Assembly: GCA_030272585.1 (NCBI GenBank)
Contig: BSYQ01000004.1
Span: forward strand, 3,782,001-3,846,000
Origin: Bryopsis sp. KO-2023
Taxonomy: Eukaryota; Chlorophyta; Ulvophyceae; Bryopsidales; Bryopsidaceae
Length of the DNA: 64,000 nt
Reading direction: 5' to 3'
Shown here piece by piece: positions 1 through 64,000 of this stretch. The notes beneath the pieces are model-generated. The model had not been told where the DNA came from and did no database searches. It saw only the letters and a list, made by a program, of their open reading frames with translations. A program made the translations under genes and the position numbers. Every line of letters starts with the position of its first letter. Within the stretch, counting starts at the first letter, position 1.

Positions 1-34
1 GAAGCTTTTGTGTGAGGGTGTGTGGGTTGCAGGC

Positions 35-3000
35 TTACTTGGGTTGTGGTGGGAAAATCGATGGTGCTGTTGGAGGTGGAAATAAAGAAGAGGTGAAAGG
101 GGGCTCCATTGGCATAGAAGGTGGAGGGGATTCGGGGGAAAGAGGTGCGAAGGGGATGTTCGGAGCATCAATCAATGGTGCAGGAGGTGAAGGAACGTTT
201 GAAAGTGGCGTCGGTGGAGGAAATTGGGACGGAGGTAACATGGGGAGGGGTATAGTAGGAGGCATCGGAGATTGTGGCGGTAATAGAGGCGAGAGAGGAG
301 GCTCGAGGGGTACAGTTGACGGCTCGAAGTAGGGAACTGAAGGGGGTGGAGATGTTGGTGCCAAACTTGGTGTTGATGGCGGAGGAGATATCTCCCCCAT
401 CAATGGGGGAGGAGAAGGGGGAAGAGATGGCAGAGGAGACGGCGACAGTGGAGACAGTGGAGTAGACGGTGGAGCAAACAGTGGAGCAGACGGTGGAGGA
501 GACGGTGGAGGAGACGGTGGAAGAGAAGGGGGAGGAGATGGCGGAGGAGATGGCGGAAGAGAAGGGGGAGGAGATGGTGGTGACGGAGCTAGTGGCGGAG
601 GGGATGGCGGAGGAGCTGTTGGAAGAGAAGGGGGAGGAGATGATGGTGACGGAGCTAGTGGCGGTGGAGATGGTGGAGGAGATGGCGGAAGAGAAGGGGG
701 AGGAGATGGTGGTGACGGAGCTAGTGGCGGAGGGGATGGCGGAGGAGCTGTTGGAAGAGAAGGGGGAGGAGATGGTGGTGACGGAGCCAATGGTGGAGGA
801 GATGGAGGAGACAGGGGAGACGGGGGGGATGGCGGAGGAGACGGTGGAGGAGATGGCGGAGGTGACGTCGGCGGAGGCGATGGGGGAGGCGATGGGGGAG
901 GCGATGGGGGAGGCGATGGGGGAGGAAACGGTGGAGGAGATGGCGGAGGAGACGGCGGAGGAAATGGAGGAGGCGAGGGGGGAGGCGATGGTGGCGGAGG
1001 AGATGGTGGAGGGGACGGTGGAGGCGATGGAGGAGGCGAGGGGGGAGGCGATGGTGGCGGGGGAGATGGTGGAGGATACGGTGGTGGAGGGAAGGGTGGA
1101 AGTGGCGGTGGAGCTGGACAGGGCAACATTAAGTTGGTCCCGGAAAATGATTCCGTCGCAGGCCACGTAGGTAGACCCCCACACATAATTGTGTTCCCAT
1201 CGAAGTTTCTGGTTAGGAACACATTTCAATCGTGAGAAAACTCAACGATGCCTCATACACAATAAACAGAAGAGCAATAGGCGAGCAAATCGGCTTCGTC
1301 ACCTCAAAGGTTAGTGGATTCTGACGGGCCATACATTGTATTGAGCGAAGTGAAGGTCGACCAGGAGGCTGGGACTGTTCCAGTGAGGCTATTGGTCGAG
1401 AGATCAAGATGCCGTAGCTCCGTCATCATTGACCAGGAATGTGGCAAGGTCCCTCCCAACGAGTTTCCGTTCAGTTGAAGATACTCCATCATTTGGAACT
1501 TGGACCAGCTCAACGGCAGGGTACCAGTGAAAGAGTTTCCATCCAATCTCCTGATCACGAGAACACAATTGTAAGGTGCCATTTTTTCCAAATTTGCCCA
1601 TAAAACAGGGAAATGATTCACAAGGAATATACCCAGACAATATACATACATAAAAGCAAAAAAGCAGCAGATTTATTGAAGAGGTACTGTCACGGCTTGA
1701 ATCGTCCTGGCCGGTATGTTTGGGTTTGAAATGAGGTTCGTGCACTCAATGAGTGATTTACGTACAATGCAGTAAGCTTTGTGAGAGTGGACCAGGATGA
1801 AGGAAGAGTCCCAACCAAGTTGTTCCCCTTCAGGCGAAGGGCGTTTAAATCTGTGAAAGTAGAGACCCAGTCTGGCAGCGTCCCACCCAGAGAATTCGCA
1901 GCAAGGTTCAACACCTTCAACCGCGTTAGCCCACTCCATGCAAGAGGTATGGTGCCAGTAAGTAAATTTTCGTTGATTTTCCTGAAAGTGAGACACGCTG
2001 GTCAGTGGAAATTCTACTAAATTATTTGCACTGGACTAGATTTGAAATATTGTGGCAATATTTCTTGTTCTGCACTTTTTCGTAATACATCTCTGAGAAG
2101 CGTTCTCTTTTTGATATGTAATGCTTATTGTGTGTATGTCTTTCTAGGAATGTTTATTTCTTCAGAGTGCAAAATAACAACATGGACGCCTCCATGCACA
2201 AGTTCTTGTTTCACACAGAAGGCCAACACCTGTATCCCCGTACAAGGTTGTTAGATCGGCGAGGCCCCCGTAGGATGGCGGCAATGTTCCTGTCAGAACG
2301 TTGTTATCCAAATGGAGTATACGGAGCGAAATCATCCCCGACCACTCAGGCAGTAGATTCCCTGACAACAATAACACAACAAGTTTGTTAAGCTTGCTTG
2401 AGCATCTTGAAGAGAGAGAGAGAGAGGGGGGGTACAAGTTGCATAAACGAGATGGGGATTAAAAACCCACACTGGACTGCTTCCGCACCTGAAATTGTGT
2501 TGTCGGAGATGTTCAAGGTATCTAGGCTCGAAAGAGTGGAGAATTCAAGAGGCAACGGCCCATCCAGGTCGTTGTTATTCACAAGCAGCTTTGTCAAGGC
2601 AGTCATGGACGCCAATGAGGCAGGAATCCATCCAGTGATAAGGTTGTCAGATGCGTCGAAGGTATCCAAATTTGTGAGTTCAGAATATGAGCCAGGAATC
2701 GCGCCCACCAGACCATTTCCTTTGACGTTCCTGGCATTTCATAGATGGCGTCAGCAATGCTTGTTGGACAAATATCCGCAGAAAGGAATCACAAAAACTC
2801 TCACAAAAAGACACAATGAGGCACGAATGGAAGAGCACCAAGAAAATCAGAAAAACTTAAGGTGAGGGAAACCATACAATAGTTTCAGGGAAGTGAGAAG
2901 GGAAAGACCAAGCGGTAGGGCGCCGGTGAATGAATTGTGATCGAGGTGAAGATCCTCCAGTGAAGCGGGAAACGCGGTGGGTACCGCTCCGTTCAACCCA

Positions 3001-4004
3001 TTTCTCCCCAAGTCCAGCGTTTTCAATGCTGTCATTTGAGACCATGCTTCAGGATAGCCGCCGGACAGGCCGTTTCCAGCAACGGACCTGATGAATAGCA
3101 TACAGACGATTCAAACTCATGAAGATTGTGTGGATGTATCGCTTTGGAAGTACTTTTGCCCTGAAAAACCTTTTGTGAAATGTGGAAAATCCCAGCCTTA
3201 TTGCTCAAAAAAGCACGGACGCTTCTATGCGTTAAACATTGCTCCCAGAAAGTTTGAGTTTTGCTGCATCTTTTTTCACGTGAGTATGTCCGCCACCTTC
3301 ACGAATCAGGGAAAGAGTGTTCAAGATTGATCCTATTCGGCTACTCACAGAAAGGTCAGACCCGTTAGTTTCGACCAGCTTGAAGGAAGTGCCCCGCTAA
3401 TAGTGTTGTCGCTCAGGTCCAAGTGCTCTATCGTGTTCTTCAAATCATTTCCCATTGACCAATCTGTTGGCAGCCCTCCGGTGATGGTGTTCATATCCAC
3501 TTTGATTTCCTTGACATCCTTTAACTTCTTCCAATCCACTGGTAGGGTTCCATGGAAACTATTATTTGTCAGGACCCTGGGGAATCGTTCAACTGCATGT
3601 CAGTCATATGTCCCCCCTCAAGCTGAAAGGAAGAGGAAAGGTGCAAACAGTTTGTGGAAGAGGAAGCTATTCATTCAACGCACGTACACAGATTGGAGGG
3701 AAGCTATGTCGGACAAATCTTTTGTGAGCGTCCCAGAAAGACCTCTGTTCGTCAGTGCGATATCGACAACTCCCCCCGCGCAGGAGATGTCGACGAATAG
3801 GCAGATATCGATCGAACCATGGGAAGTAGTTGAACATTCTGTGTCCCAATCCAATCCTTGTCCATCCAACCCCCAGGTACAAAGAACTTCTCCAGGAAAA
3901 TTGGGTGAAGCCGCCACAAAGCTTGTGCAAATTACGAGATGGAATGCGGCCCTGAGTAGGACATGGCGAGCCCGCACCAGGTTTTGAATCCTGGAGGGCT
4001 TCAT
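35..4004 (-). CDS. Secreted leucine-rich-repeat protein with long (SPPP)n hydroxyproline-rich-type tail
   Basis: Eight exons join with fully consistent phases: 4004-3688, 3576-3349, 3087-2878, 2730-2489, 2361-2244, 1981-1766, 1550-1335 and 1208-35, giving about 906 residues. The start at 4004 is the first ATG; a hydrophobic stretch ending near CTSFVAAS looks like a signal peptide. A Cys-containing cap follows (ICLFVDISC), then plant-type LRRs of the form NxLxGxLPxSWSxLTxLxxLxLxxN. Most exon joins fall at the same place within an LRR, as if single-exon LRR units had duplicated. The last exon begins with a final LRR piece and a Cys pair, then carries about 300 residues of SPPP/SPPPP. LRR plus extensin-like tail is the layout of plant LRX and algal pherophorin-type wall proteins, so a wall or extracellular-matrix role is inferred. 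No membrane anchor is visible before the stop, but the stop at 37-35 overlaps a good splice donor (AA|GTAAGC), so the gene may continue left of the window. Confidence 0.85.
420..1110. repeat. Purine-rich minisatellite encoding the SPPP tail
   Basis: About 700 bp of imperfect repeats built on GGTGGAGGAGATGGCGGA and relatives on the + strand, nearly pure G/A with T or C at fixed places. A longer unit of about 130 bp, containing GGTGACGGAGCTAGTGGCGG, occurs three times between roughly 585 and 790. On the minus strand it encodes Ser-Pro-Pro-Pro blocks of the LRR protein. Stops are almost absent in three of the six frames, which follows from the composition. Copy number is likely to vary between strains, and sequencing or assembly errors are likeliest here. 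Confidence 0.9.
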
Positions 4005-5134
4005 TCCCAACGAAAGTTGTGTTTTCTTATCTGTCAAATCAAGTTTGAGATTGAGTTAGGGTGGTCACATGCGACTTCATACGTGGATTCATGACACAAA
4101 AAACAAAAATATTACATCCTTGAATAAACATAACATGTTATAACATTGTACAATTGCTTGTCCCCACAACACACTCAAAACACACCCCAGCTCAACTTGC
4201 ATCCAGACTATGAGACGCTTCCTTTGGACATCTATTCTACCAGCCCTCTAGTACACTTTGAACCAAACACTAGCAGAATATTTCTAAAGAAAAGGCTTGG
4301 ACTAGTTGGGCAAAGTGCTTTTCTGTGCGTGCACATCTTTTTCTTTAAAAAAAGAAGTGCTCAGACACCCCTTTTGTACCAGAATCCAAACAGAGAGTTT
4401 TTGACTACTCAATCCTGCTTATCTTACAAACATGCATACGAATATCATATCCCCTCTGCCCCACCTCCTCCCCCCCCCAAAAAAAAAGCAACCAAAACAG
4501 GTGAGGTGTGAAAAACTCCAAACAAATTGATTGGGAAAAGCCAACTCCATGATTTGCATGTGGATCGACATGATGTGGCTTTTTGCAACCCATGTGAAAG
4601 GAAATTAAAAAAAAAACAAAAACCAAGGTGACCAAAGACGAAAAACCTGCAAGAAAAGCACCCCCCAGATTTGTAATTCCTCTCGCAGCCCCCCACCTCA
4701 CGTCATCATTTTGCTTCGCATCTTCTGGACCACGTGTGCTTCGTTTCTCAAAAAAAGCGCCTAGCTTTTTGGACTTGGTTATTTTTCTGCACACTTTTGT
4801 CGCGCCAAACGAAAAATGGTTTCTTCTTCCACGGACAAAAAAGATGTTCCCTCGCCGGGCCACGCTGGATTCACAGGTGAGGTCCGGAGCTTCCTTCCGA
4901 CCCCCCTCCAGCGTCGTTTCGCTTCGAGCGCGAACCGACGCCGTGCCACGCCAGAGCCCACCCTTTCTCATATTACTGTCGAACTCAGCGAGTTTCGAAA
5001 TCGCCAACGGATCTTTTTTTATGGATAAAACGCTTATTTCTCACTTCAACCCGGTATCCACGTGAACGAATTCGAAACGTGCAAAAACGGAAAGAAATTT
5101 TGCGTCGTGGAAAAAAAAGGGTGCCGTGGGTGGG
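4005..5134. promoter_or_regulatory. Divergent upstream region between the LRR gene and the KCS gene
   Basis: The two genes start at 4004 (-) and 5135 (+), so this 1.13 kb must hold both promoters and 5' UTRs. It contains homopolymer A and T runs (for example 4480-4490 and 4609-4618). A short open stretch begins with ATG at 4816 and meets a possible donor at 4879 (ACAG|GTGAGG); it could be a non-essential upstream exon of KCS, but I saw no conserved sequence in it. The long minus-strand reading frame at 4405-5007 is low in information and I do not accept it as a gene. Confidence 0.45.
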
Positions 5135-8100
5135 ATGAGAGAGAGCGGATCTGATGCTGACCCCGTTTCTGCACGCACACCAGACTACAAAGCCAGCGGA
5201 GTAGCTCTGAAATATGTTCATTTGGGATATAAGCTGATGTGTCGTCACATCCTGACGCTCCTTTTGGTTCCGGTAGCAGCGTTGCTTGTGGTAAGTTATC
5301 TTTCAACGCCCCCCCCCCCCTCCCTCGCAGCAGATCTTCCCAACTTATCGTGCCCCTTTTTCGAACTCGTTTAGTTAAGAGCTTTGTTCCACGCTTTTGC
5401 GGTTGTTTTTTTTCCTTTCGTGATTTGTCGTACCTTTTTGTTCCCAAATAACATGAAAACGAAAAAAAATGTGCAAGGAAAATCCTGCTGTGCTGTGTTC
5501 CAGCAAGAAAAACATACCTGGCCTTAAAAAACAAAAATAAAAAACCAAGGAAATCATTGAACAATGATGATCAAGAAAAAAAGACACAATGAAAATTCTC
5601 ATCCAGTAGATGCAAGGAAAAGTAGCCAGCATTGTAAACTTTGTTTGGGGGGATGTTTTTTTAGCTGGACATTTTGAAAGAGATTTTTTTTTTCTTTCCC
5701 CAGCTGGAGCTGATCAAGTCTCATCAGAGTGGGGCCATGCAACAATTATGGATGGCTGCCAGACAGACAGATCTCCAGTTCAACCTGGTACAGTTGCTTT
5801 GGATCAGCGACCTTCTTCGATGAAGGAGATGAGGTTTTTCTTTCTTTCTTGTTTCCTTCAATGGATGTGTGAATCTGTCAAAGCTTAGCCAGTTATGTTG
5901 ATACCGCTCACATTTCGTTTTTCATTCATTTCGTAAAAGGAAAAAGGTGGCCTATTTTTTGCCAAGTCATAGTTAAAAAAAATTAAAAAAAAAAATTCCC
6001 AAGATACTTACCCCTCTCTGTGTGGCGTTTTCTGGAAAAAAAGAAAAAGAATAAAAACTGTATTGATACAATACGGGGGGTGAAGGGAAAAACATTCACA
6101 AAAACAAAAAAACAAAAAAATAGGATACCAGTCAGAAACAGGGAATTTCTGAGCTGGTTTCAATTTGTCAACGCAGGTCACTTTCGCTGGGTGCTCTTTG
6201 TTGTTGATATTGGTGGCTGCGATCTATGTCGGTCTTCAAAGCAGGCCAGTTTACCTCATGGATTTCGGTCTGTACAAGCCTGAAGGGGACAGGTGCTGCA
6301 CTCTTCTTTCTTTTTTTTTCCGATCAATTTTGGGTTAAATCCATGTTATTTAATATCTTTCCAGTTTTTTTTTTCAATAGCTCATCCGTGTGTGAGGAAA
6401 AAAAACAAAGCAACGAAATGATGACCGAAAACCGCCACGGAAAGCGCAATCGATTGTGAGATAGAAGGCGACGCTTATCCAGTTGCACGTTTAGTGTAGA
6501 ATAAACGAGTTTTTTATGTGAAGGTGGAAAAATCGAAGCTTGATTTTGGTGTTTGTGTGGTTTTTTGCAGTGGGAAAATTCCGTTCGACAGATTCATGAG
6601 ACAGAGCACTATGTCAGGGGTGAGCCGAGCGCATTTATTTTTCCATTCTATTTTTTTTTAATTCATCCCTCATTCAGCATCTAAAACCAAAACCATTTGC
6701 TTGCTTACATTTTCTTTTTAATTCGCTCGGGAGGGAAATGCGAAGGGATGGGTCTCGAGTAATAGTGTTGAGGCTGCGTAATTTCAGGTGCTAATGATTT
6801 TTTTTTTTATTGGGTCCCAGAATTTTGACGAAGTTGCCATGTCGTTTCAAGAGAAAATTCTGCAAAGGTCTGGTCTTGGTGATGAAACCTACCTCCCACC
6901 AGGCAAGTCGAAAAAAACAGAAAATGAAAAAACCAGAAAAAAAAAAAAAAAAACAGTCCGCGCTTCTCAATTCGGCCGGTGTCTTATTTTCGGCGTCTGC
7001 ATCGTTCAATTTTTCGTCTTTTTTTTGTGGTGGAGTTTATCCTGTTGCTTTTTATTTTTTTGCATTTCAAACGTTGGAAGGTTTCTCAGAGACTGATTTC
7101 CATTTCGTGAAAATAAACGTTTTGTATTTTTTTTTTTTAATTCCAGCTTTGACAAGCATACCGCCTTGTCCCTCCATGCAAGCTGCCAGAGAGGAGGCAG
7201 AAGAAGTGATGTTCTCAACTATCGACAGGCTTCTTAAAGATAACGGTGTGCAGACCACTTAAAAAAATGAAAAAAATGAAAAAGGGAAAAAAATAAATAT
7301 ATGAATGAATGTTTAATTTATATTAGGCAAACTTATCCAACGAAATAAAAAAAAATATATTATATATATGTTTATTTTATAGTCACTGAGGTCTGCCTTC
7401 ATCCCTCATTAATTTCTCATTTTTGCAAGTTTGCAGTGCTGTGTCGTTTTTTGTTTCACATTTTCACTTTTTGGACGACAGCAACAAGTAGTCAAGCATG
7501 AAGTCCTCTCCGAAAAAAAGAAGAAAAAAAGAAAACCATGATAAACCATAATAAAATAATAAATAAATAAATAAATTGATCCTCTCCTCCGCACTCCCAG
7601 TATGCCTCGAGAAAAAATCGATTCAATTTATTTGAGACGTTCCATTTTGTTGCTGTCCACATGAAGGTTTGAGCCCTCGTCAAATCGACATTCTCGTCGT
7701 CAACTGTAGTTTGTTCAACCCCACCCCCTCCTTGTCGGCCATGATCATCAACCATTTCAAAATGAGGTCCAACGTCGTCGTATACAACCTCTCCGGAATG
7801 GGATGCTCCGCCGGACTCATCGCGATCGACTTGGCCAGGCAATTGCTACAAATCCTGCCCTCCTCTCGAGCCCTCGTCTTTTCGACCGAAAACATCACTC
7901 AAAACTGGTGAGGTCGATATTTTCCAACAGGACAGTAGTGTTTCGTTTTTCGTTTTTTTTCCACAGCGAAATCCGTTGCTCTTTTTTCATTCCGTCCCAG
8001 AATGTTTGTTTTATTTTTCCTTTTGAACTGTTTACCAGGTACTATGGCAAGCAGAGGTCTATGTTGATCCCCAACTGTCTTTTCCGAATGGGGGGGGCTG

Positions 8101-8979
8101 CTGTGCTGCTGTCCAATCGTCGCCTGGACTACTGGAGGTCCAAGTATGAGCTGAAGCATGTGGTCAGAACCCACATCGGAGCCAACGATGCTGCCTACAC
8201 TTGCGTTTATCAGATGGAGGATGATGAAGGAAACGTCGGAGTCAAGCTTTCGAAGGAACTCATGTCCATCGCTGGAGAATCGCTCAAGGTAGGTGTTTCT
8301 TCTTTCTTTTTTAAATATGTGTTTTGAGGTGTATAAAAAAATAAGTTTTTTGAGGTGTTTTTTTTTTTTTTGTAAATAAGTTCCCTTTTATGTTCTTTTT
8401 TCTTCTTCTCTTGTTTTAGCCAAGATCGATGCTTGTGTCGACAGTTTATGGAATGCATTATCGGTGGATATGTGTGTTTTTTTCTTTTTTCTTTTTTTTT
8501 TTGGGGGGGGGGGGAGTGGAGGTTAATCTGATGATGGTGTTTCCATCCTAACGCAGGCCAACATCACGACTCTGGGCCCCCTGGCGCTCCCCATTTCCGA
8601 GCAAGTCTTGTTTTTCATCAATTTCGTAACCAGGAAGCTCCTGAAGGGCAAAATGAAGATCAAGCCTTACATCCCCGACTTCAAGCTTGCTTTCGAGCAC
8701 TTCTGCATTCACACGGGGGGACGAGGAGTGATCGAGGAGATCGAAAAGCAGCTGGATTTGTCCCCGGCCTTGGTGAACCCGTCGAAAGAAACGCTGTTCC
8801 GCTACGGAAACACCTCCTCTTCGTCGATTTGGTATATTTTGGGAAACATCGAGAGCAAGACGGGGGTGCGTCGAGGGGACAGGGTGTGGCAAATCGCTTT
8901 TGGGAGTGGGTTCAAATGCAATTCCGCTGTGTGGAAGGCGACGCGATCCATTAAGAAAACTCATCGTGCTTGGGCTTGA
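5135..8979 (+). CDS. KCS: 3-ketoacyl-CoA synthase (very-long-chain fatty acid elongase, FAE1/KCS type)
   Basis: Nine exons with consistent phases (5135-5290, 5704-5787, 6177-6292, 6571-6619, 6821-6902, 7147-7245, 7667-7907, 8039-8288, 8557-8979) encode 499 residues, the usual KCS length. KCS condenses malonyl-CoA with a long acyl-CoA, the first and rate-setting step of very-long-chain fatty acid synthesis at the ER. Two hydrophobic segments near the N-terminus ([13 protein letters not shown], and [18 protein letters not shown]) match the family's membrane anchor. The family landmark [11 protein letters not shown] follows. The thiolase-fold triad is intact: Cys about 242 in SGMGCSAG, His about 411 in FCIHTGGRG, Asn about 444 in RYGNTSSSS. 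Also clear are [15 protein letters not shown] and [12 protein letters not shown]. Intron 5 begins with GC rather than GT. The ATG at 5135 is chosen because it sits just before the first recognisable family sequence. Confidence 0.96.
6903..7146 (+). other. GC-AG intron in the KCS gene
   Basis: The exon ends CCACCAG and the intron starts GCAAGT, the classic strong GC donor. It ends TTCCAG before a family-conserved exon. No nearby GT donor keeps the frame between DETYLPP and [11 protein letters not shown]. The neighbouring introns of the gene start with GT. Confidence 0.85.
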
Positions 8980-11900
8980 GGGTAGAAATCAAGGCTGGGG
9001 GGGGGAGGGTTTAAAAAAAAAAAAAAAAATGGCCCAGGGTAGGGTAAAGTAGGTGAAACCCACCCCCCCCACTCAAGAAGAAAAAGGAAGAGAGAAAAAA
9101 AGAGGGGGGGGGGAGGGGAGGGGGAATTTATATATTTTATATATAATATCTATAAAAAAAAACTGGTTTGTCTTACTAACATATACATATGTTCTGGAAC
9201 TGTGTCCTCATCCTTTTCTGTTTTCTGTGTCGTCTACTTTTAGCAGAAAGGAAAATCTATATCTGTCTCTTTTTCTTGTTCTCTTTTTTTTTGTTTGGGA
9301 AACACCATCCCTGTTTCTTTTCTTGAAAGAATTTCTGAAATCGGTTATATTTATTCAGAGGATACATAGGCTTTTTTTTTTTCCGAAGATTTGGGGAGAG
9401 GGGGGGGGGGGGGGGGGGCGCAACCGTTGACAAAAAAATAGGTTTTTGGGAGGGGGGAAAAAAAACTCTGAGAAGAAGGGAAAACATCTCAAAGACTTGA
9501 GACTATTTTTTTGGACTTCTCTGCATTCTCCCCCCCCCTTTTTTTTTTTTTTTTTCTTTTAAACTTTTGGTATTCTTGAATTTTAATGTCGATCATATTT
9601 CAGTGGGGAACGAGATACTTTTTTTGTTCTTTTTCTTTCGTTTTCAAATTTCTCGTGTTTGGATTTGATGGCGGGGTGGGTCTTCTTTCCAAAAAAAAAA
9701 AAAAACGGCTGCTGTGGGGTCGATTTAAATGTTTGTGGAAAGGGGAGGGTAATGCTAATTGCCAGTCATTGTTGATCGAAGAAACGAGGGGAAAAAGAAT
9801 CAAGAAATGAAAAAAAAAAAGAAAAAAGGAAGAGATTGGGGTCACAAATTTAGAAAACGAAAAAACGGAGAGCAGCAAGGTGCAGTAAAAGCGAACGAAA
9901 TGCACCTTGCCGGTTTCTGTTTTTTTTTTTCGTTTCGTTTTTCCTTTCGAGGGTTTTTAAAACTGTGGGGAGGGAAGGAAATTAGAATAACGAAAAAAGC
10001 AAGTACTGAAGATAGGGTTCGATCGCTTATTGGAAAAGCAAAACAAAATACACGAGGCAGGAGAAACTGGAATATATGATCGAACGGAGAAGAAAAAAAA
10101 AAAAGATATCTGTGAAGTCCTGTCCTTTGTTAGGTTTCTTTCGTTCCGGATGGGGGTCGATTGAATTTTTAGAAACTCAAAAGAGAGAAGAAAAGTGGGG
10201 GGGGGGGGGAAGTATTTTTTTTTGTGTGTTTTTTTTTCTGTGCGAGGTGATATTGTTTTTTGATGCCTCCCATCTGTCATTGTGTAATGGCGAAAGCATC
10301 AAAAAAAGGAAAATGTCATTTGCTCCTCCTCCTCCTCGACTTTCCACTTTTTTTTTTTTTTTTTTTTTTTAGAGTTCTCTTCAAAGCTTTCCACTTGTTG
10401 CTTTCATCAACTACAATTTGGGAGATGGTGAATAATGGTAAAAGACAGGTTGGCCACTTGGAGCATTTTTTGGGACATCATTGAATTACATGCTCGCCAC
10501 CCAACACACCAAATGAAACAAAGCTGCGAGCTGACACCTGATTTTTCTCCTACATCTTTTTGCGATTCTGTGCAAGACCACTGTGATAAAACCAATGGCC
10601 ATAATGCGTTCGCAACAAAGAGAGAGTCCCTCGCTGACGACCGTAACGTTCTACGATGGATCGAAAGGAAGTAGCTCGGGTAGAAACGTTTCGGTATCCA
10701 ATACCCATGCGGACGTCACGGGTGGGTGTGCACTCAGGAGGCTCCACAAGTGAAAGGAAACTCCTCAACACTGTGCGCTCGTGGGTGTCCCAGTTTTACT
10801 GAACACGTTTTCTTTAACTCTGTCGCCAAGGAGCGTTTCGAATTCGAGCTCCATTGCAATTTCCATGGATCCCAGCAAGTCCACCTTATCAGACCAAAAG
10901 AACTTCTACTTAATTTCCATGCATTTGCCTTGTGATGAGGTCCCTGTGTAAGATTGATATGGGTGAAACATGTGCTCTGATTTGTGCAGTGATGGGGACC
11001 CAGAGAGAAAGCGGACAATTGGAAAATCTACAGGTGGTGTGACGAATAGATGCTAAGGGCTGGGGGTTGAATTCTGTTTGCTTGCATATTTTTTGTGTTA
11101 TTTTTCGTTGTGGTCTTTTCCATGCATGTTCAAGAGAGTTGTGTAAAATTCATCCGTGTCCGAGATTCCGTGAAGGAGTACAGAATCTGAAGCAGTTGTC
11201 CATCGCTTGTGCAAATGTAAAATATGATGTGCTTTTGCCCTGCGTGTGTGTTTGTTGCTCTCTTTGTTTCCTTCATATGTTTTTGTTTCGTAGTGAGGTT
11301 GTAGCAATCTTAATTGTTTCCTTTGGTCTGAACGATCCTGTGTCATGTCAGATTCACATTCCTCACCCCGACGGGGCCCATGAATGGACAGAATCCTGAA
11401 TAGGCAAATTCTAGAATATGCCATTCGGGCCCAACCCACCCCGAGCGAAGTCTCGGTCCACCCAGAGATGCTCCAACCACCATGTGGTAGGATGCTGGTA
11501 GAACAGGTGTGTTTTACTGCTTTGTCTTGCTTGTTCTGCCACTCAGTCTGTCATTCGGTTGAAGGTCAACCCTCTGTCGGTTGGATAGCTGGAAGTCAGA
11601 CAGCTGAGGCCCAACCCCCACTCAGTCAGACAGAGTGGGTCAAACCTTCATTGAGTCAGACAACTGCTCTGTCAGACCCTCATTCAGTCAATCCTGGGTC
11701 AAATAAGAGGCTATTCCTGGCTCATTGAACCACAGAGGCACTTCTTGACCTTGGGGATCTATCTTTCAGGTATCACAGAGCCCGCATTTGGCCGATACAC
11801 TGTTCTGAGAGACTCTTGTTGCAATGGAATTGGGATCAAAGAGCTTTCTACGACGTGTCAGAGTGAGGGCCATATTTTTGAGTTTTTTCGTCCATTGATT

Positions 11901-12219
11901 GCATCATCATGGACTTCCATCTTTTCATGGTTCATAAGACCCCAAAGGATAGTGTTTTGATGGGGATTATGGAGAATTGACAAATTTCTGGCATATTCCC
12001 CGCTGTTTGACCAAAGATTCCCCTTGTGGGATCGATGCATGGCAATCCATGCTTGCCCATACAACCCACCCAGCATTCGAAGGGCAAAATCACAAGAGAA
12101 TAGCCATGCTGAGTCAGGGTCTGTGTGTTCACACTTGCTACCAGGACCCATCTTCGTTTCGTCGAGGTCGGAATCCAGTTGGCTGTGCTAAAGATCCACA
12201 CCAGGCATACAAGTCCAAC
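8980..12219. other. 3.2 kb low-complexity spacer downstream of KCS
   Basis: No convincing gene. 8990-10380 is packed with homopolymers, including about 20 G at 9399-9418 and about 20 T at 10350-10370, and with purine-rich patches. 10400-12200 is more balanced in composition. A degenerate tandem of CAGTCAGACA-like units sits at about 11590-11700. A possible orphan exon lies near 11440-11507, ending GAACAG|GTGTGT, but I could not connect it. The 5' end of the following coiled-coil gene may reach into this stretch. Confidence 0.5.
11590..11700. repeat. Degenerate short tandem repeat, CAGTCAGACA-like
   Basis: AGTCAGACAGCTGAG, CAGTCAGACAGAGTG, GAGTCAGACAACTGC and CTGTCAGACCCTC follow one another at spacings of about 20-35 bp, each separated by a variable CCAACCC/CAAACC/CCCTCATT segment. 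No coding use is seen. Confidence 0.55.
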
Positions 12220-15200
12220 ATGAACTTACGGAAAGAACTCTCGGAAGTTGAAGTCACCCTCAAGGCCAAGGAGTGTGAACTGGAGTCCTTGCATCGGAGA
12301 GCAGACCTTTACAGGTAGGATTGAGAATCCCAAACAGGTGGTTTTCAAAATCTCTAATCTGCCTGGGTGACACCAGTGCGTTACGATTTTGTCGATGGAC
12401 TCACTCTATCAAGCCTGCCTGGATGTGCAAATTGATTAGTGGTGGGAGTCTTTGATAACTTTTGGGCACATGATTTTTGACCTTGTTTCAACATCCGGTT
12501 GATGGATTGAACAGGTGTGCACTTACCAATGTTACCACCTTTTGCTGTTGTCAATCAATTTGTTGAGAGGCATGAAAAGATGGTGGAGGATTTCTATCCT
12601 CGAAATGGGTGGCCCTTTGAGAAAGGGACCAAAATATCACCAAAAGGATCCACCTGACTCAACCTCTGAACCAAGGAGGGTTCCTGCAAATGAATACCAG
12701 AACAGACAGACATGGCAAGCGGGTGCATTATGTTTGCAGATGGACGAAGCTTCAAAACGCCAAGGATCAGGTTACATACGGTGAAACCAGAAAGGAATCT
12801 GTGAAGAGATTCATGGGACAGCATTCCAGGCCGTCCCGGAGCCAAACATCATCCAACCCGCCACCGGAGTACGTCGTGGGAAAGGTGAAAAACGTTTGCC
12901 ACCACCTCAACAACACTGATGGTCTGCATGGTGCCCAACATGGGAGGATTCCTGATGAAAACAGTGGAGCTCATGCAAAAACATGCGACAAAGAGGTTGG
13001 TGTGAGCTCAAGATCTCCAATGACAGATTCCAATCGCTCCAACGATTCGGAGATTCGGGGTGATGGCAGCGGCTGGAGGATCAGGTCCCACCCAGTTCCA
13101 AGACAGAGTTCGATTGAGGAGGAGCTCCAAGCGTCCGATCTGGTGGAGGAAAGCACAGAAGCCCAATCGTGGAGCAGCGTTTGTGAGGAGCCAGTGGTGG
13201 TCAAGGATGCCGAAGTTCAAACCGGCAAATTGGAGACGTGTTGTCCTCAAGAAATGCGACTCATGGAGGTGGAGATGCAGGTATGGAGTTAGTTCATGGA
13301 GTTAGTTCTTCTGCTTCCTGGATACTTAACCACCCTTGTCCAGATGCTTCAATTCTCTTTGTTTCGATGGGTTTCCAGGCAAAGATCACGAAGCTCGAGG
13401 CTGAGCTCACGGTGGAGGAGTGCATGCGGCGAGAAGCAGCTGCCGAAACCGTGAGGCTCCAGGAGGAGAAGGCTTCTGATCAGGAGCTGATCGGTGCCTT
13501 GAGGGAAGAGGTTGCCAGGAGGGTTGAAAGGGAGGGTCAGCTCAGCCAAGCTGTCGATCGGTGAGTGAATCCTGAGCTTTGTGAAAGTCATGAGCCCTGT
13601 ATTGTTTTGAAACCAAACAAATCTCCTGCTCGATTTTAACTGCTGATGGATCTGTTCAAAGATCCCAACAGTCTTAGATGGTGCCCCTGATTTGAAGAGT
13701 GCAAAAGAGTTCAATGAGTATCGAATTCCTCAGGTGCCTTGTTTTTCCACTCCTTTGTAAGCAGAGTCCAAGGATTCACCAGACCCAAAATATTATTGTC
13801 CTTTGATCCAGAAAATCAACCAGATTAAGTAAATTCTCTTTGCAGTTCTGTTTTTTTCTTGCTTTCCCATGCTTATACTTGAGCGAGTCCTGCCAATCAA
13901 CCCCTCACCTTGGCTGGAGGTTTTTCAACACATCTGACAAGATGAGTGCCAAAAAATGGAGAGCGTCAAAATTTAATAGTCATCTTGAATTCCACAGGAA
14001 GCTCGAGGAGGTGGAGGCCGTGAAGGGGGACTACGGCCGGATCTGCGAGGAGGTGGACCACTTGGAGAAATTCCAGGTCCGCCCCCTCAAAGACCAGCTC
14101 ACCAAGATCGCGGGCGAGCGCAACAGGCTGGAGAAGGAGCTGGGTGAATCGAGGAGCGCCATGCTGAACCTGAGGGCTGAGCGAGACAAGCTCAAGGGAG
14201 AGAAAGAGGTGGGGTGTGGTCGGTTGAATCTGGCGCAGGTTTGAAAGTTGCAACTCCCTTTGTGAATGTGCTCTGATCATGTGCTTGTGCATTCCTGACA
14301 AGAAGACTGGGTCTCCATCCACACGAGCAGGCTTCACCTGTCGAGCAATGAGTGCCACTCTCAACCAAAAATAAAAATACGATTCGATGTGAATTCAGGC
14401 CCTGCTTCAGTTCGCGAAGGAGGATGAGGAGGACCACCAGCTGGTGCTCAGGACTCGAAATCAGCTCCTGCATCAGCTGGAAACCCTTCAAACCGATCTT
14501 GAGGATGCCAAAGCTACCACCGAAAAGGTTGAAGCTGTCTCGACCCAGAAGGATAATGAAATGGCGACTCTGAGACAGCAGCTGGCTGATGTGACCCCAA
14601 TCCCAGAGGCACAGGTGAGCAAGATCATTGAAGTAAACTGGATGCTTCTGATACAACCACAAGGATGTCTGATAACAGCAAGGAAGGGCTGGATTGATAG
14701 ATCTGGCTCACCTTGGCGACTCCCCTTCTAAAAGAAGTGCATCGGTGCTGCAGGAACTTCTGGCAGCGAAAGCGAAGGAAATGGAGGAAACTGTTGGGAG
14801 GCTGAAGGATGAGCTGCAGAAGAAACAAACTGCCCTCGATCAGGTACGAATCTACGAGGGAAGTTTATTCTTGGGGAGGATGAGGTCTATCTGTATTATA
14901 GCTAATTTTCTTGTTCAAGAAGCCAGGGAAGCTTAGGTTGAAAATTCGTGATTTCGCTAACGTCAACATGGTTTTATTTTTCCTTCCGAGGAAGAAAAAA
15001 CTTGACGAAATGAGAGGATCTGGGTGTGTTTGTGTAGAGCGTGACACTCCAACAGAAGCTTCTGAAGAATGCTGATCGGAACCCTCGAGTTTTCTCAGGG
15101 CTTCTGGAAGAAGAAAATGAAATGCTCAAACAAAAGCTCATCGTGAGTAGCACAGATCCATCCTTTCAAACAATGAAGTAGGAAACGACAAATGCTGGCG

Positions 15201-15953
15201 ATTGTGTTCTGAACCATCTCCTTCAAATCCCCTCAAAAAGGGAAGAGCCAAAAGGGAAGATGCCTTTTGGCTGATTTGTGAGCGGACATTGCTTCCAGGA
15301 GTGTGACATGGAAATGGATGAGATGAAAGAGAGCCACCAAAAGAAGGCCAGTGCGTATGAGGCGGTGGACGAAAACATTGCGTGCTTAGAGGCAGACATC
15401 GAGCAGTGGAGGAGGGACTACGAGGGATGCACCGAAGCCAGAGCCAGGCTGCAACAGGAGAACGACTCCATGAAGGAGGAACTCCGAAAGTTGGCCATCG
15501 AGTGCGAAGGCAGCCCTGCCAAACGTGTTCGAGACCTGAAACAAAAGCTGGCACAGGTAAGAAGATTACGGAATGAACTGCAAGCATATGACTAGCTGAT
15601 TTCGAGTTTGATCACCACATGGATTTGGAGAAGGAGAATTCCTCTGGCCGAACCTTGACCTTGCAACCCACCACGCTAAAATTTTGATGTACTATACAAT
15701 GGTTTCTGCTGTACTTTGAAAGCAAGATCCTTGGTTTTGTTTTGTTTTGTGGAGATGTATGAACGAAAAATTACTTCGAAGCTTCAATTTTTATTTTGCC
15801 TGGAATGCAATCTTGAGAAGACTTTTCATTTGAATGTTATTTGTGCAGGAGCGACAGCAATCGGAAGTGGTGAGGGAAACTGTCAAAAGAATTCAAAACA
15901 TGAGGAACTCGCTCAAAAAGGGACGTTCGAGAAGCCCAAGAAATACCATTTGA
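12220..15953 (+). CDS. Coiled-coil protein (cytoskeletal/centrosomal type), function unknown
   Basis: Nine exons join in phase: (12205)12220-12314, 12740-13280, 13379-13560, 13998-14208, 14399-14614, 14754-14843, 15038-15142, 15299-15556 and 15849-15953, about 595 residues from the ATG at 12220. The frame is open back to an acceptor-like CCAG at 12204, so earlier exons may exist. The protein opens with a short helix. A Ser/Asn-rich, probably disordered stretch of about 150 residues follows (exon 12740-13280, containing VVVKDAEVQTG). The rest is almost entirely heptad-rich coiled coil with Glu/Lys/Gln/Leu. The tail is basic: KKGRSRSPRNTI. No motor, zinc or catalytic domain is visible. Proteins of this shape usually act as scaffolds at centrosomes, basal bodies or cytoskeletal fibres, but that is only analogy. 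Confidence 0.75.
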
Positions 15954-16475
15954 AACTGAGTAGAGAAAGAATTCGTCTGTGAGGGATAAATGGGGAATAT
16001 TTGGGAGGAAAAAATGAGGGAAGAAAGAAATTGAAGAGATAAATTCGAAAAGGAGAAAAATATCTAGAGAGAAAAAATTGAAAAAGGAAACAAAGAAAAA
16101 AAAAAGTGGGGAAGTACAAGCTTGAATTTTATATTAGGGAAACATCAAAGCTGTTCGGTGCTTCGTTGGGGAAGTTTTTTGGAAATGGTTTTTTCGTGTT
16201 CGATGGATTTTCATCGACTGTGTAATTCGTTCAAGGCAACATGAAGAAGACATAGAATCCTATCAGTTTTTGTGTATATTATTAAGAGGGGGAATCTGCT
16301 CTTGGATTTTTTTTTAAGAGAAAAAAATCCAAGCTGCAGCACAAACAAGGTCCAAGGTACGATCAATTCCCGTTCTGCACAGGATTCATCGAATCTTGCA
16401 CGTGGGTTTCTGGCATCCCGAGGGTGTTGGTACTATTTGCGCCATGCTGGGGAACTGAGGGCTGCACCCATCGCC
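15954..16475. other. Intergenic spacer
   Basis: About 520 bp, A-rich (AGAAAGAAATTGAAGAG-like purine stretches at 15980-16110), between two genes on the same strand. It presumably holds the 3' UTR of the coiled-coil gene and the promoter of the next gene. No other structure seen. Confidence 0.5.
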
Positions 16476-17668
16476 ATGACGACCCCGTCGCGCCGACTGC
16501 TGGAAGTTTTCACGAAGGAGGATACTCCCGAGCCACAGACACCCTTGCCTCCCACGGCAACGCTCGCAAAACTCTCCGCACCTAATGCTGGGGCGCTGCG
16601 TGGAGAGGTGTCGAACACCCCCATCAGGTTCCGCCACAGCTTGCATGACGCGAAAACCCCGAAATTATCCCAAGGATTTCTTGGAAGCGACTTCGGGGGA
16701 AGCAAAACCGTGAACCCGTCGTCGCGGTTGGGGGGAGATTTCGAGACGCTGACGGAAAACGTGAGAGGGCCACAGTTCGAAACCATACAGGAAGAAAGGT
16801 GTGGGGGGGGGAGTGGATAAACTGGGGTTCATTGAAATTCATCCCCTGAGGAAGGAAGCTTTTTGTTCTCACCTTGAGAGGTTGGCCCTGGACTGTGCTT
16901 TTCCTTCCTCGAGTTTTTTCTTGGTGATCAAACAAAATGAAATGAAAATGAAAAATATATTGGGGAAGGATTCGATCAAGATTTTTGATCAATTGATCAG
17001 GGAGGTTTTGTTTACACAGGGCCGGTCTGGATTTGGTTGCAGAAATCGATCACCCAGAAGATGGGGTTTCAGAGGAAGGGGGCTTCTTGGAGGAGGAAGC
17101 GGTTGAACGACATGAATTTGAGCAATGGATACACCAGCGTGCGGCTAAATTTGGACGAAGCTATGATCAAATGCTGGAAGAAATGGGGGAGGAGGCCGTT
17201 GCTTTTGCTTATCAAACCAAGCGGCAAAAGGAGATCATGCAAGAGGTCGAAACAGAGGAGAAGAGGAAACTCTTGGAAGACATAGAGATGCGCATGCCAT
17301 GCGAGGTGGTGCAAATTCACTTCCGAAAGAGACGTCGTAAAAAAAATAAATGTGTCATGGTGTTTTGTCATGATTTAGAAAAAAGAAGGAAACTGTCGTT
17401 ATCTGATGTGGGATTGGCTTATCGCAAGTTTGAAGAATGAAAAGACACGCCAAACCATGGAAAAGGTATGTGGAACCCCCCCTCGCCCTCCCCTTTTCAA
17501 GCCAACGCTGACCTTTTGCAGTCCAAGTGTAGTTTACGATATTCTATGCGTCACACAAAAGCAAGGGAATTGGAACTGTGGAAACATGGGGATCAGGGAA
17601 TGTATTTTCTGTTCCGACCATTTTTTGGATCAAAAAGTCCTCCAGCTGGATGCCTGATTTTTGTCTGA
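16476..17668 (+). CDS. Unknown charged protein, four exons
   Basis: Exons 16476-16798, 17020-17305, 17379-17465 and 17522-17668 join with agreeing phases into about 280 residues. I do not recognise the family. The N-terminal exon is Thr/Pro-rich (MTTPSRRLLEVF, EPQTPLPPTATL) and looks disordered. The second exon is acidic and helical, with EQWIHQRAAKFGRSYDQM and a Glu/Lys-rich helix. The third and fourth exons hold YLMWDWLIASLKNEKTRQT and ELELWKHGDQGMYFLF. If the 17306-17378 intron is not removed, the second exon instead reads on to a stop at 17440 with a lysine/arginine-rich end; the spliced version gives the more protein-like sequence. The ATG at 16476 is preferred because sequence before it is not protein-like. 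Confidence 0.6.
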
Positions 17669-18255
17669 ACATCTTGTCATGAGATTTCCCTTTTTTTGAA
17701 TTTAATTGCTCTGGGCTGCATGGAGCACAGGGGTGCCTGCTCTGCCGATTCTGATTCCCGGGATGGTGCTGGAATCATGAGTCAAATTCCATGGGAGATC
17801 CTCGAAAAGGATTTCTCAGATTTGGATGAATCCAAGACAGCGTACACCGAAGAAAAAACTTGACAAATCTAACCCCTTTTTTTCCCTGTCAGATCTCTTT
17901 TTTTTTGCCTTTTTGGCACCTCGTTGTGTTCAACTATCAAGCACCTATTTTCTGGTGGAAGAGGTGGGGGGGGGGAATATGATAAAATAGACACCCAATT
18001 TTTTTTGCCATGGAAGATCAGCGCATACACACAACTGCTGATGCTCCCCATTTTAAGTTATGTTTGGAGGGAGGGGGGGTGGATTTCACAGGGTTGGGAT
18101 GAAGTTTATGCCGAATGACGACACCCTGGAGGCCGAGGCAATCGCAATCACGGAACAAGTGATTGTGCAGCCAAGAGGGGCTGGAAGTGCTGGGGTGGAG
18201 AGATGTGCCGGTGGATCCGTCTGTGGTGGGTTGATTTTCGACCGACACGATGCCG
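17669..18255. other. Spacer before the aldo-keto reductase pseudogene
   Basis: Mixed sequence with T runs and a G run at 17968-17976. An open stretch at 18100-18250 could be the decayed N-terminal coding part of the reductase (the TIM-barrel start with the catalytic Asp/Tyr), but I could not align it to the family. Confidence 0.4.
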
Positions 18256-20163
18256 AGGATAAAGCAAGTTTTGGTGAAAGCCGGGGAGGGCTTGTCAGGG
18301 GACGATCTTGAGAGGGAATTGTTCAGTGCTAGGAAATTGATCGAGAAAGCTTCTGCGGAAAAACTCGGAGGGAAAGCGGAGGAATTTTATATTTGCACCT
18401 TGTCCAGCAGGGTGATTGCCCACAAGGTGGGCCCACTATTCAAAAATGATGTTTGGTGCAATTTGTTAAGAGGGGGGGGGGGATGTAAGCAGGGGTGGAT
18501 GCCAATACTTTTGTACTTTTGCCAACATCGGATCCCTAGTATGCCAGCAAGATTTCGCCTTACGAATTGGGAACAGAAAGAACCAGAGCAGCGTGCGAAG
18601 GGGTCCTGCAAAGACTGGCTACAGATTACGTGGTGAGGAATCTATTTTTATCTCAAAACTGAACACCTGCCTGCCTGAATATACTAGGCACATTCCACTT
18701 TAATGTATTGTTTTGCCCCCCCCCCCCCTCCCCCTCCCCCTCCCCCTCCCGGAACTTGATAGTTATTGCAAGCAATAATGGTGGAGACAATGTGGGTGTT
18801 TTGTCTGCCAAGTTATGATTGATTCATTTTTCAACAGGATTTGGTTCTGATTCACTGGCCTGGAGCATCCAGAAAGAAACTGAACTCTGTTCAAAACTCC
18901 ATCAAAAGAATGGAGACTTGGAAAGTGCTGGAGGAGTATCATAGGCAGGGAAGGTGCGATCCAAAATCAACCGGTAAGAAGAAAGCTTTCCACCGTCTCT
19001 TTTGGGAATGACAAAATGATTATTCGAATCAAATTTTTACTTTATTTTATTTCTTGCTTTTGGTGCTGATAGAATAGTTCACAGGAGATGAGTAATGCAT
19101 CCCATGGGAAAACCATCCCTTGTTTGTCTTGCCTGAATAAGTTTGCCACTGGGGAAAGCTCTTTGGAACCATAACTCAGTTTGAGCGGGGCTGACCCATT
19201 GATTCATACACATTCTGGTTCCTTCTTCTTTTGTTTGTCAGATTCCTAAGTGTTAATTCTTGTTTGATTGAACAGGTTTCGTGCTATTGGGGTGAGCAAT
19301 TATCTCTGTTAGTCACATTCTGGAGCTGTTGAATGAGTCGGGGACCCCCCAAATGGTAAATCAAATTGAGGTCCACCCATTTCATCAGAACAATGCTGTT
19401 CGAAGAGTTTGCCTTGAGAATGGTGAGCAGTTTCTGGCAATATTTTGGGCTAACTGGAACATGTTGTAGGTTTTATTTTTACGTGTTGATGTCTCTCAAA
19501 GAAACAAGGCGTTGTTTCATGCAAAGTGGAATTTCTGTCTGTTCTGGGTGGTCTGATATATTTGCCCCCAAAAATTATTTCTGTGATTCCTTTGACGAAT
19601 GCTTTTGAAAATCAGAGACTTTTGTGTGTGTGTGAGAGGGGGGGGGGGGGAGGGGAAAATATGTGTTGGCTGAAAATTGTCACATTGTTTTTCTTCTTGT
19701 GTGTCAGATATTGCTGTGGTTGCTTATGCCAGTCTTGGAGTGGGAAACCTGTTGAAAGAGGAAAGGATTCAAGCAATTGCCAGACGGAATGAAAAAACTG
19801 AAGCTCAGGTATGTTTGTCAATAGATATTTTTCTGGATATAGCACTACACTGTGCATTGTTTTTCGCCTTGATTTTTGGGGGGTCATCTATGACTTCCAC
19901 GATTTTTCTCTTGAGGGAACGCTGTTTTTCTTGTTATTCTCTGGTATCGACACTTCCTGGTGAATTTGTTTTTGCAGGTCCTTCTGAAATGGGCCTTGCA
20001 GCAAGGCCTTGCGGTGATCCCGAAGTCTGTGCATGAGAAATGCATCCAAGATTTTGCCCCTTCGAATTTCTAAGGCTGGGAACTCTCCACGTCTGACATG
20101 CTGGAGATATCTGAAATGGATTGTTCCCATCGATTTTGTTGGGATCCAAGCGGAGTACTATGA
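18256..20163 (+). pseudogene. Aldo-keto reductase pseudogene (frameshift plus premature stop)
   Basis: Exons 18256-18411, 18552-18632, 18838-18953, 19276-19422, 19708-19808 and 19977-20163 read as an aldo-keto reductase: ISPYELGTERTR, DYVDLVLIHWPGASRKK (with the family's catalytic-site His), RFRAIGVSNY, VNQIEVHPFHQNN, VVAYASLG, LLKWALQQGLAVIPKS, FAPSNF and the C-terminal HRFCWDPSG. Two lesions break it. One base is extra at about 19304, so the frame after GVSNY leaves SHILELLNES. A TAA at 20071-20073 sits between APSNF and ELSTSDMLEI, with the genuine end probably TGA at 20161-20163. The N-terminal portion with the Asp/Tyr/Lys active-site residues is not recognisable. Introns are kept, so it is a decayed gene rather than a processed copy. 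Functional AKRs reduce aldehydes and ketones with NADPH. Confidence 0.85.
18715..18750. repeat. C-rich microsatellite (CCCCCT)n
   Basis: A run of C followed by four CCCCCT units in an intron of the aldo-keto reductase pseudogene. It is a likely length-variable site and also a sequencing risk. Confidence 0.85.
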
Positions 20164-20828
20164 TTCCCCTCCCCCCCTTCCCTACTTTTCCTTTTCTTAT
20201 TAGAGAAAATAGCAATCCTGTGGATGATATTTTCACCATGTGTCAACCCTTTTGTCGATTGATTTCTAGGTGTGTCGATCAAGAAGTACTCCTTCGTGAA
20301 AAAGACTTGGCAATGCTGGACAAACTGGAAATCGAAGTCGGTTTGGCTCATTGGACTATGATCAGGGTGCTTTAATTGAGGGGGAGATCATGTAGGGATG
20401 GAACCCTTGCAATCTGCTGCAAAGTTTTGGAGGGGATTGAGCTGATCCCATGGCATGATTCAGACAAAATTGCAAAGAGGGGCAGAGATGTCACAGCCTG
20501 TATGTCTCACTGGGCCAACATGCATGTGATCTTTATGGCTGCTGCAACAATATTCAAGACCGCTCCTTCTCTCATGAACCTCAACAGACTATGTTGACCA
20601 TCATTTCCATTTCCCACAAAATTAGATCCACTGGAGAAGATTCACAGAACCCCTGTCTGTGGCCCTGTTGCAATGCTTCTGAAGTTGATATTTTAGGGGT
20701 GATTTTTTCTCCTGGAGATATATGGGAAAGCTTTCACAAGTGTACAGCACTGCCAAACTCAGATCACTCCAGACTGACTCAGATGTCCAAATGCACCTTT
20801 CAATGGCTGTGTGTTTTCCAGGGCATCG
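20164..20828. other. Spacer after the pseudogene
   Basis: No recognised gene. One open segment at 20275-20368 between TTTCTAG and ATCAG|GGTGC may be an exon (see the candidate terminal exon at 20829). Confidence 0.35.
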
Positions 20829-20999
20829 ATTCCCCAACCGGCAGATTCCACCTACAACAGGGATCTGTCCCATTCCTTCAACCCCTTGTCCCCCCACATA
20901 CCGGCCTCATACCCCACTACTTACCTCCTGCAGTTCGATGATCCGAACTTTTTCCAACATTTCAATTCAGCCAGCACTTCGGAAGAGTATTTTTCCTGA
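20829..20999 (+). CDS. Possible 3' terminal exon of an unidentified gene
   Basis: After an acceptor TTTTCCAG the frame reads ASIPQPADSTYNRDLSHSF and onward through FDDPNFFQHFNSAS to a TGA at 20997-20999. It is rich in Ser, Pro, Asn and aromatic residues and looks like a disordered C-terminus. Upstream candidates such as 20275-20368 (DQEVLLREKDLAMLDK) are open but I could not link them with certain splice sites. It may be a real small gene or debris beside the pseudogene. Confidence 0.3.
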   Translation: MPQPADSTYNRDLSHSFNPLSPHIPASYPTTYLLQFDDPNFFQHFNSASTSEEYFS

Positions 21000-21154
21000 G
21001 AGTAAAGCTTGAAGATGCCACCTGGCAAGGAGAACATCACTCAATATTGTTTTGGACACAGAAAAACAGACCACAACCAACAATATGAAATTCATTCAAT
21101 CAAACGACCATAACATAATATTTGATGAAACCAGTCCGTGACCCTCTATATTAA

Positions 21155-24100
21155 TTAAACCGATTCATTGGTCAAATAAATCAATGTTCCTGCAAGATCA
21201 GCAATTTCTTCCACACCTTGAGAAAAACATCTCGGGTTTCTTGCGTATTTCCTCAATGTTTTTGCAATGGGCAGCACCGATTTTAACGAATGCTTCGAGT
21301 GACGCCATAGGGGAATCGGATAGCGATCAGGCTCGTTCATTGCAATCCTGGCAGCAAGCACGACAGCTGCCGTCACTTTTGTTGGCTTTACGGATTGTAA
21401 TTTGGGGCGGTACAACACTATTTCAGACAGGTATAAACAGTACGATGTAACCTCATCCACATCCAAGTTGTTGTGCTTGCTTGACTTCAAGTGGCAGTGA
21501 AGTCTTTCTCAAACCAAAACTTAGGAAAGAGAGTGTACCAACGCCTTTTATGAGCGTTGCTAGTACACATGGTAGCAATCACCATACTTGGTGATTGGAC
21601 CCTGCTACCACCGTGTGGGGACAGATGCAAATGTGTCACGACAGGTGACACACGTGGCGACACACATGTACACGTGGCGACACACCGTGACACACGCGTG
21701 TGACATCATAACACGATTATACACCGTGTCCGCCACTCCCATGTGCGCTTCTCCCGCCAACGCCAAAGTCCGACATACACGCATACAGCTCACACAGACG
21801 TGGCACGCGTTACAGTCCGATCGGCGGCGCGCCGGTCTAACGCAGTCGCTTCGCGCGCGCCGGTCTACCCCGCTTCGGTCGCGCCGGTCTACCCCGCGGT
21901 CGCGCCGGTCTACCCCGCTCGCTCGGCGCGCGCCGTTCGCGCAACCCTAAACCCTAAACCCTAAAACCCTAAACCCTAAACCCTAAAAAAACCCTTACTA
22001 TTTTTGGTTTTGCCACGTCTGTGTGAGCTGTATGCGTGTATGTCGGACTTTGGCGTTCGCGGGAGAAGCGGACATGGGAGTGGCGGACATGGGAGTGGCA
22101 GACATGGGGGTACATCCATAACACAAGTAGCCAGCCGCACTGCAAGCACCACCAATAGAATTTGCATTTTATTAAAAAAACGACATATTACGACTTAGGG
22201 GATGAGAAGACCATCGACCGACTTTTTAGTCAAGAAAAACAGAAACAAAATGGGATGCAAGATTGCATCCCATGCAAGAAAAATATCGCTCCACACTGGA
22301 ACAAAACAGTGAGTGATGCAGGTCTGACATGACATAAAAATAACCTCGATTCTTTTATTTCAACCAATTTTGGTCCTGTCACTTACTAGAGATATCTCCA
22401 AACGAAATCATACAAGGTGGGCAAGGCCGCAAAGCCCTCCAACGTTGTGTACAGTGCTCTTTCTTGCACCAGGATGGCCTTTTGAGTTTTGGTGGCTTCT
22501 TTGGGGTTGTTGATGCCCATGCACTCGATGATGTCTTTAGTGCGAGGAGGCATCCTTTCTTCATATTTGCCGGCCATGAAGAGGCACGTTGCGGCAAGCT
22601 GAAACGTAATGAAAACAAATAATGATCAACATAAAGAAAACCATGAAAACCCAATTTATGTGTATATAGAAAAATATGTATATTATTGTCATTACATTAT
22701 CGGGGAGGCCTTACCACGTTGAGTTCAGTTTTAGCTATTTTTTCCGCTGCAAGGTAACGGTCCATGTAATTAATTGACAGGAAGAGCGTCTTCATCTGGA
22801 ACTGGTTCCACACATACACACACATCATAAGACATAATTTCCTCCCACAAAATTCTGCATCAGGCAGCCACTCGATCCAACGAATTCAGTTCAAAAGCAC
22901 ACACTGTGAAAACTGAAAAAAAACAAGAGCATTGCTTCCTGGAACGGCCCGAACAATCAACACTAGAAAACGAGCCACAAATCGATGAAAGAAAAAAGAA
23001 AGCAAAACAGGATATGTCAGTTCGGCACTCCATTGCTCACCTTCATGTGGGTGTGGGTCTCGACCATCCAATTTACGATGTCCATTCTCCCACGAGCAAC
23101 TTCCTTATCCTACAGCAAATTTTCCCTAATAATTTAGGACTCGCATGACACACTGAAAACGATTCAAAAAAATGTCTGGGACATGAGGTCTGCGCCCTTT
23201 CTAATCAGCCACACACATGCCTTGCCACGTAGAATTAAAAAAAATTCCAATAATCAGCCGGCATCATCGGTTCAATCTACTGAAAGGCAACCAGAAGAGA
23301 CCGGCTCGTTTACTCTCCCAGAGTAAAAGAAAGGAACCGAGGAAGAATAATGGTTCATCCTCATGGTAACTTTTTAAGATCCCCGACAGGGAGTTTTTTA
23401 CAGTCTGGTCTGAGTACAAGATAGTTCCCCCCTTCCTCCCAATCCTCCCTGTACTAGGGCATTTTCCTAATGAAAAGGGCACCCGGGGTACAAAGACGCC
23501 ACCCACCTGGTGTTCGAGGTAATTTTCTGGCACAACAAACATATCCTGACGCCGATGATAGTTATCAAAGATACGACTCGCGTAGAACCAGCACGACAAC
23601 GGGTTGTGCTTGTTCATGGAATCTATGTCAGGCGCGTCCGGGCAATTTTGTTGCGTTTTCAGGGTCTCCTCCTCGTCGATCGGCTCCCCGGCCGGCTCGG
23701 AGTCGACGGGATTTTTGGTGGAGGACGGTTCTCGGGCAGTTGGTTGGCGCTTCTTCTGCTTCTGTCGATTCTGTCGTTCCTTTCGTTTCTATCGATCCAA
23801 AAACAAGCTCCACATCAAGAACACACTGGAATACAAGGGCACAACTTTTCTTGTTGTGGCGAAGCATGGAAGCACGGAAGCATGGATTAGGACCACGTGG
23901 CGGTAATCGACACAGTCGAACGGGATTTGACTGGCGACGAACATACCCGCACCCAGCTACTGATTGCCTTGTCGCTACGAGGTCTGGGAGAATGAAGAGG
24001 AACGATGAGAATGGGATAGCTGGCAAGACTTCGTGCGAGCCTCTACATGACCCAACTTCGAGCGAAAACCCCCGCTCGCTGTCTGGGGCGACACCGAGGA

Positions 24101-24377
24101 GCGACAAACGAAGCAAAGCGATAGGAACAGGTCTGGAATTCTCGCTAGCGTACCCTTCAGGTCGCTGTTGGTTTTCAGCCAACTCTGGGAGCCCCACATC
24201 CACCCCGATAGGCTTGGGGTCTTCGCTCATTGTGGTCGACGACTCAAAATGCTCTCCCCTCGCGAATGTACTAGTCCTCGGTCGAGAGGGTCGAGAGCGT
24301 CGAGGCGAATTGGTGACCCTGTCCAGCCCAGCGCGGGATTTAACCCTTCGCGCACGCGCTCTGTCAACCTTTGTCAT
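21155..24377 (-). CDS. Mitotic (A/B-type) cyclin with N-terminal destruction box
   Basis: The N-terminal exon 24377-24154 starts MTKVDRARAR and contains RAGLDRVTN, a perfect destruction box (RxxLxxxxN), at residues 15-23. Cyclin-fold exons then join in phase: about 23792-23507 (FYASRIFDNYHRRQDMF), 23109-23041 (MDIVNWMVETHTHMK), 22795-22715 (LFLSINYMDRYLAAEK), 22598-22387 (LAATCLFMAGKYEERMPP, LPTLYDFVWRYL) and 21479-21155 (YCLYLSEIVLYRPKLQ, KVTAAVVLAARIAMN, the second fold). Exact joins between 24153 and about 23792 are unresolved; another small exon may be there. The protein should bind and activate a Cdk and be destroyed by APC/C through the D-box. Its last intron (22386-21480, 907 nt) is far longer than its 110-250 nt neighbours and holds a telomeric fold-back element. 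Confidence 0.88.
21533..21610. repeat. Two adjacent hairpins in the cyclin intron
   Basis: First hairpin 21533-21568: GTGTAC and CAACGC pair with GCGTTG and GTACAC. Second hairpin 21570-21610: GGTAGCAATCACCA pairs with TTGGTGATTG plus GCTACC, with a 6-nt bulge. They abut each other, beside the larger inverted repeat. Confidence 0.6.
21727..22089. mobile_element. Fold-back element: 79-bp inverted repeats around a GC-rich and telomeric core
   Basis: Left arm 21727-21805 and right arm 22011-22089 are reverse complements at about 77 of 79 positions (key piece TGCCACGTCTGTGTGAGCTG on the right arm). The 205-bp loop holds four copies of a GCGCCGGTCTACCCCGC unit (about 21826-21920), then about seven CCCTAAA repeats. 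The right arm runs on into three tandem copies of a CATGGGAGTGGCGGA-like unit to about 22105. There is no open reading frame for a transposase. I did not find a clear target-site duplication. It lies wholly in the last cyclin intron. Confidence 0.7.
21943..21996. repeat. Interstitial telomeric repeats (CCCTAAA, plant type)
   Basis: CCCTAAA x2, CCCTAAAA, CCCTAAA x2, CCCTAAAAAAA, then CCCTT. This is the complement of TTTAGGG, the telomere repeat of plants, many green algae and several other algal groups. It is inside an intron with genes on both sides, so it is not this chromosome's end in the present assembly. Confidence 0.92.
22250..22273. repeat. 11-bp perfect palindrome in the cyclin intron
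   Basis: ATGGGATGCAA, a 2-nt spacer, then TTGCATCCCAT. It is a third hairpin in the same intron, about 110 bp inside the 5' splice site as read on the minus strand. Confidence 0.7.
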
Positions 24378-24900
24378 CCGGCGTTTCCTCGTTTCTATCG
24401 GCCTGCTTTCTCGTTCCTGTCGATTCGTTTCCTGTCAGTTTGAACCTCCATCAATTGTCTGAGCCGGAATCACTTTCGACAGAAGTTCACTGCCCGTCGT
24501 TTACGCTGGCTACTGCGATTGGCATGGTAAATCGTCGTTCAATCGTTACCTCTCCCTTTGTGCGAGAAATAAAACAAAACTCTTTGGACCATTTCGAACG
24601 CAGGTGGCGTTTTTGGAGTCTTGGACAGGTTGCCAGTGCTCTTGCTGGGACTACAACAGGTGCTGGTGCAATTGCGACACTTGCGCAGGCAGCGGCAGCG
24701 GCGGCGGCGTTGATGGCGGCGGTGGCGGCGGTGGCGGCGGTGGAAGTCATGGTGGCGCTGGAAGACGCGACGCAAATGGCGGAGCTTCCAAGGAAGTTAA
24801 ACGTTTCTTTACTTTTCTCTCTGTAAACGAGATGCCAATTAAACAATGCAAGAGCGCCTCCATCGAAAAAACTTTGTTCTAGTCGACCTCATTCTTTCAC
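24378..24900. other. GC-rich region upstream of the cyclin, with a GGTGGC repeat
   Basis: Contains a (GGC/GGT)n tract at about 24690-24755 that codes poly-Ala on one frame and poly-Gly on another. Open frames on both strands look compositional rather than conserved. It is the likely cyclin promoter and 5' UTR. Confidence 0.45.
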
Positions 24901-24969
24901 CTGGGCGTAGCATTGCTCTGAAATAGACAGATGAGTGCAGAAACTTTTTCTTGGTCTGGAGGGAACACT

Positions 24970-25222
24970 CACAAACGAATTCACCCTTGATGTTCCTGTT
25001 GACTTGGGGATTCTGGTCATGATTTGCGGGCCTGCCCTCTTGCTTTGTGGCTGCGTCTTCTGAGAAGCAAAACAATGCTTCTTGAGTGGTGTACCCAATG
25101 GAGAATGAACATGCACTACAGAATTGTTGCACAGTGAGGTCGATCGAATGCAAGCCAGGAGACGGTGATTTTCCACAATAAGAACAGCGTTGGGAGTCGT
25201 TTCTGGTATTGTTGCGATCCAC
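24970..25222 (-). CDS. Possible exon with a C2-C2 zinc-binding motif
   Basis: The minus-strand frame reads RCSYCGKSPSPGLHS, then FCSACSFSIGYTTQEAL, a CxxC-x17-CxxC pattern like a small zinc ribbon. It ends near a donor at about 24973 (AAG|GTGAAT). Flanking exons and a start are not identified. A second minus-strand frame is also open across the same bases, so this could be chance. Confidence 0.3.
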
Positions 25223-25963
25223 AAAAATGAGATTTTATAACAACCTTTCAAGACTCCTTTCCAAATATAGTGAATATAAAGAAATGACTGTTTTCATTGT
25301 TGTCAAGTATTCTTGTTGTACAGCATCTGGGGAAAAAAACATTCACAGGCCAGCAGTCGAAATGCAGCGGTCTTTAATACCTTATTCTTCATTCTAATAT
25401 TAATTTGTTTATATGACAAGTGTTTCAAGACTCCTTTTTTGCGTTTGCATTCACGAGTGCACGTGCACCACTCTAAGCTGCTCACTCCTTCAGAATACAG
25501 AATGGTAAATTTCCAGTTCGAATCTGGGACTGTATCTACTTTTTGGAAAAATAAAAATATTAAACCCTGAATCAGTTGAAATTTATTGTTGTTATCAGAA
25601 GCAGAAGAGGTTGAAACTAAAAATGAATGTCAGTTTTGTGATTGGAGTCAGATTGGGCTCCATCCACTTTGCGTTGTTTCTCTTTTTTGGGGCATATTAT
25701 CAGGATATTTTGTTTAAAACGAGGGGAAGCCATTTTTCCTCCTTGACCAATCTTGCAGGGATCGTTTTGTGTATATGATTTGGTTGATAATATGATGGTC
25801 ATCCCTCTTTCTTTTCTCTTTTTTTTATATATATGGTTTTTCCTCTTTCTCTTTCCTTGCAAAATCATTGTTATCATTGGTGCATACTGGGGTGGACAGT
25901 GATGTCGAACTACTTGCTTGTTTCGAGTCTGTTGTGTAAATGGAAATAACCTCAACGGAAATA
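25223..25963. other. AT-rich spacer
   Basis: No gene recognised. It holds short T runs and several TATTATCA-like pieces. It may contain missing exons of flanking genes. Confidence 0.4.
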
Positions 25964-26273
25964 CCGTACGGCGCATAATAAAAGGTCGCAAAAAATAAAT
26001 ATTTAGTTTTTATCTGCGACCTTTATTTGGCGTTTTGAAAATTATGTACGATTTTGCGACCTTTTTTCCGCGTTTTATGAAAATCACGCGCCTCTGCGCT
26101 ATGACTTCGGAGCTCCCTGAAGCGCCAATATCGCATAAGTTTCAAGTTCTGCGACCTTTTTTAGGAAATACCTGAAAATTCTGTTTCTTTGTGCGACCTC
26201 TTTTTTGATTTTCGAAATTTTTCAGGATCGTGCGACCTTTTTTCTGGTGCGACCTTTTTTTGGCGCAGTACGG
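25964..26273. mobile_element. Mariner-like MITE, 310 bp, TA target site
   Basis: Flanked by TA on both sides (25962-25963 and 26274-26275), the target-site duplication of Tc1/mariner elements. The ends are inverted: CCGTACGGCGC at the left and GCGCAGTACGG at the right, each followed inward by A/T and then AAAGGTCGCA or its complement. The motif GCGACCTTT(TTT) recurs about six times inside in both orientations. There is no coding capacity, so it depends on a transposase elsewhere. Confidence 0.75.
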
Positions 26274-26299
26274 TAATCTCTTTTAGGGTGGCTGGTTGG

Positions 26300-26335
26300 T
26301 GCAGCCTGGTTCGAGTCCAGGCCCAAACCTTGAAT
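26300..26335 (+). other. tRNA T-arm-like sequence
   Basis: CCTGG, TTCGAGT, CCAGG forms a perfect 5-bp stem with a 7-nt T-loop, including the RNA polymerase III B-box GGTTCGAGTCC. The sequence before it (GTGGCTGGTTGG) is A-box-like but too close for a whole tRNA. It is probably a tRNA fragment or a tRNA-derived short repeat. Confidence 0.3.
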
Positions 26336-26691
26336 CTATTTGTAGCGATAGAGAGATTTAGATTTTTTTCCCCCGCAGGGCCAAAAAACAATACACTGCT
26401 GCCCACTCCTTCTCTCACACAATCAGCGTTGTCATTATCATCTTCATTATTTTCAGCCTAAAGGCTCGACGCCCCCGGGCGGCTTCCCCTCGTTTTTTTT
26501 CAGTCTCAGCATTGCCCTGTTTTTATTTACAGTAAGTGTGTGTGTTTTCCCCTTTTTGAAGTAATGGATGTATGATTCGTAGTTTTGTTTTTTCGTCTGT
26601 GTGAAAAGAAAGCAAAAGAACCGAAAAGAGCTCCCTTCAGCACCCCAGCTGTAACGCGTAACCGAAGTGCGCGGCGCCAACGCAAGCGTAA

Positions 26692-26945
26692 GAGCATCCC
26701 CACCGCGGAACTCATCCTCATCTCAACTCGCGCACGTGCGAGCGAATCGCGACTATCGTTACGAATTTACGTGATTTCGAGCTGAGGAAATGAGGCCGGC
26801 CTAATTTCGAGTTACCGAAATGAGGTCGGCCTCACTTTCTCAGCTCGAAAATCACGTAACTTCGCTGCGAGTTCGTAACGATAGTCGCGAGTCGCTCGCA
26901 CGTGGGCGAGTTGAGATGAGGATGAGTTCCGCGGTGGGGATGCTC
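26692..26945. mobile_element. Harbinger-like fold-back MITE, 254 bp, TAA target site
   Basis: TAA occurs on both sides (26689-26691 and 26946-26948), typical of PIF/Harbinger insertion. The ends are GAGCATCCCCACCGCGGAAC and its complement. Nearly the whole element is two arms of about 115-120 bp that fold on each other, with a short centre around TAATTTCGAGTTACCG. The arms differ at only a few places, which suggests a fairly recent insertion or arm homogenisation. No open reading frame. Confidence 0.82.
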
Positions 26946-27009
26946 TAACCGTAACGGCGGATTCATTTCTCAGAGAACGGTATAGATCAGAGTTGCCTCC
27001 ATCTATGAC

Positions 27010-27086
27010 CGTCTCGTGATACGGGTCGGGGAAAGCATGAAATGCTTGAGCCCTGAGGGTCGGTGGTTCGATTCCACCCGGGACAT
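27010..27086 (+). other. tRNA-like sequence, imperfect
   Basis: GGTGG, TTCGATT, CCACC makes a perfect T-arm. The following CGGGACA can pair at six of seven places with CGTCTCG at 27010. AAGC-ATGAAAT-GCTT could be an anticodon arm (anticodon GAA) and GCCC-TGA-GGGT a long variable arm, but I see no good D-arm. A T run follows. It may be a decayed tRNA or the head of a tRNA-derived short repeat, and it sits in a probable intron of the next gene. Confidence 0.3.
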
Positions 27087-27107
27087 TTTTTTCTCGCTCT
27101 TTTCCAG

Positions 27108-27830
27108 AGTGTGAGGGATCACACCTTTGTACGAAGTGTCTTTTCTGTGTCGGACAAGTATCAATCAAAGTGGCTGACCTCAACGAGATCCTACGCGTGT
27201 GGGGTGGGTTTTCTTTTTCGCTGCAGATTTTACGCCTGGGAATCTCTGGAACTATTTTCCGATGTCTTTTTGTTCGGTAGAACAAAAGGTCAATTCAATC
27301 CTTCCATAGATATCTGGTTTTGCATTTTTGACATTTCTTGGATTTCCAATGAATGGGTTTTTTTTGAAAATGCTTCCAGGGGCCACCTTCTCCGGTTCCT
27401 TCGTGTGTCCATCCTTCGAGCAGCTCCGACATCACAGGTAAGGACTTCAAATCCAAAATTGTATCAACAGACGAATGCCTGGCCACTCTTCTCCTTTCCC
27501 GGATTATATTTGTAGACAATGGTCAATTCATATCTGAGGACTTGGGATTTAGAAGAGTGATGAAAAACATCCGACTTTTGGGGAGAACTTTGGCTGATGT
27601 ATTCTGCATGCACAGTTTTTCACTTTTGTTGAAGGAGGGACAAGGTGTGAAATTGGAAATATAGTTTCAAATCTTGAATGGCTGTGTGTATGGATGTGTA
27701 AAATGCAGGGTGTGCCGTGAGCCCCGCATCGATCAGGAGCCTGGATTCATGGCCGCCATTTGATATTCCAGAAGAACCGGACTATATTTTATACGATTTG
27801 GAAAACAGCCAGAATGGGGAGCAAGACTAG
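27108..27830 (+). CDS. 3' part of a small Cys-containing unknown protein
   Basis: Four exons join in phase: 27108-27203, 27227-27276, 27380-27437 and 27709-27830. The first starts in mid-codon after a strong acceptor (TTTTCCAG), so upstream exons are missing. It reads CEGSHLCTKCLFCVGQ, with four Cys that could bind metal, then VADLNEILRVWDF and PGNLWNYFPMSFCS. A Pro/Ser-rich link follows (GPPSPVPSCVHPSSSS), then an acidic end FDIPEEPDYILYDLENSQN before TAG. I do not recognise the family. The intron at 27204-27226 is only 23 nt, which is suspiciously short; the phases still agree, but that join is the weakest. Confidence 0.5.
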
Positions 27831-29203
27831 TCCCCTTTTTAAAGAGAGAGGAAGAGAACTGGAGATATGGGAAGCAATAATAGATATTTCATTGAAGTGG
27901 TGGAATATGGAACCATCAAAAATTAAAATTGCATGAGAGATCTTTCTTTTGTTCAGTGTTTTCGCCAGCGACGCATTTTTTTCGGGGGGAGAGAGAGAGT
28001 CGTTCGAATTCCAAACAACAGACAGGATGTGCCAGATTGGAATGGAGGAGGGTCTGTGGACGTGAACATAGAATGTATACAGAGTCGTTATATAGTTTGT
28101 AATAATCTGAAGTGTAGGGTAGAAGAAACAAGCAAAGTTCGTGAATGCTTTGAGGGATGTTGGGTTTTTTCGAGGGGTTACGGGTGGAGCCGGAGAACAA
28201 GGATCTGGTCAGACAGTTTGAGATCACCGTCAAGGAAGGCAGAAAGGAGCACCAGAAAGTGAATGGACAACAGGCAGGATGCGGATGTTGCCCCTCCACC
28301 ACCATCACTGGTGAACAGCCTTAAAAAGTTTCACTACAAGATGTTAAGGATGCATCCCCTGGTCGTGGTCCTCCCATGATTTGTATCAAATTTTTGATGT
28401 GGGTTTTCTCATCAAGGAGTTTTTGCAGTTCTGTGATAGAGAGTGTTTGGCAGACGTCTCGTTATCACTGCGAATGAGTTGTTCAGGTAAATATATGGAT
28501 CCATAGGAATGTGTGTGAAAGGAGGCGGAGGCTTTCCATTCGCTTTGGATTGTGTTAGAAAAGGGTTATCGGTTTTTTTTAGTCATTTTCAAGATCTGGC
28601 ACATTTGATCGAAGAAATAGGGGATTCACCAGTATCTTGAAAAAACAACAGAGGGTGCTCTGTGGGAATACAGTGTTTCTGTGGTAGCAGGGGATGCATG
28701 AAAACAAAAATTATCCGACGAAAAATAAAGTAACGATGAACAGAAGAGCAAATTAAGAAAAAGTATTATGGGCTTCCACAAACGGCGGAAGATAATGGTG
28801 TTTCAACACCAAACATCAAAAGAGATTACCCTTCCTCATCCCTAAATTCTCAACGAAAATCAATGTGATTAACACCACAGCAATAAAAGAGGGCCCTGGT
28901 TTTTGCCGAAAGTGAGCATGTGGGCTGTAGAAGCTTTATTACACAAGTCCGTATCTACAAACAATGATTGTCATTCAAAAAAGAAGAAACGATCTTATGA
29001 TCCCCTCTCTGGAGAAGCTGTAGAAGCTTGGGTGATAGAAATGAAACCAACGATCGGCAGCGAACGGGGTGCTTGCAGCAAGCCAGACAGCCACTCATTA
29101 ATGATCGATTTTGTTAAAAGTTTTCGTCTTTCAAATTTAATGACGTGACCAGTTTCTGGCGAGAGCAGACTTTCTTATCCAGTTCCGCCCGACGCTTTCT
29201 TCC
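27831..29203. other. Intergenic spacer upstream of FIGNL1
   Basis: 1.37 kb. Open frames at 28000-28260 and 28903-29148 show no protein-like pattern that I can support. The last part presumably holds the FIGNL1 promoter. Confidence 0.4.
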
Positions 29204-32200
29204 ATGGAGCGTGGAACCGTCGAAAGTGTTTCTTCGCAATTTCAACGGAAGCGTGACGTGAGGAAAAGCAGTACTCAAAAAAGTGGTCGAGACGGAGGAA
29301 GGATGTCTGATGGCGAGGATCTCCGAAACAGCAAGTACCAACTCCTGAACGAATTTTCAACGCTGCTCTTCGCTGCGGAGTCCGCGAAAACCCAGTCGGA
29401 GGTATGCTTCGTCGATTTTTGCAGGTCGCTCACCCCCTCTTGCCACCCCCAGCGGCAATCGTGCACCTGACGATGGAACTGCTGGCCTCCGCTTTCCTTT
29501 CTAGAATTTCTCTGTCGCGTTTGTCGACAACACGAATTGGTTTGGGTGTCCGTGAGGAGTTTTCGCACGGTTTAATCCGAGGAAATCGGACGTCGACTTT
29601 GAAAGTCGTCGCCCTGGCAAAAGTGGAGCTGCTTAACGCATTCGTGTGTCCATCAGGCTTTGGCGCTTGCGTCGTTTGTGACGTCCAGACGACTTGCCGA
29701 GAATTCGTCCTGCTCGGATAATGCGCACTTCGACGCTCTGCGTACAGCCCACGACTTAGACGGAGCTGCAAGGTTCGTTTTAACGCATTCAACTCTCGCA
29801 GCTGCTGGTTGCCCAAACAACAAAACAACAGAAATCAAACCGAGGTTGATCAATCAGCCCCATGGGGTGTTGATTGACAGAAGGGAGGGTGGTATTTTCT
29901 GTCGATGGTGGACAGAACTGGATACATATATATATTTTATTTAAGGTTGAATGAAAATGCATATGTATGCATTCCTGCAGCTCACTCCAGTTTTTGGCAG
30001 TTTTGCTGCAGGGATGATCTTGTGGCGGATGTGCTCCGGACAGCCAAAGTCCCTCAGGATTTCGAATTTGATTTGAATGATGCAAATCATGTAAGGTCAC
30101 CCCCCCCCCCCCCCCAATTTAAGAAAAAGGAAAAAAAACACTTTGGCGACCAATGCTTCCACAAACAAGAAAAAATCCTTTTTTGAAAATTTCTTCCCTT
30201 CTCGAGTGCATCCACGCTCAACACACATGGATCCATCGCTTTCATACTCATTTTATTCCATGTCGAAAAGATTAACTCGCATCAAATTCCATGCATATCA
30301 ATTTTAAGAAAACGATGGTAATATATGCATATCTTTCTGCCATGGGAAATCCATCATGTATTTTTTCTGTAACGTTGCTTCCGTTCTTTTCATTTTTTTT
30401 CGTTTTTTTTCGAGATTTCCTGCAGGACTTGCATCAAGATTTTCGGGGGGAATCCCATCACATGGCAGCTTTGGCCGAACTCAGGCATTCTATCGAGGAG
30501 GTAGGGAGAATGACCTGTTTGCATAGGTGGTTACAACAAACAAAAAAGCCGGTGGTTGCATTGACCAACTGAACAAGAGTTTTTTTCCTGAAACTCAGGA
30601 AAGGTTTTTCTTTTCCTGAAAGACAAAAAAAAGGCAAAAATAGGCAAATAAATAAATAAATATATTTATCCAAATATCACATCCGTTTATTGCTCATACA
30701 GGTGAATCTTTCAAGTTTGTTGGGCCAGCATCTGATGGACCATACCAATGGCGAAAAAATTGCAGTCACTCGTCAAGGAGGAATGACAGCCCAGGTTCGA
30801 AATCCACCCCACCCCATCAACCTCATATCAAATCCTCCTTCAATTTTGTTTTTTCTTCAATTTTGTTTCGATGGTCTTTTCACAGTGTATGCGACATACT
30901 TTTTTGTTTCCACCCATTTTCTTTGGCTGGATTTATTTTTATTTTTTTCTCACCAGCTTGACATGCTCCGGTTCTATCTTTTTCCTTCACCTAACGTTGT
31001 TTGTTTTGTTTTGTTTTGACTTTTCTTTTTTCAACCGAAAAAAAAAGGCCATCGATTTGACGCTTTCTGAAAGCCCGGGAAGACCAGTCAGAAAGAGACG
31101 CCTTCAGCATCCCATTTCGTCAAAAGTTTCGCAGCCGTACGATGCCAGGCCAGCACAGCAGCCGGGTAAAAATCAAATCAGGCAGAATCGAAGGGAGGAT
31201 AGAATGGAGGTCGAAGATTTTGACGACGAAAACGATAGGGCGCGGAGGGAAGCCCAGCCCGATCCATTGAGGAGTGTGGGTTTTCAAACAGCTGGGGAGA
31301 GGCTGAGGGCCGATGCCCAGAAGAAGCATGGAAAAGGAAAAGGAAATCCTTTTCCTGCTGCTCCGGTGAGGGGTCAATATCAGCCAAAAAGCAAAAAAAA
31401 ACAACGAAATGCCGATCGACTTTTTCAAGGGGAAAATTATGAAAAAAAATTTTGGGTCTATTGTCCGATATCGATTTGAGGGGGGTTTTCGACCAGTGGC
31501 TGAGGCCTTTCTTAAAACACGGTAGAGAAGGAGTGGAAAAATGGAGGAAAAAATTCCAGCATCATGCTTTTTTCTATCCTCTGGGAAAAACATGAACTAT
31601 ATTTCGAATCTGGTGAAAAGAAAAGCCAGCGGAGCAAGGGCATTTTCAGGATGGTGTTTCAAATTCGATGTTCAAGAAATCGATGGGACTTTGAGCAAAT
31701 CGCATCATGAGCTGTCTACTCATGCCGAGGTTTTTTCCTGCCTCTTTGCATATTTTTAATGATGCGAATAATATTATAATTGGTATTATCTTTTTTTTTT
31801 GTTAGTATTGCATAAAACAATGTTTTTTTTGTTGTTACGTTTAAAGGGAAATGGACGTGGACCTCGATTGGGTTTGTCCAAGAGAGGCACGAACGGAGAC
31901 AGTCTCAGAGGGGGTTTCGTTCCACCGTTTGTTAAAAAAGCCATGGACGGTCCAAGCGAGAAAGATCAAGAAAGCCCTTTCTCCCCAAAAACCTTGGAGC
32001 TGCTTGGTGGTGAGTCTTCCCCGCACATGGAGGGTGTTGGATTCGCATGCTTGCTAGAAAAATGGCAGCAAGGTTTTTTTTTCCTCACTTGTTGATATCA
32101 TTCTGATTACCATTTTTTTTAAATCATTTTTTCTTCATTTCGATTTTTTTCATTGTGTAGTTGTTTACACCCTGAGGGTAAACAAAAGAAACCAACTTTT

Positions 32201-34712
32201 TTCCACCCCTTTCTTCTTTTTTTTTGCTTGCAGTATTTCGCTTTTTGATCGATTCTTAGCCTTTGCCTATCCTTTTTGAAATCGCACAGGGCCGGATGGT
32301 GAGCTTCCAGAGGAAATCCAGAAACTGGACCCCAATTTGGTCGAAACAATTTGCAGCGAAGTGATGGATGTGGGCGGTGCCGTGGAATGGGACGACATAG
32401 CCGGCCAAGAAGCTGCAAAGCAGCTGGTCCAGGAACTGGTGGTTTGGCCCATGCTCAACCCTCACCTCTTCAAAGTACGGCTGCAATGTACCATTTGAAA
32501 AGACTGGAAGTGACCTAGAAAACGCCCAGCAGAGGAAAGCGATCTGTTGATTGAATACTCAAGCCTTCATTTGCTCGTCTATTTGTTTTCTTTGTTGAAA
32601 AAAAAAAAAGAAACCTGGACATGTATGGGGAAAAAAACGAAATGATTTGTTGTTGTTGTTTTTTGGGCTCGATGTTCAGGGTGCTAGGGCACCTCCACGA
32701 GGTTTGCTGCTTTTTGGACCTCCAGGGACTGGAAAGACGCTGATAGGCAAGGCAATCGCCAGCAATATTCAAGCAACGTTTTTCAGCATCAGCGCAAGTT
32801 CCTTGACGAGCAAATGGATAGGAGAGGGCGAAAAATTGGTAACATCCAAAGATTCAAACTCAAAATTCGAAATTCTTGACTCCCCCCCCCACCTTTTTTT
32901 GTGAGTATTTTCTCGTTGAAAAAACGAGCCAGCGACATTCTGGGATCCTGGCATTTCCTCAGGATGCTGATTTGTGTATTTCTGGAGCGGAAAAAAACAC
33001 AGGTGCGATGGGAAAAAATGGAATGGCAGAGTATCCCCACGATAACGCATTTTGAAAACCACAAAAAACCTGAACATGGATTTTCGTGCTGCAGGTGAGA
33101 ACGCTGTTTGCGGTTTCTGCTTGCATCCAACCTGCTGTCATTTTCATTGACGAAATCGACTCCATTCTGTCGGCCCGCAAATCGGAAGGTACTTCAAAAT
33201 GATCCCACCCACCCACCATAAGCACCACCAATTTTCGAGACGCTGAAAAAAAAACAAAAGTGAACACATCTTGCAGAGGTTTTTAATCTGGGGGTGGTTT
33301 GTGTTTGCTGCTGTGTGTGTAGGCGAACATGAGGCAAGCCGTCGATTGAAAACGGAGCTTCTTGTTCAAATGGAGGGCTGCAGCACGAATTCAGCAGACA
33401 GGCGAGTGCTGCTGGTTGGAGCCACGAATCGACCAGAGGTAGGCCAATGAGCACGCTATTGGTGCAAGAAATTCAAGATTGATGTCATGCATATGCTGCC
33501 ACATTTGTCGTGTTTCGTTTGGATGTTATATATTCTGGGATTCTCATGGATGGGTTGGCCTTTCCAGCAACATCAAATGCGTTTTAACCTATAGATGCAT
33601 GCCTTTTGCTCAAGAGATCGAATTAAAAAAAAAAACTGACCCTCACTCCATGAAGAGTCGAAACTGGTGCATAAATAATGGTCCAGTCAATCCTGGGTTC
33701 CCCGCAAAACAAATAAAAAAAAATCAAATTCAAATTGAGTCTTCTCAAACACACGTGTTCCAACAGGAATTAGACGAAGCAGCAAGAAGGCGGATGCCCA
33801 AGCAACTGTACATTCCATTGCCTTGCGGAGAGGCCCGAAAGCAGATGATCCTCAGGCAGCTCAAGGGGGTGAAAGCCTCCCTGTCAGACGTGGAGGTAAC
33901 CAAGGTCGTGCAAAAGACCTCGGGCTATTCTGGGTCTGACATGAAGAATCTTGTGCAAGAAGCGTGTCAAGGACCCGTGAGGGATGCCATGCAAAGCATG
34001 AGGGCTGGAATATCCAACATTCTGGAGGCTGATTTGAGACCGGTCAAAATCAAGGATTTTCAGGTGGGTTCTGTGGCAAAAAAGTGCTTTATCTTTATTA
34101 TGTCATTCTTTTCGAAACAATCAGGCTTTGGCTTACAAGGTTAAAATAAAGTAGGTGTGGGAATCCTTTAAAAACAAAAAAGTAAGAAAATGTGCCAGGG
34201 ATACTCTAACTCATGTTTTTATTTCAATGTTTTCTTGGGGAGTTATCATGCCACATGTTCGAGAATTCTCAACAGAGGTGTAGAAAACAAATAAAAGCAA
34301 GGCAAGACTGACTTCCCCCTGCCCCCTGGCCCCCCTCAGCAAAAAAAATATATATCAAAAATAAATTCTGCCTGATCCACAAGGTTGAATTGTCTCTTTC
34401 AAAGTTAGCAAAATGGTTACCTCGTTCAGGTCTTGAAACCAGGGTTTTGAAAAGAAGTCACTCATCCGTATTCTTTCTAAACTCTATTGTTGGCTTGAGG
34501 ATTGTGGGGGTAATTTTTGAAACCTAAAAGAAACAGTCGGCTCGATGCATCCATGATGTGTTTTTTTTATAATGTGGTGGCGAAAGGTTGCAGCCAGGGC
34601 TCAAAAACCATCCGTCGGTCCAGACGAGGTCTTTCGACACGAGTCTTACAATGAAAAGCATGGTGCAAAATATGTGGTGCAAGAGGATGAGGAGCTGGAG
34701 GATGACTGGTAG
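29204..34712 (+). CDS. FIGNL1: Fidgetin-like 1, AAA ATPase of homologous recombination
   Basis: Thirteen exons with consistent phases (29204-29401, 29657-29772, 30012-30090, 30426-30500, 30702-30794, 31048-31365, 31847-32009, 32290-32474, 32680-32838, 33095-33188, 33323-33438, 33767-34063, 34587-34712) give 672 residues, about the size of animal FIGNL1. FIGNL1 is a hexameric AAA ATPase that removes RAD51/DMC1 from DNA and limits crossovers. Residues 1-350 are divergent and partly disordered, with a basic RPVRKRRL patch, the family's [15 protein letters not shown] and [10 protein letters not shown]. The AAA core follows: [20 protein letters not shown], Walker A GPPGTGKT at about 422-429, [17 protein letters not shown], Walker B IFIDEID at about 478-484, sensor VGATNRP, then [21 protein letters not shown]4-like C-terminal helix region ends EDEELEDDW. 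Acidic ending and exons 1-5 are assigned by frame and phase rather than homology. Confidence 0.95.
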
Positions 34713-35668
34713 ACATCTACAATTAAGAAAAAAATATATATATTAAAAAAGATACGTAAAGGATATATATATATCGGCAGGAGTTGCCTTGGAGACCCTT
34801 TCACCGATTCAAGGCAAAATTCAATGCAAGTGAATAGATAGGTAGACAGGTAGGTGTGTTTGGGGATAAAATTGATTGGGTGTGATTTTCCGCCTCGAGC
34901 GGTGTTGTGATTGTAAACGGAATTCATGTCTGAAGGGACCGTGGTCAGCATGCAGTAATGATTGCTTGAAAGCTCGGTGAAAGAAACGCATTCCCCCTTT
35001 TTATTGTGCAGCAGCTTTGGATAGCTGTGTTTTTCCGACTCTTCCTGTGGTTGGATGTGAATGATATTTTTGGACACAAAACATCGAGACACCCTCAGTT
35101 ATCATAGTTACCGGGAAAAACGAGCCATTCACAGCTGCTATTCTCCTTTGAACAACAAAAGTTGCAACGAATCAGCCCAATCGAGTTTTTCTTTTCCAAT
35201 CTGTGTCGATTCATTCTAATTCATCGCTTATTCTACCCATCAAGCAGTTTGCACACATGTTGCGAGAAGCTTCCCTTGTGCACACAAGGTTGGACTGTAG
35301 ACCTAACTAATGGCAGGTTTCCTTTGGATGGAGATCCCTCTATCAATATATTGGTCTTCATTTAATTTTAAAAATGGGAAAATTTTGAAGGTTGAATTCT
35401 GATTTTTGTTTGAATTCTGTGGCAGGCGTTTTTGGGGCAAGTATCGATTGTGTGTGTGGGTGTGTTTTGTGCATCTGACCCCAATAACATAACACGATCC
35501 CAATTCATGATCCAGTCGAACCGTTACAGTAACGTCCCAACGTCGTTAAAAAAAAGTTCGTTCAAAGAAAATCGTTTCCAAAACTTGTTCGTTCGGTGTG
35601 CCATACCCCTACTGTCCCTCTACTAGCCAAGCTTTTTAGGCATTGAAATGGAGCAAAGCTTCGTTCTG
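34713..35668. other. Spacer between convergent gene ends
   Basis: 3' ends of FIGNL1 (+) and the long coiled-coil gene (-) face each other. The stretch is AT-rich with TATATATA at 34730-34775 and GTGTGTGTG at 35450. No gene seen. Confidence 0.5.
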
Positions 35669-38600
35669 TCAAAACTCATCGCTGTCATACTCGTCGCTGT
35701 CGTGGCTTCTTTCGTCTATTCTTGGGGACCTCTTGGGAATCGCCCCTCGAGACATTTTCCTTTTGGCCAGCGATGTCGATTCTTCACCAAATAAACTACC
35801 AGATCGCGCAGTGCTTTTTGGTGTCGGCTCGTCAGCTTCCAAACCCGATGGTTCTGAACATCGAAAATAATACTTTACTCTTCACAGCATCCCACACGAA
35901 GGCCAGGCGTAGTAGGTCGACAATTGGTGCAGTGTTGCAACATTTTTCTATTTCTCTTAAAAAAAAAACTCGGATCGTAGCAAGCGGATGGGTATAGTGG
36001 GTTGTGATGAATAATGTCAGTGTGGGCTGTCTCACCGGCCGAAGCTCCTTCCTCTGGTCGTTTGCCTTTCTTTTCTTTGTTCGGCAAGGGAATGTTGATG
36101 GAGAGAGTCTGCAAGGACTGTCCGTCCGCTCCTTGCTCACAGAGATTCCCTGAAAACCTGTGGTGCGTTCGACATGGTCAATCCACAACGGTGAAGTTCT
36201 CTCTAACCGAGTCCAACCTCGACGTTGGCTTGTAGACGTTGGGGATGGTACGTTTAGAAGTACAAACAATCCATCTATATATTTTTTTGTTCGGGGGAAG
36301 GTGGTATGGAGTAGAAAGTACCTGTGGGTTGCAAAGAAGGCCATGATTTTGCGGTATTCAACCCAAGCTTCGTCCGACTCCTCTCGCTCCCTGAGAATAT
36401 CGGTGAAGGAAGTAATCTGTTGATTGATTCCCATGACCAAGTTCGCCATCCGAGCGTGCCTTTCGATTTTTTCGATGAGTGTCTGCGCCAGAAATGTTTA
36501 TTGCATTTTACTATCTGGAAGCTCAATTTTCTGACTTTCTTGGCCTCTGGCTTACTCCCGCAGATTGGGTAAAGACATAGTGTGGAAAAGCAGATGGGCA
36601 CGGTACAGAAATTCTTCAGCTCGATGGAATCACCTGCAGCTCCCCGCGAAATGCTTTCCAGCTGTCCTCCAGCAGGCGGAACTCATCATAGGGCGGAAAG
36701 TGGGGGACGTCTTCGTGGCGACGATTTTGAGAAGCCAATCCTGCGAATCCAGTCGAAAACGCGACGTGTGCGAAAGCGGGAGCCTTCACCTTGTTTCCTC
36801 CTCCACTGCGGCGAATCGCTTGTCGAAACATCAGCTGAACGGCCGAAGGACTCAATGCGCTTGCACCCCTATGATCAACCTGGACGGGCATGCACAGTGA
36901 ATACCAAAGCACGACACTTGTTCCAAACGGCAAACACTGGAATGCGTGTGTGCATCCAAACGCCCTACATGTCGCAGAACGCTTTGCATGTCCTCGCTGG
37001 TTACGATTCCGTTCCCTCTTGCATCTGTGTGGCGGAACATACTCTGGACTTGGGCTTCATCACGCCCTCTTTGAACCATCCATGCTTCCATCGCCAGCTC
37101 AATTGCGATATCCAGGTCTATGGGATTCGACTCATCGCGCCCAACCAACGAAAACAGGCGATCGGACAGATTCGAGACCTCAGGAGCAACACTACCCCGG
37201 AATATCTCACGGAAGATGCGGCCAAGAGTGAGCACTTGGACTTCTGACGACCCTTCCGTTGCTTCTGTGAGTAGAACGCCAGCCCGGGCGTGTATTCTGC
37301 TTGTGAATGAAGCTCAGAAAACGCACGCACCAACACGAAAAGCCAGGTCGAAGTCAATTGTCACGAGACTCACCGGGATATCATCGCCATGAAAAAATCG
37401 ACTCCTCCAGGCGGGAAGGGGTCCGTGTGCCCTAGAAGCTGGCTGAACATTCTAACCCTCCTGTTGTTCTCTTTGTATTTTTCGACAGCGGATATGAGGG
37501 CGGCGATGTGTATCTCTGCGATATGCCTCACGCCGAACTTTGCTAGAAAGAAGTCGTATGTTACTTCTTCCAGTGAAAGGCGATTTCCGGGGGGGTTGAC
37601 TACCTTGGAATCCTCTGTTCGTTGAAAGAACACGACAAAACAAAATTGGACGCTGCTCGCTTCAGAAAACCACCTCATTGAACAGCAGACTATCAAAATC
37701 ACACAGCATACCAAAGTCATCGGATTTGAGCTTCTCCACGTAGAGCTGCGATATCAGAATTAGGACGGTTTCGTAGCTTAAACTCAATTTGGAGATTGGT
37801 GAGGTGGCTTCGAAAGGGTTTCCAAGCTCCCACAATCCCACCTCTTTGTGGACGTGAGCGAGGCTGGAATTGTACATATGATGAAGCCAGCTTGCCCCAT
37901 GGCTCTCTACTGTTCTACGAACACCCCCAATAGTCGCCTCCATTTAACTCTTCCGTATGATGCATCAATCTCAATACTTCAGAGCTGGAAGGGACACGAG
38001 TCTTGTTTTTTGGGTTTTTTTTTGTCTTGTTTCAATGGTTTTTGTGTGGGTAAAATATATTACCTCACGTAGGCAATGGAAACATCTCGCATCACTTTTT
38101 GTGTCTTATCGAAATTTTCTGTCAAAGTGTTGAGCTCGTGTCTTCTTGCGGTCATCTCTGCCTCCCATTCCCGCCTCTCTTCAGAAAATGCCTCAACAAT
38201 GGAGCGTTTCTCGGCGCTGAAATTAGATTGCAACTCCTTTGCATGAGCTTTGAGAGTTTTGCCCGCGTTCTCCACTTGACGTTCAAGCTGATCGATCTTT
38301 ATCTCCGCATCCTGCTCAAGAACAGACCTGTCAGAGAAATCCACAGGTGTGGAGCCAACCAACAAATGGAGTGAGTGCATATCGCACCGAAAGGTGTGCC
38401 TTCTGCCGGTCGCGCTCGTTTTTCAAAGCCGACACTTCAGCCTGATGAAACGACACCATACTGTTTGCTTGCTTGACGAGTGATTCCAGCTCGCCCTTCT
38501 CCTCCTGATAAGTTCATAAACAAGTAGTTTTTTTGGAACAATTGATATGTCCAGATACATTGACTGGTTATCTTTGAGATTAACTTGGCTCCCTTTCAAG

Positions 38601-41600
38601 TGATCCCACGCCAAATATCGCTGGTAAAGTACAAACCTTCAACTCTCTCAGATCCTGGCTGCATTTACTGATCTCATCCTTCATGCTATCCATCTCCTCA
38701 GCCTTTCCTTTTATGTCTTCCCCGCTGAGATGTATTTGACTTCTCAGCCCATCAACTTCATGTTGAAGTTTCTCGTTGGCTTCCAGCAGATCCAGCAAGT
38801 ACAAATATTGAATCCTTGCAAGCTTGGATTCAGCCTGGTGCAATACATTATTTGGAAACATGATAATTGTTAGTTTCTCTTGGTCAAAAGGGCATTATCA
38901 GAATAATGGGGATGCTCTGGGTTTCATCTCTAAACGAACAAACAAACATTATCTGGTATATTTCCATTTTCATTGGGGGACAAGCAATGAGACAGCATCG
39001 TGTCCGTTCATCACACCTTCACAATTCGTGATGAAACCACAGTATATTTTTGCTCCGACTGGTCGTCCATAAGCGAAACTTGCAGGGTGGATCGAGATGG
39101 ACCTTTCTTCAACAGTTCGCTCTTTTGCCGGTGCAAGGTATTCACCTCTGTGACCATATCTCGAAGCTTACTTGGAGGAGATACTTCACTGCCTGGAGCA
39201 AAAATCGGCAAAAACAAACCGCACTTGAAAATGATAATGGTGCATGTATTTCATAAACTGAAACCTTTCTCCTTTCCTTACCTATTCTGGCCTGCTCTTT
39301 CCGTAATCTGCTCAAGCAGTTTTCAGCTTTTTTGATTTTTTGATCCATTTCCTTGATATTCTCAGTGTCAGCGAATTCGTTTGGTTCCGCTTCAGTGTTT
39401 TCCAGTGCTTCAGCGAGAGCTTTTGCATTGAATTCAGGTGCAGATTCTGTGACGCTTTGGGGTGTAACACAACGCGAGACGCCCTAAAAATATTGAGCTG
39501 TTGTCAGATATCCTCAACGCGACAAAGCCACCTTCTTCCTGCACTCTTCTAGAAACACTATCTCAAAAAGCATCAAAAACTCCAACCCAAATGTCGTGTG
39601 TCCCATGTTTTAACGATTGTTTGTCCCGCCACCACAGAAACATTTTGGCTTTGCAACCAATCCACACCTTCATCCCCTTCTCGATGCTTGTCAACCTTTC
39701 CTGGAGCTCTCGAAGCACACTGTCCTTCTCGCTTAGAACCTCCTCCATGGTTATCCTATCCTGGTCGGCCTGCTGCCACATTCCCTTCCATTTCTCTTTT
39801 TTTGCGTGCTTCCTCTCAAACTCATCCTGGAGACTCCTAAAATCAGCAGCGGGACGAAATGAGGCCGCTGGACACTATTAGGTTTTCTATTGTTTGAAAC
39901 TTCATCCCCATCCTTACTCGATCTCGGCATCTTTTTTATCTTTTGCTGCGTTCGCCTGTTTCAATTTGTTTTCGAGCGTTTTTGATAGAGTTTGCATTTT
40001 AGATAGATCGGCCTTCACCAGAAGCAGCGCTCTTGTGTGCTGCAAGCAAGAGCATGAAAAGAATTCAGATTTACTACTTTCACCTGATCGAAGCATAAAA
40101 CCAACTTGGATATATATCAGGTGGGGTCTAACCTCGTCTACTGTAGTCTTGAGCTCAGCACGTGCAACATGGAGCTCTCTTTCTACTTGGGTTTTCTGCT
40201 GAGATGAAAGATGCAGCTTTCGCTCAGTTATTTCAATGGAGGTGTCCACACGCTGTTTTCCATCCTTCAGGGCACTGTGCGCTGCTTCCAGATTGTCGAG
40301 CTGGTGTTGCACCGCATCATGATCGACCGCCAAGCGATTCAAACTTTTCTAAAAATGCCACAGAATCTTCACTTTTATTTGTGCTCATATCTCTTTATGT
40401 AGATATATATCGGGCTGGCTGACTAGTAGAAATCGATCTGCCGCTGATTGAGCTCATTTTCTCGGTTGCTTTTGTCGTAAACACCTTGGATTTCTCCAAT
40501 TTATCCTTCAAGGCGTCTATCTCGTATCTCCTTGATTCCTCCTGGCGGACAGACTTGTCCAATTTTCCATCCACTTCGTCCTTTAGCTTCTTCAAACTGA
40601 AGTAGTCTACTTCCCGTTTCGCCATTTTGGTGTTCGTGGCGTCGAGCTCTTCCTCCAAACATGCGATTCTATTTTCGGCTCTTGCGACACATCCCGTGAG
40701 TTTATTGTTTGCTTCCCTTTCATGAGCTAGATGGGCGTTGGCACGTCTCCGCGAAACTTGCAGGACTTGCACGAACCGCATGACTGTGGCAAGGGCAACG
40801 CAGCTCTGCGAATACAAACTGTGTATACGGTTCAGTGCTCACTCGAGGAGGACTTTTGTTTTCTCTTTGGCGCCTCAGACACTCGTCGCTTCTGATGTGT
40901 GTGCACAAGCTTGTGGGGGAACCGTACCTGCGTGTGCTGGGTGTGGCTTGCAGCAGCTACATCCTTCAATCTATCCACCTCCACGGTTAAGTCACCAATC
41001 GTCTCTCTATTCTCTGCATTTTCACGTTCAAGGATGGAGCATTGATTTTCAAGGATGGCATTCTTCTCGACTGCCTTGAAAAGCTTTCCTTCGGTCTCCT
41101 TTAGCTTAGCGGCACATTGTTCCAGTTCGCTGCAATGTTCCACCGCGGGCCGTCAAACAATGCCTCATATAATATAAATATATATAAAAAAACATTATTT
41201 TTGCATTTTTGAAACGAAAGTGTTCCAAATGCACCTTTTGGTTTCGCCCAGGCGGTGTTTCGTCTCTTTAAGCTCCTTCTGCAGTGGTTCTGTGGTTTCT
41301 GCAGCTTTGGCCAGCCTCGATGTGAGCTCGTAGATTCGCCTCCCTCCTGACTTCAACTCCACATTGATCCCAGCGATTTCCCCTTTCAAAATATGGTTTT
41401 CGTCCTGTTTCTTCAACATCTGGTTGTGGAGATTTTTTTTGTCTTGCATCTGAACATTTCCACACATTCCCCATTCAATTTCTGAAACACTCCCAAATCC
41501 GCCTTCAGAGTTTTCATGGACGCACCTCTGTCTGCCACTTGTTGTAGAGGACTTCCATCTGATCTTGTACATACATCGCTTTATCGACGACGTTTCCTTG

Positions 41601-43549
41601 GTTTGGGGACTCATTTTCATCTGATCCCAGTTCCAAGTGCAGAGCTTGTTGAACTTTTCCAAGCCTCGCACTGACATCGTTCATAGCTTCCACCAACTGA
41701 CGGTGTTCACTTTGTTTCATTTCTAAGTCCGATTCTATTGCGGACTTTGCCTCCTGGAGCATCCCAAACTGCTCATGAGCATACTGAAGCTCATGTTGTA
41801 CTCTTGACCTGTCGATGCAAGAACAGATAAACCAAGCCGCCATTAAATTTTCCTTTGAGGATCTTAACATTCAGTGAATGGATCGGAAGCGATGCCATCG
41901 CCTTTTAGGAAGCACCTTTCATCCATTTCTTGGAGGTACTGTTTCACAGCGAATGCATGCCCCAGACGCTCTTTTTCCAAATCGCTTTTCATGTTGTCCA
42001 TTCGATACGCCAATTTTCTCCTCAAGGTGCGCTCCTCGCTGTGAGAAGCGGTTAACCAGGCAATGGTTTTCTCCATTTCAGTGTTGTTCTCCCTTGCTTC
42101 GGCAAGAGCCTCTTTTGCAGCGAAGAGTTGAATCGATTGGTTTTTGTGCAGATCCACCAAGTCGAGGTACCCTGACTGAACACACACTTCAATTGAAGTT
42201 GCAACTCCGTTCGCTGCCACCACGACATAGCTCTGTATTTGTCAACTTTTCTCCCTACCTTGAAGGCAACTTGCATGACCGTTTCCGATATCGCCACAAA
42301 GCTCCTCCATGTGTTCGTCATAAGTTCAAACTTGAATTTGCTGTGACAAAATAACTCCTGTGGAACAAAAAGCTTCAGTCTGGTATTGGGGAAGGGATTT
42401 TTGAAATAGAAAGGCATCATATACCATTTACCTGTAGGAGATCAAAGAAGCCAACAGAGTACACATATAGCCCCCTGTACAATCTATTCACATCATCATC
42501 AGACAGCCCAGCACTGCCCAATTGGGGACGGCCGATTCCATGTTGCAGGGCGCCCGTCATTGCCTTCACGTTGCATTTTAGCTTGTATCTCTGGGGCTCA
42601 TCCACAGTGGAGCGCTGCAAAATGTCGTTAATCCAGACTTCGAGCAGGTCTGTCCGTATTTTGCACAGCCCATCTCGCTTCAATTCCTAAGAGCACCAGC
42701 AAGGTGTGTTTTACATCCGCCCCTGTGCGAGATGGTGGTTTGGAGATATTTCCACACTATTTCTTTTTTGGGGGGGGTGGGGGTGGGGGTGGAAAGCATG
42801 TCACCGTTTGTCTTTCCCGCACAGCCACGTCCAGCTCTTCTAAATAAGATGTCCTACTGCCAATCCCAAAAGCATGCTGCAGCAGTTCTTTGCTTCTGAG
42901 ACGCTTTTTTGGTGAAACACAGACCACCTCATCCTTTGGCGGGCAATCGATGTAACCTGGGGGCGCGAAGATTTTTCAGGTTTATAAGAAACTGAACTTT
43001 CAGTCTTGTGAGCGGCACAGGCGGAATGGGGAGTGAAGCGTTACCCTGCTTTCTTGGGTCAAGAAGTGGCAACGATGAACCTCTTGAGTTCTTTTGTTCG
43101 GTGCCGCGCGACACCAAGCTGGTGTCGTCAAGAAAGGGCTGGGGATTAGCATCGCCGACCTTGAGCAATGATGAATTTCATACAAACGGTTGTTTTAAGC
43201 GAGATGTGATGAAGGCCGCAACGAAACAAAGGAGATGCTATGCTGTGTCGCCAAAATTGCCACTTTGTGTGGCATCATTGTGAGTTGGGTGAAACAGAGA
43301 AAGATATCGAGCCCCATTTGCTGGCCAGATCAAAATTGGATACAATGACCAAAGGAAAACGGTTTCATCCCAACACGAAATGTTTTCAAGAGGTACAAGA
43401 TTGTAACGCCTCGTCGAAACGTCTTCCCTGTGCAAGTCCGACATGCAGATTAGAATACATTCGACTACATGTACCTTGCTCTTGATACGCCCAACAGTGG
43501 CTGGGCGCTTTGGCACTCCAAAGTTCGTCACCACCACATCGGAAGGCAT
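35669..43549 (-). CDS. Very long coiled-coil protein with degenerate EF-hand, probably ciliary or centrosomal
   Basis: About 26 short exons on the minus strand. The first ten join in phase: 43549-43475 (start MPSDVVVTNFGVPKRP), 43159-43045, 42956-42805, 42686-42432, 42357-42259, 42175-41916, 41808-41526, 41449-41235, 41129-40928, 40805 to about 40425. Further coiled-coil exons run to about 38070. After a non-coiled head with LYRGLYVYSVGFFDLLQ, about 900 residues are heptad coiled coil. The C-terminal part is globular: TYDFFLAKFGVRHIAEIHI with ALISAVEKYKENNRRVRMF (about 37590-37420), a degenerate EF-hand TDARGNGIVTSED (about 36990), and a tail ending HDSDEYDSDEF with TGA at 35671-35669. Total is about 1,350 residues. 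I do not know the family. Long coiled coil plus EF-hand is common in axoneme and basal-body proteins. Some joins in the last 4 kb are approximate. Confidence 0.75.
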
Positions 43550-44518
43550 GGGAAAGAAGCCAGGTAAAGAAACGATTGGTGTGGAAAGCCAACGAAAGGG
43601 GTATTGGGGGTTTTGTTTCGTTCTCGTTGACCCTTTTTATAGTCAGTTTTCGGGCATTAAGACACAAGGTGATAGTCTCAAGTCAATTGTTGGTCAAGGC
43701 GAGCGTTCACTCGTTCCGTCCCACCACTGACCAAAAGAAGCCCCCCTTTTCAGTCTACTGTTAATATTGGCACCGACGTTAGCTGGCTGACTCTTACAGC
43801 CCGCAACTTGTGTTCAACACGTGTTTTTATTCTTCACCCTGTTGTCTGTGGGGTGAAGACTTCTGCGCAAAGCCAGCGCTGGCCAGACACATTCGTATAG
43901 CTATGCTTTGTTTCAGACTTCGTTCACTGGGAGCCACCACGAGAAGCAATCCATATGGTTGGGCGAGTCGCAATCGGGTCTGGTGATCTTTCGGAAAATC
44001 TTCCAGCCGCCAGCAACCCCAGCAACCCCGTGATAACATCGATGCCTTGCGGGGCGGGTTGGCTCTGTTTCCCCAATGTTCAGGCCTGCTGGCGGCGGGA
44101 TGAATGGATATTCCCCATTGAGATGGACGCAGCTCTTCGAAGGCTTGCGGGTGGGCGCAATAAAAGTCGCCACGCATAATAGGAGTCGGCCACACTCGTA
44201 ACTTGTGAGGTTATTCACGAGATCGTCCATCGTGCATCAATTTGCAATGTTTCAAATCGATTATTGACAGATGGGGCTGGAAGCGAGCCTGCGGCTTCCA
44301 AAACGGGCATCGCGGTGTGACGCCTTTGGAACTTGGACGAAAGCGGGTGCGAAACGGCCATCAGAACAGGGGAAACCACCGACAGCACCGCATCAGCTGA
44401 ATGTTATTCAAGTCTTCCGCTCGGTCCCAGTCCTTTCATCTGAATTCCCTGAAAACCTCCCTTCCGGAACGGGTCCAGGCGTGGCAGGTGTTGGTGAATT
44501 TTTGGGCGTTGCTCACAC
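43550..44518. promoter_or_regulatory. Divergent upstream region, coiled-coil gene and kinase gene
   Basis: 970 bp between starts at 43549 (-) and 44519 (+). It is more GC-rich than most spacers here. A hairpin TTCACCC/GGGTGAA lies at about 43836-43857. Several overlapping open frames on both strands appear compositional. No intron acceptor lies between the last in-frame stop (TGA at about 44492) and the kinase ATG, which supports that start. Confidence 0.5.
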
Positions 44519-47143
44519 ATGATGGTGGACCACGCTCTTACGAAATTCAATCATTGCTTGTCATCTTTGGGAGGCGAATCATACAATTCGGCAACCGAAA
44601 TATGGAAGTTGCTGCGGACTCCAGAAAGTAGTGAGGGTGTGCGCGTGTGCCACAGCTCTCGGACACGTCTCCGCTCCTCCGAATCCATGCAACGACCACT
44701 GCAGGGATCTGCACCGCAACCGGGACGCCAATCAGCAACCCTCGAGTGGCTTGAGGAGTTCAACGAGTTCTTCGGCACCCTCGTCGCCGCGGCGGGGGAT
44801 TGGCTGCGCTTGTGCGTCACGTTCGTGCGTTTGCTGCAGAGGATGCGCGTGAAGTTCTCTCGGTTGGACTTTCTCGACAAGGATCGCAACAGCTTCACGA
44901 CGTTTGACGATTTGGCTTGCGTATTGGAAAAGGATAGCGGGGCTGATGATAACTTGGAGTTGACGTCGAGACCGCTGCGGGGGTCGAACTGGTCCGTGGC
45001 TAGAGTGGTGGAAAAATCAGCCTTCGTGGTGGGGCGACTACCAGGGCGAGAAGTCCCGGACGACTATAGAATCCTCGGCGAAAAGTTCGGGTATGTCTGC
45101 TTTTTGAGCGTGCCGATAATGAAGGAGCGTCGCGTGATTGGCGCCGTGACGTTGGCTGACACCGAGAGCAACCTGTTTAGAAGTAAAGCTTTTCAACTTC
45201 ATCTGGACGTGCTCGTGAGCTGGTTCGGGTCGCTGCTTCCGGGGGGTCTGCTCGGGGAGCTTTGCAAGTGTTTATACGAAGTTCAGCACCATCGTGAGTT
45301 GGAATTCGCGGTTAGGTCGAGTCTCGAATTCTTTTGGAATAAGTACCCGATGGTCGGGGTCAAGCTTGCGCTGTTCGGGTGCTCGAAGCGCGTCGCAACT
45401 GTTTTTGGAATGAGGGAGGGGGACGATGGAGAGCCTGCATTCAAGGCCGAGGATGGTGCTTTCGAGTTGACCCAGAGAACGGCCGCTGGGCGGCTCCTGT
45501 ACAACACGAGAGAATTTATTGTGGATTGTAAACAGAGCCTCAAGGATATAAGACTAGTGGAAAGAAGCCATCAAGAAACACGAACCGTAATGGTCCTGCC
45601 GATGGTCAATAAAAGCACAACCGAGTCTTCCCAGACCTCCGTTGGGGGTGGTGGGGATGGCTTGGGAGGGTTCACTCTGGGTCTGTCTGGAGGGGGTGGG
45701 GGTGGACCGGGGCCTTCGACCAGCACACCTTCATTCAATCCAGGTGGCATAACTATAGGTTTAGATATAGATCCCATGTCGGGTTCTGGAGGGGAAGCTG
45801 GGGGTGGGGGGTTGCTGATGGGCAGCCGCAGCTCCACCTCGGCTTGGGAGAGGTTGCATGGTGCCATGTATCTGGCTGGACCCAAGACGGGGATCTTCGA
45901 TAGTTGTCGAGGGGAAGTTATGTCATGCTTCAAGCTCATATCATCCAAGTTAGGGGAGCGCTTAGCGGGGGACCTGCGGAGCCCGCTCCAAAATCGCATC
46001 AACAGGGCATCTCAAGGCATTAGGAGCAGAGAGGGGGGGGAAACGTATCAAAGAACGGTCGTCAATGAGGTCACGCATCTACTTTCTTTACGGAAAATGA
46101 ATCGGAGCGGGCAGCTGATGCGGAAGCTGAGAGTGTGGAGGTGCGAAGGGGAGGGCGCGTACGGCCTCGTTTTCGAAGGGAGGTATCAAGGCTCCAGGGC
46201 TGCGATCAAAATTTTTTCAGCACCAACCAACGAGAAAGCGGCGAAAAAGATTGGGACGGAGATTGCATTGATCGCCACCGTTTCGAATGCCAACATTGTA
46301 CCAACATATACGCATTTTTTGGATGTGAGTTATGGGAGCATTCTAGCATTGGCCGCCCCTGACAGACACCCCGGATGGAAGCCCCCGAGAGTGCCCTCGA
46401 CTGGGGGGAGAACCAGCGGACGGCCGAGCGGAAGATTGAGCCCAGATCAATTGGAGTTATCGACGAAATTGTCAGAAAAATGGAACAAGCTGCCGCTGTC
46501 CAAGACTAGGTGGAATGTGTTAGTCATGCAGTACTGCGACAAGGGCACCTTGGAGGCGGAGATCCTGAAACGCATATCCGCTTTCAGGCCCCAAAACGGA
46601 CACATTTCTTACATAAGCTTGGTCAGCACGGCATGTGACATCGCTCACGCGCTGTCAGACTTGCATTTCCAAGGCATAATTCACGGCGATTTGAAACCTG
46701 GGAATATACTGTTGCATTCGGCGGGGGATGACTGTCGGGGCTTCACCGCCAAGGTGGCTGATTTCGGAACCAGCAGGATTTTGGGTACGGACGATCAGCA
46801 ATTCACGGTGCAAGGGACGATAGCTTACATGCCCCCGGAAGTGATCGGGGGTCGTTCTGGCTACCGGGTTTCAACGTCGCTGGACGTGTATTCGTTCGGG
46901 ATCATTCTTTGGGAAATGCAGTCTGGGTGCAAGCCTTACCATGACATGTCGACATCGGAGATCATTTCGGGTGTTTGCAGGACCGGGGAGCTGCAGCTGC
47001 GGCCCGTGTTTGAGAATAACTGCATGAGGAGATACAGAGAATTGGCGCAGCTCTGTTGGCAGCACGAAGAAACGAAAAGACCGACTTTTGATTATATCAC
47101 ACAGAGGCTCGATTCGATGAAACGAGATCTCGGCGGGGGTTGA
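44519..47143 (+). CDS. Intronless GAF-like/protein kinase of the TKL type
   Basis: A single open frame of 874 codons. It starts at one of two adjacent ATGs (44519, 44522), downstream of an in-frame TGA; a later start at 44693 (MQRPLQGSAP) is also possible. Residues about 75-400 look like one or two GAF-type sensor domains (for example YVCFLSVPIMKERRVIGAVT, then KYPMVGVKLALFG). A Gly/Ser-rich linker at about 375-430 follows. The kinase domain is about 535-870: glycine loop GEGAYGLVFEG, Lys in AAIKIF, catalytic loop HGDLKPGNILL, DFG in ADFGTSR, MPPE, SLDVYSFGIILWEM, and a closing CW-x-RP helix typical of TKL kinases. The HRD Arg is Gly, so it is a non-RD kinase. An N-lobe insert (RHPGWKPPRVPSTGG region) of about 60 residues is unusual. 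Predicted role: cytosolic Ser/Thr or dual kinase controlled by a small ligand bound to the GAF region. Confidence 0.92.
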   Translation: MMVDHALTKFNHCLSSLGGESYNSATEIWKLLRTPESSEGVRVCHSSRTRLRSSESMQRPLQGSAPQPGRQSATLEWLEEFNEFFGTLVAAAGDWLRLCVTFVRLLQRMRVKFSRLDFLDKDRNSFTTFDDLACVLEKDSGADDNLELTSRPLRGSNWSVARVVEKSAFVVGRLPGREVPDDYRILGEKFGYVCFLSVPIMKERRVIGAVTLADTESNLFRSKAFQLHLDVLVSWFGSLLPGGLLGELCKCLYEVQHHRELEFAVRSSLEFFWNKYPMVGVKLALFGCSKRVATVFGMREGDDGEPAFKAEDGAFELTQRTAAGRLLYNTREFIVDCKQSLKDIRLVERSHQETRTVMVLPMVNKSTTESSQTSVGGGGDGLGGFTLGLSGGGGGGPGPSTSTPSFNPGGITIGLDIDPMSGSGGEAGGGGLLMGSRSSTSAWERLHGAMYLAGPKTGIFDSCRGEVMSCFKLISSKLGERLAGDLRSPLQNRINRASQGIRSREGGETYQRTVVNEVTHLLSLRKMNRSGQLMRKLRVWRCEGEGAYGLVFEGRYQGSRAAIKIFSAPTNEKAAKKIGTEIALIATVSNANIVPTYTHFLDVSYGSILALAAPDRHPGWKPPRVPSTGGRTSGRPSGRLSPDQLELSTKLSEKWNKLPLSKTRWNVLVMQYCDKGTLEAEILKRISAFRPQNGHISYISLVSTACDIAHALSDLHFQGIIHGDLKPGNILLHSAGDDCRGFTAKVADFGTSRILGTDDQQFTVQGTIAYMPPEVIGGRSGYRVSTSLDVYSFGIILWEMQSGCKPYHDMSTSEIISGVCRTGELQLRPVFENNCMRRYRELAQLCWQHEETKRPTFDYITQRLDSMKRDLGGG

Positions 47144-50100
47144 TCGAAAATTGGCATCTTTCTTTCTTTTTTTTTCTTTTCTTTTTATATATGCACATTC
47201 GGTTTTGCCCTTTTTCGTTTCCTAATACATACATATTTTTTTATCTTTTTTTTTTTTTCGGTTTCTTCTTTGTATTGTATTGTTTTTTTTGGCCTCTTCC
47301 TTTTTGCTTTTTTTTTTCTTCTTTCTTTTTTTTCAGGGAAAGAGAGAGAGAGAAAAATAAAAGGGCAAAAGAAAAAAAAATGTGCGCAGAGGGGAGTTTC
47401 CAAAACAGCCTGGTGGTTAAAAAAAGAAAACTCGCTGTTTTTTTTTTTGTTGAGTGGGTTTCGTATATGGAGGAAGAGGAAAAAAAAGAAGAGAGGAAAA
47501 AAGAAAGAAAAGAAAAAGAAAGTCGTTAAAAGTTGAAAAAATGGAAATGGATAATTCGAACGACGCTGGAAACCACATTTTCGAATCACCCCGCGGTGTG
47601 TGATCCCGGCCGCGTGATCAAAGAGGAAAAAAAAAGAGAGAGAGAGAAAAAAAAAGAACTATGATATATATTCAAAGAATATATATATACATATATATAT
47701 GTATGTGCATACATGTGTTTCAAAAAATACATGTATGTATGTACACGCACACACATAGCTATCAAAATATATACATAAAACATAAATACTTTTCAAGTTC
47801 AACAAGCCTTATTTGTTTTGGGGGGGGAGATCAGAGACTGACAGCATAGGATTTTGTAAGGGAAAGAGGGGGGGGGGGTTAAGGGGAAAAAAAAAGAGAG
47901 AAAATAGGAACGGTTCGTTTGGGGTAGGTTGAATACATATGCATTTGTGACAAATACATATGTGTGTGTGTTTTCTTTTAGTGTACATTTTTTGGGGTTT
48001 GGAGTGAACGGGCTGCTGAGAAGATAGCAAGTCCATATCACCCTCAAAAAAAAAAAGAGAGAGAGAGAGAGAAAAGAACAACAAAAAAGTTGGTACTGTT
48101 TCGAACATCTCAGAGAAAGGAAAAAAACAAAACCAAAAGATATGAGAGGGTAGGAATTTGGCCGGAGTTCGGTTTTCCAGAAGAAAAAAATATATCGGGG
48201 TGGGGTGGGGTGGAGCTTTTTTTGTGTGTGTGTGTAAGTACTAACATGCACATGGGCAACTCTTTAGATCGACAGGAAATGGAAACTGATGGTATATTTG
48301 AGTCGAGAGGGGGATGGGGGGGGGTAAGGGGGGAGTGGCGAGGAGAGGGGTTCTTGGGAAGTGGTTGGGGGGAGGGGGGGTTGAAATGCTTGAAAAAACT
48401 CGTGCGATTGTCTTGATACAAATAGCAAAAAGGAAAAACAGAAGGGAGGGAAAAAAAACAAAAAAAAAGAATATCACAAAAGTGCATTTTGGTTTGGATG
48501 GAAAAAAAAATGAAAAGAAAAGAAAAAATCTCAGATATGAATGTGTCTTTTTTTTTTCTTCTTTTTTTTAAATGGATGCAATGGAAATCCCTTAAAAAAA
48601 GGGGGAGAATCAAAACCAGGAATAATTTGAAAAAAAAAAGATAGCGTGTTTTTTTTGGGGGGGGGAAGAAGGGGGGAATCATGTGACATATATAGGCGTC
48701 TGTGTGAAAAACACAAACACAAAGAAAATATCTATATCAAAAAAAAAAATACATATATATATATACATATACCAAGCAAATATAGGGACGAGTGACTTTT
48801 ATTTCGTGAACGATGGCAGTAACTGTTGAAATGATATTAGTCTGTTCGTGGAGCGATAGGATTTGCGGAGGGGAGGGAGCTTTGGTTTTCCTTTCCCAGT
48901 TCTATCATAACCGAACGACGAGGAATGATACGAGCTGCAAAGCTCTTTTTTTTTACATACATGATCATGCATACTTTTTTTTGTTTGATGGTTTTTGGCA
49001 AAATGATGGTCCCAAGCTCAAGTGCATTCAAGGACCGATACGATGGGGCATTTTTATATCTGGACTTTTGACACCCCTCAAATACAGGGAATTTGGAGCG
49101 ATTCCAACGACGAGCGATGAGTTAGTTAGTTTCTATGCAGTTGGTTTTTTCCTGCATTTTGTTTTTTCCAGATTTTTCTAAAGTGATCGGAGAAGGGAAG
49201 TTGGGAAGGGGGGGGAACGGAAAGGGAAAGGGAGTGAATTTTTTTTAGCGAAAATTGGACCTGGATTGAAGGGCAAAACTGTTTAATTGTATGTGCTGTT
49301 TTCTCAAAAAAAAAAAAAAGCTGAAAGAACAAGGAGAGATGAGAGGAAGGTGGCACCTGGGTGATTCCCAGAACAAAAAAATTAATGGGGGGAGTTTGGT
49401 GGGAGAAAAAAAAGGGTGGGGGTTGGGGGAAAAAAAACCCAAAAGAAAAAAAAAACCCAAAAATGCAGTGGAAATATCTGGAAAAAACATAGTGATAGAT
49501 AGCTATTCGATTGTCGTTATCGTCGTTGGGCATTAAAAAAAAAGTGGGTGGGCAGGTTTGGAGTCGTGCTCACTTCTTCCGCAGTGTTTCCATACGACAC
49601 CATACCATGTCGTTTTGGAAATTTCAATAAAAAAAAAAAAAAGAGGGATTAAACAAAACCAACAAGAACAACACCCTCTGTTTTTTTTTTCTTGATGGGT
49701 TTTTGTTTGGGGTCAGGGTTCAATCATACAGAAAAGAAAAGAGAGTGACTTGAAAGGACGGCTTTCAAAAAGGAAAAAAAAGGAGGAGAAAAGGAAAAAG
49801 AAGAAGAAAAGAAAAAAGAAAAAGAAAAAAAGCCAGACAAAGACCTAGCATTTTGAAAGGATGGATTTGTACACATCGTTTGTTTGTTTCGGGGAGGGGG
49901 TTGGGTTTATCTTCGGCTAGCGTCGCTTTCAATCCGTGCGGTTCTTGATTTGAAGTTTTGAGTTGCTGTTCACGTCTGTGAGCATGTCGACATGATTCAA
50001 TTTGTAGGGGAGAGGGGGGGGGGGGGGGTTGGGACTAATTTCTACCATTATATATAAAGTGGTGAACAAAAGTGTTGTGAAAAAGAAAAAAAAGAAGCAG

Positions 50101-51438
50101 CAGCAGCGAAAAGGTGGAGTTTGTGATGATATATGAGTTTTCTTTGGCTGACCGCTGAAGTGTGACGTAAAAGTGTGTTTGCCAGAAAAAAAATGGAGCC
50201 AAAATGGTTGGGTGATTCGTGCTTTCGTGTGTGTGGGAGGTTGGTTGGGGTTTGCCCGGCGTCTCTTCCTTTAGTCGGGTTCAAAGGGAAGGCCTGTTTT
50301 TTCACACAAAAAGCAAAAGAAAGGGCATGCAATACATATATGGCAATGTCGATAAAAAAAAGAAAAAGAAAAGAAAAGAAAGAAGGAAAAAAAGTTATTT
50401 AAACAGCTATTTTTATTTTTTTTGGGGAGGGGGGGGGAGGGAGTTTACCCGCTGCCCAGTGGTGTGGAAGTTTGACTTTGATCAGTGGGGTTCAAAAGGG
50501 GGGGGGGAGAAAACCAAAAGAAGTTGAAAGAAAAACAAAATGTGGACGGCTTTTCAAGTTTTGATTTGATGACTCCCCATCAGGAAGAAGAAAAAGAAAA
50601 AAAAAAATTCGGAACGGTGCATTTGTTTGAAGCAGAATCTTGAAATGTAATGAGAACCTGATCGTCCGCTCTTTTGTTTTTCTGAGCTTTGGGGTAAGGG
50701 GGGTTTGGTTTTTCGTGTTTTTTTTTTTTTTAATTTATAGAAAGGGAAATAGTTCCAAGGGGGTGGCGGAAAACCACAAAACATGTACACATAGACAAAT
50801 ATGCGTGTGTGTGCAAAAAAGATTTGAAAAAAAAAATATGATTGGTGTCAACATCATGACAAATTTTCATTTTTCCTACGATTGGGGAAGCTTGGAGGGT
50901 GGATCATCAGTGCACCCTTTTTCCTTTTTCCTTTCTTTTTTCCTTTTTTTCTATTTTGGTTTTTGGCAGGTGGTGTTTTGGTTGGCTCCAAACGGAGTGG
51001 ACTTGATGGAGGAATTTTTTTTTGTTTTTGAGCTTGATTGCTGGCAAAAAGTTTTATTTATTTTTTTCGTGTGGTTCTTTCTTTTTCTTTTATTTTTCAC
51101 GGGTGAAGAAATACTACGGACAGGAAAAGAAAAAGATTAAATTTTTGAAATGGAGCATTGTGAGGAATCGAGACGAAACAAGAAGAAGAAAAAATGGAAG
51201 AAAGAAAAAAAAGGGTTGGTGGAAGGGGGTGAAAAGGGGTTCAACAACAGGGTAGATGGCAAATAGAATGGGGAAAAAAAACATGCTACACAAAAATCAG
51301 AAAAACTGGAAAAAAAATTGCGATCGTGGACCAATCTCTTTTTAAATGAATACGGACACAGGTGGAAGACTACAGACGAAATGGAGTGGGTTGTAGGGGG
51401 AAGGGGGGGGGGGGCGAGGTTTTTGCCAGTCGGCCTGG
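47144..51438. other. 4.3 kb gene desert of homopolymer and purine/pyrimidine tracts
   Basis: After the kinase stop, sequence is dominated by runs of A, T or G and by GAAAAGAA-type purine stretches, with TATATA patches (47670-47710, 48750-48775). Open frames there are artefacts of low complexity (Lys/Arg- or Phe-rich). I see no exon, RNA gene or mobile element that I can support. Confidence 0.65.
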
Positions 51439-53714
51439 TCAGACTAAACCCCTCGATTGCATGGAGACGATGCCATCCAGTGCATCGTTGTTAATCTCTC
51501 CGCTTTGTTGCTGGCTGTTGATCTTGTTTGAATCGATGTCTGTCGACAGCCACCTGTGGAGATAAGAAAAAGTGACCAAAAACGGAAAAAGTTGTCTGGA
51601 GTGCTTTAAGATGTTGGAAAAAATTTGGCAGGTTGGCAGGTTTGGCAGGTTGGGAAGGGTCTTGTTCTGTCTGCCAGGAATTTGTCGGGTGTGTTCAGGG
51701 CTATCTTGTTGCGTGTAACATAGCGTGTGATGCGATCCATAAAATGTCCGAGTGCTTTTGTCGTCTTGTTTTGATCGAGATTCTTTCCCACCTGGGTGGA
51801 AGGGGTTGAATCAGGTAGTGCGGAGCTTGCGAACGCGTCAGGGCAGCCGCGTTTCTGGCGTCGAGACCCACATTCCACAACGTCCCTCTTGCGTTCTCCA
51901 ACACTTTCGGATTTTTGCAACGCATGAGCAGCACCAACTGTGGGATCAGGTCCATCTTCCCAAGCACTTGTTTCACCTCATCGAGCTGGGATAGATTCCA
52001 CAATGCTCCGCTGGCGGCCACAGTCGCTTTGTCCAGCACAGTTGGCAGGTTGACTGCCCCCTTCTTCGCTGCACACACCCAGACATGGCAATTCAGGCTC
52101 ACCTGCACACTGAGAATCCAACTCAATTCGTAGAAAGAAGGGAAACGTGGCAAGGAAGTCAGTCCATTCTCACGTGTATTTTCCGTTCATCAGAGCTACA
52201 TCCGTACCCTTCCCTGCAAGTTCGGCACCCGCTTCCCTTACTATGCTTGCGAGCGCCTCCACTGCACCAACTCTGAACAGAGGCTCTATGTGTTCAACAT
52301 CCTGGGACAGCTCATGGAACACGGTGGAAAGAGTGGCTTCCTGCTCCGGCGTTGCATACAAAAGAGCACCCACCAGCCCCTTCACGTAACCCCCCTGCAC
52401 CAGTTCGCGAGCTACGTACGGGTGGCTTGATAGGTGCCCGATGCACTCCGACGCCTCCACGCTGGTGGTCTCGTTTCCGCATCGGATCAGCCTTATCAGG
52501 TGCGGGACGACCCCACATTTTTGCATCTTCTCTTTGAAGCGCACGCTGACACAATGATTCCAATATATTGAAATATATATGAGAGTCTGGAATCGTGGTC
52601 GAAAGAGCTAACGGCACGCAGTGAAAGGAACGCACTCTGGAGCTTCTGACTCGTGAACAGCTAAAGCCGTCAGCGCTTTGGCGGCGTGTACGTGTGCTAG
52701 ATGGATTTGTGCCCAACGCGGGCTTTTCAATCCAAGAAGAGTAACCAGGCCTGGAATCGCAGATTCAACCAGGGGAATGCAAGTCGGAACCGTCACAATA
52801 CGAGCCAGGAGATCTGCAGCGGGTAGCTTGCTCCTATCGTGGTCTGATTCAAGCACGCTGACTGTGATAGAGACAACCTGAAATACAGCAATCGACCAAT
52901 TGAAGTGGGGCCAAAGAAGTTCTTGCGTGTGCTTCACAAACACTGAAGGAAAGCGACGTCCTGATCACGTGATGGCGTCGCTGGTTCCAACCATGAGATA
53001 AGAACCTTGGGAGGACTGCAAGTAGCCAGCAATTCCATCAAGCATTCTTCCACTGCTGCGATCGTGGATAGACAGCCCAATGCTACGTATTTCCCTTCAG
53101 CCCCATCTTTATCGAGAAGCGAGCAGAGAAAAGGAAGGCATCCAGTTTTTACAATCAGCGAACACTGCAAGAGATCGTCACTGGTGTCAATTTATGTTGT
53201 GTATTGTGATTCCCCAACAATTTATTTCGAATCCAATAACCAACAATCACAAAACGGCAAAAGGACCCCACCACCCCCCATGATAAAACGCCACATCACC
53301 TTATCGTTCGATGTATGAGCGTTGCTCCAGAGATGCTGTGCGGCCTCCGCTCGTGTCAGCGTGAGCTGAAATTTCGACCCCTGCCGAGCAATTAAATAGG
53401 GCTCAAACTGGTACGCTATACGTCGACAAGTTTCCTTTGTGTGGCATGGCGTTAGTTGACGAAGTAAGTGAACGTGGTGCAAAACGCTTTGAAACGCTTA
53501 TCGGCGGCGTTCAGACAAGAGGACGTAACGCGCGAGCGCTGATGATGAGGGCTATCTGATGTAACCCGCCGTCCAAACACCCAAAGTCAACGCTAAGCAC
53601 TTTCTGTCTTGTTTTCTCACCACCCACCCCTTGATTTCCAACGAGGTTCTCATAGAGAGCGGGAATATTAGTTGTTAAATCCTCTGGAGCGGGAGCCAAG
53701 GAATTGTTTGCCAT
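51439..53714 (-). CDS. Armadillo-repeat protein
   Basis: Starts MANNSLAPAPEDL at 53714 and ends GIVSMQSRGLV, TGA at 51441-51439. Clear exons on the minus strand include 53480-53285 (TRAEAAQHLWSNAHTSND), 53165-52940, 52880-52625, 52545-52175, 52110-51792 and 51553-51439; the last join is phase-consistent. Armadillo-type helices recur: KTGCLPFLCSLLDKDG, ESAIPGLVTLLGLKSP, KCGVVPHLIRLIRCGN, QGGYVKGLVGALLYAT, and AASGALWNLSQLDEVKQVL with ENARGTLWNVGLDAR. Such repeats form a right-handed solenoid that binds partner proteins. It sits head to head with the SAXO-like gene, 308 bp apart, so a shared ciliary programme is possible but unproven. The join between the first and second exons is uncertain. 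Confidence 0.8.
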
Positions 53715-54022
53715 TGTTTAGAGGGCGGGGGTGGCGACCAGCCCCAGCTTTTCCGCCTTGTTTCAATAGACAAAACTTGCGTTCTTTGGAAAACAGAAGC
53801 CATGGGTAGAGATTTTGACCTATAGCGGCCGTTACAAGCTACAGCAGAGTTTCCTTTCGAAGTTGTTTTGTCTGAACACGGACTCGTTGAAGGTCAACCT
53901 AGTCAACCGCCAACTCTTCTACGCTTTCATAAGCGTAAGCTCAAACCCGCAATTGCATTTCGTTGTTGAAGTTTGTACACAGACAATCTAACAACTCGTG
54001 GGGCCAGTTTGAGCCAGTGAAG
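53715..54022. promoter_or_regulatory. Short bidirectional promoter, ARM gene and SAXO-like gene
   Basis: 308 bp between divergent starts at 53714 (-) and 54023 (+). It contains GGTTCTC/GTCAACC-type short elements and AAGCG/CGCTT pieces, but no motif I can name. If 5' UTRs are subtracted, very little remains, so the two genes probably share control. Confidence 0.5.
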
Positions 54023-54805
54023 ATGTCGATGGGGACGGAGGTAGCAAGCAGTTCCAATGAATGGCGACAACTTGATGGGCTTTCTACAACGAAGCGTGAC
54101 TATGTCGAACATCCACTGGCTGAGCGCAGCACTCAACAAGCGACCCGCTTCACAAACGAGTCCAAATTCGAGGGGTTGTCAACCACTAAGGAGTCATTCC
54201 CAGTACACCCAGTTCAACGGCCTGACACATCTCCTGCCAAGACTTCTGACCCCCTGGGTGATGGTCGTGGAGGCTTTCAAGGGTGCTCAGTAATGAAGAC
54301 GGACTACGTCTGGCATAACGTTCCCCATTCACCCAGGGAATATGGCACTCATAGAAGATTTGTCAATCCTGCCAAATTCGAAGGAGAGTCGACGATGAAG
54401 GCTCACTTCGTCGCCCATCCACTGGAAAGACGTCAGCAACAGATACAGCAAAAACGGCGGCATTTTGTGGTTCCGGATGACGACTTTCATTTTGATCTCA
54501 AGCTGGAGGGGTGTTCCACAACAAAGTCCACCCATGTCCCAATGCCGCCATCGCGGCCCGACCCGCTGCCAAAATATGCTTGGACAAAGAAATCAGGGAA
54601 ATTTTTTGGGGCGTCCACAACCAAGAGCACGTTTGTGGCACATCAGGTCATCTGGCCCGAGAGAGAAGGGGACTCTGTTCGAGGAGGCGTCGACCATCAG
54701 CTCCACAACAGTGCAGGAGCCTTGCTCGAGTCTCGGCCAGCTTCCCCAACGCAAGTTCCAGATGAAATCTGGCAAACTTTTCAGCGAGACGACAACAGTG
54801 ACTGA
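54023..54805 (+). CDS. SAXO-like (STOP/FAM154-type) axonemal microtubule-stabilising protein
   Basis: The first ATG giving the repeat frame is at 54023 (MSMGTEVASSS). Six spaced Mn-type modules are visible: QLDGLSTTKRDYVEHP, KFEGLSTTKESFPVHP, GFQGCSVMKTDYVWHN, KFEGESTMKAHFVAHP, KLEGCSTTKSTHVPMP and KFFGASTTKSTFVAHQ. SAXO proteins use these modules, about 30-35 residues apart, to bind and stabilise doublet microtubules in axonemes and basal bodies. Length is 260 residues as an uninterrupted frame. A seventh, more degenerate module (KSGKLFSETTTVTDF) lies just downstream in another frame. It would be joined in frame if 54647-54716 were removed as a 70-nt intron, giving an end at 54881. I leave that open. 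This protein implies the organism makes flagella. Confidence 0.88.
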   Translation: MSMGTEVASSSNEWRQLDGLSTTKRDYVEHPLAERSTQQATRFTNESKFEGLSTTKESFPVHPVQRPDTSPAKTSDPLGDGRGGFQGCSVMKTDYVWHNVPHSPREYGTHRRFVNPAKFEGESTMKAHFVAHPLERRQQQIQQKRRHFVVPDDDFHFDLKLEGCSTTKSTHVPMPPSRPDPLPKYAWTKKSGKFFGASTTKSTFVAHQVIWPEREGDSVRGGVDHQLHNSAGALLESRPASPTQVPDEIWQTFQRDDNSD

Positions 54806-54881
54806 CTTTGCTGGATCTCGTCGGAGGGAAGCGGCAGGAAAACAAACGCGAGGTTGCTTGACGACATATGTGGAGTTGTGA

Positions 54882-55199
54882 AGGTTTCGACGTGGTTTGA
54901 CAGTCAGGGAACTCGTCAGGAATAGCTGGACAGTTGGGCTGGGGTGAAGGGCTACAGTCAAAGCTCCACTAGGTTCGATAATCGAGTTTTTTTTGCTTAG
55001 GGTGGGAAGAGTGTTCTGGTAGCTTCTGGCAGCAAAGGTTGCAAGGGTAGGTCCCCACATTTGTATCATTTTAAAGTCGACTGATTTTGATTTGTCCTCT
55101 ATTGTTTTTGCTGTTGTTTTTTTTTATTTACATAATTTGGCCCAAGAAAACCACAAGCCTCAACCTCAAATTTTTGTGGCAGCGGTCGATATTCCCAAC
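54882..55199. other. Spacer between convergent ends
   Basis: The SAXO-like (+) and membrane-protein (-) genes end towards each other. One of the alternative C-terminal frames of the membrane protein reaches to 55099. T run at 55110-55125. Nothing else seen. Confidence 0.45.
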
Positions 55200-56381
55200 T
55201 TATGGGATGCTGGCTTTGGTCACTGCGTTCAAGCAGACGCTGTTCCCGGCATAAGTACCGTCCTCGTTGAGGACAGTCGTGGTCAAACTCTTGTCGGCGA
55301 CATATTGGCACCCCGCCATGCCTACGATACCCCAAACAATTGCCTTAGTCCCGATAATTTTCCGCCAGTTATGAAGAAGAAAACATGCCCAGCAAGAGTG
55401 TGGTTGTGCTTACCTGCCGCGACTCCCTGATCAATAATCCATGGGTAGAGACTGAACAAGTCGTGGGTTGCATCGCAAACTAAGACGTTGTCAGCCTGAA
55501 AAATAAGCAAAGTATGTTGTTGCTACAAAACGAATTCCTGAAGTATGTTAAGAAAGAAAGTGAAAGTGAGTGGAGTTCACGCCAAGGTCACCAAGGTTTG
55601 TTTGGTTTGCGAGTTGGAACGGAAATTAACGAACAAAGCTGGATTTTTTTTTCGATCAGAGCACCCAAATGCGAGCTGACAATAGCTCTGTGTGGCTCAC
55701 CGTTACTGCTTTGCAGCCAGTTGGACGGTTGAACAATCTTGTGCGCATGTCCATGCCGTTCGCGAGAACATCAGTGCTGGCGGGCGTGTACCTGGCTGGG
55801 CCGGAGAAGTTATCGTCCAACACGAATCTCTCAGTTTTCTCGAAGTCTCCAAAGTGGGTGCTCGGCAGCTCTGAAAAACAAGCGAAACCACAGACGCATG
55901 AACACTTGAGCTTTGCAGACAGAGCAAAAGAGGAGCATGAGTAGCAGAGTGCGGACCTTCCTACCCAGCCACTCTTCCTGACGAAGCTCAACAGCGACAC
56001 TCGTCAAGCCACTGTACAGGAAGCCAAGCGCCAAATACATGACGACGAGGCACGCTAGGACCTTCCCTGCGCAAGCCCAAACAAACACAAGTTTAAAGCT
56101 ATCTGCACTCTCTCGTACACGAAATGCCTTTTCTTGCCGTTCTTTTATGAAACTTGAGCGAAAATTGTTGGCTTGATGGTGCATCGACATAACCAACCCA
56201 CTTACCCCAGTCCGCATAAGAATTTCCCATGCAGGATCCCTTGACCTGTACATAACGAGAAAAAAAAGGTAAGCACGGGATACGAGTGTGGAGGGATGTT
56301 GAAGCCCAGGTTTGAATATCTTGCCTGAACATCGATGTCGTTTGGTGATGCAGTCCCCAAGAGCTTCTTCTTTTCATTCAT
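55200..56381 (-). CDS. Small single-pass membrane protein, unknown
   Basis: Exons 56381-56325, 56245-56206, 56066-55965, 55870-55701 and 55495-55414 join in phase, starting MNEKKKLLGTASPNDI. One strong membrane segment (VLACLVVMYLALGFLYSG) lies near residue 35-52, with a basic-to-polar N-terminus, so it is probably type II with the C-terminal part outside or luminal. The outer part has GDFEKTERFVLDDNFSGP, a CKAV Cys and DNVLVCDATHDLFSLYPW. The first intron starts GC (CAG|GCAAGA). The C-terminus is unresolved. The most protein-like continuation (KAIVWGIVGMAGCQYVADK to a TAA at 55202-55200) does not match the donor phase. The phase-correct acceptor gives an Arg-rich tail ending at 55099, and intron retention ends at 55322. 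Function unknown. Confidence 0.6.
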
Positions 56382-58839
56382 CTTGGCCTATCAACAAAAA
56401 CAAATGAAATTACGATTCAAAATCAACCCTCTGGCCATCTGCGTTCTACCGGAACGAAAACACACAAGCCACATGGCGTTATCCTCTCCCCCTGCCCCGC
56501 CAAAGTGATGCTTGTTCAAACACATTCGTTTCTCCCAGCCACTACCACTTTCCACAGACTGTAAATCACATATCCGTCGTCAAGTAGGCAGCAACGGAGT
56601 TTCAAGTTCGACATCACGGGCTGCAACAGCGACTACGCAGCACAGATGATACGTCCAGTCCCCCCCCCCCCCCTTTCGCGTTCGTTACTAGACAAATGTA
56701 TCAAGTTGAACCCCCACTATTCGGCTGAGTGTTGGTGTCTGCTCTTCGTGATGAATTTACACCCAGCTCCACTGCAATTTAACAACCTTCCACAACACCC
56801 CGCGCGTTTTTGTCCCCCATCATGCCACATATTCGTTCTCCCCTCATCTGATGTTTATCAAACCCTGAGAATGCCCTTCCGACAAAGAAGAGGTTTTTCT
56901 TTTTTCTCGGATCCCCTTCGCTGCTCCCCGCGATATCCAAGATCGAGTTTCCGACCGCATCTTTCAATATTTCAATCCCCAGTAACCACGCGACGTGAAT
57001 ATTTTTTCGAAGTATTGGACGAAACGCTGGTTTTTGCACGCCAAGGCCAGCGTGGCGGGAAGTCAAAGCGTAGGTCGTCTTACCGTGTTGACACAGAACT
57101 AAGCTTCGCGCGGCCAGTCCTTCGTGCCGATGGTCGTGTGGCTGTGCTGGATTGGAAGAGAGGTGATGACGACTTTGGGGCAGTGGCAAAAGAAGTCACG
57201 ATTCAAATGTCGATCCAATCGTTATCTAGATTTCCTTCATTTAAGCGTCGATGAGCATCCTGCCACGTGAAGGTAGGTGGGTCAGTGGATTCTTTTCATT
57301 TTCCCTTCTTGTTCAAAGACGGTTTTCTGACTTGGGTCAATATTTCTTCTATGGACTCAAGATCCGACCTAACAGTCTTGAAGAGTTCATATCTTATTTC
57401 TGCTCTGATGTGAATTTCATAAGCTTGTGAGAACTTGATGACCTTAACCACCAAAGATGTGGTAAAACCGACATCATTCCTTGGGAGGAAGTGGTAGCAG
57501 AAGCAAACCTTCCAACAAATCAGAGTGGGTCGGCATTTGGGGAACATTGGCAGATGTTATGAACAGATTCAATTGTATTAAAGGGTTCCTTGATGATGGA
57601 GCGCATAACCCGAGTTGGGCCATGCATGAAGTCACCATCCATGGTTGCAATATGTAGGGTCAATAAACAGATGAGCACGTGTCCAGAATCTTCAAGAATT
57701 TCAGATACCAGTACAGCACAAATTCACTGGGGTTGCGAGATCGCACCTGTGCCTGAGTTTCCAAATGTCAAAACCCATGCTCTGGTGGTTAAACTGATAT
57801 TAACAACCCATCTCGACGTTGTTTGTTGAAAAATAACACAATTCATTACAGCAGTGAGGCAAAAGGTCCATGCTCAAGCCAACACAATCTGCACCACAGT
57901 CCAGTTCCAACCAGAAATACCCCCTCCGCTGTTATCACCTCCTTGTGCTCACCTCAGCCGAAATGGGCAAACCTCAACCTATCAAAACAGGACAGATAAA
58001 GAAGATCTCGTTAGGATTATCATGGAGGGAAAACCTCAGTTCCCGACTAACCAACAATTTTCCCCTACTCATGAGATGTTGCGCTCAGATAGATGTGCTG
58101 ATAACAAACATCAATAAATTTCAGAAACAAGAGTTATAGTCTTATCATCACTGCACACACACTCACAGAAAACCCAGGAAAGAAAGGTGGAAAAAGTGAG
58201 GAGAAGGTAGACAGGGTGGCTTTAGCTCAGATAGTCATGCTCATAACATTTTTTAGTCATCAAATATCAGACGCGCGTTGTGTCATCCTTGCTAGCCACC
58301 CTGGTTCTGAAACTAGGTTCCCCAGCCACCAACAACGAATAGAATGCAAAGGCACCACTTTGCCACTCAATGTCAGAGGTCACCACACACCTTAGTTTCT
58401 GTGCAGCGCGTGGGGGTAGATCCTAAGAATGTCGCCTGCAAGGGAAAGGACGAGCGCCGTCGGTGGCCTCTCGCTCTAATTGAGATCTCTTTCCTCCAGC
58501 TTTTGGGGGATGGGAAACGGAAAGATCGAAATGCAACCCTCGTTGTCGACCTGACGGACCACCGCCTGGAAAAAAACAGACACCCTAGGCTTCAATCAAT
58601 CCAAATACGGCCGGTTTGGAGGCAGGAGTAAATCTTGTCTTTGCGGGAAAACCAACATTTAAATAAGCCGCCAGACAAAAAACAAAAAGGAAAAAACGAT
58701 CACGTGATGTGCGCTGGCAAACCAATCAACCTCATTATGATTCTTTGTTTATCGCAATTTTTGACGGTTTTACAGTGTGGAGGCGGAAGTGAGGAAAGCG
58801 GAGGGAGAAAGGCCTTTGTTTTTTTCTCAACGTGACAAA
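56382..58839. other. 2.5 kb spacer with no firm gene
   Basis: Open frames at 56646-57254 (+) and 57296-57547 (-) are noted. The latter (YEIHIRAEIRYELFKTVRSD) could be an isolated exon but has no partners. At 58215-58222 and 58293-58300 GGGTGGCT pairs with AGCCACCC around an A-box-like TTTAGCTCAGATAG, yet no T-arm is present, so I do not call a tRNA. The HEATR1 promoter lies at the right end. Confidence 0.4.
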
Positions 58840-61800
58840 ATGCCGACTGCGCTTTCGCGCCAGCTCGCGCAGTTCAGAGGGTTTGTCGGGAAGGAGAGGA
58901 CGAAGGCGTCGTTGATTCACGATCCCAAAGAGGCAGCGAATCACAGCGCCGAGGACGTTTTCCGCGCTTGTGTCGGCGGTGAGAGATCTTACAGTGCAAT
59001 CAAGAACCGCAACACAGACCAACCGCGCTGAAAAAAATGCCGCAAAAATATAGAAAGATGTTTTATACTTTCCTTGAACATCGATGAACCACGCAGTGTT
59101 GGCATTCGCATTCGGTCGGCAGTTGGGCTGTTTTGAGGTTTCGTTCGGTTCCAGGTTTTGAGGAATTATGCAAGAAGGATAATCGCTTCGAGCCGTACGG
59201 TGCGACCCTTTTCGCTGGCGTGCCTAAGGAGAGGGAGCAGCGAACGAAAGAGGAGGATGAACGCGTGAACGAGTCCATAACCTCGTTCTTGAGGATACTG
59301 GTGGATCACTTTCTGGAGCCGGCTGCGTTCAAGGCGTTGGAGCATTTGATACGATCTTACAAGTGGGTTGAAAAAATGTGAAATTTAGACACCCCCCCCC
59401 AAAAAAAAAAAAGAAAGGAAAAGCAAAAAAATGACTATAACATGTAATCATGGAAAAATGCACATTGGAAATTGAAGCGCAGCAAATTTGCATCGATCCC
59501 TCTTTCAACATATGAGCTTGACAGTGAAGATGAATTACAAATTCTCATTTGATCATTCATTTTTTTAATTTTCTTAGTTTTTTCCCCTGCTTTGATTCAA
59601 AGGGTGAACGAATACAATGTGGATGCATTGATGAGCTGCGCGTTGGCTTATCATGAAACCCGAGAGTTCGTGGATCTAATGGCCACTTTGCATCTGGATG
59701 GGACCATATGGCATTGGCTGAGCGGGGTACAGAAGGTCGGGGTGCCCATGCCGAGAAGCTCCCTTGTTCAGAGGTGCACGAAAGATATGGTAGGGAAAAA
59801 TCTGAAAGAATGAAAAAACACCAACTAAACAACACAGATTCTGCCTTTGGTTGGTGGAGGAAACTGTCTGCACCCTGGGCATTTCAGAAAGAACTGGGTG
59901 GTTTGATGGAGAGTGAAGCGATGTTTTTTCTTCTTAATATTAATATATTATGAGGGTGGTGTCGACATTGTGTGTGGTGTGATCATGGCCAGGCAGTTTT
60001 GTCATTTCTCGGAGAAATGGCAAAGTGGGCAGCCAAAGAGGAGTACACCAATCAGCGAGTGTTCTCCTTCTATGCCACCGTGGTGTGCGAAGTCCTGATC
60101 AGCATACCGCAGGTAAGTCCATTTTTTTATTTTTTTTTGTAACCTTCAGTTTTTTGCCCTCTAGGAAAAATCCCTGCAGAAGAAACACATCCTTTTTTTT
60201 GTTTCTTTCCCAACACAATCAAGCATCAAAATACTCTTCTCAACAGTTTTCAGCTTTTGCTTCTGTGTTTTTTTTTTTGGTCCCCCTGTCAGGTCACGGA
60301 GGAATTGATGCTGTGTCTCGTTAAATTTATCGTGACCGGGCTGATCGACAAGTGCCAGGACTACAGGTCTGCCAGTTACATGATTGTGGTGACCCTCGCA
60401 GAACATGCTGCGTTGTCAGACAAGCTGATGGCAGGTAGGATCAGATTTGGCTTCTGAGTTAAGAAAAATGATGTAGCTCTGGCCGCTGTGGGGAAACCGA
60501 AAACTTCCTTTTTTTTCAGTTTTTTCCAATTTTTTTCTTGGATGTCGATATGTCTGCCATCGAATTGGCTTCGATATAAGAAGAGCTTAATTTTTATTTT
60601 TTGCTGTATTGTATGTAGGTATTTTGGAGGCTTTGGTAAGAGGTGAAAGCGGAGACCAGCGGCGTGTTGTGACTATAATGGGCCATCTATATCAAACTCA
60701 GGAGCAGTACAAAATCATGTCTAACTCAGTGCTCAAGGTAACCATGTCCTCGGTTTTTCTGAGCTTTTTTTTTTCTTTTTTTTTTTTCAAGTAAGATATA
60801 CAGAGATCCGCATGGGAAATGGTTTACAAAAAGATATTGGAGAAGAAGTCCATCGTTTGACAGTGTGTCTCGATACTGGCACCTTGTTTTTTCTTCTTCT
60901 TTCCTTTTTCTGAGGGTTTTTTTTGTGAAAGGGGAAATGATGATGGAATCCACCTTGCAGTGCTTTCCTGAAGCTGTTTTTTTCTTTCTTTCAATAATTG
61001 GTTATCCATTTACAAATGCATGCGTAGAAAGATCGAAGGCACGATTTTCTAATGTTTCAAAAAAATGCCCTTGCCACTACTGTGATACGTTTGCTTATAT
61101 TTTTCCAAGGGAAAAAAAAATGGAAAAAAGACATTGGAGTATCAAAAATGCGACGCAAAAATGAACAAAATCTTTCTCTCAACGCCTTTTTTTCAGCATT
61201 TTCTTTTTTTCTTCTTTTGCTTGGAGCAGTCCCTTGTCAAGATGGTCGATTTTTCTTCGATGCTAGGCAGCCTGACACATCAAGGCTTGGAGGCTGATGC
61301 ATTTTTGAAAATACTGACGACCAAGCTCCTAACCAAATCGCTGAAAACCCCCCGCTACGCATCCATACTCTGCGACATTCTGGCCGCCGTGAATTTTTCG
61401 AACAAGATCGTGGCGTTCGTTTCGAGAAGCGTTCTCGCGGAGGGGATGGCGTTGGATATGGAAAAAGACAAGGAGAAGCAAGAGTCGCTGGCATCCATAA
61501 TTCGGTGTGTGTACAGTAAATGCGGACATTGGGACAGACATGCGCAACTACATAAATGTGCGCGCGAAAAACGTCTTGATGATGGCATATAGTTTCAGAA
61601 TATTGAAAAACGCGTACGTTTCTCTGGGAAAGGAAACTGCCATCCTTCTTTTAATTTCAATTGGAAAACGTGGATGTTTTGAGTGTTTTTTTGGGGGGGT
61701 TGGGTGTGTGATGAGCAGAGCATTGGATTGCCATTTTCCCGAGCAGTTGGACAAGGCGGTCAACAAGAGGTTGAAGCAAGCGGCAAGCTCGAAAAAGACC

Positions 61801-64000
61801 GACTCCGGTGACGAGCGGAAAAAATTGATGGAATACATGCAAAGATGCCTGGGCGGCACTCTGCATCAACCCGTTTCAGACAACGGAGAGATCTCTTTAC
61901 TGATGGCTGTGGATGCTGCCCTACCGACCACCAGAAAACTTGTGAGTTTCTTTCTTTCTTTCTTCCTTGTTTTTTTTTTTGGGGGGGGGGGAGGAGTACT
62001 TTTTCCCCAAGGGGGAAAACCATCACTCTGTTTCCCAAATCGTTTTTTTCCGTATTTCATTCCCTTTTCCTTGGAGAATTTGCCCAAAAAGAACGGATCA
62101 TACTGGTTTGTGAAGGATTTTTTCTTCTTTTAACTTGGGATATGTCAAGCAAGACCCCTCTACTCCATTTCCAAACACCACTGCATCGACCACCTCTGTG
62201 TGTGTTTTTCCCTCTATTTTTTTTTTGAATTTTGTTGTGGGGGGGGGACAACTTCCAGGCACTGCAGCAGCTGGAGAATCTGATGAGTGTGGAAACTACG
62301 AGTGCTAGGGTGAGGAGCTTTGCCAACGGTGCGATTCTACGGAGGCTGGAGGACGACCATGGGGACGTCGTGATGGAAGCATTGCATTGCTCCTTCGATG
62401 GGGACCTCACAGACCCCCTCCTATATCACAGCGCTGTCAAAGAAACTTTCGCCAGGGCTGCCTTGAAAGTGACGGAAGAGGGAACGTGGATGAAGATCGT
62501 CCAGCAGGTTGATTGTCCAAAAAAAAAAGAGACAAAAACACACGACTAAGAAAAGTGGCGTTTCTGTGATAATAAAACTGCTCACTGTATGCATTTCAGC
62601 CGGACAGCCATCCTGAAACCCACTGTCGACTAAAAACGTTTTCTGTTCCAACTCCGAAAAAAATCCTGCACTGGGGGGTCTGCTTTTCTTCCCCTTTTTT
62701 GTTTTGCTCTTCTTCCCTTGTTATATGTATATATATATATATATATATAACCAATCACCTCCACGAACCCATGCAAAAGTTGTTCAACTGAATTGAAGGC
62801 TTCCTGTGTATGGCGCTCCTTTCACAGAGTTTGGACGTCCTGTCGAAGAATGTTTCTTGCAATCCGGACCTCAGCGACTCCACGTTTGCATTTTTGATTG
62901 GGTACATCGTGCTGCCCGGTCAGACTGGACTGGAGTCGTCCAAAAAGATCGTCGAAGCTTTGGGGAAAATGCCTGCTCCTTACGGACCTCTGATTGAAGC
63001 ATGTTTGAAGGAAGATGGTGACGAATCGACCTCGAGGTTAGTTTTCAGCTCCAGCTGCTTTTTTTTTTAGTACCTTCTTTTTTTTTCAGAAGTGATATTG
63101 GGAGGCAAAAACCCAGGATCGAAACGGCCTATGATTACAAACCTGTTTGCACGTCAGTCTGACACATTTGGTGCTGAGAAACCACAGATAATATTATGAG
63201 GCCTCTTTTTTCTTCCGTTTTTTTTTACCTCTCTTTTTGTTTCTTTTCAGTGCTCTCTGGGCTGTGCTTTTATCGATAAGTTGAAAAGAATTTGTCGCAC
63301 CATCGTAAAAAATCATGCCGAAGCTGCCAAGGATGACCAACCTGTTTGCACGTCAGTCTGACATTCTGTGTGCTGAGAAAATACAGATCAAAGTCTGAGG
63401 CACAGCATAACATCGCACACAGTGTTTTCTTTTGTTAATTTTTGTTTTATTTTTTTGAAGTGAATTCGAGTGAGCTTCGCTGGTCAATGTACTGATGTGA
63501 ATTTGCTGTTTTTTTTGTTTTTTTTTTTTTCACCCGCTCCTCCACAGCAAAGTGATTTCTAATTTGATCAGCAAGGTTGGAGATGGACTGGAATCATTTC
63601 TGGAGCAATTGTTACCTCGATGCGAACCTCAGGCGCTGCACATTCTCTTCCTCGCAATCAACCACGCGTGCTGTGAGTTTTCTTTTGTGACAGTACTTTA
63701 TATATATGTAAAATTCTATAAAATAAAATAAATTAAATTTTTAAATATGTTAGATTGTAGCTGAAAGAAAGCCTTCTCATGGAGCCCCGTCCAGCGTGAA
63801 AACAATGTTCAGTGTTCCTCTTTTTGCTTGAAAAAAAAAAACGAAACAGAGAATGTGCAGAAAACCAAACTAACCACAGAACTGTTTTGTCTGATGCGAA
63901 TTTCTTCGATTTTTTGCAGTTGCGCTGCAACCTCCCTCCATATCAACCATCGCCCTCAAGTGTGTGGATCGCTATTGGCACTTGATGGAATCAATCACCC
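58840..64000 (+). CDS. HEATR1: HEATR1/UTP10, U3 snoRNP (t-UTP/UtpA) subunit, 5' part
   Basis: Starts MPTALSRQLAQFRGFVG, close to the conserved UTP10 N-terminus, followed by KASLIHDPKEAANHSAEDVF. Exons joining in phase: 58840-58978, 59155-59362, 59603-59789, 59993-60112, 60293-60434, 60619-60737, 61230-61504, 61719-61941, 62259-62507, 62828-63036, 63548-63672, and 63920 onward past the window. The family signature RVNESITSFLRILVDHFLEP, then LAYHETREFVDLMATLHLDG, WHWLSGVQKVGVPMPRSSL is clear. The rest is HEAT-type helical repeats. UTP10 is a large scaffold of the small-subunit processome, loading early on nascent pre-rRNA in the nucleolus for 18S rRNA maturation. Only about 650 of an expected 1,800-2,100 residues lie in the window; the gene runs off the right edge in mid-exon. 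Confidence 0.94.
63139..63400. repeat. Direct duplication (two ~60-bp copies) in a HEATR1 intron
   Basis: ACCTGTTTGCACGTCAGTCT starts at about 63141 and again at 63340. The similarity continues for about 60 bp through TGCTGAGAAA and CACAGAT/TACAGAT to TGAGGC. Copies differ by a few substitutions and small gaps and lie 199 bp apart in the 63037-63547 intron. The stretch before the second copy is open for about 30 codons, but joining it would disrupt the frame. Confidence 0.75.

Follow-up and report, generated by a model that had tools for sequence, protein, structure and literature searches.

A fold-back structure with telomere-type repeats lies in an intron of a cyclin gene of Bryopsis sp. 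KO-2023, and the locus raises the question of how such a structure came to be there. Three origins were named in the initial annotation: a mobile element that ends in or captures telomeric DNA, a subtelomeric fragment patched into a break by telomerase or by template switching, and the remnant of a head-to-head chromosome fusion. The window, within which positions are counted, is the whole stretch of 64,000 nucleotides analysed (contig BSYQ01000004.1, positions 3,782,001 to 3,846,000). The features of the locus are as follows.

21480–22386, minus strand: cyclin intron holding the element, 907 nt; frame read by hand, exons by Pfam
21707–21714, plus strand: left target-site duplication CATAACAC, perfect 8 bp
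21715–22116, plus strand: family A MULE-type MITE, 402 bp; left end GATTATACACC..., right end ...GGGTACATC
21724–21805, plus strand: left inverted-repeat arm, 82 nt, by repeat finder
21828–21942, plus strand: GC-rich half of the shared core
21943–21987, plus strand: CCCTAAA-type telomere-like half of the shared core, 6.3 copies
22011–22092, minus strand: right inverted-repeat arm, by repeat finder
22068–22108, plus strand: subterminal 15-bp tandem repeat (GCGGACATGGGAGTG), 2.7 copies
22117–22124, plus strand: right target-site duplication CATAACAC, perfect 8 bp

The fold-back is borne out by the sequence, by the repeat finder and by the folding energy: as a single strand the element folds with −147.3 kcal/mol compared to a shuffle mean of −72.5 (sd 4.2), and 0 of 100 dinucleotide shuffles were as good. 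The interval originally assigned to it, 21727–22089, was too short, the element ending at 21715 and 22116. Its arms had been described as 79 bp with about 97% complementarity, which holds for the inner 79 nt (97.5%), the full arms being longer (82 nt, 96%); the 205-bp spacing between them was measured as 205 nt by the repeat finder. Four GC-rich units had been counted, of which three are exact copies of GCGCCGGTCTACCCCGC (at 21857, 21881 and 21902) and the fourth, GCGCCGGTCTA at 21829, is only partial, while the CCCTAAA tract is present as described. The outermost bases of the two element ends are not identical to each other, and open frames of up to 124 aa cross the 402-bp element. The host gene, read as a cyclin from the start, has Pfam matches to Cyclin_N in two exon pieces and to Cyclin_C in a third, all on the minus strand. 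Its intron does measure the 907 nt claimed for it; it starts with GTAAGT, ends with AAG and comes to 497 nt when the element and one duplication (410 bp) are subtracted; insertion of the family A element would have lengthened it. The same intron contains ACACGTGGCGACACAC repeats immediately to the left of the element (21650–21705). Elsewhere in the window, positions 403–1099 form a dense GGA/GGC-rich minisatellite with periods of 12 to 132 bp, and an 881-aa frame at 44498–47143 encodes a protein kinase domain, with a GAF match too weak to reach its cut-off.

Compared across the genome, as the initial annotation had advised, copies of the element have fixed ends, separate 8-bp target duplications and dispersed sites. 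Scoring of 40 of 164 candidates in the 91.09-Mb genome gave at least 12 near-complete copies of this family, termed A, and all of these 12 are flanked by a perfect 8-bp target duplication, each of a different sequence. The uninterrupted copies (n = 11) are 339–410 bp long. Their alignment, which comprises 11 of the 12 copies, shows length variation to lie largely in the counts of GC-rich units and of CCCTAAA copies, and two aligned copies are also shorter by one subterminal 15-bp repeat. The copy left out of the alignment (L012, G000:C16:112194-114558) is split near its right end by an inserted element of another family, F, which has the 9-bp GTGGCAGAC on both sides; the split copy has an 8-bp duplication of its own, CCTGGGTG.

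Family A is short and multi-copy and has its ends in common with larger elements, as is characteristic of a MITE, and its long terminal inverted repeats (82 nt, 96%) are those of a MULE. Its duplication length lies within the range of 8–11 bp stated for MULEs in PMC6446971 and outside that of 9–11 bp stated in PMC3310237. The larger elements with family A-type ends are 82–95% identical to the query arm. Perfect 8-bp duplications, and no core unit, were found in those of 9057, 9057 and 9907 bp; duplication bases match at 5 of 8 positions in a same-end copy of 2605 bp and at 7 of 8 in one of 12504 bp. The core was not found in any of the five large A-end copies examined, so that ends without the core exist. 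In the copy on C10, a 729-aa frame contains the MULE domain PF10551 (E 7.6e-7, 29.9 bits, cut-off 27.6), and the FLYWCH domain PF04500 (E 3.2e-5, 24.4 bits, cut-off 23.6) lies in another frame; PF10551 is found also in the C5 and C7 copies, among 13 matches genome-wide. The 12.5-kb element, at L036/L037 (G000:C1:6851866-6864306), holds a nested Ty3-type retrotransposon that includes a chromodomain. The helper of family A is probably a Mutator-like transposase, and the short copies would be moved in trans by the enzyme from the large same-end elements. The 402-bp unit is a short element bearing Mutator-like (MULE) DNA-transposon ends, and the matching MULE-coding large relatives together with the 8-bp duplications identify it as a MULE-type MITE, not a fusion scar or a telomerase patch. 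The initial view that no standard MITE was at hand thus fails for the ends, the size and the duplications, and is right about the core, which is unusual because MITE families with unrelated ends carry it in common.

CCCTAAA is the genome's own telomere repeat, with arrays at the start of 12 of the 20 contig-end stretches of 6 kb, and this match is what speaks for an accident confined to the locus, be it a subtelomeric patch, telomerase healing of a break or the remnant of a head-to-head fusion. None of the 20 contig-end 6-kb stretches, two of which are largely masked (5000 and 4754 N), showed the GC-rich unit GCGCCGGTC, and the whole element recurs at 11 other sites, which argues against a subtelomeric, telomerase or template-switch patch. 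A head-to-head fusion would leave two telomeric tracts in opposite orientation, whereas the tract at the element is single and of one orientation. Given also the dispersed copies with target duplications and the same core in other elements, a local accident has a vanishingly small chance of being the explanation. Both the fusion and the telomerase-patch readings were rejected for the cyclin-intron locus on the dispersed copies, the target duplications and the contig-end negative. The CCCTAAA tract belongs to the core and is not a local scar; an ancient telomerase event in the first core is possible. Capture of telomeric DNA by a mobile element comes closest among the three origins first proposed, given dispersed copies with fixed ends and separate 8-bp duplications, and the initial interpretation as a whole is partly supported.

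How far the core extends beyond family A was determined with a pattern for its internal junction, TCGCGCN{0,2}AACCCTAA, which has 104 exact matches in the genome compared to 0 for the reversed-pattern control. Examined were 41 core-bearing stretches, 14 picked via family A sequence and 27 by the core alone (L022-L028, L060-L079). The core adjoins several kinds of inverted repeat in these stretches, and the families were named A to K without G. None of the 27 core-chosen stretches is without an arm, or a fragment of one, belonging to a defined family. A library-free test gave a clear flanking inverted repeat in 19 of the 27, with L078 set aside for matches of only 14–19 nt; in the other 8, arms are partial, short or recognised only via the family library. 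Across the families read, the GC-rich part is followed by the tract in a constant orientation, an arrangement partly imposed by the junction pattern. The GC-rich part was tested alone because the selection pattern must not be counted, and for families A, B, C, D, E, H, I and J each of the 28 pairings scored above all 200 shuffles, the test window being a fixed stretch before the junction that includes some inner arm in D and H. Pairs with F or K, in which that window is mostly non-core, did so in 0 of 17 cases; what these two families share thus extends little beyond the junction, and no GC-rich core could be demonstrated in their representatives, though by eye one GC-rich unit is present at the second junction of L069 (F). 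Taken together, the GC-rich units and the CCCTAAA tract are a homologous cassette found in short inverted-repeat elements with unrelated ends and differing duplication lengths.

A family was assigned, in some cases tentatively, to 85 of the 100 listed junctions of the 104 (from the sequence read, the doublet spacing or an arm within 350 bp). Conversely, arm matches without a listed junction within 400 bp number 14 of 37 for A, 7 of 20 for E, 7 of 13 for C, 8 of 18 for H, 5 of 17 for J, 26 of 40 for K (after omission of two second match pieces from 42 rows) and 16 of 33 for I, all of these being upper limits because some such arms have a core missed by the list or by the exact pattern, as is the case for three A arms, two on C16 and one on C6.

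The ends of the families were compared over their outer 45 bp, with one representative per family, in 45 pairs and with 200 shuffles each. All shuffles were beaten in just 3 of the 45 pairs (A-B, A-I and B-I); C-E was reached by 1 of 200 shuffles and the remaining 41 pairs by 7 or more. The GC-rich core is accordingly present in five or six unrelated end types, counting A, B and I as one and D with caution. Target duplications of 8 bp were found in B (8, 8 and, in a third copy, 7 of 8 bases), in I (8 and 8), in C (one copy) and in H (one copy, plus a nested copy in L066); of 9 bp in F (in L038, and by eye in L012), in J (9 and 9) and in one copy of K; and of 10 bp in E (10 and 10). The ends of C, H and K were placed by eye so as to fit a duplication. 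With the end strings chosen, no duplication was seen for the E copy L063 and the K copy L061. None was found for family D, which may be a derivative of H, since the two have inner arms in common. Families other than A would be MULE-like going by duplication length, a transposase having been found for A ends only. Arm pairs 3–10 kb apart were seen as candidate large elements of H (G000:C4:6243931-6250899), C (C6:6245319-6249291 and C3:6088409-6091545) and J (C8:5248888-5258656); none of these same-end pairs coincides with any of the 13 PF10551 matches.

E and H have a gapless core of 122 bp, identical at 118 of 122 positions, with unrelated outer ends; it is limited by the GC-rich edge on one side and lies within the telomeric tract on the other. 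Core identity is 126/133 for C-H and 127/135 for C-E, while I and J are identical at 201 of 210 aligned positions. Descent of all families from one element whose ends had diverged beyond recognition around a conserved core would be in keeping with the alignable ends of A, B and I (z 9.6, 5.2 and 4.8) and with C-E being reached by 1 of 200 shuffles, as noted. However, E-H identity is 97% in the core and at chance level in the outer ends, and the duplication lengths differ, 10 bp in E and 8 bp in H, so that single descent appears very improbable. Exchange of ends around the core looks recent in places, to judge from the sequences. One chimera was found (L021, G000:C6:1270470-1270790), whose left arm is A-type (83%) and whose right arm, beyond the core, is E-type (93%); a matching target duplication was not seen in it by eye, and it could alternatively be a deletion between neighbours.

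The sharp E-H edges would also fit a core that was a small mobile element or satellite unit in its own right and had entered several MITE families on separate occasions before these amplified. Insertion of one element into another does occur here. L066 (647–1172) contains an H element nested in a G inverted-repeat element, with the 8-bp duplication TTCCGCGA; L038 (1345–2000, G000:C10) a core-bearing F element inside a 2.6-kb A-type element, with the 9-bp duplication GTCCGCTTC, for which the copy at C1:1961262 reads as the empty counterpart; and L012 the F element described above. Reading by eye, however, revealed no duplication around the core by itself. Moreover, all 27 core-chosen stretches have an arm or arm fragment (15 of the 100 listed junctions being without a family), and the shared block has no single fixed edge, because D and H, and C by eye, have inner arms in common: D and H are identical at 196 of 215 positions on both sides of the core, and C resembles both in its inner arms. 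A separately mobile core is therefore considered unlikely. Family G was excluded from the core-carrying families ahead of the pairwise comparisons, L066 being an H element within a G element; the flanks of the G element there suggest a TA duplication.

Several MULE families might also have independently captured the same GC-rich, telomere-like host sequence in the manner of Pack-MULEs, and MULEs carrying host gene fragments are described in PMC6446971 and PMC8277862. Against this, no source locus outside inverted-repeat elements was seen (with 85 of the 100 listed junctions assigned), and the cores of C, E and H are 94–97% alike over the same block, which is better accommodated by transfer between elements. 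Independent capture is accordingly given little credence.

The reading that we favour, with a probability of roughly 0.75, is that of a MULE-type MITE whose core cassette is handed from one MITE family to another through recombination or template switching, acquiring other ends in the process. Repair or replication of one element would switch template to another inside the shared, structure-prone core, and the new arm would then be copied to the opposite side of the fold-back. With each switch the same core would gain a new end pair, and thereby, it is proposed, access to a different transposase. In PMC8277862, template switching while gaps are filled or forks stall is put forward as a source of chimeric inverted-repeat transposons; by analogy, this known process could accomplish the core transfer, its relevance being that of a capable mechanism and not of evidence for its occurrence here. 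A more far-reaching version, doubtful enough to be offered only tentatively, sees a MITE lineage defined by its core: the core would stall replication forks or form a G-quadruplex or hairpin, serve as the crossover point, have both ends swapped repeatedly and so hop between transposases, as an equivalent of CORE-SINEs among DNA transposons.

Classification of MITEs normally follows their ends, and they are regarded as tied to one transposase. Were the core to outlast the exchange of its ends, non-autonomous elements could escape the death of their helper, end-based classification of MITEs would break down, and a compact system for the study of template switching inside transposons would be available. 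The locus has importance, too, in suggesting that interstitial telomere repeats can be transposon cargo instead of chromosome-fusion scars.

Within the titles and opening abstract lines consulted, which leave the subscription literature largely uncovered, no description was found of one core common to MITEs with unrelated ends. There are nonetheless clear likenesses to known systems. CORE-SINEs are retrotransposons in which a central domain is common to elements with different ends; the central domain across different ends recurs here, but the carriers are DNA transposons. The present elements resemble MULEs and their short derivatives in their long inverted-repeat ends, their 8-bp duplications and the existence of large copies that have the same ends and encode a MULE transposase domain. 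A MULE with 74-bp ends and 8-bp duplications, Spectre, is described in PMC6446971. The present elements differ in that the core was not found in five large same-end copies and is common to other end families. Pack-MULEs and Pack-TIRs, as described in PMC8277862 and PMC3310237, likewise have non-transposon sequence between transposon ends, and template switching is proposed for such chimeras in PMC8277862; unlike theirs, the cargo here is not known as a gene fragment, and it recurs in several unrelated end families. The modular pearl MITEs of bivalves, with satellite-like internal repeats (PMC5139131), resemble these elements in having a repeat-bearing core module within small non-autonomous elements, whereas here the core combines GC-rich and telomere-like sequence and occurs with end types of three different duplication lengths. 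In Galileo, finally, the inverted arms restructure and recruit internal sequence in a comparable manner, but the changes set out in PMC4168063 take place within one element family, and in the elements of Bryopsis sp. KO-2023 the core spans several.
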